The notes below the pieces were generated by a model, which made no database searches, was not told the origin of the DNA, and worked only from the letters and a program-made list of their open reading frames with translations. Shown here piece by piece: positions 1 to 64,000 of a stretch of 64,000 bases of DNA (position 1 is the first letter of the stretch; the number at the start of each line of letters is the position of its first letter). The stretch lies in NCBI RefSeq assembly GCF_008831155.1, contig NZ_WBKB01000001.1, forward strand, positions 558,001 through 622,000. Reading direction: 5' to 3'. Made by a program: the position numbers and the translations under genes. The stretch is from Gulosibacter chungangensis. Its GTDB lineage: Bacteria; Actinomycetota; Actinomycetes; Actinomycetales; Microbacteriaceae.

Positions 1-1031
1 TTGGCTTCGACGACAGCCGGGTCGTACGGCACATAGCCGTCACCCACGGAGGCAACGTTCGGCACATCCGGCAGCGGCGATGCTGCAAAGCCGCTATTGA
101 CAGCCGTCTGGCCTTCCGGACCCATGAGCCAGGCAGCAAATAGCTTTGCCGTCTCGGGGTTCGGCGCCGCCGAAGAAATCATCGTGGAGTTCTCCACGCC
201 GGTGAACGGAGTGAGCGTCGCGTTGGCCACGGGTGCCCCCTCTTCGATCATGGGGTTCGCAACCGAGTCGAGGCTCGGGAAGACCACGAAGCCCTCACCC
301 GCAGCAAGCGACTGTGCCGCGGGTACCGCACTGTCCACGGGGCGGAAGTCTTGGCCGGCCAGACCCTCGAGGTATTCGACGCCGTACTCCTCATAGAGCA
401 GGTTGTACTGCGCCATCCATGGCAAAATTGCGCTCGGATCAACCAGCATCATCTGCCCTTGATACTCGGGCTCCAGCAGGTCTTCCCAGGTCTCCGGCGG
501 AGTCTCAACAAGCTCGGTGTTGTAGGTCACCCGGATCGGCGCGATCTGTGTCACGAAGAGTGGGCCGTTGACAAATTCCTCGGGGAAGTCGGCATAGGTC
601 GGTAGGTCGAAGGCGGAGATGTCCTCAGTCCAACCGTTCTCTGCCGCGGTCGTACCGAAGTCTGTCTCACTCGTGGTGAGTACATCGGCGCTCTGCGCAC
701 CGGCTTCCATCTCTGAGGAGAAACGGATCGGCCCCTCGGTGCCACCGAGGCGAAGGACCTGCAGGTCGACCCCGGGGAACTGCTCCTCGAACTGCTTCTC
801 AATCACTTCGAGGTTTTCCGGGATAAACGACGAATACCAGGTGACTTGGCCGCCCTCTTCAAGGGCAGCCGCGTAGAGGTCAGCGTAGACCCCGTCTTCG
901 GCAGCTGCTCCACCGGTTTCCGCGGCTGGGCCGCCCGCCGAACATGCCGTCAATACTGCGACCAAAGCCGCGCTCACGAGTCCGCCAAATCCGGCCCGAC
1001 GGGCGCGGTTCCGTCCCTGCTGTCTGTTCAT
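1..1031 (-). CDS. ABC transporter substrate-binding lipoprotein, Fe(III)/family-1 type (3' end cut by window)
   Basis: This frame is open from the window edge to an ATG at 1031 preceded by a strong AAGGAGG. About 343 codons are visible; the C-terminus lies outside the window. The N-terminus has an Arg-rich n-region, a hydrophobic stretch and a lipobox (LTAC, then SAGG), so it should be a lipoprotein on the outer face of the membrane. The mature part starts with an E-G-G-Q-V-T-W-Y-S-S-F pattern and continues with FEEQFPG, as in periplasmic-binding-protein family 1/6 (iron(III), 2-aminoethylphosphonate or other small ligands). It lies downstream of an SDR and a quinone-reductase gene on the same strand, with a 65-bp gap that may hold its own promoter. 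The ligand cannot be told from sequence. Confidence 0.85.
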   Translation of the reverse strand, partial: MNRQQGRNRARRAGFGGLVSAALVAVLTACSAGGPAAETGGAAAEDGVYADLYAAALEEGGQVTWYSSFIPENLEVIEKQFEEQFPGVDLQVLRLGGTEGPIRFSSEMEAGAQSADVLTTSETDFGTTAAENGWTEDISAFDLPTYADFPEEFVNGPLFVTQIAPIRVTYNTELVETPPETWEDLLEPEYQGQMMLVDPSAILPWMAQYNLLYEEYGVEYLEGLAGQDFRPVDSAVPAAQSLAAGEGFVVFPSLDSVANPMIEEGAPVANATLTPFTGVENSTMISSAAPNPETAKLFAAWLMGPEGQTAVNSGFAASPLPDVPNVASVGDGYVPYDPAVVEA

Positions 1032-1072
1032 GTGATCCTCCTTGACCAATGCCCTAATGGTAGTAATGCTGC

Positions 1073-1084
1073 GCATGAATATCA
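1073..1084. promoter_or_regulatory. Candidate operator half: 12-mer shared with the thiolase promoter
   Basis: The 12-mer GCATGAATATCA lies 42 bp upstream of the substrate-binding protein gene, in an AT-rich pocket. The identical 12-mer occurs at 11594-11605 upstream of the thiolase gene. Its function is inferred only from this repetition and its promoter-proximal position. Confidence 0.35.
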
Positions 1085-1096
1085 ATGTAAAAAAAT

Positions 1097-1861
1097 TTAG
1101 GGTCGAATTTTGTAACCACCATCAGCCATGAGGGTGTGACCGGTTACGTATGAGGAAGCATCCGAGAGCAGCCAGCGAACGCCCTCGGCAACCTCTTTGG
1201 CCTCGGCAATGCGCGGGATGATGCCGCCGACACGATCCACATAACTCGCCTCCGACTCGTCGCTCTCGGCGCGACGCGCGGCCACCATTGGCGTATTCAT
1301 CACGCCGGGGCACACGCAGTTCACGCGCACGCCAATTGGCCCACCCTCGAGGGCCGCCGTTTCGGTCACACCGATCACCGCATGCTTGGAAGCGACGTAC
1401 GCCACCGAGCCCGGCATTGCGCGAATCGAACGCGTCGAGCCGATATTCACGATCGCACCACCGCTGCCGTGCTCGCGCATCCGCCGCATTTCTTCGCGCA
1501 GCGACAGCACGACCCCGCGGGTATTGACCGACATGATGCGATCAAAAGCCGCGAGATCAAGATCGGCAATGTCGCTGTCATCCGGATGGATGCCCGCGCA
1601 GTTCACGGCCCAATAGAGCTTTCCCTGGGTATCGACCTCCTCGAAGGCTTCGGCTACGGATTCCACATCGGTGACGTCGAGTTCAACCGCGACCGCGTCA
1701 CCGGCCGCGTCATGAATCTGCCGCACCGTTTCTTCCGCGCCGTCAATGTCACGGTCGGCGACGATGACTCGCGCTCCGTCTGCCGCGAGCAGCAGCGCAA
1801 TGTCGCGCCCCAGTCCCGACCCGGCGCCGGTGATGATGCCCACTTTTCCTGCAATTGACAC
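1097..1861 (-). CDS. SDR family oxidoreductase
   Basis: This 254-residue protein has the length and motifs of a classical short-chain dehydrogenase/reductase. It carries the cofactor motif TGAGSGLG at residues 11-18, NCAG at 87-90, and a catalytic Ser142, Tyr155, Lys159 (YVASK). The acidic residue after beta-2 (VADRD) suggests NAD(H) rather than NADP(H). The C-terminus ends in the usual SDR pattern (VTGHTLMADGGY). It lies 43 bp downstream of the quinone-reductase-like gene on the same strand and probably shares its transcript. With the crotonase and thiolase nearby, a role as a 3-hydroxyacyl- or alicyclic hydroxyacyl-CoA dehydrogenase (BadH-like) is plausible but not shown. Confidence 0.9.
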   Translation of the reverse strand: MSIAGKVGIITGAGSGLGRDIALLLAADGARVIVADRDIDGAEETVRQIHDAAGDAVAVELDVTDVESVAEAFEEVDTQGKLYWAVNCAGIHPDDSDIADLDLAAFDRIMSVNTRGVVLSLREEMRRMREHGSGGAIVNIGSTRSIRAMPGSVAYVASKHAVIGVTETAALEGGPIGVRVNCVCPGVMNTPMVAARRAESDESEASYVDRVGGIIPRIAEAKEVAEGVRWLLSDASSYVTGHTLMADGGYKIRP

Positions 1862-1904
1862 AGTGATCCCCTTTGATCGCTTTTATCTACGTAATGCGGC
1901 CCGC

Positions 1905-2867
1905 TCAGAGCTCGAGCACAATTCGAGACCGCACGCCCCCGCCGGCCACCGTCGCGAGCGCGGCCGCAGCATCCTCGAGCGGGAACACCTGAACATCCGG
2001 GGTCGCGATGCGCCCCTCGGCAAGCCAGCGCATGATCTCGCGCCACTGCACCTGCATGAAGCCGGGATGCGCACGCGTATACGGCCCCCAGGACGCACCT
2101 CGAACCTCGATGTTCCCCAGCAGGAGCCGGTTGAGCTTCACGGTCGGTATCGACCCGCCCGCATAGCCCACGGTGAGCAGTCGACCGCCCTCGTGGAGAC
2201 TCCGCAGCGATTCCAGCACCACATCATCGGAACCCACCACATCCATGGCAATATCGATGCCGCCGCCCGCTGCCTCGCGAATCTTGGCGGCGGATGCTTC
2301 GGCCACCACAGCATCCGCCCCTCGGCTCAGCAGCAGCTCGCGATCAGCCTCACTGCGCACGAGCGCCACCACGCGAGCACCAATCGCCTTGCCGACCTGC
2401 ACCGCCGCGAGCCCCACACTGCCGGCGGCGCCGGTAACGAGGATGCGGTCGCCGCGACGCGCTCCGCCCCGGCACAGCAGTGCAAAGTGGGCCGTGAGGT
2501 AGGCCAGCGGCATGGCTGCCGCATCAATGTCGGACAGACTCTCCGGTACCGGGCACAACCCAAGCGGCGAGACGCGTACCCACTCCGCCGCGGCACCGTA
2601 CTGCAGCACGCCCGCAACCCGCTCACCCGCTCGAAGGGCCTGCTCGGGGACGTCTTCACGTAAAATTCCGCAGAAATCCGTGCCGAGCGCAAAGGGCAGT
2701 TCTGGTTGGATTTGATAGCGCCCCTGCGAGAGCAGCAGGTCCGGGAAGGAGACTCCGGCCGCACGAATTTCGACCTCGACGGTCCCCGGCTCCGCGGCCG
2801 GTTCTGCAAGGTCAACGAGTTCGACCCCCGAAGGACCAGTTGTTCGTGCCACGATTGCTGCGCGCAT
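1905..2867 (-). CDS. Quinone oxidoreductase-like / zinc-independent MDR family protein
   Basis: About 320 residues of the medium-chain dehydrogenase/reductase superfamily. It has an N-terminal GroES-like fold (residues about 1-120, with LLLSQGRYQ and LGTDFCG) and a Rossmann domain with the signature VTGAAGSVGLAAVQ. Catalytic-zinc Cys/His ligands of alcohol dehydrogenases are not evident, which favours an NADPH:quinone reductase-like enzyme or an enoyl reductase. The ATG at 2867 is preferred over the GTG six bases upstream because a GGGGGAG Shine-Dalgarno is better placed for it. It is divergent from the crotonase gene, with a shared promoter region rich in dyads. It probably starts a transcript that continues into the SDR gene. 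Confidence 0.85.
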   Translation of the reverse strand: MRAAIVARTTGPSGVELVDLAEPAAEPGTVEVEIRAAGVSFPDLLLSQGRYQIQPELPFALGTDFCGILREDVPEQALRAGERVAGVLQYGAAAEWVRVSPLGLCPVPESLSDIDAAAMPLAYLTAHFALLCRGGARRGDRILVTGAAGSVGLAAVQVGKAIGARVVALVRSEADRELLLSRGADAVVAEASAAKIREAAGGGIDIAMDVVGSDDVVLESLRSLHEGGRLLTVGYAGGSIPTVKLNRLLLGNIEVRGASWGPYTRAHPGFMQVQWREIMRWLAEGRIATPDVQVFPLEDAAAALATVAGGGVRSRIVLEL

Positions 2868-2927
2868 GCACACTCACTCCCCCGCCCCTCCGTTAGGGCG
2901 TATTGGACCGCCGGGCGTGGCATCCTG

Positions 2928-3005
2928 CCACTGGGTATCGAGAATACCGACTAGATGACTATCATGATACTCAATTAACCCAGTGGTGTTGCAATCAACC
3001 AGTGG
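2928..3005. promoter_or_regulatory. Divergent promoter region with nested dyads
   Basis: CCACTGGGT at 2928-2936 is mirrored by ACCCAGTGG at 2978-2986, and a further ACCAGTGG lies at 2998-3005. Between them is a perfect 10-bp palindrome, TATCATGATA, at 2960-2969, in an AT-rich stretch between the divergent quinone-reductase and crotonase genes. This looks like a regulator-binding region; the regulator is not in the window. Confidence 0.4.
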
Positions 3006-3031
3006 TTTTCGCGCGATCAAAGGAGATTTCC

Positions 3032-3793
3032 GTGGCAGACGTCGAAATTGTGGACACCGAGCACATCCGCACCGTCCGATTGAACCGCCCCGAACGCCGC
3101 AACGCGTACGACCAAGACATGGCAGTCGCGATGGCCGAAGCCTTCGAATCGGCAGCCGGGTTTGAAATGGTGGTCCTCACCGGCAGCGGCGGTTCGTTCT
3201 GCGCGGGCGGCTATCTCGCGAACCTCGAAAAGGCCGACCCCATCACCATCCGATCGCTCTTTGAGGGCTCGCTTCGGGTGGTGGATGCGATCCGCCAGTG
3301 CCCGCGCCCCGTGATCGCCGCGGTCGATGGCCCGGCTGCGGGCGGCGGTAATGAGCTCGTCGTGGCCTGCGACTTCGCCATCGCCACCGAACGCGCCACC
3401 TTCGGTCAGACCGGACCAAAAGTCGGCTCCGCACCGGTCCTCGGCGCCACGAACCTGCTGCCCATACAGATTGGCGAAAAGCGTGCGCGAGAGATGGCCA
3501 TGATGTGCCGTCGCTATTCCGCGCAGCAGGCACTCGATATGGGCCTGATCAACGAGGTGGTTGCCGATGAGGCGGCACTCGAGGAAGCGATCACGCGTTG
3601 GTCGGATGAAATTCACGCCCTCAGTCCGCGCTATCTCGAAATCACCAAGATCTCTTCAAACCTCTGGTGGAATGAGTCCGCCGACAGCATGCGCGCGGGG
3701 CTCGGGATGCTCCTGCAGGCCGTCGGCAGCGATGACATGCTCGAAGGTGCCCGCGCCTTCATGGAAAAGCGGAAGCCAAAATTCCGCGACTAG
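3032..3793 (+). CDS. Enoyl-CoA hydratase/isomerase (crotonase) family protein, MenB/BadI-like signature
   Basis: The start is GTG at 3032, preceded by AAAGGAG; the frame is open upstream but has no ribosome site there. The 253-residue length is normal for crotonases. The oxyanion-hole regions are present (AGGYLANL near residue 56, GPAAGGGNEL near residue 100). The second catalytic glutamate region reads FGQTGPKVGS instead of the FGxPE of true hydratases. This variant is known from 1,4-dihydroxy-2-naphthoyl-CoA synthase and BadI-type ring-opening hydrolases, and the following GEKRAREMAMMCRRYS also resembles those. It is therefore probably not a simple beta-oxidation hydratase. It is divergent from the reductase gene. 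Confidence 0.85.
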   Translation: MADVEIVDTEHIRTVRLNRPERRNAYDQDMAVAMAEAFESAAGFEMVVLTGSGGSFCAGGYLANLEKADPITIRSLFEGSLRVVDAIRQCPRPVIAAVDGPAAGGGNELVVACDFAIATERATFGQTGPKVGSAPVLGATNLLPIQIGEKRAREMAMMCRRYSAQQALDMGLINEVVADEAALEEAITRWSDEIHALSPRYLEITKISSNLWWNESADSMRAGLGMLLQAVGSDDMLEGARAFMEKRKPKFRD

Positions 3794-3794
3794 G

Positions 3795-3831
3795 TTGCCG
3801 CAATTGATTCGCCGCAACTGATCTGCGGCAA
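3795..3831. repeat. Short inverted/direct repeats after the crotonase gene
   Basis: TTGCCGCA at 3795-3802 pairs with TGCGGCAA at 3824-3831, and the intervening bases contain further copies of CCGCAAxTGAT. It could act as a weak terminator for the crotonase transcript; no U-run follows directly. Confidence 0.35.
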
Positions 3832-3975
3832 TTGATGCGCAGCGTTTTTGACTTCGCGAATAATTCATGCGAAGCTTTTGCCAGCCCCGGTCGGTGATTG
3901 ATCGGGTACTCACGGTTGTGTCATAGCCCCCTGCAGCGCCTTCTTGCGCGACGCCTTCAAACAGCAAGAGTTTTC

Positions 3976-4977
3976 ATGACACCGAAGTCTTTCCGCGCCG
4001 CAACCGCGGCCACCGCATCCATGCTGCTCCTCGGCCTCACCGCCTGCGCGAGTTCATCCGGGACTGCCTCCCCCGACTCCACCACCGAGGCCGAAACCGC
4101 CTCGAACTACCCGCTCACCATCGACAACTGCGGGTACGAGGTCACCTTCGACCAGGCCCCGGAACGCGTGATCACCATCAAATCCTCAACCACCGAGCTG
4201 CTGCTCGCACTCGGCCTTGAAGACTCGATCATCGGCGCATCCTTCCTCGACGGTGAGGTGCCCGAGAAGTGGCTTCCCGATGCATCCGCCCTGACCATCA
4301 TCAGCGATAAGGTGCCCGGCCAGGAGGCCACCCTCGAGCTGGAACCCGATCTCGTCTTCGGCGGCTGGGAATCGAACTTCAGCGCCGAGGGCGTGGGCGA
4401 GCGCGATCAGCTCGAGTCGCTGCTGGTGAATTCCTACGTCGCACCGTCAGCCTGCAAAGACCCGGCGTATATGCCCGACCCGCTCACCTTCGAGGTGCTC
4501 TTCGACGAGATTGCCGAGGCAGGCGCGATCTTCGACGTCCCGGAAGCGGCTGACGCGCTGATTGCCGAGCAGCAAGCCGCACTCGACGCCGTGGAGCCGA
4601 GCACCGAGGGCTACACCGCCCTCTGGTACAGCTCCGGCTCGGATGTCCCCTACGTCGGCGCCGGTAAGGGTTCTCCGCAGATGATTATGGATGCGGCGGG
4701 GCTCGAGAATATCGCCGGGGATGTCGCGGACACCTGGACTTCGATGGGCTGGGAGGCGATCGTCGATGCCGACCCAAACGTGATTGTGCTGATCGACGCC
4801 GAGTGGAATAGCGCCGAGGACAAGATCGAGCGCCTCGAATCGAACCCGGCCACCGCGACCCTCGATGCGGTCACCAATGAGCGCTATGTCATCGTCCCCT
4901 TCGCCTCGGGTGAGGCGGGTGTGCGGAATGTCGAAGCGGTCGCCAGCATCGTCGATCAGCTGAACCAATTGGGCTAG
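3976..4977 (+). CDS. Putative F420-0 (or FO) ABC transporter substrate-binding lipoprotein
   Basis: The ATG at 3976 gives a proper lipoprotein signal (hydrophobic core, then LTAC as lipobox) and a 333-residue protein; the longer upstream frame lacks a signal. The mature protein is of the FecB/BtuF class III binding-protein fold. Features such as YPLTIDNCG, PERVITIKSSTTELLLALG and FLDGEVPE match what I recall of the actinobacterial putative F420-0 transporter binding-protein family (TIGR03868). A matching permease and ATPase follow at once, then cofD, so substrate capture for F420 synthesis is the best guess. A siderophore or corrinoid ligand is the alternative. Confidence 0.8.
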   Translation: MTPKSFRAATAATASMLLLGLTACASSSGTASPDSTTEAETASNYPLTIDNCGYEVTFDQAPERVITIKSSTTELLLALGLEDSIIGASFLDGEVPEKWLPDASALTIISDKVPGQEATLELEPDLVFGGWESNFSAEGVGERDQLESLLVNSYVAPSACKDPAYMPDPLTFEVLFDEIAEAGAIFDVPEAADALIAEQQAALDAVEPSTEGYTALWYSSGSDVPYVGAGKGSPQMIMDAAGLENIAGDVADTWTSMGWEAIVDADPNVIVLIDAEWNSAEDKIERLESNPATATLDAVTNERYVIVPFASGEAGVRNVEAVASIVDQLNQLG

Positions 4978-4979
4978 CT

Positions 4980-6116
4980 ATGAGCAACGCCGTCATCCAG
5001 CGCGCCGCCGGTCGGGCGGCGGGTGTCGCTGGAGAGAACACAGTTCCAGCGACACCCACCGGTGCGCCCCGGCGCCGCGACCGACGCCAGGAACGGTCCC
5101 TCGAACGCGGCAATCGCGCCCGTGCGGGCCTGTGGGCCGGCATCTTTGCCGCGCTGCTGTTCGTCAGCCTCGTGACCGCCATCTGCGTTGGTCCGGCTGA
5201 TATCTCCCCCGGCGACGTCTGGAACACGGTGCTCGCGAAGCTCGGGTTCGCGGAATCCACGCTGTCGCTGCGTGCAGAAGCCATCATCTGGGAGCTGCGC
5301 GTGCCGCGAGTGCTCGTGGCGGCCACCGTGGGCAGCGGCCTCGCGCTCGTGGGTGTCATCATGCAGGCCATTACCCGCAACTCCCTCGCCGACCCCTACC
5401 TGCTGGGGCTGTCTTCCGGGGCATCCCTCGGGGCCGTGGCGGTATTGGTGATCGGCGCATCCCTCGCCCTGCCCTTCGCCGCCTTCCTCGGCGGCGCACT
5501 CGCCCTCGCCGCGACCCTCGCGATCGCCTCGGCTTCGGGACAGTTTGGGGCGGCAAAGGTGGTGCTTGCGGGCGTGGCGGTTTCAGCAATCGCGAGCGCG
5601 ATCACCAGCCTGGTAATTTTCTGGAGCGCCACCGGCGACTCCTTCCGTGAAATTCTCAACTGGATGCTCGGCTCCTTCGCCGGTGCCAACTGGTCGGCAG
5701 TCGCGATTGCGCTCGGCGCAATGCTGCTGATCGGTACGCCGCTGCTCACCACCGCGCAGACGCTCAACGCCTACACCTTTGGGGATATTTCGGCAGCCAG
5801 CCTCGGCATCAACGCCACCCGCACGCGCTGGATGCTGCTGCTCGCCTGTGCGCTCCTCACGAGTTCGCTGGTGTCGGTCAGCGGTTCGATCGGGTTCGTG
5901 GGGCTCGTGATGCCGCATGCCGTACGCCTGCTGGTCGGCAATGACCATCGCAATATTCTGCCGCTGTCCGCCCTCGCCGGCGCGGTCTTCATGGTGTGGG
6001 CTGACACCGCGGCCCGCACCCTCTTTGACCCTCGAGAGCTGCCCGTGGGCATCGTCACCGCGATCGTCGGCGCACCAATCTTTGCGCTCATCCTGATGCG
6101 AAAGCGCGCAGCTTGA
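4980..6116 (+). CDS. Putative F420-0 ABC transporter permease (FecCD family)
   Basis: This 378-residue polytopic protein starts two bases after the binding-protein stop. It belongs to the BtuC/FecCD permease family. After an unusually long, Arg-rich, Pro/Ala-rich cytosolic N-terminus (about 55 residues) come about ten membrane segments. It includes the family regions RVPRVLVAATVGSGLALVG, NSLADPYLLGLSSGA and GSIGFVGLVMPHAVRLLVG, the last being the coupling-helix region that contacts the ATPase. Position between binding protein and ATPase defines a complete importer. A later start is possible, since the first 50 residues are low in complexity. Confidence 0.88.
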   Translation: MSNAVIQRAAGRAAGVAGENTVPATPTGAPRRRDRRQERSLERGNRARAGLWAGIFAALLFVSLVTAICVGPADISPGDVWNTVLAKLGFAESTLSLRAEAIIWELRVPRVLVAATVGSGLALVGVIMQAITRNSLADPYLLGLSSGASLGAVAVLVIGASLALPFAAFLGGALALAATLAIASASGQFGAAKVVLAGVAVSAIASAITSLVIFWSATGDSFREILNWMLGSFAGANWSAVAIALGAMLLIGTPLLTTAQTLNAYTFGDISAASLGINATRTRWMLLLACALLTSSLVSVSGSIGFVGLVMPHAVRLLVGNDHRNILPLSALAGAVFMVWADTAARTLFDPRELPVGIVTAIVGAPIFALILMRKRAA

Positions 6117-6131
6117 TCTGACAGGAGCCCC

Positions 6132-6926
6132 ATGGAATTCGCGATCAGCAATATCACCCTCGCCCACGGTGCTCGCACCGTCCTCGAGGGCGCCTCGGCG
6201 GTGTTCCCGAGCGGCAAGTTCACCGCAATCATCGGCCCCAATGGCGTCGGGAAATCCACCCTGCTGCACCTGCTCGCGGGCATCACCACGCCCGCACAGG
6301 GCTCCGTGTGGCTCGACGGCCATGAGCTTTTCCGCATGAAGCGCCGCGAGCGCGCCCGTCACCTGGCGCTCGTCGAGCAACAAGCCCACACCGACACGGG
6401 CGTCGTGGTGGATGACGTGGTGCTGCTTGGCCGCATCCCGCACTCCGGTCCCTTCGGTTCGGCGCAGGATGCTGAGGAGCGTTTCGTCGCTACTTCACTG
6501 GCCCGGGTCGGCGGCTCGCACCTGCGCGGCCGCACTTTCACTACGCTCTCCGGCGGTGAGCGGCAGCGAGTGTCGCTTGCACGGGCGCTGGCACAGGAGC
6601 CGAGCATCCTCATTCTCGACGAACCCACGAACCACCTCGACGTGGGCGCGCAACTGCAGACCCTGCGGTTGCTGCAGGAACTCGCAGTCGACGGGCTCAC
6701 CGTGATCGCGGCGCTGCACGATATCGGGCATGCCCTCGCCTTCGCCGATCACGTGGTCGCGCTGCATGAGGGAAGGGTTGCCGCGGCGGGTCATCCGGAA
6801 GAGGTCATCACCGAGCCGCTTATCCGCGAACTCTACGGGGTGGACGTGCAGTTCGTGAACAATCCGCTCACCGGCAAGCGCATGCTCGCCTTTGCGGATG
6901 CCGTGGCAGCGCAGGTGTTCGCATGA
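6132..6926 (+). CDS. Putative F420-0 ABC transporter ATP-binding protein
   Basis: This 264-residue ATPase of the FepC/BtuD type has all motifs: Walker A GPNGVGKST (near residue 37), Q-loop around VEQQAH, signature LSGGERQR, Walker B ILILDEPTNHLD and the H-loop histidine (AALHDIGHAL). It follows the permease after 15 bp and overlaps the cofD start by ATGA, so importer and first cofactor gene are translationally coupled. That coupling is the strongest local reason to link the importer to F420 metabolism. Confidence 0.9.
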   Translation: MEFAISNITLAHGARTVLEGASAVFPSGKFTAIIGPNGVGKSTLLHLLAGITTPAQGSVWLDGHELFRMKRRERARHLALVEQQAHTDTGVVVDDVVLLGRIPHSGPFGSAQDAEERFVATSLARVGGSHLRGRTFTTLSGGERQRVSLARALAQEPSILILDEPTNHLDVGAQLQTLRLLQELAVDGLTVIAALHDIGHALAFADHVVALHEGRVAAAGHPEEVITEPLIRELYGVDVQFVNNPLTGKRMLAFADAVAAQVFA

Positions 6927-8011
6927 CCGGCCCGCGTGTCACCGGTCCGAGCGTGACGGACCGGCATGTGACCGGCCAGCGTGAGACCGGGCCGCGTGAG
7001 ACGGGGCCGCGGGTCGTCGTCCTCTCGGGCGGCGTCGGTGGCGCGAAGTTCACCCTCGGAGTACGCGAGTTTCTCCGCCAGCGCTGGCCCGACGGTGAAG
7101 GCGAGACCACAGCCGAACTCAGCGTGATCTGCAATGTCGGCGATGATTTCTGGCTCGCGGGGATGCGCATCACGCCCGACCTCGACTCGGTGATGTATCA
7201 CCTCGCTGGTGAGGCCGATACCGAACGCGGTTGGGGCCGGAAGGACGAGTCCGAGCGCGTCAGTGCCGAAATGACCGCCTACGGGGTCGGTTGGCCCTGG
7301 TTCACGCTCGGCGATCTCGATATCGGCACGCACATCGCCCGCAGCACCTGGCTGCGCGAGGGCCTGACCCTTAGCGAGGTGGTCACCCGGCTCTGCGCGC
7401 GCTGGCAGCTGTCGACGAAGCTCATTCCCGCCACGGATGCGGAGGTCGAGACCCGAGTGCGGGTCGGTGCCACCGAAATGCACTTTGAGGAATGGTGGGT
7501 GCGGCTGCGGGGCAACCCCGGAGCGGATGCGTTTGTACAGCCGGGTGCTGCCGAGGCGGTGCCCTCCCCTGGCGCACTCGCGGCGATCGCCGCTGCTGAT
7601 GTCATTCTCGTGGCGCCCTCCAACCCGGTGGTCTCGATCGGCACGATGATTGGCCTGTCGGGTCCCGCATCCGCCGTACCCGGCATCCCGGGTTTGCGAG
7701 ATGCGCTGCGGGCCGCCGAGGCACCGATCGTTGGCCTGTCTCCCGTCATTGCTGGCAAGCCGCTGCGCGGCATGGCCGATATTTGCCTTGCCACGCTCGG
7801 TATCGAGGCGGATTCCGCCGCGATTGCTCGCGCCTACGGTGCGCGCTCGGCAGGCGGCCTGCTCGATGGCTGGCTGATTGATGAGGCGGATGCGGCGGTC
7901 GAGTTGCCGGGTATTCGGCTCCTGCAGCGCCCGCTCCTCTTCACGAGCCTGGCCGAAACCGCCGCCATCGCCGCGGACGCCTTCGAGATGGCGCTCGCTG
8001 TGCGGGGCTAA
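6923..8011 (+). CDS. cofD: 2-phospho-L-lactate transferase (F420 biosynthesis)
   Basis: CofD (FbiA) joins the activated phospholactyl/phosphoenolpyruvyl-guanosine product of CofC to FO to make (dehydro-)F420-0. The 362-residue protein has the glycine-rich start VVVLSGGVGGAK (residues 31-42), NVGDDFWLAGMRITPDLDSVMY in overlapping form, and the central region VGWPWFTLGDLD expected of the family. Start ATG 6923 overlaps the ATPase stop. The first 30 residues are an unusual repeat of TGPR/TGQR-like units not found in typical CofD; a GTG or a later start could remove part of it. It is the last gene of the plus-strand operon. Confidence 0.93.
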   Translation: MTGPRVTGPSVTDRHVTGQRETGPRETGPRVVVLSGGVGGAKFTLGVREFLRQRWPDGEGETTAELSVICNVGDDFWLAGMRITPDLDSVMYHLAGEADTERGWGRKDESERVSAEMTAYGVGWPWFTLGDLDIGTHIARSTWLREGLTLSEVVTRLCARWQLSTKLIPATDAEVETRVRVGATEMHFEEWWVRLRGNPGADAFVQPGAAEAVPSPGALAAIAAADVILVAPSNPVVSIGTMIGLSGPASAVPGIPGLRDALRAAEAPIVGLSPVIAGKPLRGMADICLATLGIEADSAAIARAYGARSAGGLLDGWLIDEADAAVELPGIRLLQRPLLFTSLAETAAIAADAFEMALAVRG

Positions 8012-8125
8012 CCCGGCGCGGTCGCGCTCGCAGCGGTGGCGATCACAAGAGCCGCCATAGACCCCTCGCTCCCGTCCGCAGGTACGCGTGCCCGGTCTGG
8101 GAAGCGTCAACTCAGCACGATCACG

Positions 8126-8147
8126 GTCCGACGGTCAGCGGTCGGAC
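8126..8147. terminator. Hairpin between convergent cofD and cofC
   Basis: GTCCGAC (8126-8132) pairs with GTCGGAC (8141-8147) in the 145-bp gap between the converging F420 transcripts. There is no clear U-run, so this is only a candidate bidirectional terminator. Confidence 0.4.
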
Positions 8148-8156
8148 GGCTAGCGC

Positions 8157-8780
8157 TCACGGGCGCACCGTCATGATCGCGCCGGTGTGGTGGCCGAGCT
8201 GTTCGGGCTTCAGCTCCGCGAGATCCTCTGCGGTGTCGACGTCGCGGTCGAGCTGCCCAAATCTGCCCCGCAATTCGACGTATCCGAGCGCCTCGTGCTG
8301 CGCCGCCGAGTTTTCCCCAAAGGCGGGGATCAGCAGGCTCGGTTTCGCGGCCGTGAGGAGGGTCGTGCCGGTTCCGGCAGCATCACGGACGAAGGATCTT
8401 GGGAACTCGGTGGCCGCGTAGAGCGCATCCCCCAGATCGCTGGCGCGCAGCGCCGGGAGATCCCCCAGCAAGATGCCGACGCGGTCCTCCGGCTGCGTGT
8501 GACCGAGGCGGGCCACCGCATAGCGGATCGCGGGGTTGAGTCCCTCGGGCGCCTCGCGTAGGAACGCCAGCTTCCGAGCCGTTCCGGCATCAAAGCTGCC
8601 TTCCTGCAGGCTCGGTTCATCGGTCACCACGACCACTCGGCTCACCAGCCCGCACCGGGCCGCGGCAGTGATCGTGTCGAGCGCGAACGCCCCCGCGTAC
8701 TGCGCCCGTCGGTTGTGGCGGATGCGCGACTTGCCGCGGCTGAACTCCTTGACCGGAACGATGATCTGCCACTGACTCAC
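8157..8780 (-). CDS. cofC: 2-phospho-L-lactate (phosphoenolpyruvate) guanylyltransferase
   Basis: CofC (FbiD) makes the GTP-activated intermediate used by CofD. The 207-residue size is typical. The N-terminus ([17 protein letters not shown]) is the conserved nucleotide-binding start of the family, followed by VVVTDEPSL and [15 protein letters not shown], the latter holding the metal-binding GDLP motif. The start is GTG at 8780, overlapping the cofE stop, so cofE and cofC are coupled on the minus strand. In the bacterial pathway the donor is thought to be phosphoenolpyruvate rather than phospholactate; sequence alone does not decide this. Confidence 0.9.
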
Positions 8781-9655
8781 GACGTTTCGTCCTCCGCATT
8801 CTGCGCTCCCGGCGTCGTGGCGTCTGAGCCTCCCGAGCCTGAATCTCCCGTTCCAGACCCACCCGCGCTTGAGCCTCCCGCTCCGCGCACCGAGGCGACC
8901 CCAGCATCAAACCCCTGCTCGAAAGCGAGATCGGTCCCGAGCCGGAAGAAGTCCCGTTCGGCGGGCCGCAAAATCGCCGCCGCTCCGGGGAGGTCGAGCC
9001 CGCCCACAATGTGCCCGAGCCCGCGCACCACGGCCACCGGGTTCCCAGTGGACTTTCGCTTCACGAGGTCCGTCGCACCGGCGAGTTCATCCGCAAGGCA
9101 GGGCATCGTCACCGCGAGCGGACGCCCCGCTGCATCGGTCTTGCCGGCGTAATCCTCGAACACGTGCACCCCGGCGGCACCGATCGCGACATCCGTCTGG
9201 CCCTCCCGCCAGGGCCGCCCGAGCGTGTCCGAGACGATAATCCCGATCTCCACGCCCAGCGCTGCGCGCATCCGCTCGGCGATCTGCCGCGCCGAACCAT
9301 CCGGGTCCACTGGCAGCAGCAGCACCGTGCCTTCGGCGGTGTTGGATGCATCCACCCCGGCGGCAGCGCCAATGATCCCGAGCCGGTTCTCGACGATCAT
9401 GGTCGCCCCGCCGCCCTCCCGCGGGCGCGTGGCGACCACGCGCACGGTCTCTTTCCGAATCGCTTCCTCGCGGTCTTCCGCTTCGACGATGCGACCCTCT
9501 GCCTTGGAGAGAATCTTTGAGGTGATCACCAGAATGTCGCCGTCTTCCAGGGGCTCATCCGGGTCGCGCTCAAGCGCCGCCAGGATCACCTCGACCAGAT
9601 CGTCGCCCGGTTGGATCTCCGGAATCCCCGTCAAGGCCCACACACTCATTCGCAT
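8777..9655 (-). CDS. cofE: Coenzyme F420-0:L-glutamate ligase
   Basis: CofE adds glutamates to F420-0 using GTP. The core ([49 protein letters not shown]) is typical. The start chosen is ATG 9655, which overlaps the stop of the upstream oxidoreductase gene as TAATG; a TTG two codons earlier is possible. Unlike mycobacterial FbiB, no nitroreductase-like domain is fused. After the conserved part the protein ends in about 35 Gly/Ser-rich residues (from GAGGSSAGG to the end), probably a disordered tail. The gene lies in a minus-strand operon with cofC and the LLM oxidoreductase. Confidence 0.92.
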
Positions 9656-10647
9656 TACCAACGCACCCCCGGAATAACCTCGTCGCCATAGACCTTCATG
9701 AACTCGGCCTGATTGCGGCCGACATTGTGGACATAAATATCAGTGAAGCCCATATCCACGTGCCGCTGCAGATAGGCGCGATGCTCCTCCGGGTCCGCAG
9801 AAATAAGCAAGTGTCCCGAAAAATCCTCCGCTCGCACCGTGCGCGCCATCTGCGCGACCTCGTAGGGCGATCGAATGTCCACCTTCGAGAATCGCATCGC
9901 CGCGATCGGCCACTCCTCGATCGCATTCTGGACGGCCCGCTCCTTCGTCTGCGCCCACGAAACTCGCAGCTGGATCACCTTGCGCAAGGCCCCGGCGCGT
10001 TTGCCACCCTCACGGGCGCGCTCGCCGAAGCGACGCAGCAGCAATTCCAGCCGTTCGGGCGGCGCCTCCACCGTGATGAAGCCATCGGCGCTGCGACCCG
10101 CGCGACGGGCCGTGACCGGGCCGGAAGCCGCGACGACAATCTCAGGTGGTCGCACATCCAACCCCCACAGCCGTGTGGATTCGAGCTTGAAATAGCGGCC
10201 CTCGTGGCGGACATCCCGTTCCTCGCGCGCGAAAAGCTTGCCGATCAGCTCGACCGCTTCAAACATCCGCTCCACGCGCGCGTGCGCCTCGGGCCAGTAT
10301 TCCCCCACGATGTGCTCGTTGATCAGCTCACCCGAACCGATGCCGAGCCAGTGCCGGTCGGGATACATCGCCGAGACGGTCGCGGCGGCTTGCGCCACCG
10401 AGGCGGGATGCATCCGGAACCCGGGCGTCGTGACGCAGCCGAGCTCGCCCCGAGTTTGCAGCCCGAGGGCCCCAAGGACGCTCCAGGTGAAGGATGCGTG
10501 GCCCTGGGCGGGCGTCCACGGCTGGAAGCGGTCGCTCATGATGGTGCCGCTGAAGCCGTGCTGTTCTGCCCGGTGTGCGAGTTCGACGGCCTCTGCGGGG
10601 CCGAACTGCTCGAGCCCTACGGCATAGCCAATCGTGTGTCCGCGCAC
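9655..10647 (-). CDS. LLM-class F420-dependent oxidoreductase, glucose-6-phosphate dehydrogenase-like family
   Basis: This is a luciferase-like TIM-barrel protein of about 330 residues. The segment [16 protein letters not shown] corresponds to the F420-binding loop of Fgd1, with the conserved Trp kept but the Fgd1 active-site His (His40) replaced by Arg, so it is probably not a glucose-6-phosphate dehydrogenase. The GTG at 10647 is preferred to the GTG at 10653 because GAGGAG sits five bases before it. It is coupled by TAATG to cofE. Its substrate is unknown. Being in the cofactor operon suggests it is a main F420 user. Confidence 0.88.
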
Positions 10648-10772
10648 TCTCACTCCTCACGTCGTTGGTCGGGCCGGGCAGACACGACGTGGTTAGTCTC
10701 GCCCGCGCTGGCAAACTGCGGCTGGATTGCCAGTGCGGGATCAGCCGCGGACCGTTTCGTCCGAGGCGTTCT

Positions 10773-11474
10773 CTAGCTGGCGGGCACAGCCTGCTGCAGC
10801 AGCGGGCTGTTTTCAAGCCCCGAGATGGTGATGCCAGCTCGGACCTTGTACTTCTTGTTGATGCTAATGATCATTGCCGTAAGTGGCTCAATATAGCGCG
10901 CCATGCGCAGCGGGCCAACGTCCACGCCGAGGCGGCCGCTCACCGTCGCCGCAAGCTCGGCCACGACCGCTTTTGCGTCCTTATCGTCACCACAGACCAG
11001 GATATCTTCGTGGTCGAGGTACTCATCCTCGGACCAAAGATTCACCGCCGAAACCAAGTGGAAAGCACCGGTGACCTGCGCCTCGGGCACGAGCCGCTGG
11101 CACTCTTCGGCGGCGCTTCGCTCTTCCACATCGAGCGAGTGCGGGCCCTTTTGGTCAAAGGCGAGCGGATTGACGCAGTCGATGACGACCTTCCCGCGCA
11201 GGACGGACGCAATTTCGGTCAACAGCGGCGCGTGACCCTTGTACGGGACCGCAATCACGACCACATCGGCGGCTTCGGCTGCCGCCGAGTTTGCCGCGGC
11301 CGTGACCTCGGATGCACTGCCCAGCCGAGCCTGAATCTCCGCGACGGTCTCCGCACCGCGGGCCTCATCACGCGAACCGATAATGACCGAGTGGCCGTGC
11401 TTCGCGAAGCGATAAGCGAGCCCCTTGCCCTGTGGGCCGGTGCCGCCGAGTACCGCGATGGTCTGCTTCTCCAT
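10773..11474 (-). CDS. npdG: NADPH-dependent F420 reductase (F420:NADP oxidoreductase)
   Basis: This 233-residue protein begins with the Rossmann motif TIAVLGGTGPQGKGLAYRFA (residues 5-24) and GSRDEARG, a pattern typical of NpdG/Fno, in which GSR binds the NADP phosphate. It interconverts F420 and F420H2 with NADP(H) in the cytosol, feeding F420H2-dependent enzymes such as the neighbouring LLM protein. It is on the same strand as, and 125 bp upstream of, the LLM gene, and divergent from the thiolase gene. Confidence 0.92.
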   Translation of the reverse strand: MEKQTIAVLGGTGPQGKGLAYRFAKHGHSVIIGSRDEARGAETVAEIQARLGSASEVTAAANSAAAEAADVVVIAVPYKGHAPLLTEIASVLRGKVVIDCVNPLAFDQKGPHSLDVEERSAAEECQRLVPEAQVTGAFHLVSAVNLWSEDEYLDHEDILVCGDDKDAKAVVAELAATVSGRLGVDVGPLRMARYIEPLTAMIISINKKYKVRAGITISGLENSPLLQQAVPAS

Positions 11475-11593
11475 TGAATGATCTCCTCGCTGTGCTGGGT
11501 GTGATCTCGCAGCTCGGCTTTAGGTTGCGTCGGCCGTAGTCCCGTCGTTGGCACTCTAGTCACGAGATCTCGCTTCCAATGAGAAATACATTA

Positions 11594-11605
11594 GCATGAA
11601 TATCA
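11594..11605. promoter_or_regulatory. Candidate operator: copy 2 of the GCATGAATATCA 12-mer
   Basis: This exact copy of the 12-mer at 1073-1084 lies 67 bp upstream of the thiolase start, in an AT-rich stretch between divergent genes. A perfect palindrome CGAGATCTCG at 11566-11575 lies close by. The two copies suggest co-regulation of the thiolase with the substrate-binding protein. Confidence 0.35.
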
Positions 11606-11672
11606 GGAAAGTGTCCGGTGTTGTGTCTTGCGACCATCCCCAGATACTCACACTTCAACGAGGAGGAAAAGC

Positions 11673-12860
11673 GTGACCACACGCGAGAAAGTCGTCATTG
11701 TCGGCGGGGCGCGCACCCCGATTGGAAGCTTCGGCGGGGCACTAGCCGGTGTCGACGCGTATCAACTCGGCGCGGCCGCCGTCACCGAGGCCCTGGCCCG
11801 GTCGGGTGTCGATAAGGATTCGGTGGACGAGGTCATCATGGGCTGCATCTCGCAGGTGGGGCCGGATGCGTATAACGCGCGTCGGGTCAGCATCAGCGCA
11901 GGACTCTCGCACCGGGTGCCGGCGTTTAACGTGAACCGACTGTGCGGTTCCGGATTGCAGGCGATTTGGTCGGGTGCGCAGGAGCTCCTCTGGGGTGGCA
12001 CCGATGTGGTCGTCGCTGGCGGGAACGAAAGCATGTCCCGCACACCGTTCCTCGACTTCAACGCTCGCGGCAACCGTCGCCTCGGTGACCGCACGGTGCT
12101 CGATGGCACCGTCGCAATCCTCACCGACCCGTTCAGCAACTCGCATATGGGAGTGACCGCTGAAAATGTTGCGGCGAAATATGGCGTCTCGCGCGCCGAG
12201 CAGGATGAGTTCGCCCTCGAGAGCCAGCGTCGCGCTGCCAGTGAGGCGGCTCGTGCTGCGTTCGCGGAGGAAATCGTGGCCGTAACCACGGGTGGTCGCA
12301 AGCCCGTCGAGGTCTCGGTGGATGAGCATCCGCGACCGGATACGACGCTCGAGAGCCTGGCCGGGCTCAAGCCGGTATTCACGAAGGATGGTTCGGTGAC
12401 TGCCGGGAATGCCTCGGGGATCAATGACGGCGCCGCGGCAACTGTGCTGCTGCGGGAGAACGATGTGCGCGAGCGCGGCCTCGGCGGGCTCGCCACGATT
12501 GAGGCCGTAGCAACCGCCGGGAACGATCCTGAACTCATGGGCTATGCGCCCGTGGTTGCCTTGGAGAAGCTTTGGCAGCGCACCGGACTGACGCCAAAAG
12601 ATGTGGATGTGGTTGAACTCAACGAGGCCTTCGCATCCCAGGCCGTCGCGGTGATTCGCGACGCTGGTCTCGACCCCGAGAAGACCAATCCCTACGGTGG
12701 TGCGATTGCGCTCGGCCACCCGGTCGGTGCGACCGGCGCGATTCTGACCCTCCGTGCGGCACTGGACCTGCAGCGTCGCGACCTGGAATACGCCGTGGTG
12801 ACCATGTGCATCGGCGGCGGCCAAGCCCTCGCCGCGCTGATTCGCCGCTGGGAGGCGTAG
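11673..12860 (+). CDS. Acetyl-CoA C-acetyltransferase / thiolase
   Basis: This 395-residue thiolase has the usual length and catalytic set: nucleophile Cys91 in NRLCGSGLQ, the histidine in ALGHPVGATGA, and the second cysteine (about 379) in MCIGGGQALAAL. The start is GTG 11673, behind AGGAGGAAAA; the open frame reaches 45 bp further upstream without a ribosome site. It cleaves 3-ketoacyl-CoA or condenses acetyl-CoA in the cytosol. With the crotonase and SDR 8 kb away it could complete a beta-oxidation-like route, but biosynthetic use is equally possible. Confidence 0.93.
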   Translation: MTTREKVVIVGGARTPIGSFGGALAGVDAYQLGAAAVTEALARSGVDKDSVDEVIMGCISQVGPDAYNARRVSISAGLSHRVPAFNVNRLCGSGLQAIWSGAQELLWGGTDVVVAGGNESMSRTPFLDFNARGNRRLGDRTVLDGTVAILTDPFSNSHMGVTAENVAAKYGVSRAEQDEFALESQRRAASEAARAAFAEEIVAVTTGGRKPVEVSVDEHPRPDTTLESLAGLKPVFTKDGSVTAGNASGINDGAAATVLLRENDVRERGLGGLATIEAVATAGNDPELMGYAPVVALEKLWQRTGLTPKDVDVVELNEAFASQAVAVIRDAGLDPEKTNPYGGAIALGHPVGATGAILTLRAALDLQRRDLEYAVVTMCIGGGQALAALIRRWEA

Positions 12861-12889
12861 GCGTCACTCCCCGCCCGCAATTTCCGTCG

Positions 12890-12936
12890 CGTATAGGCAC
12901 TCAGGAGGGAAATACAACCTCGAAGGTGCCTATACG
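12890..12936. repeat. 11-bp inverted repeat after the thiolase gene
   Basis: CGTATAGGCAC (12890-12900) and GTGCCTATACG (12926-12936) are exact reverse complements separated by 25 bp. The loop contains AGGAGGGAAA but no convincing gene follows. Function unknown; it may be a weak hairpin terminator or a protein-binding dyad. Confidence 0.5.
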
Positions 12937-12980
12937 GGTCGGAACTTGCCGCCGTGCCTCCGGCCGAGCACGCGGAAACG

Positions 12981-13022
12981 AATCGAGGGTGGGCATCCAA
13001 ATCAGGATGCCCACCCTCGATT
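12981..13022. terminator. Strong bidirectional terminator, thiolase/rpsN
   Basis: An 18-bp perfect stem (12981-12998 with 13005-13022) closes a six-base loop between the convergent thiolase and ribosomal protein genes. The stem contains GGGCATCC and GGATGCCC. The stem ends are AT (AATC/GATT), giving short U-rich ends on either transcript. Confidence 0.85.
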
Positions 13023-13052
13023 ACTGTCGCTAGCTGGTGAAGCTCTAAGTCA

Positions 13053-13081
13053 CTTCGATACGCGAGCTACGCTCGCTACTC
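13053..13081. repeat. Dispersed intergenic element of the TTCGATACG type
   Basis: The element begins CTTCGATACGCGAGCTACG and holds a small hairpin, GCGAGC-TAC-GCTCGC, at 13062-13076. Sequences beginning TTCGATACG also occur at about 55254 and 62818. Similar short elements are scattered between genes in many Microbacteriaceae, as far as I recall. Confidence 0.5.
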
Positions 13082-13127
13082 AGTGACCGGTGAGGCTTAC
13101 CAGCTCACAGCGCTGATGGTCGAGCTG

Positions 13128-13433
13128 TTACCAGCTCGACTTGGTGATGCCGGGGAGCTCGCCGCGGTGTGCCATCTCGCGGAAGCGAACACGCGAAACA
13201 CCGTACTTGCTGAGGAAACCGCGGGGGCGACCGTCGATGCTGTCGCGGCCACGAACGCGAACCGGCGAAGCGTTCCGGGGAAGCTTCTGCAGGGCGATGC
13301 GAGCCTCTTCACGCGACTCGTCAGTGCCGTTGGGGTCGACGAGCTGCTTCTTCAGCTGCAGACGACGCTCGGCGTAGCGCGCAACGATTTCCTTGCGCTG
13401 CTCGTTCTTTGCAATCTTGCTCTTCTTAGCCAT
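13128..13433 (-). CDS. rpsN: 30S ribosomal protein S14, zinc-free type
   Basis: This 101-residue protein ([17 protein letters not shown] at the start, then [14 protein letters not shown] and [12 protein letters not shown]) is the long S14 without the CxxC-CxxC zinc ribbon. It binds 16S rRNA in the head of the small subunit. It is the third gene of rpmB-rpmG-rpsN, three bases after rpmG. The cysteine-free form fits a zinc-sparing ribosome, and the zur and znu genes lie immediately upstream. Whether a zinc-type paralogue exists elsewhere cannot be seen here. Confidence 0.97.
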
Positions 13434-13436
13434 GTC

Positions 13437-13607
13437 TTAGCGCTCCTCGCGGAATTCGACGTGCTTGCGGATTACCGGGTCGTACTTCTTGAGCACGAGG
13501 CGGTCCGGGGTGTTCCGTCGGTTCTTCTTGGTGACGTAGGTGAAGCCCGTGCCCGCGGTCGAGCGGAGCTTGATGATCGGACGAACGTCCTGGCTCTTCT
13601 TTGCCAT
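13437..13607 (-). CDS. rpmG: 50S ribosomal protein L33, zinc-free type
   Basis: This 56-residue protein ([19 protein letters not shown] at the start, [31 protein letters not shown] at the end) is a normal-length L33 lacking all four zinc-ligand cysteines. Its ATG overlaps the rpmB stop as TAATG, and rpsN follows after three bases, so the three are one operon. It is the smallest gene in the window and easily missed by length cut-offs. Confidence 0.96.
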
Positions 13608-13843
13608 TAGAGCTTCACACCCTTCTTCTGCAGGTCTGCAACAACTGCGTCAATGCCGCGAGCGTCGATCACCTTGATGCCCTTAGCCGAAACGGTGAGC
13701 GTCACCGAACGCTTGAGCGAGGGAACGTAGAACTTCTTCTTCTGAATGTTCGGGTCAAAACGACGCTTGGTTCGTCGGTTTGAGTGCGAAACATTGTGAC
13801 CGAACTGCGGAGTAGTTCCGGTCACCTGGCATACTGCTGCCAT
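13607..13843 (-). CDS. rpmB: 50S ribosomal protein L28
   Basis: This 78-residue L28 begins MAAVCQVTG, preceded by AAGGAG; the longer open frame upstream has no homology. Features are [13 protein letters not shown] and a C-terminal [17 protein letters not shown]. Only one cysteine remains, so it is the C- (non-zinc-ribbon) form, like its operon partners. The 268 bp between this gene and zur probably contain the operon promoter; I see no obvious copy of the znuA-type palindrome there. Confidence 0.96.
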
Positions 13844-14111
13844 GGTGTCTCCTTCAATACCGCAACACCCATGAAGGCGCTGCCCAAGATCTCTTGTCTG
13901 CGTCCAGACCTGCGGGATTGCAAGCCCTTCGCGGTGTCGCCGGAGGAGTGACCCCAAACGCACCAGCTAGCAACCTTACTCGGGGATGCGCAGCTCGCGC
14001 AACTCTTTCACGCAAGATTTAGCTGGACCGGATGCACCGGCGGGACGCACCGGCCGGGTTGTACCGACCGGGATACTCGCCAGCCGAGCTGTTAGCTAGC
14101 CGCGCGACTTA

Positions 14112-14540
14112 CTAGTCGTGTGATTCTTTGGCTTCCGCGGTGCACACCTTGCAGAGCCCAAAGATGTCGATGGTGTGACTGATATCGGTGTAGCCGAATT
14201 CGGCGGCCACCCGCTGCGTCCACTCCTCCACCATCGGTTCGGTAATTTCCTCGGTGGCACCGCAGTTGCGGCACACGAGGTGGTGGTGATGGTCGTCGGT
14301 GTGGCAGAAGCGATAGTGCTCCCCCTCACTGTTGCGCAGCGTGTCAGCTTCGCCGTCGTCGGCGAGGGATGCAAGGGCGCGGTAGACAGTAGCGAGACCG
14401 ATTCGCTGTCCCGAGTCTTCGATCTCGCGGTGGAGCTCCTGCGCGGTCACGAAGTCATCCCGGCCCCGCAGGGCTTGGCGAACGGCTTCGCGCTGCCAGG
14501 TATTCCGACGCGCGGGGGTGGCTTCCTTCGACTCGGTCAT
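14112..14540 (-). CDS. zur: Fur-family regulator, probably zinc uptake regulator Zur
   Basis: This 142-residue protein has the Fur winged helix (NTWQREAVRQALRG, GLATVYRALASLADDGE) followed by the metal-rich dimerisation domain: HTDDHHHHLVCRNCG and, near the C-terminus, FGLCKVC. These two CxxC pairs form the structural zinc site and the His cluster the sensory site. Its start overlaps the preceding permease gene, so it is coupled to the znu operon and would be autoregulated with it. Fur-family members cannot be assigned to a metal from sequence alone; the znu operon and zinc-free ribosomal genes on either side favour Zur. Confidence 0.88.
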   Translation of the reverse strand: MTESKEATPARRNTWQREAVRQALRGRDDFVTAQELHREIEDSGQRIGLATVYRALASLADDGEADTLRNSEGEHYRFCHTDDHHHHLVCRNCGATEEITEPMVEEWTQRVAAEFGYTDISHTIDIFGLCKVCTAEAKESHD

Positions 14541-15415
14541 GACGCCACCCTATCGGGTACCGCTCCCGGCGCGGACGCCGTCTCCTCACCGCCACCCACA
14601 CCGCTCGTTTGCCGAACCGACCGACCGCGGGTCTTGCGCATCCTCGACCACAGCAGTGCCAGCGCAAAAATTGCCGTCGCGGCGAGGGCCATCGATCCGC
14701 CCGCGGCGATATTGAACCAGCGCGAGGCGTAGAGGCCCGCGACTGCGGCGATCACGCCGAGCACCATCGCTAGTGGCACGAGCCATTGGATGCGGGTGGT
14801 CACCAGTCGTGCGGCGGCCGCGGGGGCGGCGATCATCGCGATCGCAAGAATCGAGCCGATCGCGGGCATGGTGGCGACCACGGTGCCGGTGATCAGCAGC
14901 AGCGTGAGCAGTTCCATCCGGGATTCTCGGAAGCCTGCGGCTTCGAACCCGGCCGGGTCGAAGGTGGAGAACAGCATTTCTTTCCAGGCCACCGCGATCA
15001 CCGCGAGGGCGACCACCAGCATCCCCGCGATGATCGCAATATTTGTCGCCGAGATGCCAAGGATCTGTCCCGTCAGGAAGGAATCCACCTTGGTTTGTAG
15101 CTGCGGGTTGAGCGAGTGAAGGAAGGTACCGAGGGCGTAGCCGAAGGAGAGCACGATGCCAGCGGCCACCTGACGTCCCTGGCGACGGATGCGCCCGAGG
15201 GCAATCATCAACGCCACAAGGAGGAGCCCCATGACCGCGGCTCCGAAGACAATATTGAGCCCGAGGAGGGCAGCGGCCACGCCTCCCGGGAAGGTCGCGT
15301 GAGTGAGGGCAACGGTAAAGAAGGCGCGCTGCCGGAGCACCACTATCGAGCCGACCAATCCAGCGAGGGCGCCGACGAGGATGCCAGCCACGAGGGCAGT
15401 TCCGAATACGGTCAT
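14537..15415 (-). CDS. Metal (zinc) ABC transporter permease, second subunit
   Basis: This 292-residue ABC-3 (ZnuB/TroD) permease has about eight membrane segments. It has the family features GALAGLVGSIVVLRQRAFF near the start and LTHATFPGG. Its start overlaps the stop of the other permease gene (ATGA) and its end overlaps zur. The last 40 residues are a hydrophilic tail (SGVGGGEETASAPG). Two different permeases in one operon recall TroCD/SitCD-type heterodimeric importers rather than the ZnuB homodimer. Confidence 0.9.
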   Translation of the reverse strand: MTVFGTALVAGILVGALAGLVGSIVVLRQRAFFTVALTHATFPGGVAAALLGLNIVFGAAVMGLLLVALMIALGRIRRQGRQVAAGIVLSFGYALGTFLHSLNPQLQTKVDSFLTGQILGISATNIAIIAGMLVVALAVIAVAWKEMLFSTFDPAGFEAAGFRESRMELLTLLLITGTVVATMPAIGSILAIAMIAAPAAAARLVTTRIQWLVPLAMVLGVIAAVAGLYASRWFNIAAGGSMALAATAIFALALLWSRMRKTRGRSVRQTSGVGGGEETASAPGAVPDRVAS

Positions 15416-16410
15416 GCTCGAGCCTCCCCCGTGTTCTCGTCGCCGACGAGATCGCCTTGCACGTTTGCCCCAGGGTTCGAGCGGATCGCCCCGCCGACAG
15501 CCACGCCAGCACCGGCTAATTCCGCTGTCGCCGAGGCCCCGCGAATCGACTGCACAAACGGATCCGTCACAAGCGGGCGACGTCCCCCGCGCATCCTGGT
15601 GGCGAGGGTCGATACCCCAGCCACAACCAGATAGATCGCGACAAGCACGAGCACGAGCACGCCCGAAGGCGAGACCGCGAGTCGCGCATCCACCGCGAAC
15701 CAGTAGCCGCCGACGAGCCCTGCGAGGCTGCCGACCAGTGCCGTCACGACCGCAATCAGCACGATCGAGCCGATGCGCCGTGCGAGCAGGCGCCCCACCG
15801 CCGCGGGCACGATCAGCACCGCCAGCACGAGCAGGTTGCCGACCGCGCGGGAGGCGGCAACCACCACGAGCGCGATCGCGAGATTGAGCGCGAGCTCAAA
15901 CGCGAACACGCGCATGCCGGTGGCTTCCGCGCCGCGGCGGTCGAAGGAAATGAACAGCTGTTCTTTCCAGGTGAGCCCGACGAGCAGGAGCGCGAGTACG
16001 CCTAGCACCGCAATGATCACGATGTCGCCGACGCCGATCGTCAGCAGCTGCCCGAAGAGCAATTGCTCGACTCCGGTGGAATACGTCGTGGTGCGCGAGA
16101 CGATCACGATACCGAGCGCGAAGGCGCCCGCGAGCAGCACCGCGGTGCTCGCATCCGTCCCCACCCCGCGGTTCGTCGCGATGGTGAGCAGCACCGTGGC
16201 AATCAGCGCCGCGATGATGGCGCCGACATACACCGCCTCGCTGCCGCCGAGCGCAAGCCCGATGACCACTCCCGGAAACACCGCGTGCACCAACCCGTCG
16301 CTGACGAACTCGAGGTCGCGCAGATTGAGCATCACGCCGACCACCGCGCCGCAAATCGCGAGGAGGATGAGCGCGAGCGCCGCCTGCTGCATGAACGGCG
16401 CTCCGAACAT
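15412..16410 (-). CDS. znuB: Metal (zinc) ABC transporter permease, first subunit
   Basis: The protein begins MFGAPFMQQAALALILLAI at ATG 16410 (a GTG one codon earlier and a TTG overlapping the znuC stop are alternatives), giving about 332 residues. The longer open frame runs antiparallel to nothing but inside znuC and is not used. It has about nine membrane segments and the ABC-3 motif FVSDGLVHAVFPGVVIG. A C-terminal hydrophilic tail of about 50 residues follows. It is placed between znuC and the second permease. Confidence 0.9.
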   Translation of the reverse strand: MFGAPFMQQAALALILLAICGAVVGVMLNLRDLEFVSDGLVHAVFPGVVIGLALGGSEAVYVGAIIAALIATVLLTIATNRGVGTDASTAVLLAGAFALGIVIVSRTTTYSTGVEQLLFGQLLTIGVGDIVIIAVLGVLALLLVGLTWKEQLFISFDRRGAEATGMRVFAFELALNLAIALVVVAASRAVGNLLVLAVLIVPAAVGRLLARRIGSIVLIAVVTALVGSLAGLVGGYWFAVDARLAVSPSGVLVLVLVAIYLVVAGVSTLATRMRGGRRPLVTDPFVQSIRGASATAELAGAGVAVGGAIRSNPGANVQGDLVGDENTGEARA

Positions 16411-16424
16411 CACATCAATCGGGG

Positions 16425-17240
16425 TCAAAGGCCCGTCCGTTCGGGCGCCGGCACCGGATGCGGGTGAGCGATCAGGTCGTCGTGCGTGTCGAAGTGCCCG
16501 GCCGACTCCCCGAAGGTCGCGGTGACGTGTTCCGGAATGAGCGTCTCGTGAATCGGCCCGAAGGCGATCTGCCGACGGTTGATCAGCAGCACGTGCGAGC
16601 ACACCTGGTGGGCAAGCTCGAGGTCGTGGGTGGACACGGCAATGCCCACGCCTTCTTCGCGAAGCTCCCGCAGAGTCTGCATGAGTTGCTGGCGGCTGGT
16701 GGTGTCGAGACCGTTGAAGGGCTCGTCCAGCAGCAGCAACTTCGGGTTCGTCACGAGTGCCCGCGCGAGGAGCCCCCGCTGCTGTTGGCCGCCGGAGAGA
16801 TCGCCAAAGCGCTTGTGTGCGTGCTCGGTGAGATTCACTCGCTCGAGCGCCGCATCCACGGTCTGTCGGTCAGTTTTGCCGGGCCAACGCAGCGGCCCGA
16901 GCTTCCGGAAGCGCCCCATGGTGACCACCTGCCGCAGCGAGATCGGAAATTCCGGATCGATTTCATCCGTCTGCGGCATATAGCCAATCTCGCGGGCCGC
17001 GCGCCGACCTGAGGTGCCGAGCACCTGCATCCACCCGCCAATGGGGTCGACGAGGCCGACCATGCTCTTGAGCAGGGTCGATTTGCCGGATGCGTTGGGG
17101 CCGACGAGGGCGAGTGCCTCGCCTTCGCGGATCTGCAGGTTGAGGTCCGCGGAGGCGGGGGTGTGCCCGTCGTAGCTGAGGGTGACGTCGCGATACTCGG
17201 CAAGCGGCTGCGGCGTCAGTTCGGGGGTGGATGCGGTCAA
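16425..17240 (-). CDS. znuC: Zinc ABC transporter ATP-binding protein
   Basis: This 271-residue ATPase carries Walker A GPNASGKST, signature LSGGQQQRG, Walker B LLLLDEPFNGLD and the H-loop in VSTHDLELAH. GYMPQTDEIDPEFPIS is the Q-loop region typical of ZnuC/MntB/TroB proteins. It follows znuA after four bases and supplies the energy for zinc (or manganese) import through the two permeases encoded next. Confidence 0.92.
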   Translation of the reverse strand: MTASTPELTPQPLAEYRDVTLSYDGHTPASADLNLQIREGEALALVGPNASGKSTLLKSMVGLVDPIGGWMQVLGTSGRRAAREIGYMPQTDEIDPEFPISLRQVVTMGRFRKLGPLRWPGKTDRQTVDAALERVNLTEHAHKRFGDLSGGQQQRGLLARALVTNPKLLLLDEPFNGLDTTSRQQLMQTLRELREEGVGIAVSTHDLELAHQVCSHVLLINRRQIAFGPIHETLIPEHVTATFGESAGHFDTHDDLIAHPHPVPAPERTGL

Positions 17241-17244
17241 ATGC

Positions 17245-18429
17245 TTAGGATTCCTGCAGTTGCTCTGGCAGCTCGGTGGCGGTTTCGCCCCACGAGTCCA
17301 TGAGCTGGGTGGTGTTGTGGATGGTGGAAGATATATAGGTCTCCGCGCCCGAGCCTTCCGCCCCGAGCGAGTCGGTGTAGAGGGCCTGATCGCCCGAGTA
17401 CACCTTTACACCCGCCTCCTTGGCGATCGCTTCGGCGGTGCCTGGTGAGAGCTGGGTTTCGGTGAATACGGCTTGCACGCCGCTGTCCTTGATCGCGGCG
17501 ACGAGCGTGTCGATTTCGGCGGCCGAGGGTTCGGCGTTGTCGTCCCAGCTGGGCATGACCGAGCCGATGAAGGTGATGCCGTAGTCGTGGTTGAAGTATG
17601 TCAGCGCGTCGTGGTTGGTGACGAGCAGGCGGTCTGCTTCGGGCACCGATTCGATGTTTTCGGCAATCCAGGTGTCGAGCGCGTCGAGCTTTTCGACGTA
17701 CGCGGCGGCGTTGGTTTCGTAGGTTTCGGCGTGGGCTTCGTCGACGGATGCAAGGCCCGTTGCGATCTCGGTGGTCATCTCGGATGCGAGGGTCGGCGAG
17801 GTCCAGATGTGCGGGTTTTCGTCGCCGTGGTCGTGGTCGTCGTGCGCTTCTTCGTTGTGCGCGTGTTCCGCGTCCTCGGAATCCGTTGCCGCTTCATCGG
17901 CGTGGTCGTGTTCGTCTCCCGCGTGCGACTCGGCTTCCACGTCGTGCGCGTGTTCGGCGCCCGCAGAATCCGTTGCCGTTTCATCGCCGTGATCGTGCTC
18001 GTCTTCGGCGCCCGATTCGGATTCGTCGCCGTGATCGTGGTCGCCTCCCGCGAGGATCTCGCTCGCGTCGATGCCCGAGGAAGCGTCGATCGTGGTGCCT
18101 TCGAAGCCTGCGGATTCAAGAATGTCGGGAAGCCAGGTTTCCAGCCCTATGCCGTTCATGATCACGACATCGGCGGTGCGGATGAGTTCAAGATCGGCGG
18201 CGTTCGCTTCAAAGCTGTGTGCCGAGGCGTTGGGTTGCAAGAGCCCGGTGACCTGCGCATCCGTACCCGCGGTGACGTTGTTCGCGAAGTCGGTGAGCTG
18301 GGTGGTCGTGGTGACAATCTGCAGGCCGTCGGCGGCGGGGTCCTCGCTCGCGTTCGAGCAGCCAACCAGGCCGGTGGCGATGGCGATCGCGGCAGCGCCG
18401 CCGAGTAGTGTGCGGGTGAAGTTGCGCAC
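17245..18429 (-). CDS. znuA: Zinc ABC transporter substrate-binding lipoprotein with long His-rich loop
   Basis: GTG 18429, preceded by GGAGAGG, gives a 394-residue lipoprotein (signal ending LVGC); the frame continues upstream without a signal. The cluster A-I fold is visible: NASAHSFEA carries the first metal-ligand His, NPHIW the second, TNHDALTYF the third, and GDQALYTD the acidic ligand. Between residues about 126 and 203 lies an extended Asp/Glu/His loop with about 14 histidines in HDHGDE- and EHAH-like repeats. This is the hallmark of zinc-specific ZnuA proteins, here unusually long and internally duplicated. Confidence 0.95.
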   Translation of the reverse strand: MRNFTRTLLGGAAAIAIATGLVGCSNASEDPAADGLQIVTTTTQLTDFANNVTAGTDAQVTGLLQPNASAHSFEANAADLELIRTADVVIMNGIGLETWLPDILESAGFEGTTIDASSGIDASEILAGGDHDHGDESESGAEDEHDHGDETATDSAGAEHAHDVEAESHAGDEHDHADEAATDSEDAEHAHNEEAHDDHDHGDENPHIWTSPTLASEMTTEIATGLASVDEAHAETYETNAAAYVEKLDALDTWIAENIESVPEADRLLVTNHDALTYFNHDYGITFIGSVMPSWDDNAEPSAAEIDTLVAAIKDSGVQAVFTETQLSPGTAEAIAKEAGVKVYSGDQALYTDSLGAEGSGAETYISSTIHNTTQLMDSWGETATELPEQLQES

Positions 18430-18499
18430 TGCGGTCCTCTCCAACCGGAAGAAAACGAAAACGGCGCCGCTCCCGGTCACAGCCACCGCAGCTACTAAC

Positions 18500-18512
18500 G
18501 ATAACCGTTATC
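18500..18512. promoter_or_regulatory. Candidate Zur operator
   Basis: GATAACCGTTATC is a dyad of two 6-bp arms (GATAAC/GTTATC) around one base, in AT-rich DNA, 71 bp upstream of the znuA start. Spacing and AT-rich arms resemble Fur/Zur boxes. Binding by the zur product of the same operon is an inference. Confidence 0.65.
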
Positions 18513-18571
18513 AGGTGTCACCGCAATTTGGCGGCGCCGCCCCGTACTGCCGCCGCGACCACCACCCCACT

Positions 18572-18787
18572 AACTCGTCACTCAACGCTGAACACCGTCG
18601 GAAAAACAGCATCCATCGACGAGTCTCCGCAGTACCCCGCAACAACTCGTCACTCGACGCTGCCAACAGCCGAAAAGACAGCATCTATCGACGAGTCTCC
18701 GAAGGGCCCGAAAGTAACTCGTCACCAGACGCTGCCCGCAGCGAGCAGAGCAGCATCCAGTGACGAGTCTCGGTAGCCGACCCGAAG
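18572..18787. repeat. Three tandem 72-bp repeats with palindromic arms
   Basis: Copies start at 18572, 18644 and 18716 and align without any gap over at least 57 bp. Each begins AACTCGTCAC, has CGCTG near base 15, CAGCATC at base 36, and ends with GACGAGTCT. The ends are inverted (ACTCGTC/GACGAGT, nine bp in copy 3), so each copy can form a hairpin. The array fills the gap between the E2 gene and the znuA promoter. In the 394 bp between genes here, only this array and the Zur-like dyad stand out. Function unknown. Confidence 0.85.
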
Positions 18788-18823
18788 CCGCCCGGCGGCG
18801 GAGCGCCGCGGCACCGCCCGCCG

Positions 18824-20233
18824 CTAATCGAGCAGCAGCGCTGGCTCTTCGACGATCCGCGCGACGTCGGCGAGGAAGCGCGAGGCGACGTCACCGTCGA
18901 CCAGGCGGTGGTCGAAGGAGGCGGCGAGCGTGGTCACCTGGCGCACCTGCACCTCATCGTTCACCACCCAGGGCTTCGGCCGTACGGTACCGAACGCAAC
19001 AATCCCGACCTCGCCCGGCATGAGCACGGGAGTTCCCGCATCCATCCCAAAGACACCGATATTGGTGATCGTGAAGGTGCCGTGCTGCTGATCGGCCGGG
19101 GGCGTCTTACCCTCGCGCGCGGTGATCGTGAGCTTCTCGAGGGCACCCGCGAGCTCACGCATACTGAGCTCCTGCGCATCCTTAATGTTCGGCACGATCA
19201 GACCCCGCGGGGTCGCAGCCGCAATGCCGAGGTTCACGTAGTGCTTGATCGTGTATTCGGTGTCGGTCCAGGTCGCGTTCACCGTCGGGTTGCGGCGAAT
19301 CGCCCAGATCACGGCCTTCGCGACCAGCAACAGCGGCGAAACCTTCACCCCCGCGAAGTCGGGCGAGCTCTTGAGCCGCTTGACGTATTCCATGGTGCGG
19401 GTCGCATCCACGTCCACGAAAAGCGTGACGTGCGGCGCGGTGAACATGGACTTCACCATGTTCTGGGCGATCTGCTTGCGCACGCCCTTGACCGGGAAGG
19501 TCTCCTCGCGCACCGGGTTCCAGCTCGGCGTTTCGAGGTTGGTAAACAGTTTCGCCTGCTCGGCGTGCCGGATGACGTCCTCGCGGGTGATTTCCCCGGC
19601 AAGCCCGGTGGCCTGGACCTGGCTCAGCTCGACCTCGAGGTCTCTCGCCAGCTTGCGGATCGGCGGCTTCGCCACGATCGGGTAGGCGGATGCGGCGGGT
19701 ACGGAAGCGGGCCGGGCCGACTTGGGGTGTGCTGGCTTGGCTTTCGCAGCTTGTGCCTGCTGCACTTCGGTTTCGGTCGCGGGCTTGGTGCGCTCCGCGA
19801 CCTTGCGGCGGCGACCGGATCGGCGCGACTGTGCGGAGGGGGCGGTGCCGTAACCCACGAGGTTGGCGCCGCCTTCCGAATCAACCGTGCTCGCTGCATC
19901 CCGCTCGGCCTCGGCAAATTCTTCGGAGGTGAGGCCGGGATGCCCGTCACCATCGGGATCATTCGGGTCGGTGATGACCTCGGAGCCGGGCGAATCGGCC
20001 GTTTCGATCGAGAGAATCGCGCTGCCCACCTCGACGGTCTCGCCTTCACCGGCGAGGAGATTGGCGATCTTGCCTTCGAAGGGGCTCGGCAGCTCGACCA
20101 GCGACTTTGCGGTCTCGATTTCGACGAGCACGTCGTTCACGTTGACGGTGTCACCGATCTTGACTCGCCACTCGACGATTTCAGCTTCGGTGAGGCCCTC
20201 GCCTACATCTGGGAGTTCAAACTCAATGGCCAT
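18824..20233 (-). CDS. Dihydrolipoamide acyltransferase, E2 of a 2-oxoacid dehydrogenase complex
   Basis: This 469-residue protein has one lipoyl domain (residues 1-76, lipoyl Lys in [11 protein letters not shown]), a long Ala/Pro/Lys-rich linker, a peripheral-subunit-binding domain (about 188-225, [17 protein letters not shown]) and a C-terminal catalytic domain ending with the active-site motif DHRLVDGD. It transfers the acyl group from E1 to CoA. E1 beta and E1 alpha are encoded just upstream. The single lipoyl domain and heterotetrameric E1 fit a branched-chain 2-oxoacid or alternative pyruvate/acetoin complex. No E3 gene is adjacent, so a shared dihydrolipoamide dehydrogenase is likely. 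Confidence 0.93.
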
Positions 20234-20241
20234 GGGTACTC

Positions 20242-21225
20242 CTAGTAGTCCAGCGTGCGGTCGATCGCGTCGAGCACGCGATCCACGTCGGGTAGATAGT
20301 GTTTTTCGAGTCGAGCGGGCGGGAAGGGCACGTCGTAGGCGCTGGCGCGCAGCACCGGTGCCTCCAGGCTATAGAAGCAGCGTTCCGCAATCGTCGCGGC
20401 GATTTCACTGCCCACCGAGACATTGCCCGGTGCTTCTTGGGCGACCACCGCTCGGCCGGTCTTGCGGACCGAGTCAAAGATCGGATCCCAGTCGATCGGC
20501 GAGACGCTCCGCAAATCGAGTACCTCTACCGAAACACCCTCGGCTTCCGCGAGCTGGGCCGCCTGCAGGTTCATCGTCGTCTGCGCACCGAAACCGATCA
20601 GGGTGACGTGCTCGCCCTCGCGGGCCACGCGAGTCTGCACCATCGGCGCGCTCGCCTCCGCGAGGTTCACCTCGCCCTTGGGCCAGTAGCGACTCTTGGG
20701 TTCGAGGAACACGACCGGGTCGTTCGATTCGATGGCCTGCTGGATCATCCAGTAGGCATCGTTCGGGGTCGACGGCGAGATGACGCGGATGCCCGGGGTA
20801 TGCGCAAAGTAGGTTTCGGGGCTCTCCATGTGGTGTTCGATGGCACCGACATGGCCGCCGTAGGGGATGCGGATGACGATTGGCAGCGTCACCGCACCTT
20901 GCGTACGGGCGTGGAATTTCGCCAGCTGCGAGGTGATCTGGTCGAAGGCGGGATACACGAAGCCGTCGAACTGGATCTCACATACCGGCCGGTAGCCGCG
21001 CATCGCGAGGCCGATCGCGGTGCCGAGGATGCCCGACTCGGCAAGCGGGGTATCCATCACGCGGTGCGCACCAAAGTCACGCTTGAGGTGCTCGGTGATG
21101 CGGAAGACGCCACCGAGGGTGCCGATGTCTTCGCCCATGAGGAGGACTTTTTCGTCCTTCTCCATCGCGGCACGCAGACCGGCATTGAGGGCTTTCGCGA
21201 GTGGGAGATTTTCGCGGTCGGTCAT
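20242..21225 (-). CDS. 2-oxoacid dehydrogenase E1 component, beta subunit
   Basis: This 327-residue transketolase-like protein has the conserved early region [27 protein letters not shown], here quoted in part ([15 protein letters not shown]), with the TPP-contacting Glu, then [17 protein letters not shown] and the C-terminal transketolase domain ([15 protein letters not shown]). It pairs with E1 alpha, whose stop overlaps its start, and E2 follows after eight bp. Substrate range (branched-chain or pyruvate) is not decided by sequence. Confidence 0.94.
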
Positions 21226-22337
21226 GCATCCTCCTCGAGCGATTCCTCGAAGTCGAAGAAGGCCAGTTGCTGTCGTCGAATCTCTTCGTTCGCGTCGGCG
21301 TAGGCGTGAGTGAACATTTGGTGTGGCTCCGGTTCTGGGAGCGCAAGCGTGCGTCGACGGATGTCGGCGGCGTAGTCCGCGGCTTCGGCATCAATGTCGG
21401 TGAAGAAACTATCCGCATCACCTTCGGCGCGCAGGTACTTTTCGAGCCGGTCGATCGGGTCGCGATCGCGCCAGTACTGCTCTTCATCCTTGCTGCGGTA
21501 CTTGGTTGGATCGTCGCTCGTGGTGTGCGCACCCATCCGGTAGGTGAGTGCCTCGATGAATGACGGGCCCTTGCCGGCGCGGGCGTCGTCCATGAACTGC
21601 CCGGTCACGGCCCAGCTGGCCATCACGTCGTTGCCGTCGATTTGCACGGTGGGGATGCCGAAGCCATCCGCGCGTTGATAGAGCGGGACGGGTGACTGCA
21701 CGCTCACGGGCACCGAAATGGCCCAGTGGTTGTTCTGCAGGAAAAAGACTTCGGGGGTGTTGTAACTGCGCGCGAACACGAGCGCTTCGTTGAGGTCACC
21801 TTGGCTCGTGGAACCGTCACCGAAGTAGACGATGGTGGCTTCATCCTCGTCGAGACTGCCGGTACCCACCTTGCCGTCAAGGGTTTGCCCCATCGCGTAA
21901 CCCGTGGCGTGCAGCGTCTGGGATGCGATCACCAGCACGTAATTGCGGAAGTTATTTTCTTCTTCTGGGTCCCAGCCGCTATTGGTGACCCCGCGCAGCA
22001 GTGCCAGGATTTTGACGAGGTCAAGCCCGCGCACGAACCCAACGCCGTGTTCGCGGTAGGAGGGGAAAATGGCGTCTTGCGCACGTGCCGCGAGTCCGGA
22101 ACCGATCTGCGCAGCTTCCTGTCCTTCGGCGGGAACATAGAGCGCGAGTTGTCCCTGTCGCTGCAAATGGGTGGCTTCCCGATCGAATGCTCGCACCAGG
22201 CGCATCTGCCGATATGCGGTGCGCCAGAGTGAGTCCTCGGCTGTTGCCAAGCGCTCTTGGAAAGGCTCAAACGCTGCCGTTGGCTCGAGTTTTCCCTCGG
22301 GAGAGAGCGCTGAAGCAAATTCTCTGGCTGCAGTCAC
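21222..22337 (-). CDS. 2-oxoacid dehydrogenase E1 component, alpha subunit
   Basis: The GTG at 22337 with GGAAGG about ten bases before it is the best start (371 residues); a TTG lies 18 bp upstream. The TPP-binding motif is complete: GDGSTSQGDLNEAL, followed about 30 residues on by the LQNNHWAIS end of the motif. QRQGQLALYVPAEGQEAAQ and FPSYREHGVG are typical of E1 alpha subunits of branched-chain type. It is the first gene of the minus-strand operon, with a 128-bp gap to the aminotransferase gene, so the promoter should lie at about 22340-22460. Confidence 0.93.
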   Translation of the reverse strand: MTAAREFASALSPEGKLEPTAAFEPFQERLATAEDSLWRTAYRQMRLVRAFDREATHLQRQGQLALYVPAEGQEAAQIGSGLAARAQDAIFPSYREHGVGFVRGLDLVKILALLRGVTNSGWDPEEENNFRNYVLVIASQTLHATGYAMGQTLDGKVGTGSLDEDEATIVYFGDGSTSQGDLNEALVFARSYNTPEVFFLQNNHWAISVPVSVQSPVPLYQRADGFGIPTVQIDGNDVMASWAVTGQFMDDARAGKGPSFIEALTYRMGAHTTSDDPTKYRSKDEEQYWRDRDPIDRLEKYLRAEGDADSFFTDIDAEAADYAADIRRRTLALPEPEPHQMFTHAYADANEEIRRQQLAFFDFEESLEEDA

Positions 22338-22465
22338 GCGGTCGACACCTTCCAACTGATCGATACAACTTCGTCAGTCTATGGCCAAAGGGCCGTAGAT
22401 TCTGAGTCCTTCTACTAGGGGAATCCGAGATTAATTAGTGGGTTCCCACAACCGCACCGTTCGAT

Positions 22466-23566
22466 TTAACCTGCGTTCTGCTCTTCGGCACGCAGGTAAG
22501 GATAGCGTTCGATGGCCCGCCAACAGGCTGCCAGCAGTGGTGTTACTGCTTCTTCCTCGGCGATCGAAATGCGGATGCCGTCACCGGGGAAGGCTCGGGC
22601 GATGATGCCACCTTCGCGGAGAATCTCAGCAACGGCTTCAGTTTGTTCACCGCAGGGCAGCCACACGAAGTTCGCCTGTGTCTCCGGTACCGGCCAGCCT
22701 TGGTCGAGCAGCGCGCGTCGTACCTCATCTCGTCGAGCCGTGATTTCATTCACGCGCTGACGGATCGCTTCGGGTTCCCCCATGACCGCGAGCGCCGCGG
22801 CCTGTGCTTGACCGGAGATCAGGAAGGGAATTGCGGTGGTGTTGAAGGCGCGCATGATTTCCGGGTGACCGAGCATGTAGCCCACGCGCATTCCGGCGAG
22901 CCCATAGGCCTTCGAGAAGGTGCGGGCGATCACGAGGTTCGGGTGGTCGGCCAGGATGCGCGTGGCGTTGAGCGCGCTCGGGTCGGTGACGAATTCGATA
23001 TAGGCCTCGTCGGCGATCACCAGCAGGTCGCTGGGGACCTTCTCCATGAACTGCTCGAATTCGCGCTGACCAACTGCCGGTCCGGTGGGGTTATTTGGCG
23101 TGCACACGATAACCAAGCGGGTGCGCTCGGTGATGGCGTCAAGCATGGCCTCGAGGTTGGTGGTGCCGTCCTTGCGTAGCGGGACGGTGACCGAAGTCGC
23201 CCCGGCAAGGGTGACCATGCCCGGATATGCCTCGAAGGAGCGCCACGGGTAGAGCACCTCATCGCCTACGGAGGCCGCAGCTTGCACCGCCTGATACAGC
23301 AGCGACACCGATCCGGCGCCGACGATCACGTTGTCGACGGCCAGCCCGTAGTGCTCGGCGAGTGCTTCCCGGACAACTTTTGCAGAGGCGTCCGGATAGC
23401 GGTTCGTGATGACTGACTCGGTCACCGCCTTTTGCACGCTCTCGAGCGGCTCGAAGTGCACCTCGTTCGAGGAAAGCTTGAAGGAGTTCGCGGGGGCGGG
23501 CTTTCCCTGGGTATAAGCGCGCTGGGCGAGAATCTCAGGTCGTAGCTTCACTGGAACGTCAGTCAT
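22466..23566 (-). CDS. hisC: Histidinol-phosphate / aromatic aminotransferase
   Basis: This protein of about 366 residues is a fold-type I PLP aminotransferase. The PLP lysine sits in ARTFSKAYGLAGMRVGY, NNPTG occurs in VCTPNNPTG, and the ADEAYIEF motif binds the pyridine ring. The overall pattern (LSSNEVHFEP, IVGAGSVSLLYQ) matches the HisC/Pat group. It may therefore act in histidine synthesis or in phenylalanine/tyrosine synthesis. No other his genes are near, which slightly favours Pat. ATG 23566 is preferred over a TTG two codons upstream. Confidence 0.88.
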   Translation of the reverse strand: MTDVPVKLRPEILAQRAYTQGKPAPANSFKLSSNEVHFEPLESVQKAVTESVITNRYPDASAKVVREALAEHYGLAVDNVIVGAGSVSLLYQAVQAAASVGDEVLYPWRSFEAYPGMVTLAGATSVTVPLRKDGTTNLEAMLDAITERTRLVIVCTPNNPTGPAVGQREFEQFMEKVPSDLLVIADEAYIEFVTDPSALNATRILADHPNLVIARTFSKAYGLAGMRVGYMLGHPEIMRAFNTTAIPFLISGQAQAAALAVMGEPEAIRQRVNEITARRDEVRRALLDQGWPVPETQANFVWLPCGEQTEAVAEILREGGIIARAFPGDGIRISIAEEEAVTPLLAACWRAIERYPYLRAEEQNAG

Positions 23567-23623
23567 GCCCAAAGTCTACGGGCTTCCCTGAAAGCATTCA
23601 TGCCGGTACGCGAGACTGTGCGC

Positions 23624-24031
23624 ATGCGTTTTCTCGCCACCATTGTTCTGAATGCCATCGCGTTGTGGTTGACGACGCTCATCTTGGGCGCTGGAATCAC
23701 CGTCACCGCATACGAAGAAACAAACCTCGCGCTCATCGTCACCTATCTCCTGCTCGCATTGGTGTGGGGGCTTGTGAACGCGATCATCGGCAAGGTGGTG
23801 CGGTTTGTCTCTTTCCCCCTGTACTGCCTCACGCTGGGCTTATTCGCACTCGTGGTCAACGGCTTCCTGTTCTGGCTCGTGGCCTGGCTGAGCGAGCAGG
23901 CCGGTTTCGGTATCGCAGTGGATAACTTCTGGTGGGCTATTGGTGGTGCCCTGCTGATGGGTATCTTCTCGGCAATCCTCAACGGCATCTTCAACAACCG
24001 CTCACGTAGCCGCGACGACGACCGCGACTAA
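23624..24031 (+). CDS. Phage-holin-family (superfamily IV) membrane protein
   Basis: This protein of about 135 residues has four hydrophobic segments and a charged C-terminus (RSRSRDDDRD). It matches the small PF04020-like membrane family: a start such as RFLATIVLNAIALWL, then LVWGLVNAIIGKVVRF, LTLGLFALVVNGFLFWLVAWL and GALLMGIFSAILNG. Despite the family name, chromosomal members are common in actinobacteria and are not phage genes. ATG 23624 is the likely start; GTG 23618 is an alternative. Monocistronic, divergent from hisC. Confidence 0.85.
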   Translation: MRFLATIVLNAIALWLTTLILGAGITVTAYEETNLALIVTYLLLALVWGLVNAIIGKVVRFVSFPLYCLTLGLFALVVNGFLFWLVAWLSEQAGFGIAVDNFWWAIGGALLMGIFSAILNGIFNNRSRSRDDDRD

Positions 24032-24059
24032 GCCCCGGCTCGACGCACCGACTACCCGG

Positions 24060-25739
24060 CTAGCGTCCGGGGCGGGGGACTTCCACTTGGAAGGCATCCG
24101 GCATTGCGGGACCTTCCGGCTTTCCGCCGAGGGCCTCATCGATGCCGAGGAAACCAATGGGGTTTTCGCCTACCCCATCGGCGAGGTCACCGAAATCGGG
24201 CAGCAGTTTCGACATGATCGGTTCCGAGGACACCGGGGTCTTCGTCCCCGAGGGAGCGCCAGAAGTTGCCGCTTCCGTCGAGTCGGGATACTCCCGCTGG
24301 AGGTGGAAGTCATGCGTGGCTACGGGCTCCGCGCCTGCGAGCGGGTCAAGGACCGCATCGCGATTCGCCACGGAGGCCGCATCCTCGTGCGCGTCATAGA
24401 GCGCGGCGGTGTCTTGATAGGTATGCATCATGTGCGGGCCGAGGATTCCCTGGTCTTGCGGCACACCATTCGGGTAGGGGTCTCGGTGCACCACGGCGAC
24501 TTCACCCGCCGCCGGTGGCACGATTCCCTGCAACCCGGTGATGAGATCCCCCGAGTGCTCGAGCTGCACCACGGGAATACTCCCGCCGATCTCATTGCCG
24601 TGAATGGGCGACCCCGCCAGCAGCACTGATTGGGTCTGCCATTGTTCAGACCCCGCGAGTGCCGCCGCCACGAGCGCACCCTGCGAGTAGCCCGCAAAGA
24701 CCACCGCATCTCCCGGAGCGACGCCCGCCTGCTCCATCGCGGCAATCGTGGCACCGATGGTTTCATCGTCCTGCCCCGCAAAAGCCGCCAGATTCGACAG
24801 GTTATCCATCGGGTTTTCGCCACCAAAGCCGGTAGAACTGGTCCCGGCGACGCTGACCACGTAGACAGTCTCACCCTCAGGAGTGAGATATTCCGTGACG
24901 GTCACGTGAGTGCCGTCGGGAGTGGTTTTCGGGATGCTCTGCATCAGATCGCCAATCGACTCCGGCGTCGCAACCGGCTCACGTTCGGCATGTTCGATCT
25001 TGTAGTCGCGCGCGCCCTGAACGCGTTGGATCACATCAGAAATCGCGCCGGCCGCCGCCTGTGGTGATGACAACGACTGGCGAATCAGCGCCTGCGCGGC
25101 AATCGCGCCCAGCGGTCCGAGCACAGCGCCACCAGCGACGCCGGCAACGCCAGAGACCGCTTCGCCGATGATCTCGTCGCCCCCGGAGGTGAGCGTGCGC
25201 ACGAGCAGCACCATCATCGGGTTCGCGAGCGAATGCTGGTTCTCACCCAGCCAGCTGGCGAGGTCATCCGCACCCACCATGAGCCCCGCATCCTCAAGTC
25301 CGTGATAGGCGAGGGTACCGGCCACCACGAGCGCGAGCCCACCCGGGGTCATCAGCGTGCCCGCGAGCGCGCCTGCGGCAAACAGGCCACCCTGCGCCAC
25401 CCCCACCACGATCGCCGTGGTGACCTGATCGGAAAGCTCCGAGAATGCCGACACGACCGTCGCATCCACCTCTTCGTACCACTGCTGCGCCTGCAGCAGA
25501 TGACTGGCCAGCCCGTGTGCCATACCGGCGAGACCAGCGAGGCCCAACTCCATCAGTGAGGCCTCCCCCGAGGCCTGTAGGAGCTTCACCACTGCCGCGG
25601 TACGCCAAGCATCCGCCGGATACCAAGACTGTTCGCTGAGCGTGCCTTCCAGGGAGGCAATGCCGTCGCCAAGCTCGCTCATCCGCTCACTCGCGGGGCC
25701 AAACGAGGCAGTATCAACCTGAATCTGCCCGCCATTCAT
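24060..25739 (-). CDS. Large protein with N-terminal helical region, hydrophobic middle and C-terminal alpha/beta-hydrolase-like domain
   Basis: ATG 25739 overlaps the stop of the upstream small gene (ATGA) and gives 559 residues. Residues 1-110 look helical and WXG/ESX-like (FGPASERMSELGDGIASLEG, SWYPADAW). Residues about 115-240 are Gly/Ala-rich and hydrophobic. The C-terminal half contains VVFAGYSQGALVAAALAG, a GxSxG nucleophile elbow, then SVLLAGSPIHG, as in secreted lipases/esterases and PE-PPE-type hydrolases. No classical signal peptide is present. A type VII-like exported hydrolase is a reasonable guess. I do not recognise a named family for the whole protein. Confidence 0.8.
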   Translation of the reverse strand: MNGGQIQVDTASFGPASERMSELGDGIASLEGTLSEQSWYPADAWRTAAVVKLLQASGEASLMELGLAGLAGMAHGLASHLLQAQQWYEEVDATVVSAFSELSDQVTTAIVVGVAQGGLFAAGALAGTLMTPGGLALVVAGTLAYHGLEDAGLMVGADDLASWLGENQHSLANPMMVLLVRTLTSGGDEIIGEAVSGVAGVAGGAVLGPLGAIAAQALIRQSLSSPQAAAGAISDVIQRVQGARDYKIEHAEREPVATPESIGDLMQSIPKTTPDGTHVTVTEYLTPEGETVYVVSVAGTSSTGFGGENPMDNLSNLAAFAGQDDETIGATIAAMEQAGVAPGDAVVFAGYSQGALVAAALAGSEQWQTQSVLLAGSPIHGNEIGGSIPVVQLEHSGDLITGLQGIVPPAAGEVAVVHRDPYPNGVPQDQGILGPHMMHTYQDTAALYDAHEDAASVANRDAVLDPLAGAEPVATHDFHLQREYPDSTEAATSGAPSGTKTPVSSEPIMSKLLPDFGDLADGVGENPIGFLGIDEALGGKPEGPAMPDAFQVEVPRPGR

Positions 25740-26050
25740 AGGAACTCCACCCCGATCTGCTGGTCGATCAGCCACACGGCGTCGTCATAGTGCGCCGCAG
25801 CTACCCCGCAGGCCACCGCGGCAAGCCCCAAGGCGGTGCTGATCGTCGTGCGGCCCAGGTCGTAGGTGAGCCGCGCGCTGGAAACCCAGTCGCTGATCAC
25901 GGCCTCGTCGGCAAGCGGCACGAGCCGGTTGTTGAGTGTTTGCGCGGAGTCCCGCAGCAGCTGCGCAAAGTCGACACAGTTCTGCCGGATCCGTTCGATT
26001 GTGTCCCGTTCAATCCCGGTCACTAGCCCGGTCGATTCCCCGTCGCCCAT
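25736..26050 (-). CDS. Small helical protein, possible partner of the hydrolase-like protein
   Basis: This 104-residue protein starts at ATG 26050 behind GAGGGGG. It looks all-helical, with heptad-like spacing in the first half (IERIRQNCVDFAQLLRDSAQTL in part: IRQNCVDFAQLLRDSAQ) and VISDWVSSARLTYDL, then an Ala/Gly-rich hydrophobic helix. Size, helicity and the S-D-W-V-S tryptophan motif recall WXG100-like proteins, but no clear WXG is present. It is translationally coupled to the 559-residue hydrolase-like gene, which also starts with a helical region, so the two may form a complex or be exported together. Confidence 0.75.
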   Translation of the reverse strand: MGDGESTGLVTGIERDTIERIRQNCVDFAQLLRDSAQTLNNRLVPLADEAVISDWVSSARLTYDLGRTTISTALGLAAVACGVAAAHYDDAVWLIDQQIGVEFL

Positions 26051-26264
26051 GTGCATCCCCCTCAGCAATCGAAAGTCGATCTCGAACGTCGATGCCCAAA
26101 GGATGCCCGGCCAGCAAGCAACCTGCGCGACTGCTCGTCACGACTGTGCATAACCGCGCATCCACAACCCCGAAGCAAGCCACCGGACGAACAAATATGG
26201 TCTTCGGCCACAGAATCAGGCTCTGTTTCCCTTGTGTTGAACTGAATGCGCAACAATTACGAGC

Positions 26265-26795
26265 ATGGCCTCCAACGGATCGCAGCCGGTATTCCGAATT
26301 TGCTTCGTGTGCACCGGCAATATTTGCCGCTCGCCCATGGCCGAAATCATCATGCGTGAGTTCGTGAAACAGCGCGGGCTCAGCGAGGCCATCCAGCTCG
26401 AATCCGCGGGCACCGGCGAATGGCATGTGGGGGAAAAGGCTGATCCGCGCACCCGCTCCGCGCTCACCCGCGCCGGATATTCCGGGGAGCAGCACCGCGC
26501 CAAACAGTTTGATCCGGAAGACTTTCGTCGCTTCGATCTGTTGTTGACCTTCGATCGCGGCCAGCAGCGCATCCTGCGCACCTGGGCCGAAACCGAGACC
26601 AATCGGGCGCTCATCCAACCACTGTTGAGCTTTGATCCCGCCCGAGCGCACAATCTCGAGGTCCCAGATCCCTACTATGGAACCGACGAATTATTTGACG
26701 AGGTGCGCGACACCATCGAGCAAGCCTGCACACAGCTGCTGAACCAGATTGAGCCAGCCGTGCGGGCGGCCCGAGATTCTGCGCCCTCTCGATGA
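26265..26795 (+). CDS. Low-molecular-weight protein-tyrosine phosphatase
   Basis: This 176-residue cytosolic protein has the P-loop VCTGNICRS with nucleophile Cys16 and Arg22, and the general-acid Asp in VPDPYYG, as in LMW-PTPs. The family is usually 150-165 residues; this one has a slightly longer Ala/Arg-rich C-terminus. It may dephosphorylate phosphotyrosine on envelope-polysaccharide kinases, but no kinase is nearby. Its stop lies ten bases upstream of purB, so they may be co-transcribed. Confidence 0.92.
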   Translation: MASNGSQPVFRICFVCTGNICRSPMAEIIMREFVKQRGLSEAIQLESAGTGEWHVGEKADPRTRSALTRAGYSGEQHRAKQFDPEDFRRFDLLLTFDRGQQRILRTWAETETNRALIQPLLSFDPARAHNLEVPDPYYGTDELFDEVRDTIEQACTQLLNQIEPAVRAARDSAPSR

Positions 26796-26805
26796 ACGGA
26801 GCGCT

Positions 26806-28188
26806 ATGAGCCCCCTACCCCCGCAATACCTCAGCCCCCTCGACAACCGGTACTTCAAGGTCGTCTCCCCCATCGGTGAGCACCTCAGCGAAGCCGCGCT
26901 GAATCGGGCCCGAGTTGCGGTCGAGATCGAGTGGCTCATCTACCTCACGAACAATAAGTTCTTCGGCACCGAGCCGATTGCGGAGGACCTGCAGGCGAAG
27001 CTGCGCGGCGTGGTGGATGCTTTCGACCAGTCGGCGATTGACGAGCTCGGCTCGATCGAGGCCACCACGCGCCACGATGTGAAGGCCGTGGAGTACTACG
27101 TGCGCGCCCGCCTCGGTGAGCTTGGCCTCTCGGGTATTGAGGAGCTCACCCACTTCGGTTGCACCTCGGAGGACATCAACAACACCTCCTACGCAATCAC
27201 GATTCGCGATGCCGTCACCAAGGTGTGGCTGCCCGCCGCGACCGCGCTCACCGACCAGGTCGCCGCACTCGCTGTCGCCCAGCGCGACCAGCCGCTGCTC
27301 TCACTCACCCACGGCCAGCCCGCCACCCCGACCACTCTCGGGAAGGAACTCGCCGTGGTCGCCCACCGTCTGCGTCGCGTGTTGAAGCGCATCGAGCAGC
27401 AGGAATACCTCGGCAAGTGGGCCGGCGCCACCGGAAACTTCGCCGCGCACGTCGCGGTTGCGCCCGGGATCGACTGGGAGAAGGTCGCCGACGAGTTCAC
27501 CGCGCAACTGGGCCTGGTCTGGAACCCGCTCACCACCCAGATCGAATCGCACGACTGGCAGGCGGAGCTCTACTCCGACATCGCGCACTTCAACCGCATC
27601 CTGCACAACTTCGCGAGCGACATCTGGCTGTACATCATGCGCGGCGTGTTCAAGCAGATCCCGCAGCCCGGGGCGACCGGTTCCTCGACGATGCCGCACA
27701 AGATCAACCCGATCCGCTTCGAGAACGCCGAGTCGAACCTCGAGCTGTCGAACGCCTTCCTCGACTCGCTCGCGCAGACCCTCGTCACCTCGCGCCTGCA
27801 GCGCGACCTCACTGACTCCTCCTCGCAGCGCAATATCGGCGTCGCGTTTGGCCACTCACTGCTCGCAATCGACAACGTCAGCCGCGGCCTTCGCGAGCTC
27901 GACATCAACGCCGAGAAGCTCGCGGCAGAGCTCGACGGCAACTGGGAGGTCCTCGCCGAGGCCATCCAGACCGTGATCCGCGCCGAAATCGTCGCCGGTC
28001 GCTCGAAGATCGAAGACCCCTACGCCGTGCTCAAAGAGCTCACCCGCGGCCACTCGGTTGGTCGTGAGGAGCTCGTCGAGTTCGTGAACGGTCTCGACAT
28101 CGGTGAGGATGCGAAGGCGCAGCTTCGCGAGCTCACCCCCGGCAGCTACACGGGTCGTTCTTCGGCCCTGGTCGACCGACTCAAGTAG
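26806..28188 (+). CDS. purB: Adenylosuccinate lyase
   Basis: PurB cleaves SAICAR to AICAR and adenylosuccinate to AMP in purine synthesis. The ATG at 26806 (CGGAG before it) gives 460 residues, the normal length of the long PurB type. The fumarase/aspartase superfamily signature SSTMPHKINPIRFENAE is intact, as are TTRHDVKAVEY and FGCTSEDINNTSY with the catalytic His/Ser-region residues. The frame open upstream runs through the phosphatase gene and is not used. A strong terminator follows. Confidence 0.97.
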   Translation: MSPLPPQYLSPLDNRYFKVVSPIGEHLSEAALNRARVAVEIEWLIYLTNNKFFGTEPIAEDLQAKLRGVVDAFDQSAIDELGSIEATTRHDVKAVEYYVRARLGELGLSGIEELTHFGCTSEDINNTSYAITIRDAVTKVWLPAATALTDQVAALAVAQRDQPLLSLTHGQPATPTTLGKELAVVAHRLRRVLKRIEQQEYLGKWAGATGNFAAHVAVAPGIDWEKVADEFTAQLGLVWNPLTTQIESHDWQAELYSDIAHFNRILHNFASDIWLYIMRGVFKQIPQPGATGSSTMPHKINPIRFENAESNLELSNAFLDSLAQTLVTSRLQRDLTDSSSQRNIGVAFGHSLLAIDNVSRGLRELDINAEKLAAELDGNWEVLAEAIQTVIRAEIVAGRSKIEDPYAVLKELTRGHSVGREELVEFVNGLDIGEDAKAQLRELTPGSYTGRSSALVDRLK

Positions 28189-28206
28189 GCCAGCCAATTT
28201 CTTTGC

Positions 28207-28242
28207 ATCCGCGCCCGCAGGTTATTCCCTGCGGGCGCGGAT
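28207..28242 (+). terminator. Rho-independent terminator of purB
   Basis: A 14-bp perfect GC-rich stem (ATCCGCGCCCGCAG, 28207-28220, with 28229-28242) with an eight-base loop follows purB by 18 bp; the tail reads TCTTAG. Confidence 0.85.
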
Positions 28243-28266
28243 TCTTAGTAGGTTGCTAGCAGGATC

Positions 28267-30132
28267 ATGAACGCCAGCCACCTAAGCCGCCAAAGCCGCG
28301 AGGCCGCCATTAGCGCGCTCAAGCGCAGCCGTCAGGCTGGTGGCGGACCCACTGGCAGCGAACCTACCGGTCAGGCGAGCGCCGGAACCCACGGCCGTCC
28401 CGACGGCGAACCCCTCGACGTGCTCGTAATCGGTGGCGGCGTCACCGGGGCAGGAACCGCCCTCGATGCCGCCAGCCGGGGCCTTCGCGTCGGCCTCGTC
28501 GAAGCGGAAGACTGGGCTTCCGGTACCTCGAGTCGCTCGAGCAAACTCCTCCACGGCGGCCTGCGCTACCTCGAAATGCTCGACTTCGCGCTCGTCCACG
28601 AGGCCCTCACCGAGCGCGATGTATTGCTAACCAGGCTCGCTCCGCACCTTGTCGAACCGATCGCTTTCCTGCATCCACTTCGACGGCCGATTTGGGATCG
28701 TTTCTACTACGGCACCGGTATCGCGCTGTACGACCTGCTCGCCACCCTCCGCCGGATGCCGCGGGTGATGCCCTGGCACCGCCACGTGAGCCGACGCGAA
28801 CTGCACCACGCTTTCCCTGAATTTCGCGGCGATGCCGCGGTCGGGGCGATCCAGTATTGGGATGCGCGGGTCGATGACGCCCGCCTAGTCACCTCGCTCG
28901 TGCGCACCGCCGCCGCGCAAGGCTCGCACGTCGCCTCCCGCGTACAGGTCACGGGATTACACACGGATGCGGCGGGTCGCGTGGACGGGGCGATGCTGGT
29001 CGATCTCGAATCCGGTGAGCATTTCGAGGTCCGCGCCAAGCAGGTCATTAGCGCCACCGGTGTGTGGACCGAAGCTACCCAGGCGATGGCCGCACCCGGG
29101 GGTTTGCGGGTGCTCGCGTCAAAGGGCATTCACGTAGTAGTTCCGAAAGAGCGCCTGACCGGGGAGCGCGGCCTGATTCTGCGCACCGCAAAGAGCGTGC
29201 TGTTCGTGATCCCCTGGTCGCGCTATTGGATCATTGGCACCACCGACACTCCTTGGACTGAGGACCTGCACCATCCCGTGCCCACTGCCGCGGATATTGA
29301 CTATGTGCTCGCGGAAGCGAATCGAGTGCTGCGCACGCCCTTGACCCGCGAGGATGTGGTCGGCAGTTACGCGGGACTGCGCCCCTTGCTGCTACCCGAG
29401 GTGAAAGCCGGCACGAAGTCGGCGAAGGTCTCTCGCGAGCACACGGTCGCCTCCCCCGTGCCGGGCCTCGTGTCGATCGCGGGCGGCAAGCTCACTACCT
29501 ATCGCGTCATGGCGAAGGATGCGGTGGATTTCGCGCTCGGGGCCGAGGCGGCACGGCGCCCCTCACGAACCGAAACGCTACGGCTGGTCGGAGCTGAGCT
29601 TCGCCCGTCAGTCGCCGAACGACTACCGGCCGGCCGCACGATGGGGCTGCGAGAAACTGCCCGATTCACCCGCGATTTCGTGACGACACACGGGCTCGAA
29701 GACCGCTTCACACGGCACCTGCTACGTCGCTATGGCAACAATATTGCCGAACTCGCACAGATTGTCGCCGAGATCCCCGAAGCTGCGCGACCGCTCGGAG
29801 CAGCATCCGCTTACCTGCGTGCGGAAATCATCTACGCCATCCGTGCCGAGGGCGCACTCCATCTGGACGATCTCATGGACCGTCGCACGCGCATCCGCTT
29901 TGAATACCCGAATCAGGGGTTGGATGCGGTGGTCGAGATCGCGGCGATCGCCGCGCAGGAGCTCGGCTGGTCGGCCGAGCGAGAACGCGAGGAAGTCGCG
30001 GCGTACCGCGCCATGGTGATCGCCTACGCGCAGGCGATCACACAGCCCGACGACGCCGCAGCCGCAAAAGCGGACGCACACCGGGGTGATCAATCACAGA
30101 CCCGGGTCGGTAGCACTGAGCCGGGTTGGTAG
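28267..30132 (+). CDS. glpD: Glycerol-3-phosphate dehydrogenase, FAD-dependent
   Basis: GlpD oxidises glycerol-3-phosphate to dihydroxyacetone phosphate at the membrane, passing electrons to quinone. The FAD-binding motif VLVIGGGVTGAG starts near residue 50, followed by GTSSRSSKLLHGGLRYLE, the GlpD signature. SIAGGKLTTYRVMAKDA is the second FAD region, and a C-terminal GlpD domain follows. At 621 residues it is about 40 longer than usual because of an N-terminal Gly/Thr-rich extension before the FAD domain and a short tail. No glpF/glpK is adjacent. Confidence 0.95.
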   Translation: MNASHLSRQSREAAISALKRSRQAGGGPTGSEPTGQASAGTHGRPDGEPLDVLVIGGGVTGAGTALDAASRGLRVGLVEAEDWASGTSSRSSKLLHGGLRYLEMLDFALVHEALTERDVLLTRLAPHLVEPIAFLHPLRRPIWDRFYYGTGIALYDLLATLRRMPRVMPWHRHVSRRELHHAFPEFRGDAAVGAIQYWDARVDDARLVTSLVRTAAAQGSHVASRVQVTGLHTDAAGRVDGAMLVDLESGEHFEVRAKQVISATGVWTEATQAMAAPGGLRVLASKGIHVVVPKERLTGERGLILRTAKSVLFVIPWSRYWIIGTTDTPWTEDLHHPVPTAADIDYVLAEANRVLRTPLTREDVVGSYAGLRPLLLPEVKAGTKSAKVSREHTVASPVPGLVSIAGGKLTTYRVMAKDAVDFALGAEAARRPSRTETLRLVGAELRPSVAERLPAGRTMGLRETARFTRDFVTTHGLEDRFTRHLLRRYGNNIAELAQIVAEIPEAARPLGAASAYLRAEIIYAIRAEGALHLDDLMDRRTRIRFEYPNQGLDAVVEIAAIAAQELGWSAEREREEVAAYRAMVIAYAQAITQPDDAAAAKADAHRGDQSQTRVGSTEPGW

Positions 30133-30251
30133 AACAGCATGGTTCGGCGCTAACAGCCCGGCTCGATGAGGAAGGCGCGCCGCAAACGCTCGGTGAAGGA
30201 TGCGCGGCGCAGTGCCGCTAACGACCGGGCGTGAGTGCCCGCGGCGAAGAG
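30133..30251. other. Intergenic gap between convergent genes
   Basis: Only a short hairpin (CGGGC-GTGAGT-GCCCG, near 30226-30241) is visible, which might help end either transcript; no U-run. Nothing else is recognisable. Confidence 0.3.
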
Positions 30252-30677
30252 CTAGGCGGACTTTTCGCCGGGGTGCTGGTCGTCTTGGGTGTCGGGCGCG
30301 GGCGCGGGACGGCTGGGCTCGTCCTTCGTTTTGCCCTCGCGCTCTTCTTCTTCGCGCGGGAGCTCTTCGTCGTACTTCTCGAGCGGTCGAAGCGAGGCGC
30401 CCTGGGCGCCGGGTTCCTTCGACTCGTAGAGTTGACGGTCCAAGTACACCGGCACATCCGGGTTCGGCTTATAGCTCAGGAGCAAGAGCGCGAGCACCAG
30501 CAGCACGATAACCATTGCGATGCCGCCAAAAATGAAGCCAAGCAGCCAATTCTGGAGCGTGAGCAGGACGACGCCGAGAACAAAGACACCGCAGACAAAC
30601 GAGAGCGCGACAACCTCGAAGGGCTTCATAAGCGCACGCTGCGCGGAACGGTCTTTCTTCGACGATGACTTCGCCAC
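30252..30677 (-). CDS. Small membrane protein of unknown function
   Basis: This 141-residue protein has a basic N-terminus (MAKSSSKKDRSAQRA), two adjacent membrane segments (residues about 22-70) and a 65-residue highly charged cytosolic tail rich in Glu, Pro and Lys (ELPREEEEREGKTKDE). It starts three bases after the stop of the DUF308-like gene, so the two form an operon. The tail is probably disordered. I do not recognise the family. Confidence 0.75.
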   Translation of the reverse strand: MAKSSSKKDRSAQRALMKPFEVVALSFVCGVFVLGVVLLTLQNWLLGFIFGGIAMVIVLLVLALLLLSYKPNPDVPVYLDRQLYESKEPGAQGASLRPLEKYDEELPREEEEREGKTKDEPSRPAPAPDTQDDQHPGEKSA

Positions 30678-30680
30678 TAA

Positions 30681-31364
30681 CTAACTCTCTTTCTTTGCGG
30701 GGGATTTGGCGTTCTTGCCGTCATCGCGGCGGCGCAACGCCGAGCGAAGGGTGAACGCCTCGATAACGAGCAGCACGCCAAGGACGGCGAGATAGGCACC
30801 GACAAAGCCGATGGCTTGAACTTCTGCGGTGAGCGAGCCCTCAATGTGCTCAATGCCACCATAGTCGGCGTCAAGTTCCGGCGGCACGAACGCGACGATG
30901 ATGCCGAGCAGCATCGTGATCGCGCCCGAGAGCACGATTTCGCTGCGGTACATCGACTGTTTTCGGAATACCAGCCCAGCCACGAGCTCAATCGCGCCGG
31001 TCACGATCGCCCAAATTGCGACGGTCCAAATGAAGTTGTGCACGGTGGCCCAGTCGTGACCGCCCGTGCCCATGAAGAGGCAGTAGCCGCCGACGAGCGC
31101 GCCAAGAATGGAGCGGGCAAACACGAAACTGCGAAGCGGGTGGCCCTTAATTCCGACGGCTTCAAAGCCGACAATCACGCCCGACCACAGTGCCACCGCG
31201 CCAAACACGACAAACCCAAACCGGGCCGTGTGCTCTTGCGTGAACGTGATCACCAGGGCGCCGATCAGCGCGGGCAGTGCGCGGAAGAGCATCGACTTCC
31301 AGAGCGAATCGGGAAGGCGCTTATCGATCTCAGCGACCGAGGTCTTGTTCTGAGTCTTATTCAT
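30681..31364 (-). CDS. DUF308/HdeD-like membrane protein
   Basis: ATG 31364, with GGAAG upstream, gives 227 residues with six hydrophobic segments arranged as repeated pairs, as in the HdeD/DUF308 family (FGAVALWSGVIVGFEAVG, WAIVTGAIELVAGLVFRK, SGAITMLLGIIVAF). E. coli HdeD is linked to acid resistance, but actinobacterial members are uncharacterised. The C-terminus is basic. It is the first gene of a two-gene operon. Confidence 0.82.
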   Translation of the reverse strand: MNKTQNKTSVAEIDKRLPDSLWKSMLFRALPALIGALVITFTQEHTARFGFVVFGAVALWSGVIVGFEAVGIKGHPLRSFVFARSILGALVGGYCLFMGTGGHDWATVHNFIWTVAIWAIVTGAIELVAGLVFRKQSMYRSEIVLSGAITMLLGIIVAFVPPELDADYGGIEHIEGSLTAEVQAIGFVGAYLAVLGVLLVIEAFTLRSALRRRDDGKNAKSPAKKES

Positions 31365-31510
31365 CGAGAAGCTTCCTTTCCGAGCGATGACTGGCGTGAT
31401 CATCCGTGTCGGTAAGCAAACGACTGGCGATCCTGAGACCAACGCTGAATACCCACCAGTCTACCCACGTGTCGGCTCCCAATTTGACCGGGATTGGCTT
31501 TGAGAGCAAA

Positions 31511-31565
31511 GCGAGAGGCGGCCAGGGCAATGGATGCATGGCATCGGACGCGCTGGCCGCCTCGC
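31511..31565 (-). terminator. Hairpin terminator after the GYGQQ-rich protein gene
   Basis: GCGAGAGGCGGCCAG (31511-31525) pairs with CTGGCCGCCTCGC (31553-31565) with one bulged A. A long loop rich in GCAT motifs lies between. It sits just downstream of the minus-strand gene ending at 31585. Confidence 0.6.
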
Positions 31566-31584
31566 GAGGATCAGTCGGCGGAGA

Positions 31585-32577
31585 TTAGTCTTCGGCCGGG
31601 ATCAGTTCGAACTCGGTGTTGTCGATCTGCGTGCGCAGTTCGTCGAGCGTCGCGTCGGAGTCCTGGCAGGTCAGCCCCATGGTGAGCACCGAACCGCTGT
31701 CCGAGAAGGGGTGAACAGCGAAGATCGCCGACACGGAGCCCCACTCGCTCTCATTGCTCATTTGGAAGACGGCAAATTCTACGGATTCGCCGTTGATGTC
31801 CTTCACTGTGAAGTTATCCAGGCGTTCTGCTTCAAAATCGGCGCCCGTCTCTTCCATCATTTCCGCGAAGCCATCGTCGATGCTGCCTTCGACGTTGTCG
31901 GGGTCGATGTCATCAAACCCGGAAGTGACGAAATCTGCGTTGTAGCCGCAAGCCCCACTCGGGTCTTGGATGTAGTAGCTGTAGCTATCGTCATCCCAGT
32001 CGCCGACGTACTCAATTTCGACGTCATCGACCAGGCTCTTGGAGTTGAGGGAGTAGCCCTTACCACCGCTAAAGAGCGCGATCGCGCCCCAGATAAGGCC
32101 GCCAATGAGCGCAACGGCAACCACAGCGACCACGATCCAGACCCACGCAGGGAACTTCTTGGCGCCGCCAGCACCGGGCCCGCCAGCACCCGGCGCCGCG
32201 TTATAGGTGCCCTGCGCGTAGGCACCACCCTGCTGGCCGTAACCCTGGTGGCCATAACCCTGCTGGCCATAAGCAGGTTGCCCGCTGGCCTGCTGACCGG
32301 CACCTTGCTGACCATAGCCCTGTTGGCCGTAACCAGACTGACCGGCACCCTGCTGACCGGGAGCCGGCTGCTGGCCGAAGTCTTGCTGAGGCTGCGCATC
32401 CGTCGGCTGGTAACCGTAGCCCTGCTGGCCGTTGCCCGCCTGCTGGCCATACCCCTGCTGATTCGACGCGCTTGCGTCGCCGAAGTTTGGCTGCCCGGAG
32501 TTCTCCGCGCCGTTGGGGTTCGCCGAGTTATTCGGGTTCTGGTCGCCACCCTGGGTTGGCGGGAACTGATTCGACAT
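31585..32577 (-). CDS. Membrane-anchored protein with Gln/Gly/Tyr-rich N-terminal domain
   Basis: This 330-residue protein has three parts. Residues 1-140 are low complexity with many GYGQQ-like repeats ([14 protein letters not shown]), almost devoid of charge. One membrane segment follows (about residues 145-170, [18 protein letters not shown]), then an acidic extracytoplasmic domain of about 155 residues with [10 protein letters not shown] and two cysteines. The topology suggests a disordered cytosolic tail and an external sensor or ligand domain. A paralogue-like architecture without the repeats lies in the next gene. Function unknown. Confidence 0.82.
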
Positions 32578-32759
32578 TCAAATCCTTCGGTTGAGTCGTA
32601 ATTCTTGGCTACCTGCGCAAACTTGCGTAAATTTTGCACGCAGAGCTGCCCGGTCCTGAGGCCATATTGCTACAGGAAGGTGTATCGCTTCGAGTGGAGC
32701 CCGCCATTTTCCACACAAGGGATGATCGCGGCGTACGAACCAGTGATGAGTCCTCCTCC

Positions 32760-33446
32760 CTAGTTGAGGAGGTCGAGACTCACTTCCACGCCGAGCAGGG
32801 TGTCTTGCAGCACTTCGCGGTCCAACTCACCGGTGCGCTCGCACTTCATCGTGAACACCACGTAGTCCCCCGAGCCCGCGAAAGTCCTGGCCGCGACGAC
32901 CGTGTCCAGGCCCGTGGTCGCATCCTCATCGACATACACGAGTTCAATCGACTGTCCCGACTCACTCACGAGACGCACCACCCCATAGCCGCTGGTGTCA
33001 CGGCCGCCTTGTTCCAATAGCGAAAGCGTCGCCGCCTCGTCGGTTTCGGCGTCGAGGATGCGCGGGTCATCAAATTTCCCGGTGGTCCAAGTGAATACGC
33101 ACATCACCTCGATGGCGTTACTGATATTGCCGTATTCGGGACCGGATTCGGAACGGGCATTCGCTGGGCGCACGAGCGTCCAGCCCTGCTCCTCCGCGTC
33201 GAATTGAATGATCGGCTCGGCGTTCAGATGCGTCTTATTTGAGATCACCAGGTCCGCCTGCATCCGCTCGAACCCGAGGTAGAACGCCGCCCATACGAGC
33301 AGCGAAAACACCACCGTGCCGGCAAGGATCGCCGCACCGGCGCCGAACTTTCGACGACCCTCGCGTCGCCGCGGAGGTTCGCCGTCGCCGATCGGCGCAG
33401 GCTGCCTCGGCTCCGGCTGCCTCGGTTCGGCGGATGCGTGACTCAT
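32760..33446 (-). CDS. Single-pass membrane protein of unknown function
   Basis: This 228-residue protein has a Pro/Arg-rich cytosolic N-terminus (residues 1-35), one membrane segment (about 36-58, AAILAGTVVFSLLVWAAFYLG) and an extracytoplasmic domain of about 165 residues. The domain has two cysteines (VMCVFTW, TMKCERTGEL) that could form a disulfide. The general layout parallels the upstream gene at 31585-32577 (external domain ending with a Thr/Leu-Asp pattern), suggesting related roles. No family recognised. Confidence 0.75.
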   Translation of the reverse strand: MSHASAEPRQPEPRQPAPIGDGEPPRRREGRRKFGAGAAILAGTVVFSLLVWAAFYLGFERMQADLVISNKTHLNAEPIIQFDAEEQGWTLVRPANARSESGPEYGNISNAIEVMCVFTWTTGKFDDPRILDAETDEAATLSLLEQGGRDTSGYGVVRLVSESGQSIELVYVDEDATTGLDTVVAARTFAGSGDYVVFTMKCERTGELDREVLQDTLLGVEVSLDLLN

Positions 33447-33523
33447 GCGTTACAGACTAGCCAGTCGGCTGCGAGCACGTCACGCGTCCCGACGCATCCG
33501 CGACCGCTAGTCGGCGGGGAATC

Positions 33524-34141
33524 TTATACCGAAACCACTCGGGCGAGCGTAGCCGGGACGCCGTCGAAACCGGATTGCGCATCCAGCCGGAAGCTGCCCT
33601 CTTGCAAGCCGGAAACTACGCGGAAGATGTCCAGCGCGAGCGAATCAGTCTGCACGCGCGTGACCGCATCCTTCGTCTCCAAACCAATTAGCGTGGCCTG
33701 CGGGGCTCGCTCTGACGTGCCGGTGCCCTGCACCGCAACGCTCACCGGCAGCGGCGTCTCAGACTCCGCCAGAAACACTTCGGCCTGGTGTTGCCCGGTG
33801 GTGATCGCCGTCACGAGCGCGGCCACGGCTACCGGATCAGCTGCGGCGTCGTACACCCAGCGGTGGCCCAGCACCGAGTGCTCCAGTTCGGTGACGAGGA
33901 AGCGACCGGCGTCGGCCATCGCAGCGCCGCGATAGCTCAACGGCACCTGGTACACCGTGCCGGATGCGCCGCGCACGATGTGCGTCTCGATGCCCACTTC
34001 ACCGTTTGGGTCGTCGAATCGGAAAGCACCGAGGACCTCGATCGCGGGATTGCTTTCTTGGAACCACGACTGTGTGGGAAGCCAGGCCGCGATCAGGTCG
34101 GGCTTGGAAGGAACCAGCTTTGCGTCAAAAACAATGGCCAT
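33524..34141 (-). CDS. Maltokinase N-terminal cap-like domain protein
   Basis: This 205-residue soluble protein matches the stand-alone cap-domain family found in actinobacteria: VYQVPLSYRGAAM, then FLVTELEHSVLGHRWVYDA and DPVAVAALVTAI. In maltokinase this domain caps the kinase fold. Here no kinase domain is present, so its role is unknown. It starts at ATG 34141, only nine bases after the stop of the AI-2E-type transporter gene. Confidence 0.82.
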   Translation of the reverse strand: MAIVFDAKLVPSKPDLIAAWLPTQSWFQESNPAIEVLGAFRFDDPNGEVGIETHIVRGASGTVYQVPLSYRGAAMADAGRFLVTELEHSVLGHRWVYDAAADPVAVAALVTAITTGQHQAEVFLAESETPLPVSVAVQGTGTSERAPQATLIGLETKDAVTRVQTDSLALDIFRVVSGLQEGSFRLDAQSGFDGVPATLARVVSV

Positions 34142-34150
34142 GCAGCCACG

Positions 34151-35356
34151 CTAGCCTGCGGCCGCGTCACCGACCTCAGAACTTCCCGGGCGCGAGCCGC
34201 GCCGCCTGCGGCGCTCGGGTTTCGGCGCGGAGGGATTGAGGTCGGGTTCGGAAGAGATGAGCAGGTTGATCCAGCGGGCGTTGGGGTTCGCATCCACCAA
34301 CACCGCCTTGACCAGCAGCGTCGCCGGCAGCGCGAGGAGTGCCCCAATCGGGCCGAGGGCGAAGGCCCACACCAGCAGTGAAAGGAAGGACACCGTGGGA
34401 GTGACACCGACCGCTTCACCCGCAAACTTCGGCTGGATAAGTGACTGAATCACGAAGTTAATGATCGACCAGACCGCGAGCACGATCAGCGCGTTCACCC
34501 AGTCATTTGCGAGCAGGGCCATCAGCACCGGCGGAATCATCCCGATCACGAAACCAATATTGGGGATGTAGTTCGTGAGGAAGGAGAACACACCCCACAC
34601 GAGCGCCAGCGGCACACCGAGGATCTCGAGCGCGATCACGTCGATCACCGCGACGATGAGGCCAAAGATCGTGGTGACGATCCAGTAGCGGCCCACGCCC
34701 TGCGAGAAAGAATCAAAGGCGGCACCCACCTGGGGTTGTTCGACGCGGACGCGCTGCATGCGCGGCTCAAAGGTGACCGCGTCAAAGAAGATGAAAAAGA
34801 TCACCACGAGCAGGGTCGCAAACAGCGACATCACGCTCCCGAAGTTTCCCATCAGGCTCTGCAGTAGTGCGGCGATCTGCGCCGGGTTGAATAGCCCCTG
34901 CAGCTGCGCGAGCAGCGCATCCTGCGTGATGCCGAAGCCGCTCAGCCACTCGAGCAGATTGCGATAGAGGTCGTTAAACTCCGCGCCGTACTTTGGCAGC
35001 TCCTGGATCAGCAGCGCCACCGACCAGATCATCAGCCCGACAAAGAGGATCAGTAGCGCATACACCGTGAGCGCCGCGACCGTACCGGCGAGGATTTTCG
35101 GCACGCGTCTGCGGAGCATCCAGTGGAAGAACGGCGAGATCGCGAGCGCCAGGTTGAAGCCGAGGAACACCGGTGTGACGAAGCTCGCGATCTGCTGCAG
35201 GGCGATCAGCCCGACGATGGCGAGCACCACACCCGCGAGGATCGCGAGCGGTTTCGGGTAGGTGATTCCGCGGTGCTTATCGCTTGCGGGTGTGGAGTTT
35301 TTGGAGTTTCCGGAGCCAGCTGCGCTCGGGTCGTGCTCGTCGCGCTCAGCTTGCAT
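34151..35356 (-). CDS. AI-2E family transporter (UPF0118/PerM-like)
   Basis: ATG 35356, preceded by GGAGGAG, gives 401 residues. The protein has about eight membrane segments: an N-terminal pair, a central amphipathic region (QELPKYGAEFNDLYRNLLEW), and a C-terminal cluster with the family's SFLTNYIPNIGFVIGMIPPVL, equivalent to the conserved P-x-G region. Members include AI-2 exporters and Na+/H+ antiporter-like proteins; substrate unknown. N- and C-termini are charged and probably disordered. Confidence 0.88.
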   Translation of the reverse strand: MQAERDEHDPSAAGSGNSKNSTPASDKHRGITYPKPLAILAGVVLAIVGLIALQQIASFVTPVFLGFNLALAISPFFHWMLRRRVPKILAGTVAALTVYALLILFVGLMIWSVALLIQELPKYGAEFNDLYRNLLEWLSGFGITQDALLAQLQGLFNPAQIAALLQSLMGNFGSVMSLFATLLVVIFFIFFDAVTFEPRMQRVRVEQPQVGAAFDSFSQGVGRYWIVTTIFGLIVAVIDVIALEILGVPLALVWGVFSFLTNYIPNIGFVIGMIPPVLMALLANDWVNALIVLAVWSIINFVIQSLIQPKFAGEAVGVTPTVSFLSLLVWAFALGPIGALLALPATLLVKAVLVDANPNARWINLLISSEPDLNPSAPKPERRRRRGSRPGSSEVGDAAAG

Positions 35357-35431
35357 TCGTTCGTTCTCCTCCACGCCGCGGCTCTACCCCTGCCAATTTA
35401 TGCGGTTTCGGCTGCTCGGGCCATGTGAGCG

Positions 35432-36946
35432 CTATTCTCGTGGCCGCGGCTTCCGCCGCAGCCCCTGCGGTTTCACGAGCATTCCGCGCGGTTCGCGCAC
35501 CCACCAGTTGCCGGTGCGCTTTCGCTCTTCACGGGTCGCGTAGCGGTACTCGTAGATGCGCACGCGAATCAGCCTCGGCGCATCCCCACCGAAGGGGTCG
35601 ACCCGCAAGAGCTTGCGGATACCCGCATCCCCCTCGAGGATTCGGTCGAGGAATCGCGAAAACCAGACCTCGCGGTAGGCGCCGAGCGCGGCAAACCACA
35701 TCAGCCAGTCCAGGCGCAGGTGATAGGGCGCGAACTGTCGCGGGATGCGGCGCGGGTCACCCGGTTTGCCGCGAAACTCATAGGCTTGCCAATCATCCGG
35801 ACCGGGAACCGCCGCCATCGTGCCCTCGACGACAAATTCGCGACGTTCCTTGGTCATCGATCCGAACGCCCCGTAGGCATTCACGAGGTGGATGCGGTTA
35901 AAGCTCGCGTTCATCCGCTGCCGCTCGGCGAAGAAGAGATTGTGCAGCGGCGGCCAGCTCAGGCTCAACAAACCGAGGAATACGACCGTGGTGAGGATGA
36001 GCCACCAGGCCGGGGAGTGCATCGCGGCCGCGGTGCCAAGCTGCTCGAGTCGCTCCCAACCCCAGCCCGGCCAGGGACCGCCGAAAACCCAGCGCAGAAA
36101 AGAGTCACTAATGCCGCTGAAGGCGAGGATGATTGTGAGCCAGTTGAGCCAGGCGTAGTTGCCGGTGATTACGAGGATGAGTTGGCTGACGATGATCGCG
36201 CTGGCGGCGATGGATGCGATGGGTTGCGGGAAGAACAGCAGCCACGGCATCCCGAGCTGGACGATGTGACTGCCGAGCGCCTCGCCGCGATGCCACCAGG
36301 CTGGTTTTTGGTGCGCCCAGCGACTGACCGGATTCGGCATCGGCTGGGTTTGGTGGTGGTAGTACATCGCGGTGAGGTTGCGCCAGGCGGTGTCCCCGCG
36401 CATTTTGATCATCCCGGCGCCGAACTCGAGTCGGAACATCAGCCAGCGGATAAAAAGCAGCATCAGTGCGGGTGGGGCGACCTCGTTCGACCCGAGGAAG
36501 CCGACGATAAAGCCCGCTTCCAGCAGCATCATTTCCCACCCAAAGCTGTAGAAGCGCTGCCCTAGGTTCACGATCGACAGGTAGAAGAGCCACATCACGA
36601 GGAACACCGGGATGGTGCTCCAAGCGGGCCCGAGTTGCGGGAGCCCGGCCACGGTCGCGAGCGCGAGCACCATCCCGATCAGGCACAGGATGCGCAGCTT
36701 GCGATCGCTATATGGGAATCGTTTGAAGCGGAAGAGGCCCGGAAAGTCCTTCGCGCGAGTGCGGTCGATGAAGCGTTGGACTGGCAGCAGGCCGCGTTCG
36801 CCGATCAGCACCGGGAACTGGTGGAAGGTGGAGAGGAATGCGAAGAAGTAGATTGCCGCGGTGCCGCGCAGGATGACTTCACGCGCGATGGTGTAGTTCG
36901 TCGCGTCGAGGAGTGCGAGCCAGTTCATCCAGCTTGACCAGTCCAT
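35432..36946 (-). CDS. Lipase maturation factor family membrane protein
   Basis: This 504-residue polytopic protein resembles LMF1/LMF2: VLIGERGLLPVQRF near residue 45, FRLEFGAGMIKMRGD, WRNLTAMYYHHQTQPMPNP and, in the soluble C-terminal part, APYHLRLDWLMWFAALG. In animals LMF1 aids lipase folding in the ER; bacterial members are uncharacterised but widespread in actinobacteria. It has about nine membrane segments followed by a C-terminal globular region of about 130 residues. Apparently monocistronic, divergent from the Clp gene. Confidence 0.9.
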   Translation of the reverse strand: MDWSSWMNWLALLDATNYTIAREVILRGTAAIYFFAFLSTFHQFPVLIGERGLLPVQRFIDRTRAKDFPGLFRFKRFPYSDRKLRILCLIGMVLALATVAGLPQLGPAWSTIPVFLVMWLFYLSIVNLGQRFYSFGWEMMLLEAGFIVGFLGSNEVAPPALMLLFIRWLMFRLEFGAGMIKMRGDTAWRNLTAMYYHHQTQPMPNPVSRWAHQKPAWWHRGEALGSHIVQLGMPWLLFFPQPIASIAASAIIVSQLILVITGNYAWLNWLTIILAFSGISDSFLRWVFGGPWPGWGWERLEQLGTAAAMHSPAWWLILTTVVFLGLLSLSWPPLHNLFFAERQRMNASFNRIHLVNAYGAFGSMTKERREFVVEGTMAAVPGPDDWQAYEFRGKPGDPRRIPRQFAPYHLRLDWLMWFAALGAYREVWFSRFLDRILEGDAGIRKLLRVDPFGGDAPRLIRVRIYEYRYATREERKRTGNWWVREPRGMLVKPQGLRRKPRPRE

Positions 36947-37121
36947 CAGTCACCTCCGGTCCTGCCGGCCGCACCCCTGCCAGCCGCACGAGATCTGCCT
37001 GACGCATCCGCTGCCGCACGGTCGTCGCCGCGTCGAGACATCACGGCCATTGTGACGGCTGTCCCAGAAATTTCGCTCATTTCGAACATGGTGGGAATAA
37101 GAGCCGACCCCTGATACGTTA

Positions 37122-37142
37122 CTTGAGTCATACACACTCAAG
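37122..37142. promoter_or_regulatory. HAIR element: HspR-binding inverted repeat
   Basis: CTTGAGT-CATACAC-ACTCAAG matches exactly the HspR-associated inverted repeat of actinobacteria (CTTGAGT-N7-ACTCAAG). It ends 21 bp before the Clp start codon, so it overlaps the promoter/5'UTR and would repress clp until heat shock. Confidence 0.92.
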
Positions 37143-37163
37143 TTTCCTGTTGGAGGTTCACTA

Positions 37164-39806
<2,643 letters not shown>

Positions 39807-39814
39807 AGCCTGCG

Positions 39815-39878
39815 AATACCACCGAGGATGCAGTTTGCCACCGAAATAAAGGGGGCAAACTGCATCATCGGTGGTATT
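39815..39878. terminator. Long-stem terminator after the Clp gene
   Basis: Arms 39815-39839 and 39854-39878 pair over about 24 bp with one mismatch. The outer part is AATACCACCGA/TCGGTGGTATT and the inner part ATGCAGTTTGCC/GGCAAACTGCAT. It separates the convergent clp and DUF2249 genes and can act in both directions. Confidence 0.85.
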
Positions 39879-39895
39879 TCGTGCGAGATCCTCGC

Positions 39896-40207
39896 TCAGC
39901 CCGCGTTGCGGATCTCGATGCACCAGCGCTCCGGGCCGCGATCCAGGTACTCAGTCGAGTACTGCTCGCCGTGCTTGGCCTCCAATTGCTGCAGCAGTGG
40001 CACCGGGTCGTGCGTGGCCGAGATGATCAGTCCCGTCCCGGGCCGCAGCGACTCAATGGCACCAAAAATCGCTGCGTGCCGGATCGCGTGCGGAATAGTT
40101 TGCACGTCGAGCTCCGGCAGCGTTTCGTCGTGCCCGCCGCAGGCACAGGTGCCACTGGGCTGGTCGACAGCTTCGGCGCGTGAACGGTGAATTTCGATGG
40201 GCTCCAT
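39896..40207 (-). CDS. DUF2249 domain protein
   Basis: This 103-residue soluble protein has the DUF2249 pattern: LDVQTIPHAIRHAAIFGAIE, LRPGTGLIISATHDPVPLL, and a C-terminal RGPERWCIEI. A CACGGHDE motif near residue 21 could bind metal. DUF2249 proteins often accompany nitrite/NO metabolism genes, and here it is divergent from the NirK-fusion operon across a 66-bp gap after correcting the regulator start. The start ATG 40207 is preceded by GGAGGGG. Confidence 0.85.
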   Translation of the reverse strand: MEPIEIHRSRAEAVDQPSGTCACGGHDETLPELDVQTIPHAIRHAAIFGAIESLRPGTGLIISATHDPVPLLQQLEAKHGEQYSTEYLDRGPERWCIEIRNAG

Positions 40208-40240
40208 GGCACCCCTCCGGCTCGATGTTCAGGTGCCCCA

Positions 40241-40255
40241 AAGTTTATTACACTT
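40241..40255. promoter_or_regulatory. AT-rich dyad in the divergent DUF2249/regulator promoter
   Basis: AAGT-TTATTAC-ACTT forms a 4-bp-arm dyad in the only AT-rich stretch between the two divergent genes. It could be an operator for the adjacent regulator; weak evidence. Confidence 0.3.
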
Positions 40256-40287
40256 AATCCCGTGGAAAAGATTTGGAGGTGGTGGAA

Positions 40288-41001
40288 GTGACTCGGCAGC
40301 GCGCATTCGATGAGAGTGCGGATGCGAACCCCAAGGCTCAGCCTCGACGTACGGCCACGGGGCGCAAGCATTCACCCACCCGCGAGCGCCTGCTGCGTGA
40401 GATTGAGCGGCGCGGCTCGGCCTCCACAGCAGAGCTCGTCGAGGCCACGGGCCTCCACGAAAACACGGTGCGCGGTCACCTCGAGCGCCTCCACTCCGAC
40501 GGACATCTGCGCCGCGAAGAGTCGAGTACCGGGGCTCGCGGGCGTCCCGCGGTGCGCTGGCGAACCGTGGATGCACAGGTCGCCTCGCCCTATGCCGGCC
40601 TTGCCGCGACGCTGGCCGAGACCCTCGAACGCACGGTGCCCGATGCGGTGCGCGAGGCTCGGCGCACGGGCACGACCTGGGGCGCCCGGCTCGCCGCCGA
40701 GCGGCAAGACGACAAGGAAGAAACGACACGCAGCCGCGTGCTCGAGGTCATGCGCGAGCAGGGATTTGCGCCTGTGGAGGAAAATTCCGATGCATCCGCC
40801 ACAGCCACCATCGCCCTGCGAGTATGCCCACTGCTCGCCGCGGCCGCCGAGTACTCCGAAGTGATCTGTGCTGTGCACGAGGGCATGATCGAGGGCATCG
40901 CGCGCAGCCAAGACCCAACCGCGAGCGCCGAACTCGAACCCTTCGCTCCGGGCGGCGTCTGCGTGCTGCGACTCCACAGCCAACTGCAGTCGGCATCATG
41001 A
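40288..41001 (+). CDS. HTH transcriptional regulator, SufR/ArsR-like with C-terminal Cys cluster
   Basis: The start is GTG 40288 behind GGAGGTGG; the frame is open 15 bp further. The 237-residue protein has an N-terminal winged helix (LREIERRGSASTAELVEATGL, quoted in part; LHENTVRGHLERL is the recognition region; REESSTGARGRPAVRW is the wing). Its C-terminal half carries three conserved cysteines and a His: RVCPLL, VICAVHEG and GGVCVLRL. This is the arrangement of Fe-S-binding SufR-type regulators. Given the nitrite reductase it precedes, an NO- or redox-sensing Fe-S switch is plausible. It overlaps the next gene by ATGA. Confidence 0.82.
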   Translation: MTRQRAFDESADANPKAQPRRTATGRKHSPTRERLLREIERRGSASTAELVEATGLHENTVRGHLERLHSDGHLRREESSTGARGRPAVRWRTVDAQVASPYAGLAATLAETLERTVPDAVREARRTGTTWGARLAAERQDDKEETTRSRVLEVMREQGFAPVEENSDASATATIALRVCPLLAAAAEYSEVICAVHEGMIEGIARSQDPTASAELEPFAPGGVCVLRLHSQLQSAS

Positions 41002-42263
41002 CCGGCCACCGAGCCACCGCTGGGCGTACGACCGTGTCGACGATCGGGACCAGTGCATCCCGCCGCGGCCCCTCCTGGCGACTGGTGTGGCTCGTTCCCG
41101 CCGCGATCGCGCTGCTGCTCGGTCTCGATGCCGGGTTGCTCCTGCTCGGAGTACCGGCTCCGCTCACCACCGACCGCCTGCCCGATGTGCACGGGATGCT
41201 CCTCGTGCTCGCCTTCGTCGGCACCCTGATCGCCCTCGAACGAGCGACCGCGCTGGGCCGCTGGTGGGGATTCATCGCCCCGGCGCTCCTCGGGCTCGGC
41301 GGGATCCTGCTTGTGGCCTCGCCGGTGCCGCTGCTCGTCGCCAAAGTCGCAGTCATTGCGGGTGCCGCCGCCTTCACGCTCCTCTATATTCCGCTCTGGC
41401 GCAGACAGTTCGACGCACCGCTCCTCGCACAGCTGCTTGGGGCCGCGCTGGGGCTGTGCGGCGCGATCATTTGGCTTGCACAGGATGGCATGGGCCGAGT
41501 GGTGCCTTGGCTGATCGGATTTCTCGTGCTCACCATCGCCGCCGAACGCGTGGAACTCGCCCGCATCACCATGGGTCCGCGCGCGGGCGGGATGCTCCTG
41601 GCGCACGCCTGGGCGGTCACCGGATCTTTGGTCGTCGGCATGGTGCTGCCGGATGCGGGGGCCATCCTGTTGGGCATCTCGCTACTGTCGCTGTGCGGTT
41701 GGCTCGTGCGGCACGATATTGCCCGCCGCACCATCCGCTCCACCGGCGCGACCCGCTATATGGCTGCGTGCATCCTCGCCGGATACGTTTGGCTTGCGGT
41801 CGCCGGAATCGTGCTGAGCTTTGGCGACCCAAGTGCGAATCAGCCCGCTTACGACGCCGTCGCGCACGCGATCTTTCTCGGCTACACCTTTTCGATGATC
41901 ATGGCGCACGCGACCACGATTCTGCCCGCGGTGCTGCACGTCACCCTCCCCTACCGGGCCGCCTTCTGGGTACCGGTTTCGCTGCTGCAGCTGGCGCTGA
42001 TCGTGCGAATCTGGATTGGCGACGGGCTCGGCTACCCCGTCGGCTGGCAGATCGGCGGGGCGCTGAACGTCGCGGCACTGCTGCTCTTCGCGCTGACCGC
42101 GGTGACGAGCGCGATCCTCGGGCCGCCCAAGGCCAAGGAACCCAAAGCATCCGCGAGCACCAAGCAGGCCACTGCACCGCAGCCACCGCGCGACCGGTCG
42201 AAGGCAACCGCCCTAAGTCCCGATCACCTCGACCATCCCGAGCGCCCCGAAGGCACGCAATGA
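40998..42263 (+). CDS. Polytopic membrane protein of the nirK operon (NnrS-/oxidase-subunit-I-like)
   Basis: ATG 40998 overlaps the regulator stop; 421 residues. It has about ten to eleven membrane helices with conserved histidines placed as in heme or copper membrane proteins: LPDVHGMLLVLAF near residue 60, VAHAIFLGYTFSMIMAHATTILPAVLH in the C-terminal half, quoted in part as HAIFLGYTFSMIMAHAT. The overall look is between NnrS and the membrane domain of the next gene. A Lys/Ala/Pro-rich tail follows. It overlaps the nirK-fusion start (ATGA), so the three genes are coupled. Family assignment is tentative. Confidence 0.8.
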   Translation: MTGHRATAGRTTVSTIGTSASRRGPSWRLVWLVPAAIALLLGLDAGLLLLGVPAPLTTDRLPDVHGMLLVLAFVGTLIALERATALGRWWGFIAPALLGLGGILLVASPVPLLVAKVAVIAGAAAFTLLYIPLWRRQFDAPLLAQLLGAALGLCGAIIWLAQDGMGRVVPWLIGFLVLTIAAERVELARITMGPRAGGMLLAHAWAVTGSLVVGMVLPDAGAILLGISLLSLCGWLVRHDIARRTIRSTGATRYMAACILAGYVWLAVAGIVLSFGDPSANQPAYDAVAHAIFLGYTFSMIMAHATTILPAVLHVTLPYRAAFWVPVSLLQLALIVRIWIGDGLGYPVGWQIGGALNVAALLLFALTAVTSAILGPPKAKEPKASASTKQATAPQPPRDRSKATALSPDHLDHPERPEGTQ

Positions 42264-45070
42264 TGTCTCCCTCAGTCCAGCCCTTGACCACCGTTAAACC
42301 GAGCGACGCGGCACCCGGTCGCGGCTTCCGGTTTATGCGCGATATTCCCACCGCGCTGTGGCTGCTGCTCGCGCTGATCGCGACCTTCGTGCACCGCGGC
42401 ATTCCCGAACCGCGCTGGTTGATGATCCACCTGCTGCTGCTCGGCGCGATCACCCACGCCATCCTCACCTGGAGCGAGTATTTCTCCTTCGCGCTGCTTC
42501 GCACTCGCGCGACCAGACGCGATCAAAAACTGCAAAACATCCGTCTGACCTGCTCCAACCTGGGCGCGGTGCTCGTGTTCATCGGTGTGCCTACGGGCAT
42601 TTGGGCGCTCACCGCGGTGGGTTCGGCGGCGCTGATCGTGGCGGTGCTGTGGCATGGCTGGGCGATCGTGCGGCGCGCTCGAGGGAGCCTGCCGGGGAAG
42701 TTCGGCAAGACGATCCGCTACTACGTGGCCTCGGCCGGGCTCCTCGCAATCGGTGCGGTGCTCGGCGCAATCGTCGCCCGAGGGGATGCGGCCCCTCAGC
42801 TCGCGCTTTCACACGCACTGATCAATGTGCTCGGTTGGGTCGGGCTCACCGTGGCCGGGACGGTCGTGACGCTCTGGCCGACGATCCTGCGCACCCGCGC
42901 CGATGAGCACGCGGCCACCTGGGCCATGCGCGCGCTGCCGGTCCTCGCGGTGGGTGTGCTGGTGGCCGCGCTCGGGGCAGCGCTCGCCCTGATGCCACTG
43001 CTGGCAGTGGGTCTGGCCGGATATCTTGCCGGTCTCGGGATGCTCGGGGTTTCGCTCGTACGCGCGGCCCGCAATGCTCCGCCCCGCAGCTTCGCCGCAC
43101 TTTCGGTTGGATGCGCACTGCTGTGGTGGTTCGGCTGTGTGGCCGTGCTCATGGTCGGCACGATCACCAAGCGGCTAACCGGTGGCGGTTTCGAGCAGAT
43201 TCAGGTGCTCATCGATGGCCTTGTGCCGTACCTGGCGGCGGGGTTCGCGGCGCAGGTACTCGTGGGCGCGTTGAGCTATCTCGTTCCCGTGGTGCTCGGT
43301 GGTGGACCTCGCCCCGTCCGTATCGGCACCGTCGCCTTTGACCGGCTCGGGACGCTGCGGGTCACCGTCGCGAATGCCGCGCTCGTGGTCTGTGCCCTGC
43401 CAGTGTCGAGCCTGATGCGGGTGGTTGCATCGCTGCTCTATGTAATCGCGATGGGATCCTTCCTCGTCAATATGTTCCCGGCAATGCGGGCCCAGCGAAA
43501 GGCGAAACAGGCCTTGGCGGGCAAGGCTGCCACGAGGGCTGAATCGGCGGGCGAGGCTGCCGCAAGCGCTGAATCGGCGGGCAAGGTCGCCGCGAACGTT
43601 AAACCGGCGCGCACTGCGGCGGCGACCCCAGACTCGGCGACCCCAAAGCCGGCTCGCCCTGAACGGGCGGCTCCTGAAAAGGGTCGCCGCGCCGGACAGG
43701 CAATGGCAGGACTCGTGACGGTGCTGCTGGCGGCGGTAATTACCGCATCCCTCGACCCGATCGGTGTCGGCTGGGGTGCCGGAGCAGCGGGAGACGCGGA
43801 TGCGCCGGTCACCACGATTCAGGTCGATGCCGCGGACATGACCTTCACGCCGAATGTGCTGGAGGTTCCGGCGGGTAATCGGCTCGTCGTTGAGCTCACC
43901 AATACCGATGCCTCGCAGGTGCACGACTTGGTGTTTGCGAACGGGGTCACGAGTGGTCGTCTCGCGCCTGGCGAGAGTGAAACCATCGATTTTGGGGTGT
44001 TGACCGAGGACTTGGACGGCTGGTGCTCCATCGTGGGACACCGTCAAATGGGGATGACCTTGACGGTCAAGGTGACCGGAGCCGTCGACTCGGCGAACAC
44101 CGCAGATGGTGCTGACTCCAGTGGCGCCGATGACACGAGCGATGCATCCGCCGAGGACGGCCACTCGATGGCCGATATGGACATGGGTGGCGTGGATCTT
44201 ACGGCGGATCCCGGCGCGGGTTTCACACCGTTTGCTGCCGATTTGCCACCCCTCCCCGCCGCGGATGGCCCGACTACCCACGAGGTGACACTCACCGTCA
44301 CCGACGAGGTGCTCGAAGTGGCACCCGGCGTCACACAGACGCTCTGGGTCTACAACGGCAGCGCTCCGGGCCCAACCCTGCACGGTCGAGTGGGCGATAC
44401 CTTCGTGGTCACCCTCGTGAACTACGGCAATATGGGCCACTCGATCGACTTCCACGCGGGAGCGCTCGCCCCTGACGAGCCGATGCGCACCATCGCGCCG
44501 GGTGAACAGCTCACGTACACCTTCACGGCGACCCGCGCCGGGATCTGGATGTACCACTGCTCGACGATGCCGATGTCGGCGCATATTGCGAACGGTATGT
44601 ACGGCGCGGTGGTCATCGAGCCCGACGACCTGCCCGCTGTGGACCGCAGTTATGTGCTCGTCCAGGGTGAGTACTATCTCGGCGATCATGAGGGTGGTGA
44701 GGTCGACATGACCAAGATCGAAGATCGCGCGCCCGACCTCGTCGTCTTCAATGGCTACGCAAACCAATACGATCACGCACCGCTCGAAGCGTCGGTCGGC
44801 GAACGGGTGCGTATTTGGGTGTTGGATGCGGGAATCGAGCGACCCTCGAGTTTCCACATCGTCGGTGGTCAGTTCGACACGGTGTGGAAGGAGGGTGCCT
44901 ACTCGATCAACAACAGTCCGGGCGTCGGCGCACAGGCATTGGATTTGCTGCCCGCACAGGGTGGATTTGTCGAGTTGAGCTTCCCCGAGGCTGGCAACTA
45001 TCCGTTCGTCTCTCACCTCATGATCGACGCCGAACACGGCGCCCACGGCGTCTTCGCTGTCTCCCCCTGA
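42260..45070 (+). CDS. nirK: Copper-containing nitrite reductase fused to a membrane domain and an extra cupredoxin
   Basis: ATG 42260 overlaps the previous stop and gives 936 residues. Residues about 25-450 hold around eleven membrane helices with His residues. An Ala/Lys/Glu-rich linker and one more helix follow (about 495). A cupredoxin (517-605) has a full type 1 site (His555, Cys589, His594, Met597 or 599). An acidic linker leads to a two-domain NirK (673-936). NirK ligands are all present: type 1 His727, Cys767, His775, Met780; type 2 His732, His766, His919; catalytic Asp730 and His866. It should reduce nitrite to NO outside the cell, with the cupredoxin as built-in electron donor. The longer upstream frame lies inside the previous gene. 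Confidence 0.92.
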   Translation: MMSPSVQPLTTVKPSDAAPGRGFRFMRDIPTALWLLLALIATFVHRGIPEPRWLMIHLLLLGAITHAILTWSEYFSFALLRTRATRRDQKLQNIRLTCSNLGAVLVFIGVPTGIWALTAVGSAALIVAVLWHGWAIVRRARGSLPGKFGKTIRYYVASAGLLAIGAVLGAIVARGDAAPQLALSHALINVLGWVGLTVAGTVVTLWPTILRTRADEHAATWAMRALPVLAVGVLVAALGAALALMPLLAVGLAGYLAGLGMLGVSLVRAARNAPPRSFAALSVGCALLWWFGCVAVLMVGTITKRLTGGGFEQIQVLIDGLVPYLAAGFAAQVLVGALSYLVPVVLGGGPRPVRIGTVAFDRLGTLRVTVANAALVVCALPVSSLMRVVASLLYVIAMGSFLVNMFPAMRAQRKAKQALAGKAATRAESAGEAAASAESAGKVAANVKPARTAAATPDSATPKPARPERAAPEKGRRAGQAMAGLVTVLLAAVITASLDPIGVGWGAGAAGDADAPVTTIQVDAADMTFTPNVLEVPAGNRLVVELTNTDASQVHDLVFANGVTSGRLAPGESETIDFGVLTEDLDGWCSIVGHRQMGMTLTVKVTGAVDSANTADGADSSGADDTSDASAEDGHSMADMDMGGVDLTADPGAGFTPFAADLPPLPAADGPTTHEVTLTVTDEVLEVAPGVTQTLWVYNGSAPGPTLHGRVGDTFVVTLVNYGNMGHSIDFHAGALAPDEPMRTIAPGEQLTYTFTATRAGIWMYHCSTMPMSAHIANGMYGAVVIEPDDLPAVDRSYVLVQGEYYLGDHEGGEVDMTKIEDRAPDLVVFNGYANQYDHAPLEASVGERVRIWVLDAGIERPSSFHIVGGQFDTVWKEGAYSINNSPGVGAQALDLLPAQGGFVELSFPEAGNYPFVSHLMIDAEHGAHGVFAVSP

Positions 45071-45088
45071 CCAGGGAGGCGAATTACC

Positions 45089-45655
45089 ATGTCGACCATG
45101 ACGACTTCAGCGCAGAGTTTCTTGCCTTACGGGCGGGAGCTGACGCGTGCCGATCTGCAGTCGGTGCCCGATGACGGGTACCGCTACGAACTCATCGATG
45201 GAGTGCTCATCGTGACCCCGGCACCACGAGTGCGGCATCAGCGAGTACTGGCACAGCTCGTGAGGATCTTGCAGGAGTCCGTGCCATCTGACCTCGAAGT
45301 CCTTTTTGCACCCATCGATGTCGTGCTTGCCGACAACACCGTCATCCAGCCCGACCTCTTGGTCGCGCCACACGACGCCTTCACGGAAACCGAACTCCCC
45401 GGCCCACCGCTGCTCGCAGTTGAAGTGGTCTCGCCTTCAACCCGCAGCATCGACATGCTCCTGAAGAAGGAGCGATTGCAGCGCGCCGGTTGCCCTCACT
45501 ACTGGGTCGTGGACCCCGACGAACCGTCCGTCATTGCTTGGGACCTGGTCGACGGTTCGTACGTCGAGGTCGACCGCGCTACCGGTACAGAGACTTTTGA
45601 GGTCGAAATACCCGTTCGTCTGCGACTCACGCCTGACTCGCTGACAGAGGCGTAA
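45089..45655 (+). CDS. Uma2 family protein (restriction-endonuclease-like fold)
   Basis: This 188-residue protein has the Uma2/DUF820 pattern of a PD-(D/E)xK-type fold: YELIDGVLIVTPAP, VIQPDLLVAP, PPLLAVEVVSPSTR and LKKERLQRAGCPHYWVVDP. The usual catalytic residues are seen (E of YELIDG, D of QPDLLV, E of AVEVVS, K of LKKE). Cellular function of the family is unknown; it is expanded in cyanobacteria and scattered in actinobacteria. It starts 18 bp after nirK with AGGGAGG, but probably reached this site independently of the nitrite genes. Confidence 0.9.
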   Translation: MSTMTTSAQSFLPYGRELTRADLQSVPDDGYRYELIDGVLIVTPAPRVRHQRVLAQLVRILQESVPSDLEVLFAPIDVVLADNTVIQPDLLVAPHDAFTETELPGPPLLAVEVVSPSTRSIDMLLKKERLQRAGCPHYWVVDPDEPSVIAWDLVDGSYVEVDRATGTETFEVEIPVRLRLTPDSLTEA

Positions 45656-45680
45656 TCAGCCACACCGCTTGAAGCTCGCC

Positions 45681-47081
45681 CTACGGCCCCATATTCTGCG
45701 ACGGCGCCATGCCCGGGGCGTAGTCGACGAACTTCGAGAGGTGGCCCTGGAAGAGCACGGTGATCGTATCGGTCGGGCCGTTACGGTGCTTCGCGACGAT
45801 GATGTCGGCCTCGGATGCGCGCGGGTGATCCTTTTCATACGCACCTTCACGGTGCAGCAGAATCACCATGTCGGCGTCCTGCTCGAGCGAGCCGGACTCA
45901 CGCAGGTCACTCACGGCGGGTTTCTTATCGGCGCGCTGCTCAGAGTTACGGTTCAGCTGCGACAGCGCGATTACCGGTACTTCGAGCTCCTTCGCGAGCA
46001 GCTTCAGCGCACGCGAGAACTCCGACACCTCTTGCTGACGCGATTCCACACGCTTGCCCGAGGTCATCAGCTGCAGATAGTCGATCACGATCAGCTCGAG
46101 GCCGTACTTCTGCTTCAACCGACGGCACTTCGCGCGGATCTCCACGAGCGTCATATTCGGTGAGTCATCGATGTAGAGCGGGGAATCGTTAATGTCTCCC
46201 TGCGTGCGCACGATGCGCTGCATGTCCTCATCCGAAACCTTGCCGGTACGCATGTGCTGCAGCTTCACGTTTGCCTCCGCCGAGATCAAACGCATTGCGA
46301 TCTCGGCGCGACTCATTTCAAGCGAGAAGAAGATCGCCGGTTTCTTGGCGTGCACCGCCGCACTGCGGCACAGGTCCAACGCAAAAGTCGACTTACCCAA
46401 ACCTGGTCGTGCCGCGATGATGATCAACTGCCCGGAGTGCAAGCCGTTCGTCAGGGCATCGAGATCGCGGAAGCCGGTGGGGACACCGGTCATCGTGCCG
46501 TCACGGTTCTGTGCGGCGTCGATCTCACCCAGCGCTTCGAGCAGCGCATCGCTCAGCGGCACATAGTCTTCAGTCTCAACACCACCGGTAACACCGTAAA
46601 TCTCGGCCTGAGCCTGGTTCACCAGTTCAACGACTTCACCCTCGGCGCCGTAGCCCATCTGCACAATGCGAGTACCCGCTTCGACAAGACGGCGCAGCAC
46701 CGCGCGCTCGGCGACGATCCCGGCGTAGTAGCCGGCGTTGGCCGCGGTCGGCACAATGCCCGCGAGAGTGTGCAGGTAATCAGCCCCACCGGCACGCTGC
46801 AGATCACCGGTCTTGGTGAGTTGGTCGGTGACCGCGATGACGTCTGTCGGCTCACCCGCCGCGTAGAGCGTGCTCAGCGCGTCAAAGATGATCTCGTGCT
46901 TGGGAATGTAGAAGTCGACACCGCGAACCGACTCGACCACGTCCGCCACCGCATCCTTCGACAGCAGCATGCCGCCGAGCGCCGACTGCTCGGCAAGCAA
47001 GTCGTGCGGAGGAGTGCGGGAGCCGTCCTGCGCATCCTTTGACCGCTCGCGAGCCTCTGCACCCAGATGCGTGATCGTCAT
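45681..47081 (-). CDS. dnaB: Replicative DNA helicase DnaB
   Basis: ATG 47081, behind GGAAGGAAG, gives 466 residues. The N-terminal domain (HDLLAEQSALGGMLLSKDAV) is followed by the RecA-like motor with Walker A ARPGLGKSTFALD, Walker B LIVIDYLQLM and the DnaB signature SQLNRNSEQRADKKP. It forms the hexameric replicative helicase loaded by DnaA/DnaC-type partners. No intein is present, which is notable because many actinobacterial DnaB genes carry one. It lies downstream of the rpsF-rplI operon across a 419-bp gap. Confidence 0.97.
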   Translation of the reverse strand: MTITHLGAEARERSKDAQDGSRTPPHDLLAEQSALGGMLLSKDAVADVVESVRGVDFYIPKHEIIFDALSTLYAAGEPTDVIAVTDQLTKTGDLQRAGGADYLHTLAGIVPTAANAGYYAGIVAERAVLRRLVEAGTRIVQMGYGAEGEVVELVNQAQAEIYGVTGGVETEDYVPLSDALLEALGEIDAAQNRDGTMTGVPTGFRDLDALTNGLHSGQLIIIAARPGLGKSTFALDLCRSAAVHAKKPAIFFSLEMSRAEIAMRLISAEANVKLQHMRTGKVSDEDMQRIVRTQGDINDSPLYIDDSPNMTLVEIRAKCRRLKQKYGLELIVIDYLQLMTSGKRVESRQQEVSEFSRALKLLAKELEVPVIALSQLNRNSEQRADKKPAVSDLRESGSLEQDADMVILLHREGAYEKDHPRASEADIIVAKHRNGPTDTITVLFQGHLSKFVDYAPGMAPSQNMGP

Positions 47082-47436
47082 GGACTTCCTTCCTCTGCGC
47101 AAATCTCAATTGGAACGGTTCTATCGCGAGCCACCGACATCGACGAAAAATGGCGACCCGCTGGTCCGAAAGAGAGCGCTTCGCCACCATAGCGGCAGTT
47201 CAACTCACAAAAATCCGCACCTGTGGAAAACTTGTGGAGGGTTCGTGGACGAACCTGTTGGCTCATGTGAGCAGCCTGTGGAAAACTATGGATAACTCCA
47301 AAAATACGACCAGAAAAATACTAGCTGACCAGGCTTTTTACACTCCACAGGCAAAAATCTTAATCTGTGTAAAGTTGAACTTGAGAGTTTTAGCTCACTG
47401 CACTTTCACTGTGGATAACCGGCCGGAAACACGATA
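47082..47436. other. AT-richer intergenic region with DnaA-box-like sequences
   Basis: Four same-orientation 9-mers of DnaA-box type occur: TGTGGAAAA at 47222-47230 and 47277-47285, TATGGATAA at 47287-47295, and TGTGGATAA (exact complement of TTATCCACA) at 47410-47418. Base composition is clearly lower in GC than in the flanks. The dnaB promoter should lie on the left side. No gene is seen here. Confidence 0.55.
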
Positions 47437-47477
47437 AAGGGTTGGTTGTGCATCCAGCGGATGCACAACCAACCCTT
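47437..47477 (-). terminator. Terminator of the rpsF-ssb-rpsR-rplI operon
   Basis: A 19-bp perfect stem (47437-47455 with 47459-47477) closed by a three-base loop (AGC) lies 24 bp after rplI. In the minus-strand transcript the stem ends in CCCTTT followed by ATCG. Confidence 0.88.
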
Positions 47478-47500
47478 GAGGTGTCAGTTCGCCAAATTGC

Positions 47501-47953
47501 TTAGCGAGCTGCGATCACCTGAACCGTGAAGGTTGCCGAAACGTCGTCGTGCAGACGAACGGTTGCCTGGTGGTTTCCAACCGACTTGATCGGGTTCGGG
47601 AACACGATCTTGCGCTGGTCGATCTTGCCAATGCCCTGAGCCTCAGCAGCCTCTGCAACGGCGGCCGGGCGAACCGAACCGAAGAGACGGCCTTCCTTGC
47701 CAGCCTTGACGTTGACCTTGACGAGTGCAGCCTCAAGCGAAGCCTTGAGTGCCTTAGCGTCTTCAACCGAGTGGAGTTCGCGAGCGGCGCGAGCAGCCTG
47801 AATCTGCTCTACCTGCTTCTCGCCACCACGGGTCCAGTTCGTTGCCAGACCCTGCGGTACGAGGTAGTTACGGGCGTAGCCGTTACGAACCTCAACGACG
47901 TCGCCAGCCGAGCCGAGCCCGCTGACCTCGTTAGTAAGAATTACCTTTGCCAT
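47501..47953 (-). CDS. rplI: 50S ribosomal protein L9
   Basis: This 150-residue protein has the N-terminal L9 domain ([31 protein letters not shown]) and the long connecting helix and C-terminal domain ([15 protein letters not shown]). Length is normal. It is the last gene of rpsF-ssb-rpsR-rplI and lies 20 bp after rpsR. Confidence 0.97.
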
Positions 47954-47973
47954 GATGTCGTGGACCTTTCTTC

Positions 47974-48231
47974 CTAGCGGCCTGAGCCGGCGTACGGAAG
48001 GAGAGCCATCTCACGGGCGTTCTTTACGGCGCGAGCGATGAGACGCTGCTCCTGAACCGAAACACCGGTGATACGGCGGGCACGGATCTTGCCGCGCTCC
48101 GACACGAACTTACGGAGGGTGTTGACGTCCTTGTAGTCAATGACGCCAACCTTGATGCTTTTCGCGGGTGCTGCGGGCTTGTCCTTGCCGCGACCCTGCG
48201 TGCGGCGCTTGCCGCTCGACTTACCAGCCAT
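47974..48231 (-). CDS. rpsR: 30S ribosomal protein S18, zinc-free type
   Basis: This 85-residue S18 has a basic N-terminus ([16 protein letters not shown]) and the core [19 protein letters not shown] and [19 protein letters not shown]. It has no cysteine, so like the L28, L33 and S14 encoded at 13 kb it is the C- form. It pairs with S6 in the 30S platform. Confidence 0.97.
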
Positions 48232-48281
48232 GCTGATCTGCTTCTTTCTTAGCTATATGAAACGTTGTGAGAACCTGCCGT

Positions 48282-48866
48282 TTAGAACGGCGGCTCGTCA
48301 TCGAATCCACCCGAGTTACCCGCGCCCGGTGCTGCCCAACCGCCGGAACCGAAGTTCCCGCCGCCCGAAGGCTGGCTGCCCCAGGGCTCTTCAGCCTGGG
48401 GACGCTGCTGCTGGGTCTGTTGCGGGCGCTGCTGGTGTGCGGGAGCGCCGCCACCAAACTGGCCGCCACCGCCGCCAACTTGACCGCCACCGCCACCGCC
48501 GCCTGCGCTGCGGGTGACCTGCGCGGTTGCGTAGCGAAGTGCCGGACCGATCTCGTCAATGTCGAGTTCGAACGCGGTGCGCTTCTCGCCCTCGCGGGAT
48601 TCGTAGGAACGCTGCTTGAGCTTGCCCTGCGCGATCACGCGCTGACCCTTGGTCAGCGTTGCCGCGACGTTTTCGGCGTGCTCACGCCATACAGACGCAC
48701 GAAGGAACAGCGGCTCCCCGTCCTGCCACTGATTCGACTGACGGTCGAAGGTGCGAGGGGTGGATGCAATGGTGAAGTTCGCCACTGCAAAACCATTTGG
48801 GGTGTACCGGAGTTCGGGGTCGGCGGTGAGATTTCCCACCACTGTGATGATCGTGTCGCCTGCCAT
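48282..48866 (-). CDS. ssb: Single-stranded DNA-binding protein
   Basis: This 194-residue SSB has an N-terminal OB fold ([19 protein letters not shown], residues 4-110), a Gly/Gln/Pro-rich disordered linker (with [18 protein letters not shown]) and the acidic tip DDEPPF that recruits repair and replication partners. It is the main housekeeping SSB by gene order (between rpsF and rpsR). Confidence 0.97.
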
Positions 48867-48910
48867 ATCGCGCTCCCTACTTGGATGAAGTGTGATTACT
48901 CAGTCGCTGA

Positions 48911-49312
48911 TTACTCAGCGTCGGAGGATGAAGATGCGGCAACCTTGGCTGCCTCAGCTGCGACCGACTTTACGGACTCAGCCTTCTTAGCCTTTGCAGC
49001 TTCCACCTTTGCCACACGGGCGATAGCTTCCTCGGCACGCAGCACCTTGGTGCGCATGATTGCCTCGGACAGACGAAGCTGACGGTCGAGCTCTGCGGCG
49101 GTTGCCGGCTCAGCCGTGAAGTTCACGACGGCGTAGATGCCTTCGGACTTCTTGTTGATCTCGTAGGCCAGCTTGCGGCGACCCCAGATGTCGGTGTTCT
49201 CGATGGTTCCGCCATCCTTGGTGATAACGGCGAGGAACTTATCGAGGCTCGGGGCGACGGTGCGCTCGTCGATCTCTGGATCGATGATCACCATGAGCTC
49301 ATACTGATGCAC
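48911..49312 (-). CDS. rpsF: 30S ribosomal protein S6
   Basis: This 133-residue S6 starts at GTG 49312 behind a very strong AAAGGAGGTGG. Core motifs are [36 protein letters not shown] and the C-terminal [16 protein letters not shown]. About 35 extra Ala/Lys-rich residues form a tail ([18 protein letters not shown]), longer than in most bacteria. It is the first gene of the operon. Confidence 0.97.
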
Positions 49313-49342
49313 GATAAACCCACCTCCTTTGGTCTTGAACGG

Positions 49343-49359
49343 CTGCGGACGTTCCGCAG
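49343..49359 (-). promoter_or_regulatory. Hairpin in the rpsF leader
   Basis: CTGCGG and CCGCAG pair around a five-base loop, about 30 nt upstream of the rpsF start, followed on the mRNA by CCG. The S6:S18 complex represses its own mRNA in many bacteria through a hairpin with a CCG element; this is a weak candidate for such a site. Confidence 0.3.
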
Positions 49360-49576
49360 CAGGAGGGTTGTTGCATCACATCCCCTACGGTTGATCGAGG
49401 GAATGCCGTGACCAGACACAGCAGTGTCGGGACAACTGGATAAGTTTAGAGGGTTAAAAGTTCCCGCGCCAGTGCAATCACGTGCTTTCGGAGGACCAAA
49501 AGATCCCTCGACCGCGGGATCGACTCCGATTGCTGCGAGTGATGTGATGGATAGGACCCAACCCCAAGGAGCTGCC

Positions 49577-49972
49577 ATGTCCATGCCCCCACCCCAATAC
49601 GGGCAACAGTCTGGGTATAACCAGTCACCGGCGACCCAACCACAGCCCTCCGGTGGCATCAATGGGATGGGCTTGACGGGCTTGATTATCGGCATCGTCG
49701 CGCTGGCTGTTTGCTGGATTCCCTGGATCGGTTTCGTGGGCGTGCTCATCGGCTTTGTCGGTCTGGTGTTCGGCATCTTGGGTATCGCCCTCGATAAATA
49801 TCGTGGTAGGCGGATGCTCGGTATCATCGGCACGGCCGTCAGCGGTGTCGCCTTTATCCTGGCTATGTTCCTTCCGGTGATCACCAGCATTTGGTGGACC
49901 TGGAACTGGCTTGAGCAGTCGGGCACCATCGACAGTTTCGAGACGCTCATCGAGCAGGAATACGAAACCTAG
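49577..49972 (+). CDS. Small DUF4190-like membrane protein
   Basis: ATG 49577, preceded by AAGGAG, gives 131 residues. A Pro/Gln-rich start (PPPQYGQQSGYNQSPATQP) precedes two or three membrane segments with the DUF4190-type pattern GLTGLIIGIVALAVCW and GFVGLVFGILGIALDKYRGRR. A third hydrophobic segment follows. It is followed after 13 bp by a gene of the same architecture. The pair may be duplicates. Function unknown. Confidence 0.82.
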   Translation: MSMPPPQYGQQSGYNQSPATQPQPSGGINGMGLTGLIIGIVALAVCWIPWIGFVGVLIGFVGLVFGILGIALDKYRGRRMLGIIGTAVSGVAFILAMFLPVITSIWWTWNWLEQSGTIDSFETLIEQEYET

Positions 49973-49985
49973 GAGAAGCAGCATC

Positions 49986-50582
49986 GTGACCCACTACCCA
50001 GGACAAGCTCCCGAAGGCGACCAGCAGCCGGGCCAGTCGCCTTATGCATCCCAGCCGGATGCATCCAGTCCCCAGACTCCCAACCCGAATGCTTCCCCTT
50101 CGCAGTATTTCAATCCCAATCAGCCGCCTCAGAACGTCGCGCCGCAATACGGCGCTCCCCAATATGGCGCGCCACAGTACGGCGCCCAATTCGGCACTCA
50201 GCCGGGCGTCCCGGGGTCAGTCGCGCCGTACTATTCGACGCCGAACTACGGGATGAATCAGTACGCATCCAATGCGTACCCAAACCAAAACGTCGCCAGC
50301 AACACGAACCAGCCGGGACTCTGGTCGCTCATCCTCGGGCTGGGGTCATTCCTCTTCTGGATTCTTCCGATCATCGGCGGGCTCGCGATCTTCATGCCCG
50401 TCGCGGGGATCATCCTCGGCTTCATCGGGTTGAGCAAGAAGTATGAGGGCCGACGCGCGCTTGCCGGGTGGGGGCTCGGAGTAAGTATCGCCGCGTTACT
50501 GATCATGGCGCTGTTGCTCATCCTCACCCTATTCGCGTTCCTGCCGCTGTTCTTCGTTACCCAAAACAGCATGTACGACTAA
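49986..50582 (+). CDS. Pro/Gln/Tyr-rich DUF4190-like membrane protein
   Basis: GTG 49986, behind AGGAG, gives 198 residues. The first 110 are low complexity with repeats such as QYGAPQYGAPQYGA. Two to three membrane segments follow (LWSLILGLGSFLFWILPIIGG, quoted in part, and GIILGFIGLSKKYEGRRALA). It shares the layout with the preceding gene and ends near a strong palindromic terminator. The disordered N-terminus presumably faces the cytosol. Function unknown. Confidence 0.82.
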   Translation: MTHYPGQAPEGDQQPGQSPYASQPDASSPQTPNPNASPSQYFNPNQPPQNVAPQYGAPQYGAPQYGAQFGTQPGVPGSVAPYYSTPNYGMNQYASNAYPNQNVASNTNQPGLWSLILGLGSFLFWILPIIGGLAIFMPVAGIILGFIGLSKKYEGRRALAGWGLGVSIAALLIMALLLILTLFAFLPLFFVTQNSMYD

Positions 50583-50598
50583 GTCACAGACCGACCAA

Positions 50599-50634
50599 AA
50601 AGCGGGGTGTGGAATCGATTCCACACCCCGCTTT
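50599..50634. terminator. Perfect 36-bp palindromic terminator
   Basis: The sequence from 50599 to 50634 is its own reverse complement (half: AAAGCGGGGTGTGGAATC) and carries A-rich and T-rich ends, ideal for terminating both the plus-strand membrane-protein operon and the minus-strand MFS gene. Confidence 0.9.
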
Positions 50635-50653
50635 GCTGTACAGCAGCAATCAA

Positions 50654-52042
50654 CTACACGCGCACGGCGTCCTTTTCTTCGCGCTGCGCGTCTGCTTCAC
50701 GGGCACCGTCTGTGACGACCTGGTTCATTGCGGTCTCGTCGTCGAGCCAGTTCTGCCCCTTGTTCTTGAGGAAGAAGACGTACACGAATAGCGACACGGC
50801 GATGACCCCAATGACGTACCAGATAAAGGTCGGAACCTGACCCGCCTCACCGGCTGCCTGGTAGAGCAGCGGCGCGGTACCGCCAAAGACCGAGTTCGCC
50901 ATCGCGTAACCAAAGCCGAGCCCGAGGGCACGGATGTGCGTGGGGAAGAGTTCCGCCTTCACCACCGCGTTGATCGAGGTGTAGCCGGTGAGGATGATGA
51001 AGCCACCGACCAGGATCGAGAAGGCCACGACCGGGTTCTGCTGCTGCGGCAGGGCGGTCAGGAAGAACCAGGTGTAGCTCACACCACCGATACCGAAGAA
51101 GACCAGCAGCGTCTTGCGACCGACAATGTCCGAGAGCCAGCCGCCGAGCGGCTGCAGCAGCATCAGGATGACCAGCGCGATGAGGTTGAGCACGGTACCA
51201 GTGACGACATCGCCGTCCGAGAACGCCTTCTTCACGATGCTCGGGCCAGTGACCGAATAGGTGTAGAACGCGATCGTGCCGCCGGCGGTCACGAGGAAGC
51301 ACAGCAGCAGCGGCTTCCACTGGTTCACAAACAGTTCGCGCATCGAACCGGTTTGCTTCGCCTTACCCGCCTTGGATGCGGCAATCGCGCTGGTCTCCAG
51401 GGTTTCGTCCATGGTGCGACGAAGGATGAGGACCGCGAGCGCGCCAACGCCACCGATCAGGAAGGCTACGCGCCAGCCCCACTGTGCGATTGCGTCGTGC
51501 GGAAGGGCGATAACCATGATCAGCAGCGTCAGCTGTGCGAGCACGTGGCCGCCAACCAAGGTGACGTAGTGGAAGGAAGACAGGAAGCCACGGCGACCGG
51601 AAATCGCGGCCTCGGACATGTAGGTCGCGCTGGTGCCGTATTCACCGCCGGTTGCGAAGCCCTGCACGAGGCGGGCGAACACAAGAATCACCACGGCACC
51701 CATTCCGATGGTCTCGGCGGTGGGGGTGAGCGCGATCAGCATCGAGCATGCGGCCATCACCGAGACCGAGATCGTCAGCGCCAGGCGTCGACCGTAGCGG
51801 TCGGCGAAGCGGCCGAAGAACCATGAGCCCAGCGGGCGCATGAGGAAGGTAATCGCGAAGATAGCCCACACGTAGACGGTGGAGTTCTCATCGTTCTCGT
51901 CAAAGAACTGCGATTCAAAGTAGGTTGCAAACACCGAATATACGTAGACGTCGTACCACTCAACGAGGTTGCCTGCGGAACCCTTGAGCGTGTTCGAGAC
52001 AGAACGGCGTAGATTCGGTTTGGTTGCAGTCGTCGTTGACAT
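50654..52042 (-). CDS. MFS transporter, metabolite:H+ symporter (MHS) family
   Basis: About 462 residues with 12 membrane helices. The MHS hallmarks are clear: GNLVEWYDVYVYSVFA near the start, FLMRPLGSWFFGRFADRYGRR (in part: RPLGSWFFGRFADRYGRR), ARLVQGFATGGEYG and the C-terminal LFPTHIRALGLG. Relatives such as KgtP, ProP or ShiA import dicarboxylates, 2-oxoglutarate, betaine or shikimate with protons. The start ATG 52042 is chosen; a GTG 33 bp upstream is possible. It is divergent from a two-component operon that probably regulates it. Confidence 0.9.
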   Translation of the reverse strand: MSTTTATKPNLRRSVSNTLKGSAGNLVEWYDVYVYSVFATYFESQFFDENDENSTVYVWAIFAITFLMRPLGSWFFGRFADRYGRRLALTISVSVMAACSMLIALTPTAETIGMGAVVILVFARLVQGFATGGEYGTSATYMSEAAISGRRGFLSSFHYVTLVGGHVLAQLTLLIMVIALPHDAIAQWGWRVAFLIGGVGALAVLILRRTMDETLETSAIAASKAGKAKQTGSMRELFVNQWKPLLLCFLVTAGGTIAFYTYSVTGPSIVKKAFSDGDVVTGTVLNLIALVILMLLQPLGGWLSDIVGRKTLLVFFGIGGVSYTWFFLTALPQQQNPVVAFSILVGGFIILTGYTSINAVVKAELFPTHIRALGLGFGYAMANSVFGGTAPLLYQAAGEAGQVPTFIWYVIGVIAVSLFVYVFFLKNKGQNWLDDETAMNQVVTDGAREADAQREEKDAVRV

Positions 52043-52160
52043 TAGCCAGTCCAATCGTTTCGTAAGGTGCTGCACGTTTCGAGCGCCGGCTCGCGCCGCA
52101 ATCGTGCAGAATCTTGGTCGAAGCTATGGTTCCGAATGATCCGCGGGTCCGCTCAAATCC

Positions 52161-52195
52161 CTTACGTTCCCTTTACATTGGGATTTACGTTGGGA
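52161..52195. promoter_or_regulatory. Tandem 12-bp repeats, probable response-regulator binding site
   Basis: TTTACATTGGGA (52172-52183) and TTTACGTTGGGA (52184-52195) are adjacent, and CTTACGTTCCC (52161-52171) precedes them as a third imperfect copy. Direct repeats of this spacing in the gap between the MHS transporter and the OmpR-type regulator are typical of tandem binding by such regulators. Confidence 0.6.
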
Positions 52196-52246
52196 CGCAT
52201 ACGCAGATTCCGGAGACGGATGAGATAACGAGGAGGGAGACACCGC

Positions 52247-52903
52247 ATGCGACTACTCGTCGTTGAAGACGATCCCTCCATCGCCGCCGCACTCACCTCG
52301 GCCCTCACTCGAGCCGGCCATTCCTGCATCCGAATTACTCGCGGCAGCGAGGTCGTGGCCCGGCATCAGGAAGCCGATATTGTTTTGCTCGACCTGGGCC
52401 TCGCGGATCTCGACGGTTTTCAGGCGCTGGCACAGCTTCGGCAAGTGAGCGAAATGCCGGTGATCGTGGTGACCGCTCGCGGGGATGAGCGATCGACCGT
52501 GCGCGCTCTGCGGCTCGGTGCGGATGATTATCTCGTCAAGCCCGTTCGGCTGCACGAGTTGCTCGCCCGGATTGGGGCGGTTGCGCGTCGCTATGCGGCA
52601 CCGGTGAAACCCGAACGGTATGAACTCGGTGCGGTCGTCATTGACACCAGGGCAATGCGCGTTACCAGCAACGGCGAGACGGTTACGCTCACCCCAACAG
52701 AATTCCAGCTGCTCACCTCACTGGCCGAACATGCCGGCACCGCGGTAAGCCGCGCGGATCTCATCGATGAGGTGTGGCCGGAAGGGTACGCCGCGAATTC
52801 TCGCTCCTTCGATGTGCACCTGGCGCAGTTGCGACAGAAGCTACCGGCCTTGGCGATCACGACCATTCGCGGTTTCGGGTTTCGGCTGGAATCCCCAGAA
52901 TGA
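52247..52903 (+). CDS. OmpR/TctD-type response regulator
   Basis: This 218-residue regulator has a receiver domain (residues 1-115) with acidic pocket EDD (7-9), phospho-acceptor Asp49 and Lys in VKPVR, and a C-terminal winged helix (VTLTPTEFQLLTSLAEH, NSRSFDVHLAQLRQKL). Start ATG has GAGGAGGGAG upstream. It overlaps the kinase gene by ATGA. TctD-like regulators control tricarboxylate transport. Confidence 0.94.
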   Translation: MRLLVVEDDPSIAAALTSALTRAGHSCIRITRGSEVVARHQEADIVLLDLGLADLDGFQALAQLRQVSEMPVIVVTARGDERSTVRALRLGADDYLVKPVRLHELLARIGAVARRYAAPVKPERYELGAVVIDTRAMRVTSNGETVTLTPTEFQLLTSLAEHAGTAVSRADLIDEVWPEGYAANSRSFDVHLAQLRQKLPALAITTIRGFGFRLESPE

Positions 52904-54294
52904 GACGTCGGGTCCTCTATCCCCTGCTCGTGTTCGGGCTGATCACGGTGTGCGCGGTGCTCGTGTTCGTGGGGCAGGCCGTGGCCGAATCCCGGACGCA
53001 GCAGCTCGCCCTCGAACGGGAAAGCTCCATGGACCAGCTCATCCTGCATGCGCAGTCCGCGGCAGCTCGGAATGACTCAGCGCAAGACGGCACCGTCGAG
53101 CTCCAGCAGTATCTCGATCGCTTTTATGACACCTTCGGTGAAGCGGTCATTGTGGTAGACGGCAGCGGCAGCGAAGTCGCTTCGGTGGGGGATCTACCGC
53201 TGGATGCGCAGGTCACGGAACTGCTGACTGCGGCAGCCAGAGCGGTACCCCAGTGGTCGCTGCCAACGATCTACCCGTGGAGTCCCGATAGCGCGCTCGT
53301 CGCCGATCCGATTCATGCCGAGCACTCTGTGCGCGGTGCGGTGCTCCTCGAAATCAACCAAACCGCGGCCCGAGCCGATGTCACCCGCGATTGGATTCTC
53401 ATTACGGTGATCGGGCTCGCGCTGCTTGCGGTCCTGATCGCCGCATCCTGGGTCTGGACGCGCTGGGTGCTTCGGCCGGTGAGCGCGCTCGATACGGCCG
53501 CGATTGCGATCTCGGAACAGCGCGATCACGAACTGGCTGGCGTGAGCGGCCCGCCCGAGCTGCAGCGGCTTTCGGAGTCATTCGTGAAAATGGCGCAGAG
53601 CGTCAACCAAGCTCTCGAGCAGCAGCGCGGGCTCGTCGCGGATGCATCCCATCAGCTTCGTACGCCGCTCGCGGCGATCCGGCTGCGCATTGATTCGCTG
53701 GCTCGCGAAGAAAATGCCGCAGAACTCGCTGCCGTGGATCGAGACCTCGATCGGCTCGAATACACGGTTGAGCGGATGCTGACGCTCGCGAACGCGGAAC
53801 ATCGCGCCGCCGAGACGGTCAGCGGTCAAGGCATGGATGCGGGCGTCGAGTGCCCGGTTGAATGTGTGACCAGTGCCGCCACGCTCGCCGAACCGCAACG
53901 ATATTCACTCGAACAGGCGGGGCTGGAACTCATCGCGCAGGACACCCCCGTGCACCTGCTCGCGGAGGAAAACGACCTGGTCGAAATTGTGGAGATTTTG
54001 CTCGACAACGCACGAAAATACGCCGGAGCAGGTGCCGTCGTCACGGTGGGGCTAAGTGTTCACGGGACCGCGGCCGTATTGGAGGTGGCCGATTCCGGCC
54101 CCGGACTGAGCGAGGAGGACGTGGCTCAGCTCGGCAACCGGTTCTGGCGGGCCTCCGAGCACCGCGAGTTGCCGGGTACCGGGCTTGGCTATGCGATCAT
54201 CATGCAACTCGCGAAGGCCAATTACGCGACCGTGCAGGTCGACCGTGCACCGCAGGGTGGTCTGCGTACCCGCATCCGGTTGGTGGCGGCATGA
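52900..54294 (+). CDS. Sensor histidine kinase, TctE-like
   Basis: This 464-residue kinase has a membrane helix (residues 5-27), an extracytoplasmic sensor domain of about 135 residues, and a second helix (about 165-187). Then come a HAMP-like region, the H-box DASHQLRTPLAAIRLR with His251, N-box DNARKY and G-boxes (DSGPGLSEED, GTGLGYAI). Its start overlaps the regulator, and its stop overlaps the TAXI gene. The external domain could receive the TAXI lipoprotein rather than bind ligand itself. Confidence 0.93.
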   Translation: MRRRVLYPLLVFGLITVCAVLVFVGQAVAESRTQQLALERESSMDQLILHAQSAAARNDSAQDGTVELQQYLDRFYDTFGEAVIVVDGSGSEVASVGDLPLDAQVTELLTAAARAVPQWSLPTIYPWSPDSALVADPIHAEHSVRGAVLLEINQTAARADVTRDWILITVIGLALLAVLIAASWVWTRWVLRPVSALDTAAIAISEQRDHELAGVSGPPELQRLSESFVKMAQSVNQALEQQRGLVADASHQLRTPLAAIRLRIDSLAREENAAELAAVDRDLDRLEYTVERMLTLANAEHRAAETVSGQGMDAGVECPVECVTSAATLAEPQRYSLEQAGLELIAQDTPVHLLAEENDLVEIVEILLDNARKYAGAGAVVTVGLSVHGTAAVLEVADSGPGLSEEDVAQLGNRFWRASEHRELPGTGLGYAIIMQLAKANYATVQVDRAPQGGLRTRIRLVAA

Positions 54295-55247
54295 GCGGGC
54301 AGTCTTCGGCGGCAGTGTCCCGTCGTACCGTGCTGATGGCAATGGCCGCTACGTTCGCGCTGCCGCTGCTGGGCTGCACGACCAGCAGAGACTCCGATGG
54401 GCTTCGACTCGCCGCTGGTGAACCAGGCGGTCTCTATCTGCAATTTGGTGAGTTGCTGCGGGATGCGCTGGGCCGCCGCGGTGGGCCGGAATTGGAAGTG
54501 CTCATCACGAACGGCAGCGTGGCAAATCTCGCGATGCTGGCGGATCGTTCGGCACCGCTAGCGATGTCTCTCGCGGATTCGGCGATTGATGCGCTCGGGC
54601 AGGGCGCAGATGTGGTGGCTCTGGGCCGGGTGTACCAAAACTATCTGCAGTGCGTGGTGCGCGCCGGTACCGATATCCGTTCCCTGCAGGACCTGCGTGG
54701 ACGAGCCATTTCCATTGGCGCGGTCGGCTCCGGCAGTTCGCTGACCACCACGCGGCTACTGGCTGCGAATGGCCTCATTGATGCCGTGGATCCTCCGATA
54801 ATTGGCGAATTTCCGCTCGAGGAGGCCACGGCAGCCCTGAGTTCGGGGGCGCTCGACGCGTTCTTTTGGTCGGGTGGTGTGCCCACCGCCCGCATCCACG
54901 AGCTGCAGGTGACCACACCCATCCGCCTGCTCGATCTTTCCAGCGCGTTTGATCCACTCAATCGCGCCTATCCCCACACCTACTCCCTCACCGAGGTGCC
55001 AACGGGTGTGTACGGATCGGTGACGCCGACACCGACGATTGGGATCGCGAATTTCCTGCTCGCGCGGCCAGATCTGCCCGATTCGATTGCGCAGGCGGTC
55101 GTGGATGTGCTCGTCGGCGACTCGGCCGCGCTCATCCCGGAAGATACTTCCGGCATCCAGTACCTCACCCTGGCGGCGCTGATCGACACCGCCCCGATTC
55201 CCCTCCACAAAGCGGCCGAACGCCGCTACCGCGAGCTCTACGGTTAG
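54291..55247 (+). CDS. TAXI-family solute-binding lipoprotein
   Basis: ATG 54291 overlaps the kinase stop and gives 318 residues. The N-terminus has a twin-arginine-like SRRTVLM and a lipobox (LLGC). The body matches the TAXI group (LRLAAGEPGGLYLQFGELL, RVYQNYLQCVVRAGT, DLRGRAISIGAVGSGS, FFWSGGVPT). TAXI proteins usually serve TRAP transporters with a fused DctQM permease; none is encoded here. Instead it is coupled to a sensor kinase, so it probably acts as a ligand-binding accessory for signalling. Confidence 0.92.
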   Translation: MSGQSSAAVSRRTVLMAMAATFALPLLGCTTSRDSDGLRLAAGEPGGLYLQFGELLRDALGRRGGPELEVLITNGSVANLAMLADRSAPLAMSLADSAIDALGQGADVVALGRVYQNYLQCVVRAGTDIRSLQDLRGRAISIGAVGSGSSLTTTRLLAANGLIDAVDPPIIGEFPLEEATAALSSGALDAFFWSGGVPTARIHELQVTTPIRLLDLSSAFDPLNRAYPHTYSLTEVPTGVYGSVTPTPTIGIANFLLARPDLPDSIAQAVVDVLVGDSAALIPEDTSGIQYLTLAALIDTAPIPLHKAAERRYRELYG

Positions 55248-55256
55248 GCACCGTTC

Positions 55257-55316
55257 GATACGGCCTACGGCCTACTCATGGAGCGGGATACGGCCTACGG
55301 CCGACTCTCGGAGCGG
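55257..55316. repeat. Two tandem 30-bp repeats at the cca 3' end
   Basis: The unit begins GATACGGCCTACGGCC and ends GGAGCGG; copies start at 55257 and 55287, the second running into the last codons of cca. The first copy starts inside a TTCGATACG element. Confidence 0.6.
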
Positions 55317-56800
55317 GACGCCCACCAGGCGAGCAGGCGCTTGGTGGCTTCTTCTTCGCCGAGGGCGCCCTCGTCGAGGCGCAGGTCGAGTAGGAACTTG
55401 CGTGCTTCGCCCACCTCACGTCCCGGTTTCAGGTCGAGGATGCGCATGATCTGATCGCCGTCGAGGTCCGGTCGCATGGCGTCGAGTTCCTCTTGCTCGC
55501 GGAGCGCCGCCAGCCGGTTTTCGAGGTCGTTGATGCCGAACTGCAGTCGCTCTGACTTGCGGCGGTTGCGCGTGGTGATGTCGGCGCGGATCAAGATCAG
55601 GAGCTGGTCCAGCCGCTCCCCGGCGTCGCGCGCAAAGCGACGCACAGCCGAGTCCGTCCACCCCGCACTGCCGTAGTTGTACATCCGCATGTGCAACTCG
55701 ACCAGTCGCGCAATTGCCTTCACCGAATCATTGTCGAAGCGCAGTGCGCTCAGACGCTTCTTCGTCATCTTGGCGCCGACCCAGTCATGTCCATGAAACG
55801 TCACCTGACCGTTCGGGCCAAACTCGCGAGTGCGCGGCTTACCGATGTCGTGCAACAGCGCAGCAATACGCAGCACGACGTCGGCTTCGGGCTTGACCTC
55901 TGACTCGGCTGCGAGCGACCCCTCGGCAGCGGCACCCTCAGCATCCACCGCAGCCCGCTTCGCTGCCGCCTCCTTCTCGAGCGCAATCGCGTTCTCGAGC
56001 ACCTGAATCGAGTGCTCGTACACGTCCTTGTGCTGATGCGCCGAGTCGCGCTCCAACTGCAGCGCCGGCAATTCCGGCAGCACAAGATCGGCAAGCCCCG
56101 TCTCCACAAGCAGCTCGATACCCGCCCGCGGCGAATCGGTCGACATCAATTTGATGAACTCATCGCGTACCCGCTCGGCGGAAATGTCCTTAATGCGCGG
56201 CGCCATTTCCCGAGTCGCCTCAAACGCCGCGTAATCGAGCTGGAAACCAAGCTGCGAAGAAAACCGAATCCCGCGCAGCATCCGCAGCGGATCATCACCG
56301 AAGGAAATCTCAGGTTCAATCGGAGTGCGCAGCACACCGTCAACGAGGTCCTGAAAACCACCGGTGGGGTCGACCAATTCGAGCTGCGGCAGGGCGAGCG
56401 CAAGCGCATTGACCGTGAAATCGCGGCGGTGCAGGTCACCTTCAATCGAGTCACCGAAAGCCACCACGGGCTTGCGCGACTGCCCGTCGTATTCATCCGA
56501 ACGATAGGTCGTAATCTCGACCTGCTCACCGTCAATCCGCGCACCGATGGTGCCGAAATCGCGACCAATATCCCAGTGCGCCTGCGCGATGGGCTTGACG
56601 ATCTCGAGGATGCGGTCAGGTCGCGCATCCGTCGCGAAATCGAGGTCGTGCACGGGCCGCCCGAGGAAAGCGTCGCGAACCGGACCTCCAACCAGGGCCA
56701 ACTGAGCGCCCGCCTCGGCGAAGGCGGTCGCAAGCTTCGCGACCGGTCCCGAGCGGGCAAGTTCGGTCAATCTCGCCATAGCTGTCTGCACGTGTTCCAC
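55295..56800 (-). CDS. cca: CCA tRNA nucleotidyltransferase
   Basis: This protein (up to 501 residues; ATG 56779 is a possible shorter start) has the class II nucleotidyltransferase head: LVGGPVRDAFLGR and HDLDFATDA with the metal-binding DxD, RRDFTVNALAL, and FSSQLGF in the RNA-binding part. A C-terminal HD domain follows (ALLHDIGKPRTREF), with an Ala/Glu-rich insert before it. It adds or repairs the 3' CCA of tRNAs. The gene precedes murJ divergently, as in most actinobacteria. Confidence 0.95.
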   Translation of the reverse strand: MEHVQTAMARLTELARSGPVAKLATAFAEAGAQLALVGGPVRDAFLGRPVHDLDFATDARPDRILEIVKPIAQAHWDIGRDFGTIGARIDGEQVEITTYRSDEYDGQSRKPVVAFGDSIEGDLHRRDFTVNALALALPQLELVDPTGGFQDLVDGVLRTPIEPEISFGDDPLRMLRGIRFSSQLGFQLDYAAFEATREMAPRIKDISAERVRDEFIKLMSTDSPRAGIELLVETGLADLVLPELPALQLERDSAHQHKDVYEHSIQVLENAIALEKEAAAKRAAVDAEGAAAEGSLAAESEVKPEADVVLRIAALLHDIGKPRTREFGPNGQVTFHGHDWVGAKMTKKRLSALRFDNDSVKAIARLVELHMRMYNYGSAGWTDSAVRRFARDAGERLDQLLILIRADITTRNRRKSERLQFGINDLENRLAALREQEELDAMRPDLDGDQIMRILDLKPGREVGEARKFLLDLRLDEGALGEEEATKRLLAWWASRSESRP

Positions 56801-56907
56801 CGAACCAGTCTACGAGGGCCATACGACAAGCTGAGAACCTCGTGGGATGCCGGGCTCCACCGTGCGGCCGAGGCGGCTTGGACCAGACGACTCGTAGACT
56901 GAAGTTC

Positions 56908-59355
56908 ATGTCTGATGCACCGCATCCGCGAGCACCACGACTGCCCTGGCGACATTTGCTTGCCGCCGCAGTCGTGGCACTCGGCCTCGGTGGGGTCACT
57001 CCGCTCGCGCCGCAGGGCGCTTTGGCGACCCCGCAGACGGGCGCCGTGCCGGGTCAGGATGCTGGACTCAGTCAGGATGCCGTGTTGGGGCAGGATGCGC
57101 AGCTCGAGCCGACCGACCTCGGTGACGGTGTCGAGGGTCAGTTGTCCGCCGATCTCGTCTTGCATGACGGTGGCGCGCTTTCCCCGGGAGAGGCCGTCAC
57201 GGCCACGATTCTGCTCTCGAATCGCACCGATCAGATCGCCAGCGCCGGTGAAATCTCCTTCCACATTGATGACGAGACAATCGACACGCGATACGACCTC
57301 ACCGCGTGGACCGAGAACACCCAGTCCTTCCCTGATTTCTCGCTCGGAACCGAGGTATACCGACAGACTGTCGACCAGGTGCATCCAGGTTCGACACTGG
57401 AATTCACCGTCACAATTCCGGCCAGTGCGACCCAGTTTTTGGCTGCCAGCAGCTTCGGCACGCGTGGCTTGACGCTCCAATGGCACGCCGACGGCGGTAT
57501 CGCCGCACAGGGGCGCAGTTCCTTTGTCTGGGATGCAGAATCGCCCGCAAACCCGGTGGGTATCAGCCCGGTGGTACCCATCGTTACCGATCTCGGCGAC
57601 GAGGGGCTACTCGACGCGGTTGAGTTGGAACAGCTCACGGCCCCCGAGGGTGACCTCACGCAGCTGCTGGATGCGGTGGCGGGTACCTCGGCGACGCTCG
57701 CGATCGACCCGCGGTTGCTGGTTTCGATTCGTGCTCTGGGTGCGGATGCGCCGGAGACTGCGGTGGCCTGGCTCGAGCGGCTCGAGTCGCTCGAGGACCC
57801 CAGTTTCGCCCTCGAGTTTGCGGATGCGAGCCTCACCTTGCAAGCGCAGGCGGGCCTCGAAGCGCCGATCGAGACCACCGGATTTCGTTTCGAAACCTCA
57901 CAGCACGAGTTCTTCACCGAGGTGCAGCCCACCCCGACGCCCACGGAGCCAACCGGCACCGAAACCCCGGGCAGCACAAATGGCACGGACGCCCCCGAGG
58001 TGGAGGGCCAAGCCGACAGCACCGGTGAATTGCCCCTGGAGACAAGCCTCACAGAGCCCGGTGAAACCGACCCTGCCCAAACAAACCCCAGCCAGACCGA
58101 TCCCGCGCAAACCGGCGCTGGCGAGCCGGACGCCGATGATGCCGCCGACGAAGAGGAGCCGATCCTGGAGCCTCGGGAAGCGCCCGAGGCCGAAGAGCTC
58201 CTCGAATTCGACTACACCCGGCCCGATTTGTCTTGGCCAGCATCCGGCACCGTGGAGAGCCTGGAGGCCTTGACCGATTGGGGCGCGGAGACCATTATTT
58301 TGGCTGGCGATCAGGCCACCAGCTCGCCCGACCGCTCCGCGACGCCGAGTTCCCAACAGCAGATTGCTGGCACCGAGGTGCTTGTCACCGATCAGACCCT
58401 CGATGCTGCGATCGCGAGCGCGGTGACCGCCGAATCCACCCTCGAATTCCAGGATGCGAGCACCGATATCGCATCCCTGCTCGCGGTCATCGCGCGTGAG
58501 GCTCCCAATGAGGTCCGCCAAATCGTGACCGTCCTCCCGCGTGAAGCGCTGGCCGATCCGGAGCTGCTCGGGGAGCTGCTCGCTGGGCTCACCGACAATA
58601 GTTGGACCGCGATTGACGCGATTCCGACCCGGGCAGACGACCCGAGCATCCTCCCCGAAACCGAGCTCGTGCCGGGCGGCTATGCGCAAGAGACCGTAAC
58701 GGAGTTTCTCGAGCTGACCTCCGCGCTCGAGCGCGGCATGAACCTCACCGCCCTCTATGAGGATCCGCAGGCGGTGGACCAAGAACTGCAGGTGGCACTG
58801 CTTTGGACAATCCGAAATTCGGTCATAGAGACGGATGCGTGGCCAGGCGAGCGGGCGGAGTTTACGGAATTCGCGACGGGGGTTGCGGATGAGATTTCGA
58901 TCGTTGGTGACAGTGAGATTCAACTCATTGGCCACGAATCCTCGCTGCCGCTGTTTATTGAAAACGCCTCCGATCGGGATGTCACGGTCGAGCTTCGGCT
59001 GCGACCCACCACCGGACATCTCACCGTGGATGAAGTCACCACCGTCACGATTCCCGCGGGAACCGTGACCCGCGCCACCCTCCCGGTACAGGCCATCGCG
59101 AACGGGGTGAGCGGGGTGGAGGCGACCCTGTGGACGACCACGAATGTGCAGCTGAATAACTCTGCCGAGTTCGTCGTGAATGTGAATGCGAGCCTCGAAA
59201 CGGTGGCAGTGGGCATCCTGATCGGGGCCGGTGTGCTGCTGTTTGTCTTGGGAATCTGGCGCACCATTCGCCGCCGAACGCGCGACAACGCCGCTGAAGT
59301 GGAAGAATCGAGCGAGTCGGAATCCGCGCCGACAGAAAGCAGTAACAACGACTAG
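56908..59355 (+). CDS. DUF6049-family secreted/membrane-anchored glycine-poor envelope protein
   Basis: ATG 56908 gives an 815-residue protein with a signal peptide (HLLAAAVVALGLGGVTPLA), a large extracytoplasmic region and one C-terminal membrane segment (VGILIGAGVLLFVLGIW) with a short acidic tail. The middle contains QDA-repeats near the N-terminus and a Thr/Pro/Glu-rich stretch (about 350-425, including TDPAQTNPSQTDPAQTG). It is the conserved gene between cca and murJ in many actinobacteria, where it is annotated DUF6049. Co-transcribed with murJ (two-base gap). A role with lipid II flipping or wall assembly is an inference from context. Confidence 0.85.
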   Translation: MSDAPHPRAPRLPWRHLLAAAVVALGLGGVTPLAPQGALATPQTGAVPGQDAGLSQDAVLGQDAQLEPTDLGDGVEGQLSADLVLHDGGALSPGEAVTATILLSNRTDQIASAGEISFHIDDETIDTRYDLTAWTENTQSFPDFSLGTEVYRQTVDQVHPGSTLEFTVTIPASATQFLAASSFGTRGLTLQWHADGGIAAQGRSSFVWDAESPANPVGISPVVPIVTDLGDEGLLDAVELEQLTAPEGDLTQLLDAVAGTSATLAIDPRLLVSIRALGADAPETAVAWLERLESLEDPSFALEFADASLTLQAQAGLEAPIETTGFRFETSQHEFFTEVQPTPTPTEPTGTETPGSTNGTDAPEVEGQADSTGELPLETSLTEPGETDPAQTNPSQTDPAQTGAGEPDADDAADEEEPILEPREAPEAEELLEFDYTRPDLSWPASGTVESLEALTDWGAETIILAGDQATSSPDRSATPSSQQQIAGTEVLVTDQTLDAAIASAVTAESTLEFQDASTDIASLLAVIAREAPNEVRQIVTVLPREALADPELLGELLAGLTDNSWTAIDAIPTRADDPSILPETELVPGGYAQETVTEFLELTSALERGMNLTALYEDPQAVDQELQVALLWTIRNSVIETDAWPGERAEFTEFATGVADEISIVGDSEIQLIGHESSLPLFIENASDRDVTVELRLRPTTGHLTVDEVTTVTIPAGTVTRATLPVQAIANGVSGVEATLWTTTNVQLNNSAEFVVNVNASLETVAVGILIGAGVLLFVLGIWRTIRRRTRDNAAEVEESSESESAPTESSNND

Positions 59356-59357
59356 CA

Positions 59358-61253
59358 ATGGCTAAATCTTTCGGACGCACGAGCCTCGTGCTGGCCTCGG
59401 GAACGCTCGTTTCGCGCGTGCTCGGGTTCGTGAAGGCGATCGTGTTGGCCCAGACCATCGGTCTGGTCGGGTCGGCCTCCGCCGACGCCTTCGCCAACGC
59501 AAACTCGTTGCCCTCGAATATCTACTCGCTGATCGCGGGTGGTCTGCTAAACGCGGTGCTCGTGCCGCAGATTGTGCGGGCCACCAAGCGTGAGGATGGC
59601 GGGCAGGAGTACGTCAACAGGCTCATTACCCTCGCGGTGGTGGTGCTCGGTGCGCTGACGCTGATCGTGACGATCGGCGCTCCCGTACTCTCGTGGATCT
59701 ATGGGGTGACGCTTTCGAGCGAACAGCTCGGGCTCGTGATCGCCTTCGCCTACTGGTGCCTACCGCAGATCTTCTTCTACGGCCTCTACGCGGTGGTTTC
59801 CGAGGTACTCAACGCCCGCAGCATTTTCGCCCCCTTCGCCTGGGCCCCGGCGCTCAACAACGTGATCGCGATCGGGATGCTCGTGGTCTTCTCGGTGGTC
59901 TTCGGCGCCGACCCCTCCGGGTCGCGCCAGATCGCCGACTGGGACCCGATGATGATCGCCGTGCTCGGTGGCGGTACGACCTTCGGCGTGGTCGCCCAGG
60001 CGGGAGTGCTCTTCCTATTTCTGCGCAAGGCGGGGCTGCGGTACCGTCTGGACTTCCAGTTCCGCGGCACCGGGCTGGGCCGGATCGGCAAACTCGCGGG
60101 CTGGTCCTTCGGCCTGCTGATCGTGGTGCAGGTCACCGGTTGGCTGGAGACCGTGGCCGCGAACGTGGCCTTCGGTCAGGCCGCTTCGCTCGCAGCACTG
60201 CAAAACGCGTGGATGATCTTCATGCTGCCGCACTCCATCGTGACGGTGTCGCTGACCACCACAATGTTCACCTCGTTGAGCGAGAAGGCCGCCGATAAAG
60301 ACACCAAATCGGTGATCGCCGATTTCTCCCGCGGCGCCCGAGCGATCACGATGTTCATGATCTTCTCGGCCTTCGGGCTGATGGTGATCTCGCCCGCCTT
60401 CGCGCGCATCTTTGACGGGAGCGATTCCGGGCTCGAAGCCCTCGCGCTGGTGATGTGCGGGGCCCTTTTGAGCCTGCTGTCCTACTCACTGCTCTATTAC
60501 GTGCAGCGCGTGTTCTACGCCTTCGAAGACACCCGCAGTGTGTTCCTGCTCTACGCGCTCACAGCACCGCTGCAGCTTGTAGGCATCTGGCTGGTCGCGC
60601 AGTTCGCCCCGGTGGAGATCCTCGTGATCTGCCTCGTACTCGTCCAGTCGGCGGTCACCTGGCTGCGCTTTGCGATCATGATTAATGTGCTGCGCAAGCG
60701 GCTCGGCCACCTCGAAGGAGCTTCGCTGCTGCGGGCCTTCGTGCGGTTTGTGGTGTACGCCATTCCCGCCGGTGTGGTCGGCCTGCTGTTAATGTGGAGC
60801 CTCGGTACCTACAGCGAGGGCGGTTGGGCACGAGCCAGTATTTTCAACGCCCTGGTGGCCTGCGCCATCGGTGGTGCCGTGATGGCACTGCTGTACTTCG
60901 GTATCGCCATCGCGACACGCAGCCCCGAAATTGAGCCCTTCGTGGGGCCGCTCATTCGCCGCGTGGTCGGCCGCCGAGGCCGCCACTCGATCGAACTCGC
61001 CCGCCACTCGGCTGCAGCCGTAAACGCGGATGAGTTCGCGCAGGAATACGACTCGCTCGTCCACCAATACACGCCGGATCTCGGTTCCGCCTTCGGCTCC
61101 ACCACGCCCGCAAGCCCCGAGAGCGAAATGGCGATGGCGAGCCAAGTCACCACCGAAGTGCCCTCCCGTCGGGAGCTGCGCGAATATGAGCGCAAACGCA
61201 GCCGCGAGGCGTACGAGAAACGCCACGCCATCGACGATGAGCCACTGATCTAA
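59358..61253 (+). CDS. murJ: Lipid II flippase MurJ (MviN)
   Basis: This 631-residue MOP-superfamily protein has 14 membrane helices; the N-terminal ASGTLVSRVLGFVKAIVLAQ (exactly 20 shown), SADAFANANSLPSNIYSLIAGG and GVVAQAGVLFLFL regions are typical. It flips lipid II to the outer face for peptidoglycan synthesis. A hydrophilic C-terminal tail of about 110 residues follows (rich in Ala, Arg, Glu), a feature of some actinobacterial MurJ; it lacks the mycobacterial pseudokinase domain. It follows the DUF6049 gene by two bases. Confidence 0.94.
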   Translation: MAKSFGRTSLVLASGTLVSRVLGFVKAIVLAQTIGLVGSASADAFANANSLPSNIYSLIAGGLLNAVLVPQIVRATKREDGGQEYVNRLITLAVVVLGALTLIVTIGAPVLSWIYGVTLSSEQLGLVIAFAYWCLPQIFFYGLYAVVSEVLNARSIFAPFAWAPALNNVIAIGMLVVFSVVFGADPSGSRQIADWDPMMIAVLGGGTTFGVVAQAGVLFLFLRKAGLRYRLDFQFRGTGLGRIGKLAGWSFGLLIVVQVTGWLETVAANVAFGQAASLAALQNAWMIFMLPHSIVTVSLTTTMFTSLSEKAADKDTKSVIADFSRGARAITMFMIFSAFGLMVISPAFARIFDGSDSGLEALALVMCGALLSLLSYSLLYYVQRVFYAFEDTRSVFLLYALTAPLQLVGIWLVAQFAPVEILVICLVLVQSAVTWLRFAIMINVLRKRLGHLEGASLLRAFVRFVVYAIPAGVVGLLLMWSLGTYSEGGWARASIFNALVACAIGGAVMALLYFGIAIATRSPEIEPFVGPLIRRVVGRRGRHSIELARHSAAAVNADEFAQEYDSLVHQYTPDLGSAFGSTTPASPESEMAMASQVTTEVPSRRELREYERKRSREAYEKRHAIDDEPLI

Positions 61254-61384
61254 CCAAGAGTCAACCAGTCTGCCAGCCACATACCCCCACAGTTTCTGAC
61301 CGCCACCCTGGCGGAATAGAACCCCGCCGATTACGGTTGCCGTCAATAGCAGCCAACCCCAGCACTGCATCCAGGAGTCGCCCC

Positions 61385-62470
61385 ATGCGAAATGTCGCCA
61401 TCATTGGTTCCGGTCCCGCCGGTTACACCGCCGCCATCTACGTTGCCCGCGCCGGGCTGAAACCGGTGCTGTTTACCTCGGCAGTCGAGGTCGGTGGCGA
61501 ACTGATGAACACGACCGATGTGGAGAACTTCCCCGGCTTCCCCGAGGGTATCCTCGGCCCGGACCTGATGCAGAAATTCCAGGACCAGGCCGTGCGCTTC
61601 GGCACCGAACTCGTCTTCGACGACGTCGAGTCGGTCGAACTCGAGGGCGAGATCAAGAAGATCCACACCGCCTACTCGGGTGACTACGAGGCCCTCGCGG
61701 TCATCCTCGCGACCGGTTCGGCATACCGCCACCTGAACGTTCCGGGTGAGGACCGCCTCTCGGGCCGCGGCGTGTCCTGGTGCGCAACCTGTGACGGTGC
61801 GTTCTTCCGCGAACAGCACATCGCGGTAATCGGCGGTGGTGACTCGGCAATGGAAGAGGCGCTCTTCCTCACCCGCTTTGCCGACCGCGTGACCGTCATT
61901 CACCGCTCGGAAAACTTCCGCGCATCCAAGATCATGCTCGAGCGTGCCCAAGCCAACGAGAAGATTGAGTGGGTCACGAACACGAAGGTGCTTGAGTACC
62001 TCGGCGAGACGAACCTGACCGGCCTGAAGCTCGAGAACACCATCACCGGCGAGCAGTTCGAGCGGGAATTCACCGGCACCTTCGTGGCGATCGGTAACGA
62101 CCCCCGCACCGACCTGTTCAAGGACCAGATCGAACTCACCGAGACCGGTGTTGTGAAGGTGGATGGCCGTTCATCCCGCACCACCCTGCCGGGTGTCTTC
62201 GCCGCCGGTGACGTGATCGACGACCACTACCGCCAGGCGATCACCGCGGCCGGGTCCGGCACGGTCGCAGCGCTCGATGTGGAGGACTACCTCGGTTCGC
62301 TGCGCCCCGAGCTCCTCGCCCAGGTCTCAGTCGAAACCAGCGACAGCGCTGCCGACGCTGAAGCCGCAGACGCCGAAGCCCCCGCAATCGGGTTGGCCGA
62401 GGCTCCCGCTGCAGCGTCGATTTCACTCAACCCCATCGGGTTCAACCCCTCGTTGCTCTCCGACAAGTAA
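61385..62470 (+). CDS. trxB: Thioredoxin-disulfide reductase
   Basis: ATG 61385 after CCAGGAG gives 361 residues. FAD motif IIGSGPAGYTAAIYVARAG at the start, redox-active Cys133-Cys136 in WCATCDG, NADPH motif IGGGDSAMEEAL and the C-terminal GVFAAGDVIDDHYRQAITA are all intact. The catalytic core ends near residue 313. About 45 Ala/Glu-rich residues follow, which ordinary TrxB lacks. It reduces TrxA with NADPH, and trxA follows after 11 bp. Confidence 0.96.
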   Translation: MRNVAIIGSGPAGYTAAIYVARAGLKPVLFTSAVEVGGELMNTTDVENFPGFPEGILGPDLMQKFQDQAVRFGTELVFDDVESVELEGEIKKIHTAYSGDYEALAVILATGSAYRHLNVPGEDRLSGRGVSWCATCDGAFFREQHIAVIGGGDSAMEEALFLTRFADRVTVIHRSENFRASKIMLERAQANEKIEWVTNTKVLEYLGETNLTGLKLENTITGEQFEREFTGTFVAIGNDPRTDLFKDQIELTETGVVKVDGRSSRTTLPGVFAAGDVIDDHYRQAITAAGSGTVAALDVEDYLGSLRPELLAQVSVETSDSAADAEAADAEAPAIGLAEAPAAASISLNPIGFNPSLLSDK

Positions 62471-62481
62471 GGATTCACACC

Positions 62482-62805
62482 ATGGCAAACGTCACTCACG
62501 CCACCGCCGCAACCTTCGAGCAGGAAGTGCTCGGGGCAGACGGCCCCGTCATCGTCGACTTCTGGGCGGAATGGTGCGGCCCCTGCCGCCAGGTATCGCC
62601 CGTGCTCGACCAGCTGGCCGAGGAGCACCCCAACGTCAAGGTGGTCAAGGTGAATGTCGACGAGGAAATGAGCCTCGCGATGGAGTACCAAGTCACCGGG
62701 ATCCCCGCGATCAAGCTCTTCCGCGACGGTGAAATCCGCAAGGAAGTTGTCGGCGCAAAGCCCAAGGGCGCGCTCGAGAAGGACTTTGAGGGCCTGCTGG
62801 ACTAG
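62482..62805 (+). CDS. trxA: Thioredoxin
   Basis: This 107-residue thioredoxin has WAEWCGPCR with active Cys32 and Cys35, and the cis-proline loop GIPAIKLF. Normal length and all core residues are present. It accepts electrons from the TrxB encoded just upstream and reduces cytosolic disulfides. Confidence 0.97.
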   Translation: MANVTHATAATFEQEVLGADGPVIVDFWAEWCGPCRQVSPVLDQLAEEHPNVKVVKVNVDEEMSLAMEYQVTGIPAIKLFRDGEIRKEVVGAKPKGALEKDFEGLLD

Positions 62806-62813
62806 GTTCCTTC

Positions 62814-62837
62814 CTTCGATACGACGCTCAGGACGCG
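62814..62837. repeat. TTCGATACG-type element after trxA
   Basis: The gap after trxA begins CCTTCGATACGACGCTCAGG, related to the elements at 13053 and 55253. It directly precedes the trxA terminator. Confidence 0.4.
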
Positions 62838-62850
62838 TCACGCAGCGACC

Positions 62851-62886
62851 GGCCAGTCTCACGCCTACCCCGGGCGTAGACTGGCC
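62851..62886 (+). terminator. Terminator of trxBA
   Basis: GGCCAGTCT and ACGCC (62851-62865, one C bulged) pair with GGCGTAGACTGGCC (62873-62886), followed by TTTC. Confidence 0.8.
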
Positions 62887-62912
62887 TTTCGTCTATTACG
62901 CGAAGGATGCCC

Positions 62913-64000
62913 GTGTCATCGCAAGATTCAACACATCAGCCCGGGGGCCTCAATTTAGACCCCTGGTACGACAACTATGCGCGCCGCACCGCCGGCCTGA
63001 CCGTAAGCGAGGTGCGAGCGCTCTTCGCAGTCGCCTCACGCCCCGAGGTCGTCTCACTCGCCGGTGGCTCCCCATTCGTGAGCGCGCTGCCGGAAGAGCT
63101 CATTCACCGAGCGTTCAAGCGGATGATGAAGGAGCACGGCGCCGAAGCGCTGCAGTACGGCGGCGGCCAGGGCATCGTGCAGTTGCGCGAGCGCATCCTT
63201 GACCTGATGGCGATTGAAGGCATCACCGGAGCCTCGGCCGACGACGTGGTGACCACCACCGGCTCGCAGCACGCGATTGACCTCGTCACCAAACTCTTCA
63301 TCAACCCCGGCGACGTGATCCTGCTCGAAACACCGAGCTACGTCGGCGCGCTCGGCACCTTCAAATCCTATGAGGCGGATGTTCGCCACGTCGATATGGA
63401 CGAGGAAGGGCTCAACCTCGAGGCGCTTGAGGCCGCGATCCACAAGGCCCGGGCCGAGGGCAAGGCCGTCAAGTTCCTCTACACGATCCCGAACTTTAAT
63501 AACCCCACCGGGGTGACCATGTCGGCAGCGCGACGCCGCGAGGTGCTCGACCTGTGCATCCGCGAAGATGTGCTGATCGTCGAGGACAACCCCTACGGGC
63601 TGCTCTACTTCGACGAGCCCGCGCCGAACGCGATCCGCTCGCTCGATGAGGACCACGTTCTCTACCTCGGTTCCTTCTCGAAGATTCTCTCGCCGGGCGT
63701 GCGCGTGGGCTACGTGCTCGCACCGCACGGCATCCGCGAAAAGCTCATCCTCGCGGTGGAGTCCTCGATCCTCTCCCCGTCCTCCCTCAACCAATGGCTC
63801 GTCACCGAGTACCTCGAGGGCAGCGATTGGCGGGCGCAGATCGACACCTTCCGCGGCACCTATCGCGAGCGGCGGGATGCGATGCTGCTGGCTCTCGAGG
63901 AATACTTGCCGCAGCTGTCGTGGACCGTTCCCAACGGTGGTTTTTTCACCTGGGTGCAGCTGCCGCAGTCGCTCGATTCCAAGCAAATGCTGCCCCGCGC
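62913..64000 (+). CDS. PLP-dependent aminotransferase, class I/II, AadAT/MocR-C-terminal type (3' end cut by window)
   Basis: GTG 62913 has GAAGG in good position; about 362 codons are visible to the window edge. A fold-type I aminotransferase: VSLAGGSPFVSALPEEL near the start, QYGGGQGIVQLRERI, NFNNPTGVTMSAARR, EDNPYGLLYF and the PLP lysine in GSFSKILSPGVRVGY. This pattern is that of 2-aminoadipate/aromatic aminotransferases without the MocR DNA-binding head. It lies next to trxA on the way to parAB in related genomes. Substrate unknown. Confidence 0.9.
   Translation, partial: MSSQDSTHQPGGLNLDPWYDNYARRTAGLTVSEVRALFAVASRPEVVSLAGGSPFVSALPEELIHRAFKRMMKEHGAEALQYGGGQGIVQLRERILDLMAIEGITGASADDVVTTTGSQHAIDLVTKLFINPGDVILLETPSYVGALGTFKSYEADVRHVDMDEEGLNLEALEAAIHKARAEGKAVKFLYTIPNFNNPTGVTMSAARRREVLDLCIREDVLIVEDNPYGLLYFDEPAPNAIRSLDEDHVLYLGSFSKILSPGVRVGYVLAPHGIREKLILAVESSILSPSSLNQWLVTEYLEGSDWRAQIDTFRGTYRERRDAMLLALEEYLPQLSWTVPNGGFFTWVQLPQSLDSKQMLPR

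What the first reader, a model, noticed from the sequence alone, without database searches (positions are those of the whole stretch)
42260..45070. Three-part nitrite reductase: membrane domain + cupredoxin + NirK
One 936-residue polypeptide joins about eleven membrane helices, a cupredoxin with a full type 1 copper site, and NirK with every type 1, type 2 and catalytic residue (Asp730, His866). It would take electrons directly from the membrane, pass them through a built-in cupredoxin, and reduce nitrite outside the cell, avoiding a diffusible donor in an organism without a periplasm. The nature of the membrane domain (heme- or quinol-linked) is unknown.
Basis: partly seen in the sequence, partly recalled or inferred. 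Interest (0 to 1): 0.75.

Follow-up and report, generated by a model that had tools for sequence, protein, structure and literature searches.

The report
Nitrite reductase fused to oxidase-fold membrane domain
One bacterial protein joins a nitrite-reducing copper enzyme to a built-in copper carrier and a membrane part predicted to have the fold of respiratory oxidases, reworked, probably so that it can feed electrons straight from the membrane to nitrite.

Summary
In detail: window 42260-45070 (+) encodes 936 aa: membrane domain, cupredoxin with a complete type 1 copper site, NirK with all copper and catalytic residues. The architecture is in print (Helen et al. 2016, PMC4770552: about 900-aa NirK of Propionibacterium acnes with a 400-aa transmembrane domain 'of unknown function').

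What I add is the identity of that domain. A confident AlphaFold2 model (pLDDT 91) has the 12-helix heme-copper oxidase (HCO) subunit I fold (VIA Z 28.4 to cbb3 CcoN, 382 residues). The HCO binuclear-site ligands are gone. Two histidines are invariant in 53 aligned sequences, H57 (helix II) and H185 (helix VI); I infer a bis-His heme b in a pore empty in ordinary oxidases. A 13th helix puts cupredoxin-NirK outside. The overlapping upstream gene encodes a second HCO-fold protein, NnrS-like and homologous to the domain, keeping both low-spin heme ligands. In distant actinobacteria the domain is a separate gene, beside nirK in 6 of 20 loci; 35 of 41 genomes with the domain have NirK.

Best reading: a quinol-to-cupredoxin electron-entry module. 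Fold rests on prediction; heme, quinol and electron flow are inferred.

The parts
42260..45070 (+). 936-aa protein: HCO-fold membrane domain, linker, anchor helix, cupredoxin, NirK
   Evidence: ORF; domains
42317..43531 (+). membrane domain, aa 20-424, 12 helices, predicted heme-copper oxidase subunit I fold
   Evidence: AF2 model; VIA Z 28.4 to 3mk7_A; Foldseek top 1ehk_A E 1.1e-3
42428..42430 (+). His57, helix II, proposed heme ligand (His in 53 of 53 rows)
42812..42814 (+). His185, helix VI, proposed heme ligand (His in 53 of 53 rows)
43532..43702 (+). K/R-rich linker, inferred to lie on the cytoplasmic side
   Evidence: positive-inside rule
43703..43753 (+). 13th membrane helix (aa 482-498), anchor of cupredoxin-NirK
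   Evidence: hydropathy; found in 27 of 28 rows, all but L028 where NirK is a separate gene
43787..44077 (+). cupredoxin domain, type 1 Cu ligands H555, C589, H594, M599
44222..45061 (+). NirK domain with type 1, type 2 copper ligands and catalytic Asp730, His866
40998..42263 (+). upstream protein (421 aa), second predicted HCO-fold membrane protein, NnrS-like; H65, H290, H304 invariant in 29 of 29; ATGA overlaps with both neighbours
   Evidence: model; VIA Z 27.9 to 8smr_E; conservation; hhalign to NnrS
40273..41001 (+). winged-helix regulator with C190, C204, H207, C235 invariant in 24 of 24 (Fe-S type ligand set, inferred); the start codon is not settled

Best explanation
It is a membrane-bound copper nitrite reductase whose electron-entry module is a re-engineered heme-copper oxidase (HCO) subunit I. 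The module has lost the oxygen/NO-reducing heme-copper centre and keeps one pair of invariant histidines, H57 on helix II and H185 on helix VI, near the outer face. I propose that they hold one bis-His heme b in the pore between helices II and VI, which carries no heme in canonical HCOs (recalled). Electrons from menaquinol would reach this heme, pass to the type 1 copper of the tethered cupredoxin outside, then to NirK type 1 copper, type 2 copper and nitrite. In many relatives a second, homologous HCO-fold protein encoded just upstream, with both canonical low-spin heme ligands (H65, H290), would be the partner that takes or relays quinol electrons. Shown: domains and copper ligands (sequence), invariant His pairs, operon layout, co-occurrence. 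Predicted: HCO fold of both proteins. Inferred: topology, heme, its pore, quinol as donor, electron path.
For: Fold: model of aa 1-425, pLDDT 91.0, pTM 0.89; the 50 rows shown are all HCO superfamily, Z 22.4-28.4, best cbb3 3mk7_A 382 residues at 3.6 A, cNOR 4xyd_A Z 27.1. Upstream protein Z 27.9 to cbb3 8smr_E, 348 residues, 3.6 A. The two are homologous: hhalign E 1.7e-5, probability 78.5, 322 columns with H57 on H65; reversed controls 0.16 and 0.18. H57 and H185 are His in 53 of 53; no other His is invariant. Upstream H65, H290, H304 29 of 29. Register: the second helix X His (low-spin heme ligand, recalled) is H-x4-G in the CtaD, FixN and NorB held here and in 11 of 12 NnrS, as in upstream H290-G295 (29 of 29) and H57-G62 (53 of 53); H185-x6-G192 (52 of 53), upstream H65-x6-position 72 (Gly in 27 of 29; Ala in the window) and NnrS H68-x6-G75 (12 of 12) have the other register, i.e. 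the other helix face. Hence upstream = canonical II/X site, fused domain = II/VI site. Linkage: domain and NirK fused in one clade, separate neighbours in L028 and in 6 of 20 distant loci; 35 of 41 genomes with the domain have NirK (E<=1e-20) against 32 of 255 without, Fisher p 7e-21, phylogeny not corrected. Open problem in Gram-positives: Bacillus azotoformans NirK was reported to use menaquinol by an unclear route (passages, PMC3475470).
Against: No heme, quinol or activity data. The heme position rests on register and pseudo-symmetry; I could not measure distances in the model. The +7 Gly register is not seen at the canonical helix II heme His (position +7 is Met, Ala, Trp in CtaD, FixN, NorB). 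hhalign to HCO sequences is weak and not stable: H185 falls on the FixN helix II heme His in one run (E 0.0026; reversed 0.65 and 0.28) and on the helix IX-X region in a run with fewer sequences (E 0.012), while the structural match runs helix by helix. Foldseek has no match at E<=0.001 (top 1.1e-3); by E the first non-HCO row is at 0.13 (prob 0.33), but a rhodopsin at E 0.36 has prob 0.97 with TM 0.31. The profile finds no HCO sequence in the PDB; PF00115 is hit by 1 of 18 rows (E 0.0021), behind two unrelated families. 6 of 41 genomes with the domain have no NirK hit at E<=1e-20, and 14 of 20 distant loci show no NirK in the stretch fetched. The upstream gene is absent in five fused loci (L134-L138) and near L027 and L040. 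Published doubt that an N-terminal cupredoxin passes electrons to NirK.
Confidence: 0.55

Rival explanations
1. The HCO-fold parts are NnrS-like NO-protection or metal-handling modules: they bind heme (and perhaps copper) to cope with the NO that NirK makes, or to load copper, and do not feed electrons to NirK, which gets them from elsewhere.
For: The upstream protein aligns end to end with 12 NnrS (hhalign E 0.0028, 338 columns; reversed 0.16 and 0.053), with H65 and H290 on NnrS H68 and H313. The own genome has NarG but only one PF00115 protein, an A-type oxidase (CtaD by its sequence), and no PF22085 domain. A regulator of Fe-S type heads the operon; Rrf2 regulators lie near the domain gene in L101 and L115, and a gene similar to them in L108.
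Against: Tethering of the domain through a conserved anchor helix to cupredoxin-NirK in one clade suggests a need for proximity, as for electron transfer. The fused domain itself shows no NnrS similarity above its reversed controls (0.071 against 0.066 and 0.071).
Confidence: 0.27
2. H57 and H185 do not share a heme: H57 sits at the canonical low-spin heme position with an unusual second ligand, or the two bind copper or a quinone instead.
For: H57 aligns with upstream H65, the canonical helix II ligand. Q332 (52 of 53) and P343 (53 of 53) are conserved on helix X.
Against: The helix X ligand position (323) is Pro, Val, Leu, Ala and others, never common as His; H57-x4-G62 has the opposite register from upstream H65.
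Confidence: 0.13
3. The membrane domain is only an anchor, a decayed oxidase kept for tethering.
For: The HCO ligands of helices VII and X are lost.
Against: H57, H185, W53, G62, G169 and P343 are the same in 53 of 53 rows and the domain exists as a free-standing gene near nirK; the 13th helix would suffice as anchor.
Confidence: 0.05

Closest known systems
Long actinobacterial NirK (Propionibacterium acnes type; Helen et al. 2016, PMC4770552)
   Same: About 900 aa, N-terminal 400-aa transmembrane domain, cupredoxin, NirK (passages)
   Different: Nothing in architecture; there the domain is of unknown function, here it is assigned the HCO fold and an HCO-fold partner gene. An earlier source is alluded to there; Ellis et al. 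2007 is its reference 20 and was not read
Hyphomicrobium denitrificans NirK (PDB 2dv6; organism recalled and named)
   Same: N-terminal cupredoxin fused to NirK; best PDB match
   Different: No such membrane domain in the 447-residue chain
Heme-copper oxidase superfamily subunit I (CcoN of cbb3, NorB of cNOR)
   Same: 12-helix fold over 382 residues, a helix II His
   Different: No helix VII His pair, no helix X HxH, hence no binuclear site
NnrS
   Same: Upstream protein: end-to-end weak similarity and the same II/X His pair
   Different: Far under Pfam threshold (best E 2.6); the fused domain lacks the helix X His
qNOR
   Same: HCO fold, idea of direct quinol use
   Different: Binuclear-site ligands missing in the domain; the NorB cytochrome-c-like domain PF22085 is in 0 of 60 relatives

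Membership tests
Copper nitrite reductase NirK | type 1, type 2 copper ligands and catalytic Asp/His | tested here: met
   H727 C767 H775 M780; H732 H766 H919; D730 H866
Copper nitrite reductase NirK (TIGR02376 equivalog) | score over the cut-off of 296.3 bits | tested here: not met
   166.6 bits, E 8.7e-49: a clear homologue, divergent from the canonical equivalog
Long actinobacterial NirK | TM domain + cupredoxin (CX4HX4M) + NirK in one chain | tested here: met
   C589 x4 H594 x4 M599
Cupredoxin | Pfam match and His-Cys-His-Met site | tested here: met
   PF13473 42.2 bits over 27; H555 C589 H594 M599
HCO superfamily subunit I (fold) | 12-helix subunit I fold | tested here: met
   by prediction: AF2 model, VIA Z 28.4, 382 aligned, 3.6 A
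HCO superfamily subunit I (as enzyme) | helix VII His pair and helix X HxH for the binuclear centre and low-spin heme | tested here: not met
   absent in the alignments; position 323 not His
HCO superfamily subunit I (sequence family PF00115) | PF00115 match | tested here: inconclusive
   1 of 18 rows at E 0.0021, behind two unrelated families
NnrS (upstream protein) | PF05940 over its cut-off | tested here: not met
   1 of 14 rows, E 2.6
NnrS (upstream protein) | helix II and helix X His in the same register | tested here: met
   H65, H290 aligned to H68, H313 of S. meliloti NnrS, His in 12 of 12 NnrS
Menaquinol-nitrite oxidoreductase (function) | heme b content and quinol-driven nitrite reduction | not testable with these tools
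   needs protein

The most novel reading that the evidence does not exclude
The HCO fold has been turned into a quinol-to-copper electron wire: the fused domain carries a heme b in the third pore of the three-fold pseudo-symmetric barrel (between helices II and VI), and a homologous NnrS-like HCO-fold partner carries one in the canonical pore, so that two oxidase relatives without an oxidase site power a copper nitrite reductase. NnrS and this domain would be branches of one non-catalytic HCO superfamily.
Probability: 0.4. Interest if true: 0.8.

Novelty: new variant of a known kind. Interest (0 to 1): 0.62.

Why it matters
How copper nitrite reductases of Gram-positive bacteria, which lack a true periplasm, get electrons from the quinol pool is unsettled (for Bacillus azotoformans see PMC3475470, passages). 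Naming the unknown domain of the long actinobacterial NirK as an HCO fold with one invariant His pair, with an HCO-fold partner in the same operon, gives two residues to mutate and one partner gene to delete. It also suggests that the HCO fold, known for O2 and NO reduction, was recruited as a plain electron-transfer module.

Tried and rejected
Sequence routes to the domain's identity failed: no Pfam or NCBIfam family over a cut-off in the domain; profiles of the domain and of the upstream protein match only chance-level PDB rows (1 row at E 1; 2 rows at E 0.085 and 0.99). NnrS by Pfam: 1 of 148 class genomes at E<=0.001, 0 over the cut-off. hhalign of the first profiles: domain against upstream protein E 0.001, probability 21; shallow HCO and NnrS sets gave nothing reliable; larger sets did. 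In one search one of the 12 NnrS rows (L141) had been read in a wrong frame; I repeated it with the annotated frames (E 0.0057 became 0.0028; the figures are the ones used). The upstream protein against five HCO sequences: E 0.022 (reversed 0.34 and 0.75), too weak to use.

Considered and rejected: an NO reductase or oxidase fused to NirK (binuclear ligands missing); a cytochrome c fusion (no CxxCH in the protein); circular permutation of the domain relative to the upstream protein (hhalign is colinear); the upstream gene as an obligate partner (five fused loci L134-L138 lack it).

Dropped rows and partial sets: L034 (same locus as L024), L067 and L068 (repeats) were left out, and L111 (275 aa, broken) was not counted: 53 of 54 rows. 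One search fetched stretches from 20 of the 41 genomes with the domain; several stretches are cut by contig ends, so nirK in 6 of 20 is a lower bound. Pfam scans of neighbours covered 20 chosen ORFs.

Literature: searches; no title or abstract start in these listings named an HCO fold for this domain. The library is open-licence PMC only. I saw passages of PMC4770552, PMC8756737 and PMC3475470, no whole text; Ellis et al. 2007 was seen only in a reference list; Nojiri et al. 2007 is not held. HCO ligand roles and the emptiness of the third HCO pore are recalled.
Full report
OBSERVATION. Window 42260-45070 (+) is one open frame of 936 aa; a DNA search of the window's own genome finds this one place. 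The NirK part matches solved NirKs, best 2dv6_A; the cupredoxin part matches PF13473. The gene starts in an ATGA overlap with the gene before it (stop 42263), which in turn starts in an ATGA overlap with a regulator gene (stop 41001).

ALREADY IN PRINT. Helen et al. 2016 (PMC4770552, passages) describe the about 900-aa NirK of Propionibacterium acnes with a 400-aa transmembrane domain of unknown function plus cupredoxin, and say that all actinobacterial NirK in their set have the cupredoxin but not all the membrane domain. So the three-part architecture is known; what was open is the membrane domain and the electron route.

THE MEMBRANE DOMAIN. No Pfam or NCBIfam family over a cut-off and no PDB sequence match covers it. 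I aligned the domain from the window and 17 named-record relatives (A2) and modelled it: 425 residues, pLDDT 91.0, pTM 0.89, which I read as twelve membrane helices. Foldseek puts HCO chains on top (1ehk_A E 1.1e-3, prob 1.00; none at E<=0.001); the first non-HCO row by E is at 0.13 with prob 0.33, and a rhodopsin at E 0.36 has prob 0.97 with TM 0.31. VIA-align gives Z 28.4 to CcoN of cbb3 oxidase (3mk7_A, 382 aligned, 3.6 A, 15% identity) and Z 27.1 to NO reductase 4xyd_A; all 50 rows shown are HCOs.

After the twelve helices come a K/R-rich linker and a further hydrophobic stretch (aa 482-498 in the window), found in 27 of the 28 aligned rows; the exception, L028, has cupredoxin-NirK as a separate gene. 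With helix I going outward, the linker is inside and cupredoxin-NirK outside; this topology is inferred.

THE PARTNER. Gene 40998-42263 encodes a 421-aa membrane protein. Its model (pLDDT 87.1) is also an HCO fold: Z 27.9 to CcoN 8smr_E (348 aligned, 3.6 A), Z 26.9 to 4xyd_A. It is near the system in 25 of 29 loci (L021-L050 without the repeat L034; one of the 25, L031, in pieces); of the four without it, L045 and L046 hold little or no DNA upstream, and L027 and L040 lack it. In 60 relatives, 12 of 13 genomes with the domain or cupredoxin-NirK have it; G045 does not, and G051 has a weak match without the system. Five further fused loci (L134-L138) lack it, and four loci have it without the domain or NirK nearby (L128, L129, L131, L132). 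So it is common but not obligate. Profile comparison shows it to be homologous to the fused domain (E 1.7e-5, 322 columns; reversed controls 0.16 and 0.18) and weakly, end to end, similar to NnrS (E 0.0028, 338 columns; reversed 0.16 and 0.053; 12 NnrS sequences from named plasmid records). The fused domain shows no such NnrS signal.

LIGANDS. In 53 domain sequences, 19 of them free-standing-type rows at 24-30% identity to the window, only H57 (helix II) and H185 (helix VI) are invariant His. H132 (helix IV) is His in 33: all rows of the fused group except L028, and none of the 19 distant rows. The HCO helix VII His pair and helix X HxH are absent. In 29 upstream sequences H65 (II), H290 and H304 (X) are invariant. 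In the CtaD, FixN and NorB held here and in 11 of 12 NnrS, the helix X His is followed by Gly at +5; H290-G295 and H57-G62 show this register. H185-G192, NnrS H68-G75 and upstream H65 with position 72 (Gly in 27 of 29, Ala in the window) are at +7, two residues or about 200 degrees round the helix, hence the opposite face. In the upstream protein the two faces meet in the canonical low-spin pore (II/X); in the fused domain they meet in the pore between II and VI. Against this: the helix II heme His of CtaD, FixN and NorB has no Gly at +7. hhalign to HCO sequences lays H185 on the helix II heme His of FixN (E 0.0026; reversed 0.65, 0.28), a four-helix shift that would fit HCO three-fold pseudo-symmetry, but a run with fewer sequences laid the same region on helices IX-X (E 0.012). 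The site assignment is inference; distances could not be measured.

DISTRIBUTION AND LINKAGE. The domain is in 41 of 296 Actinomycetota genomes. NirK (E<=1e-20) is in 35 of these 41 and in 32 of the other 255 (p 7e-21); at E<=1e-50, 28 of 41 against 6 of 255. Phylogeny was not corrected. The upstream protein is in 11 of 296, 6 of them with the domain and 7 with NirK. Of 20 distant loci fetched, nirK lies beside the domain gene in 6 (nirK first in L098, L100, L102, L108, L115; domain first in L113); of the other 14, L110 and L116 have the upstream-type gene nearby and L101 only cupredoxin matches. The tree puts all 32 rows labelled fused in one well-supported group of 34 that also holds L070 (no cupredoxin or NirK match in the stretch held, L139) and L028 (fission). 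Fusion, fission and adjacency together argue for a functional unit.

REGULATION AND PATHWAY. A regulator of one family lies near the system in 24 of 29 loci, with C190, C204, H207 and C235 invariant in 24 of 24, an Fe-S type ligand set (inference). The own genome has NarG, one PF00115 protein, CtaD by its sequence, and no PF22085 domain, so NO is the expected end product of this branch unless another enzyme removes it; other NO-removing enzymes were not sought.

MECHANISM. Most likely: menaquinol reduces a heme b in the fused domain (with or without the upstream heme protein) and the tethered cupredoxin carries the electron to NirK outside. In doubt: the published view that the N-terminal cupredoxin of Hyphomicrobium NirK is too distant; no membrane donor is fused there. 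My odds: HCO fold about 0.93; heme b in the domain about 0.7; electron-entry role about 0.55.

VERDICT. Known architecture, new identity for its unknown part, testable mechanism.

Noticed in passing
L031 (G039), ORFs 7344-9857 and 9263-10126 on - strand: Upstream-type protein lies in two frames and runs directly into anchor helix, cupredoxin and NirK without the fused HCO domain; the NirK end departs from its relatives and an integrase-like gene follows: it looks like a decaying locus.
   Followed up: partly
L032 (G052) 2476-5136: HCO domain plus cupredoxin with no NirK match after it on the contig.
   Followed up: no
L115 5039-6556: NirK with a cupredoxin match at the C-terminus instead of the N-terminus, next to the free-standing HCO-domain gene.
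   Followed up: no
L101, L108, L115: Related short genes near the free-standing domain gene; in L101 and L115 they match Rrf2 regulators.
   Followed up: partly
L128, L129, L131, L132: Upstream-type NnrS-like protein without HCO domain or NirK in the stretch fetched.
   Followed up: no
G275:C1: Four NirK-profile matches in one genome, one in an 1135-aa open frame, with no HCO domain of this family.
   Followed up: no
window 44162-44185, aa 635-642: His/Met-rich stretch (HSMADMDM) in the cupredoxin-NirK linker; several relatives have H/M-rich linkers too, possible copper binding.
   Followed up: no
upstream protein, window 40998-42263: Third invariant His (H304) plus invariant E81-R82 and E183-R184 towards the inner ends of helices II and VI, possibly a proton or quinone site.
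   Followed up: no
window 45089-45655: Uma2-type gene (putative restriction endonuclease family PF05685) directly downstream.
   Followed up: no
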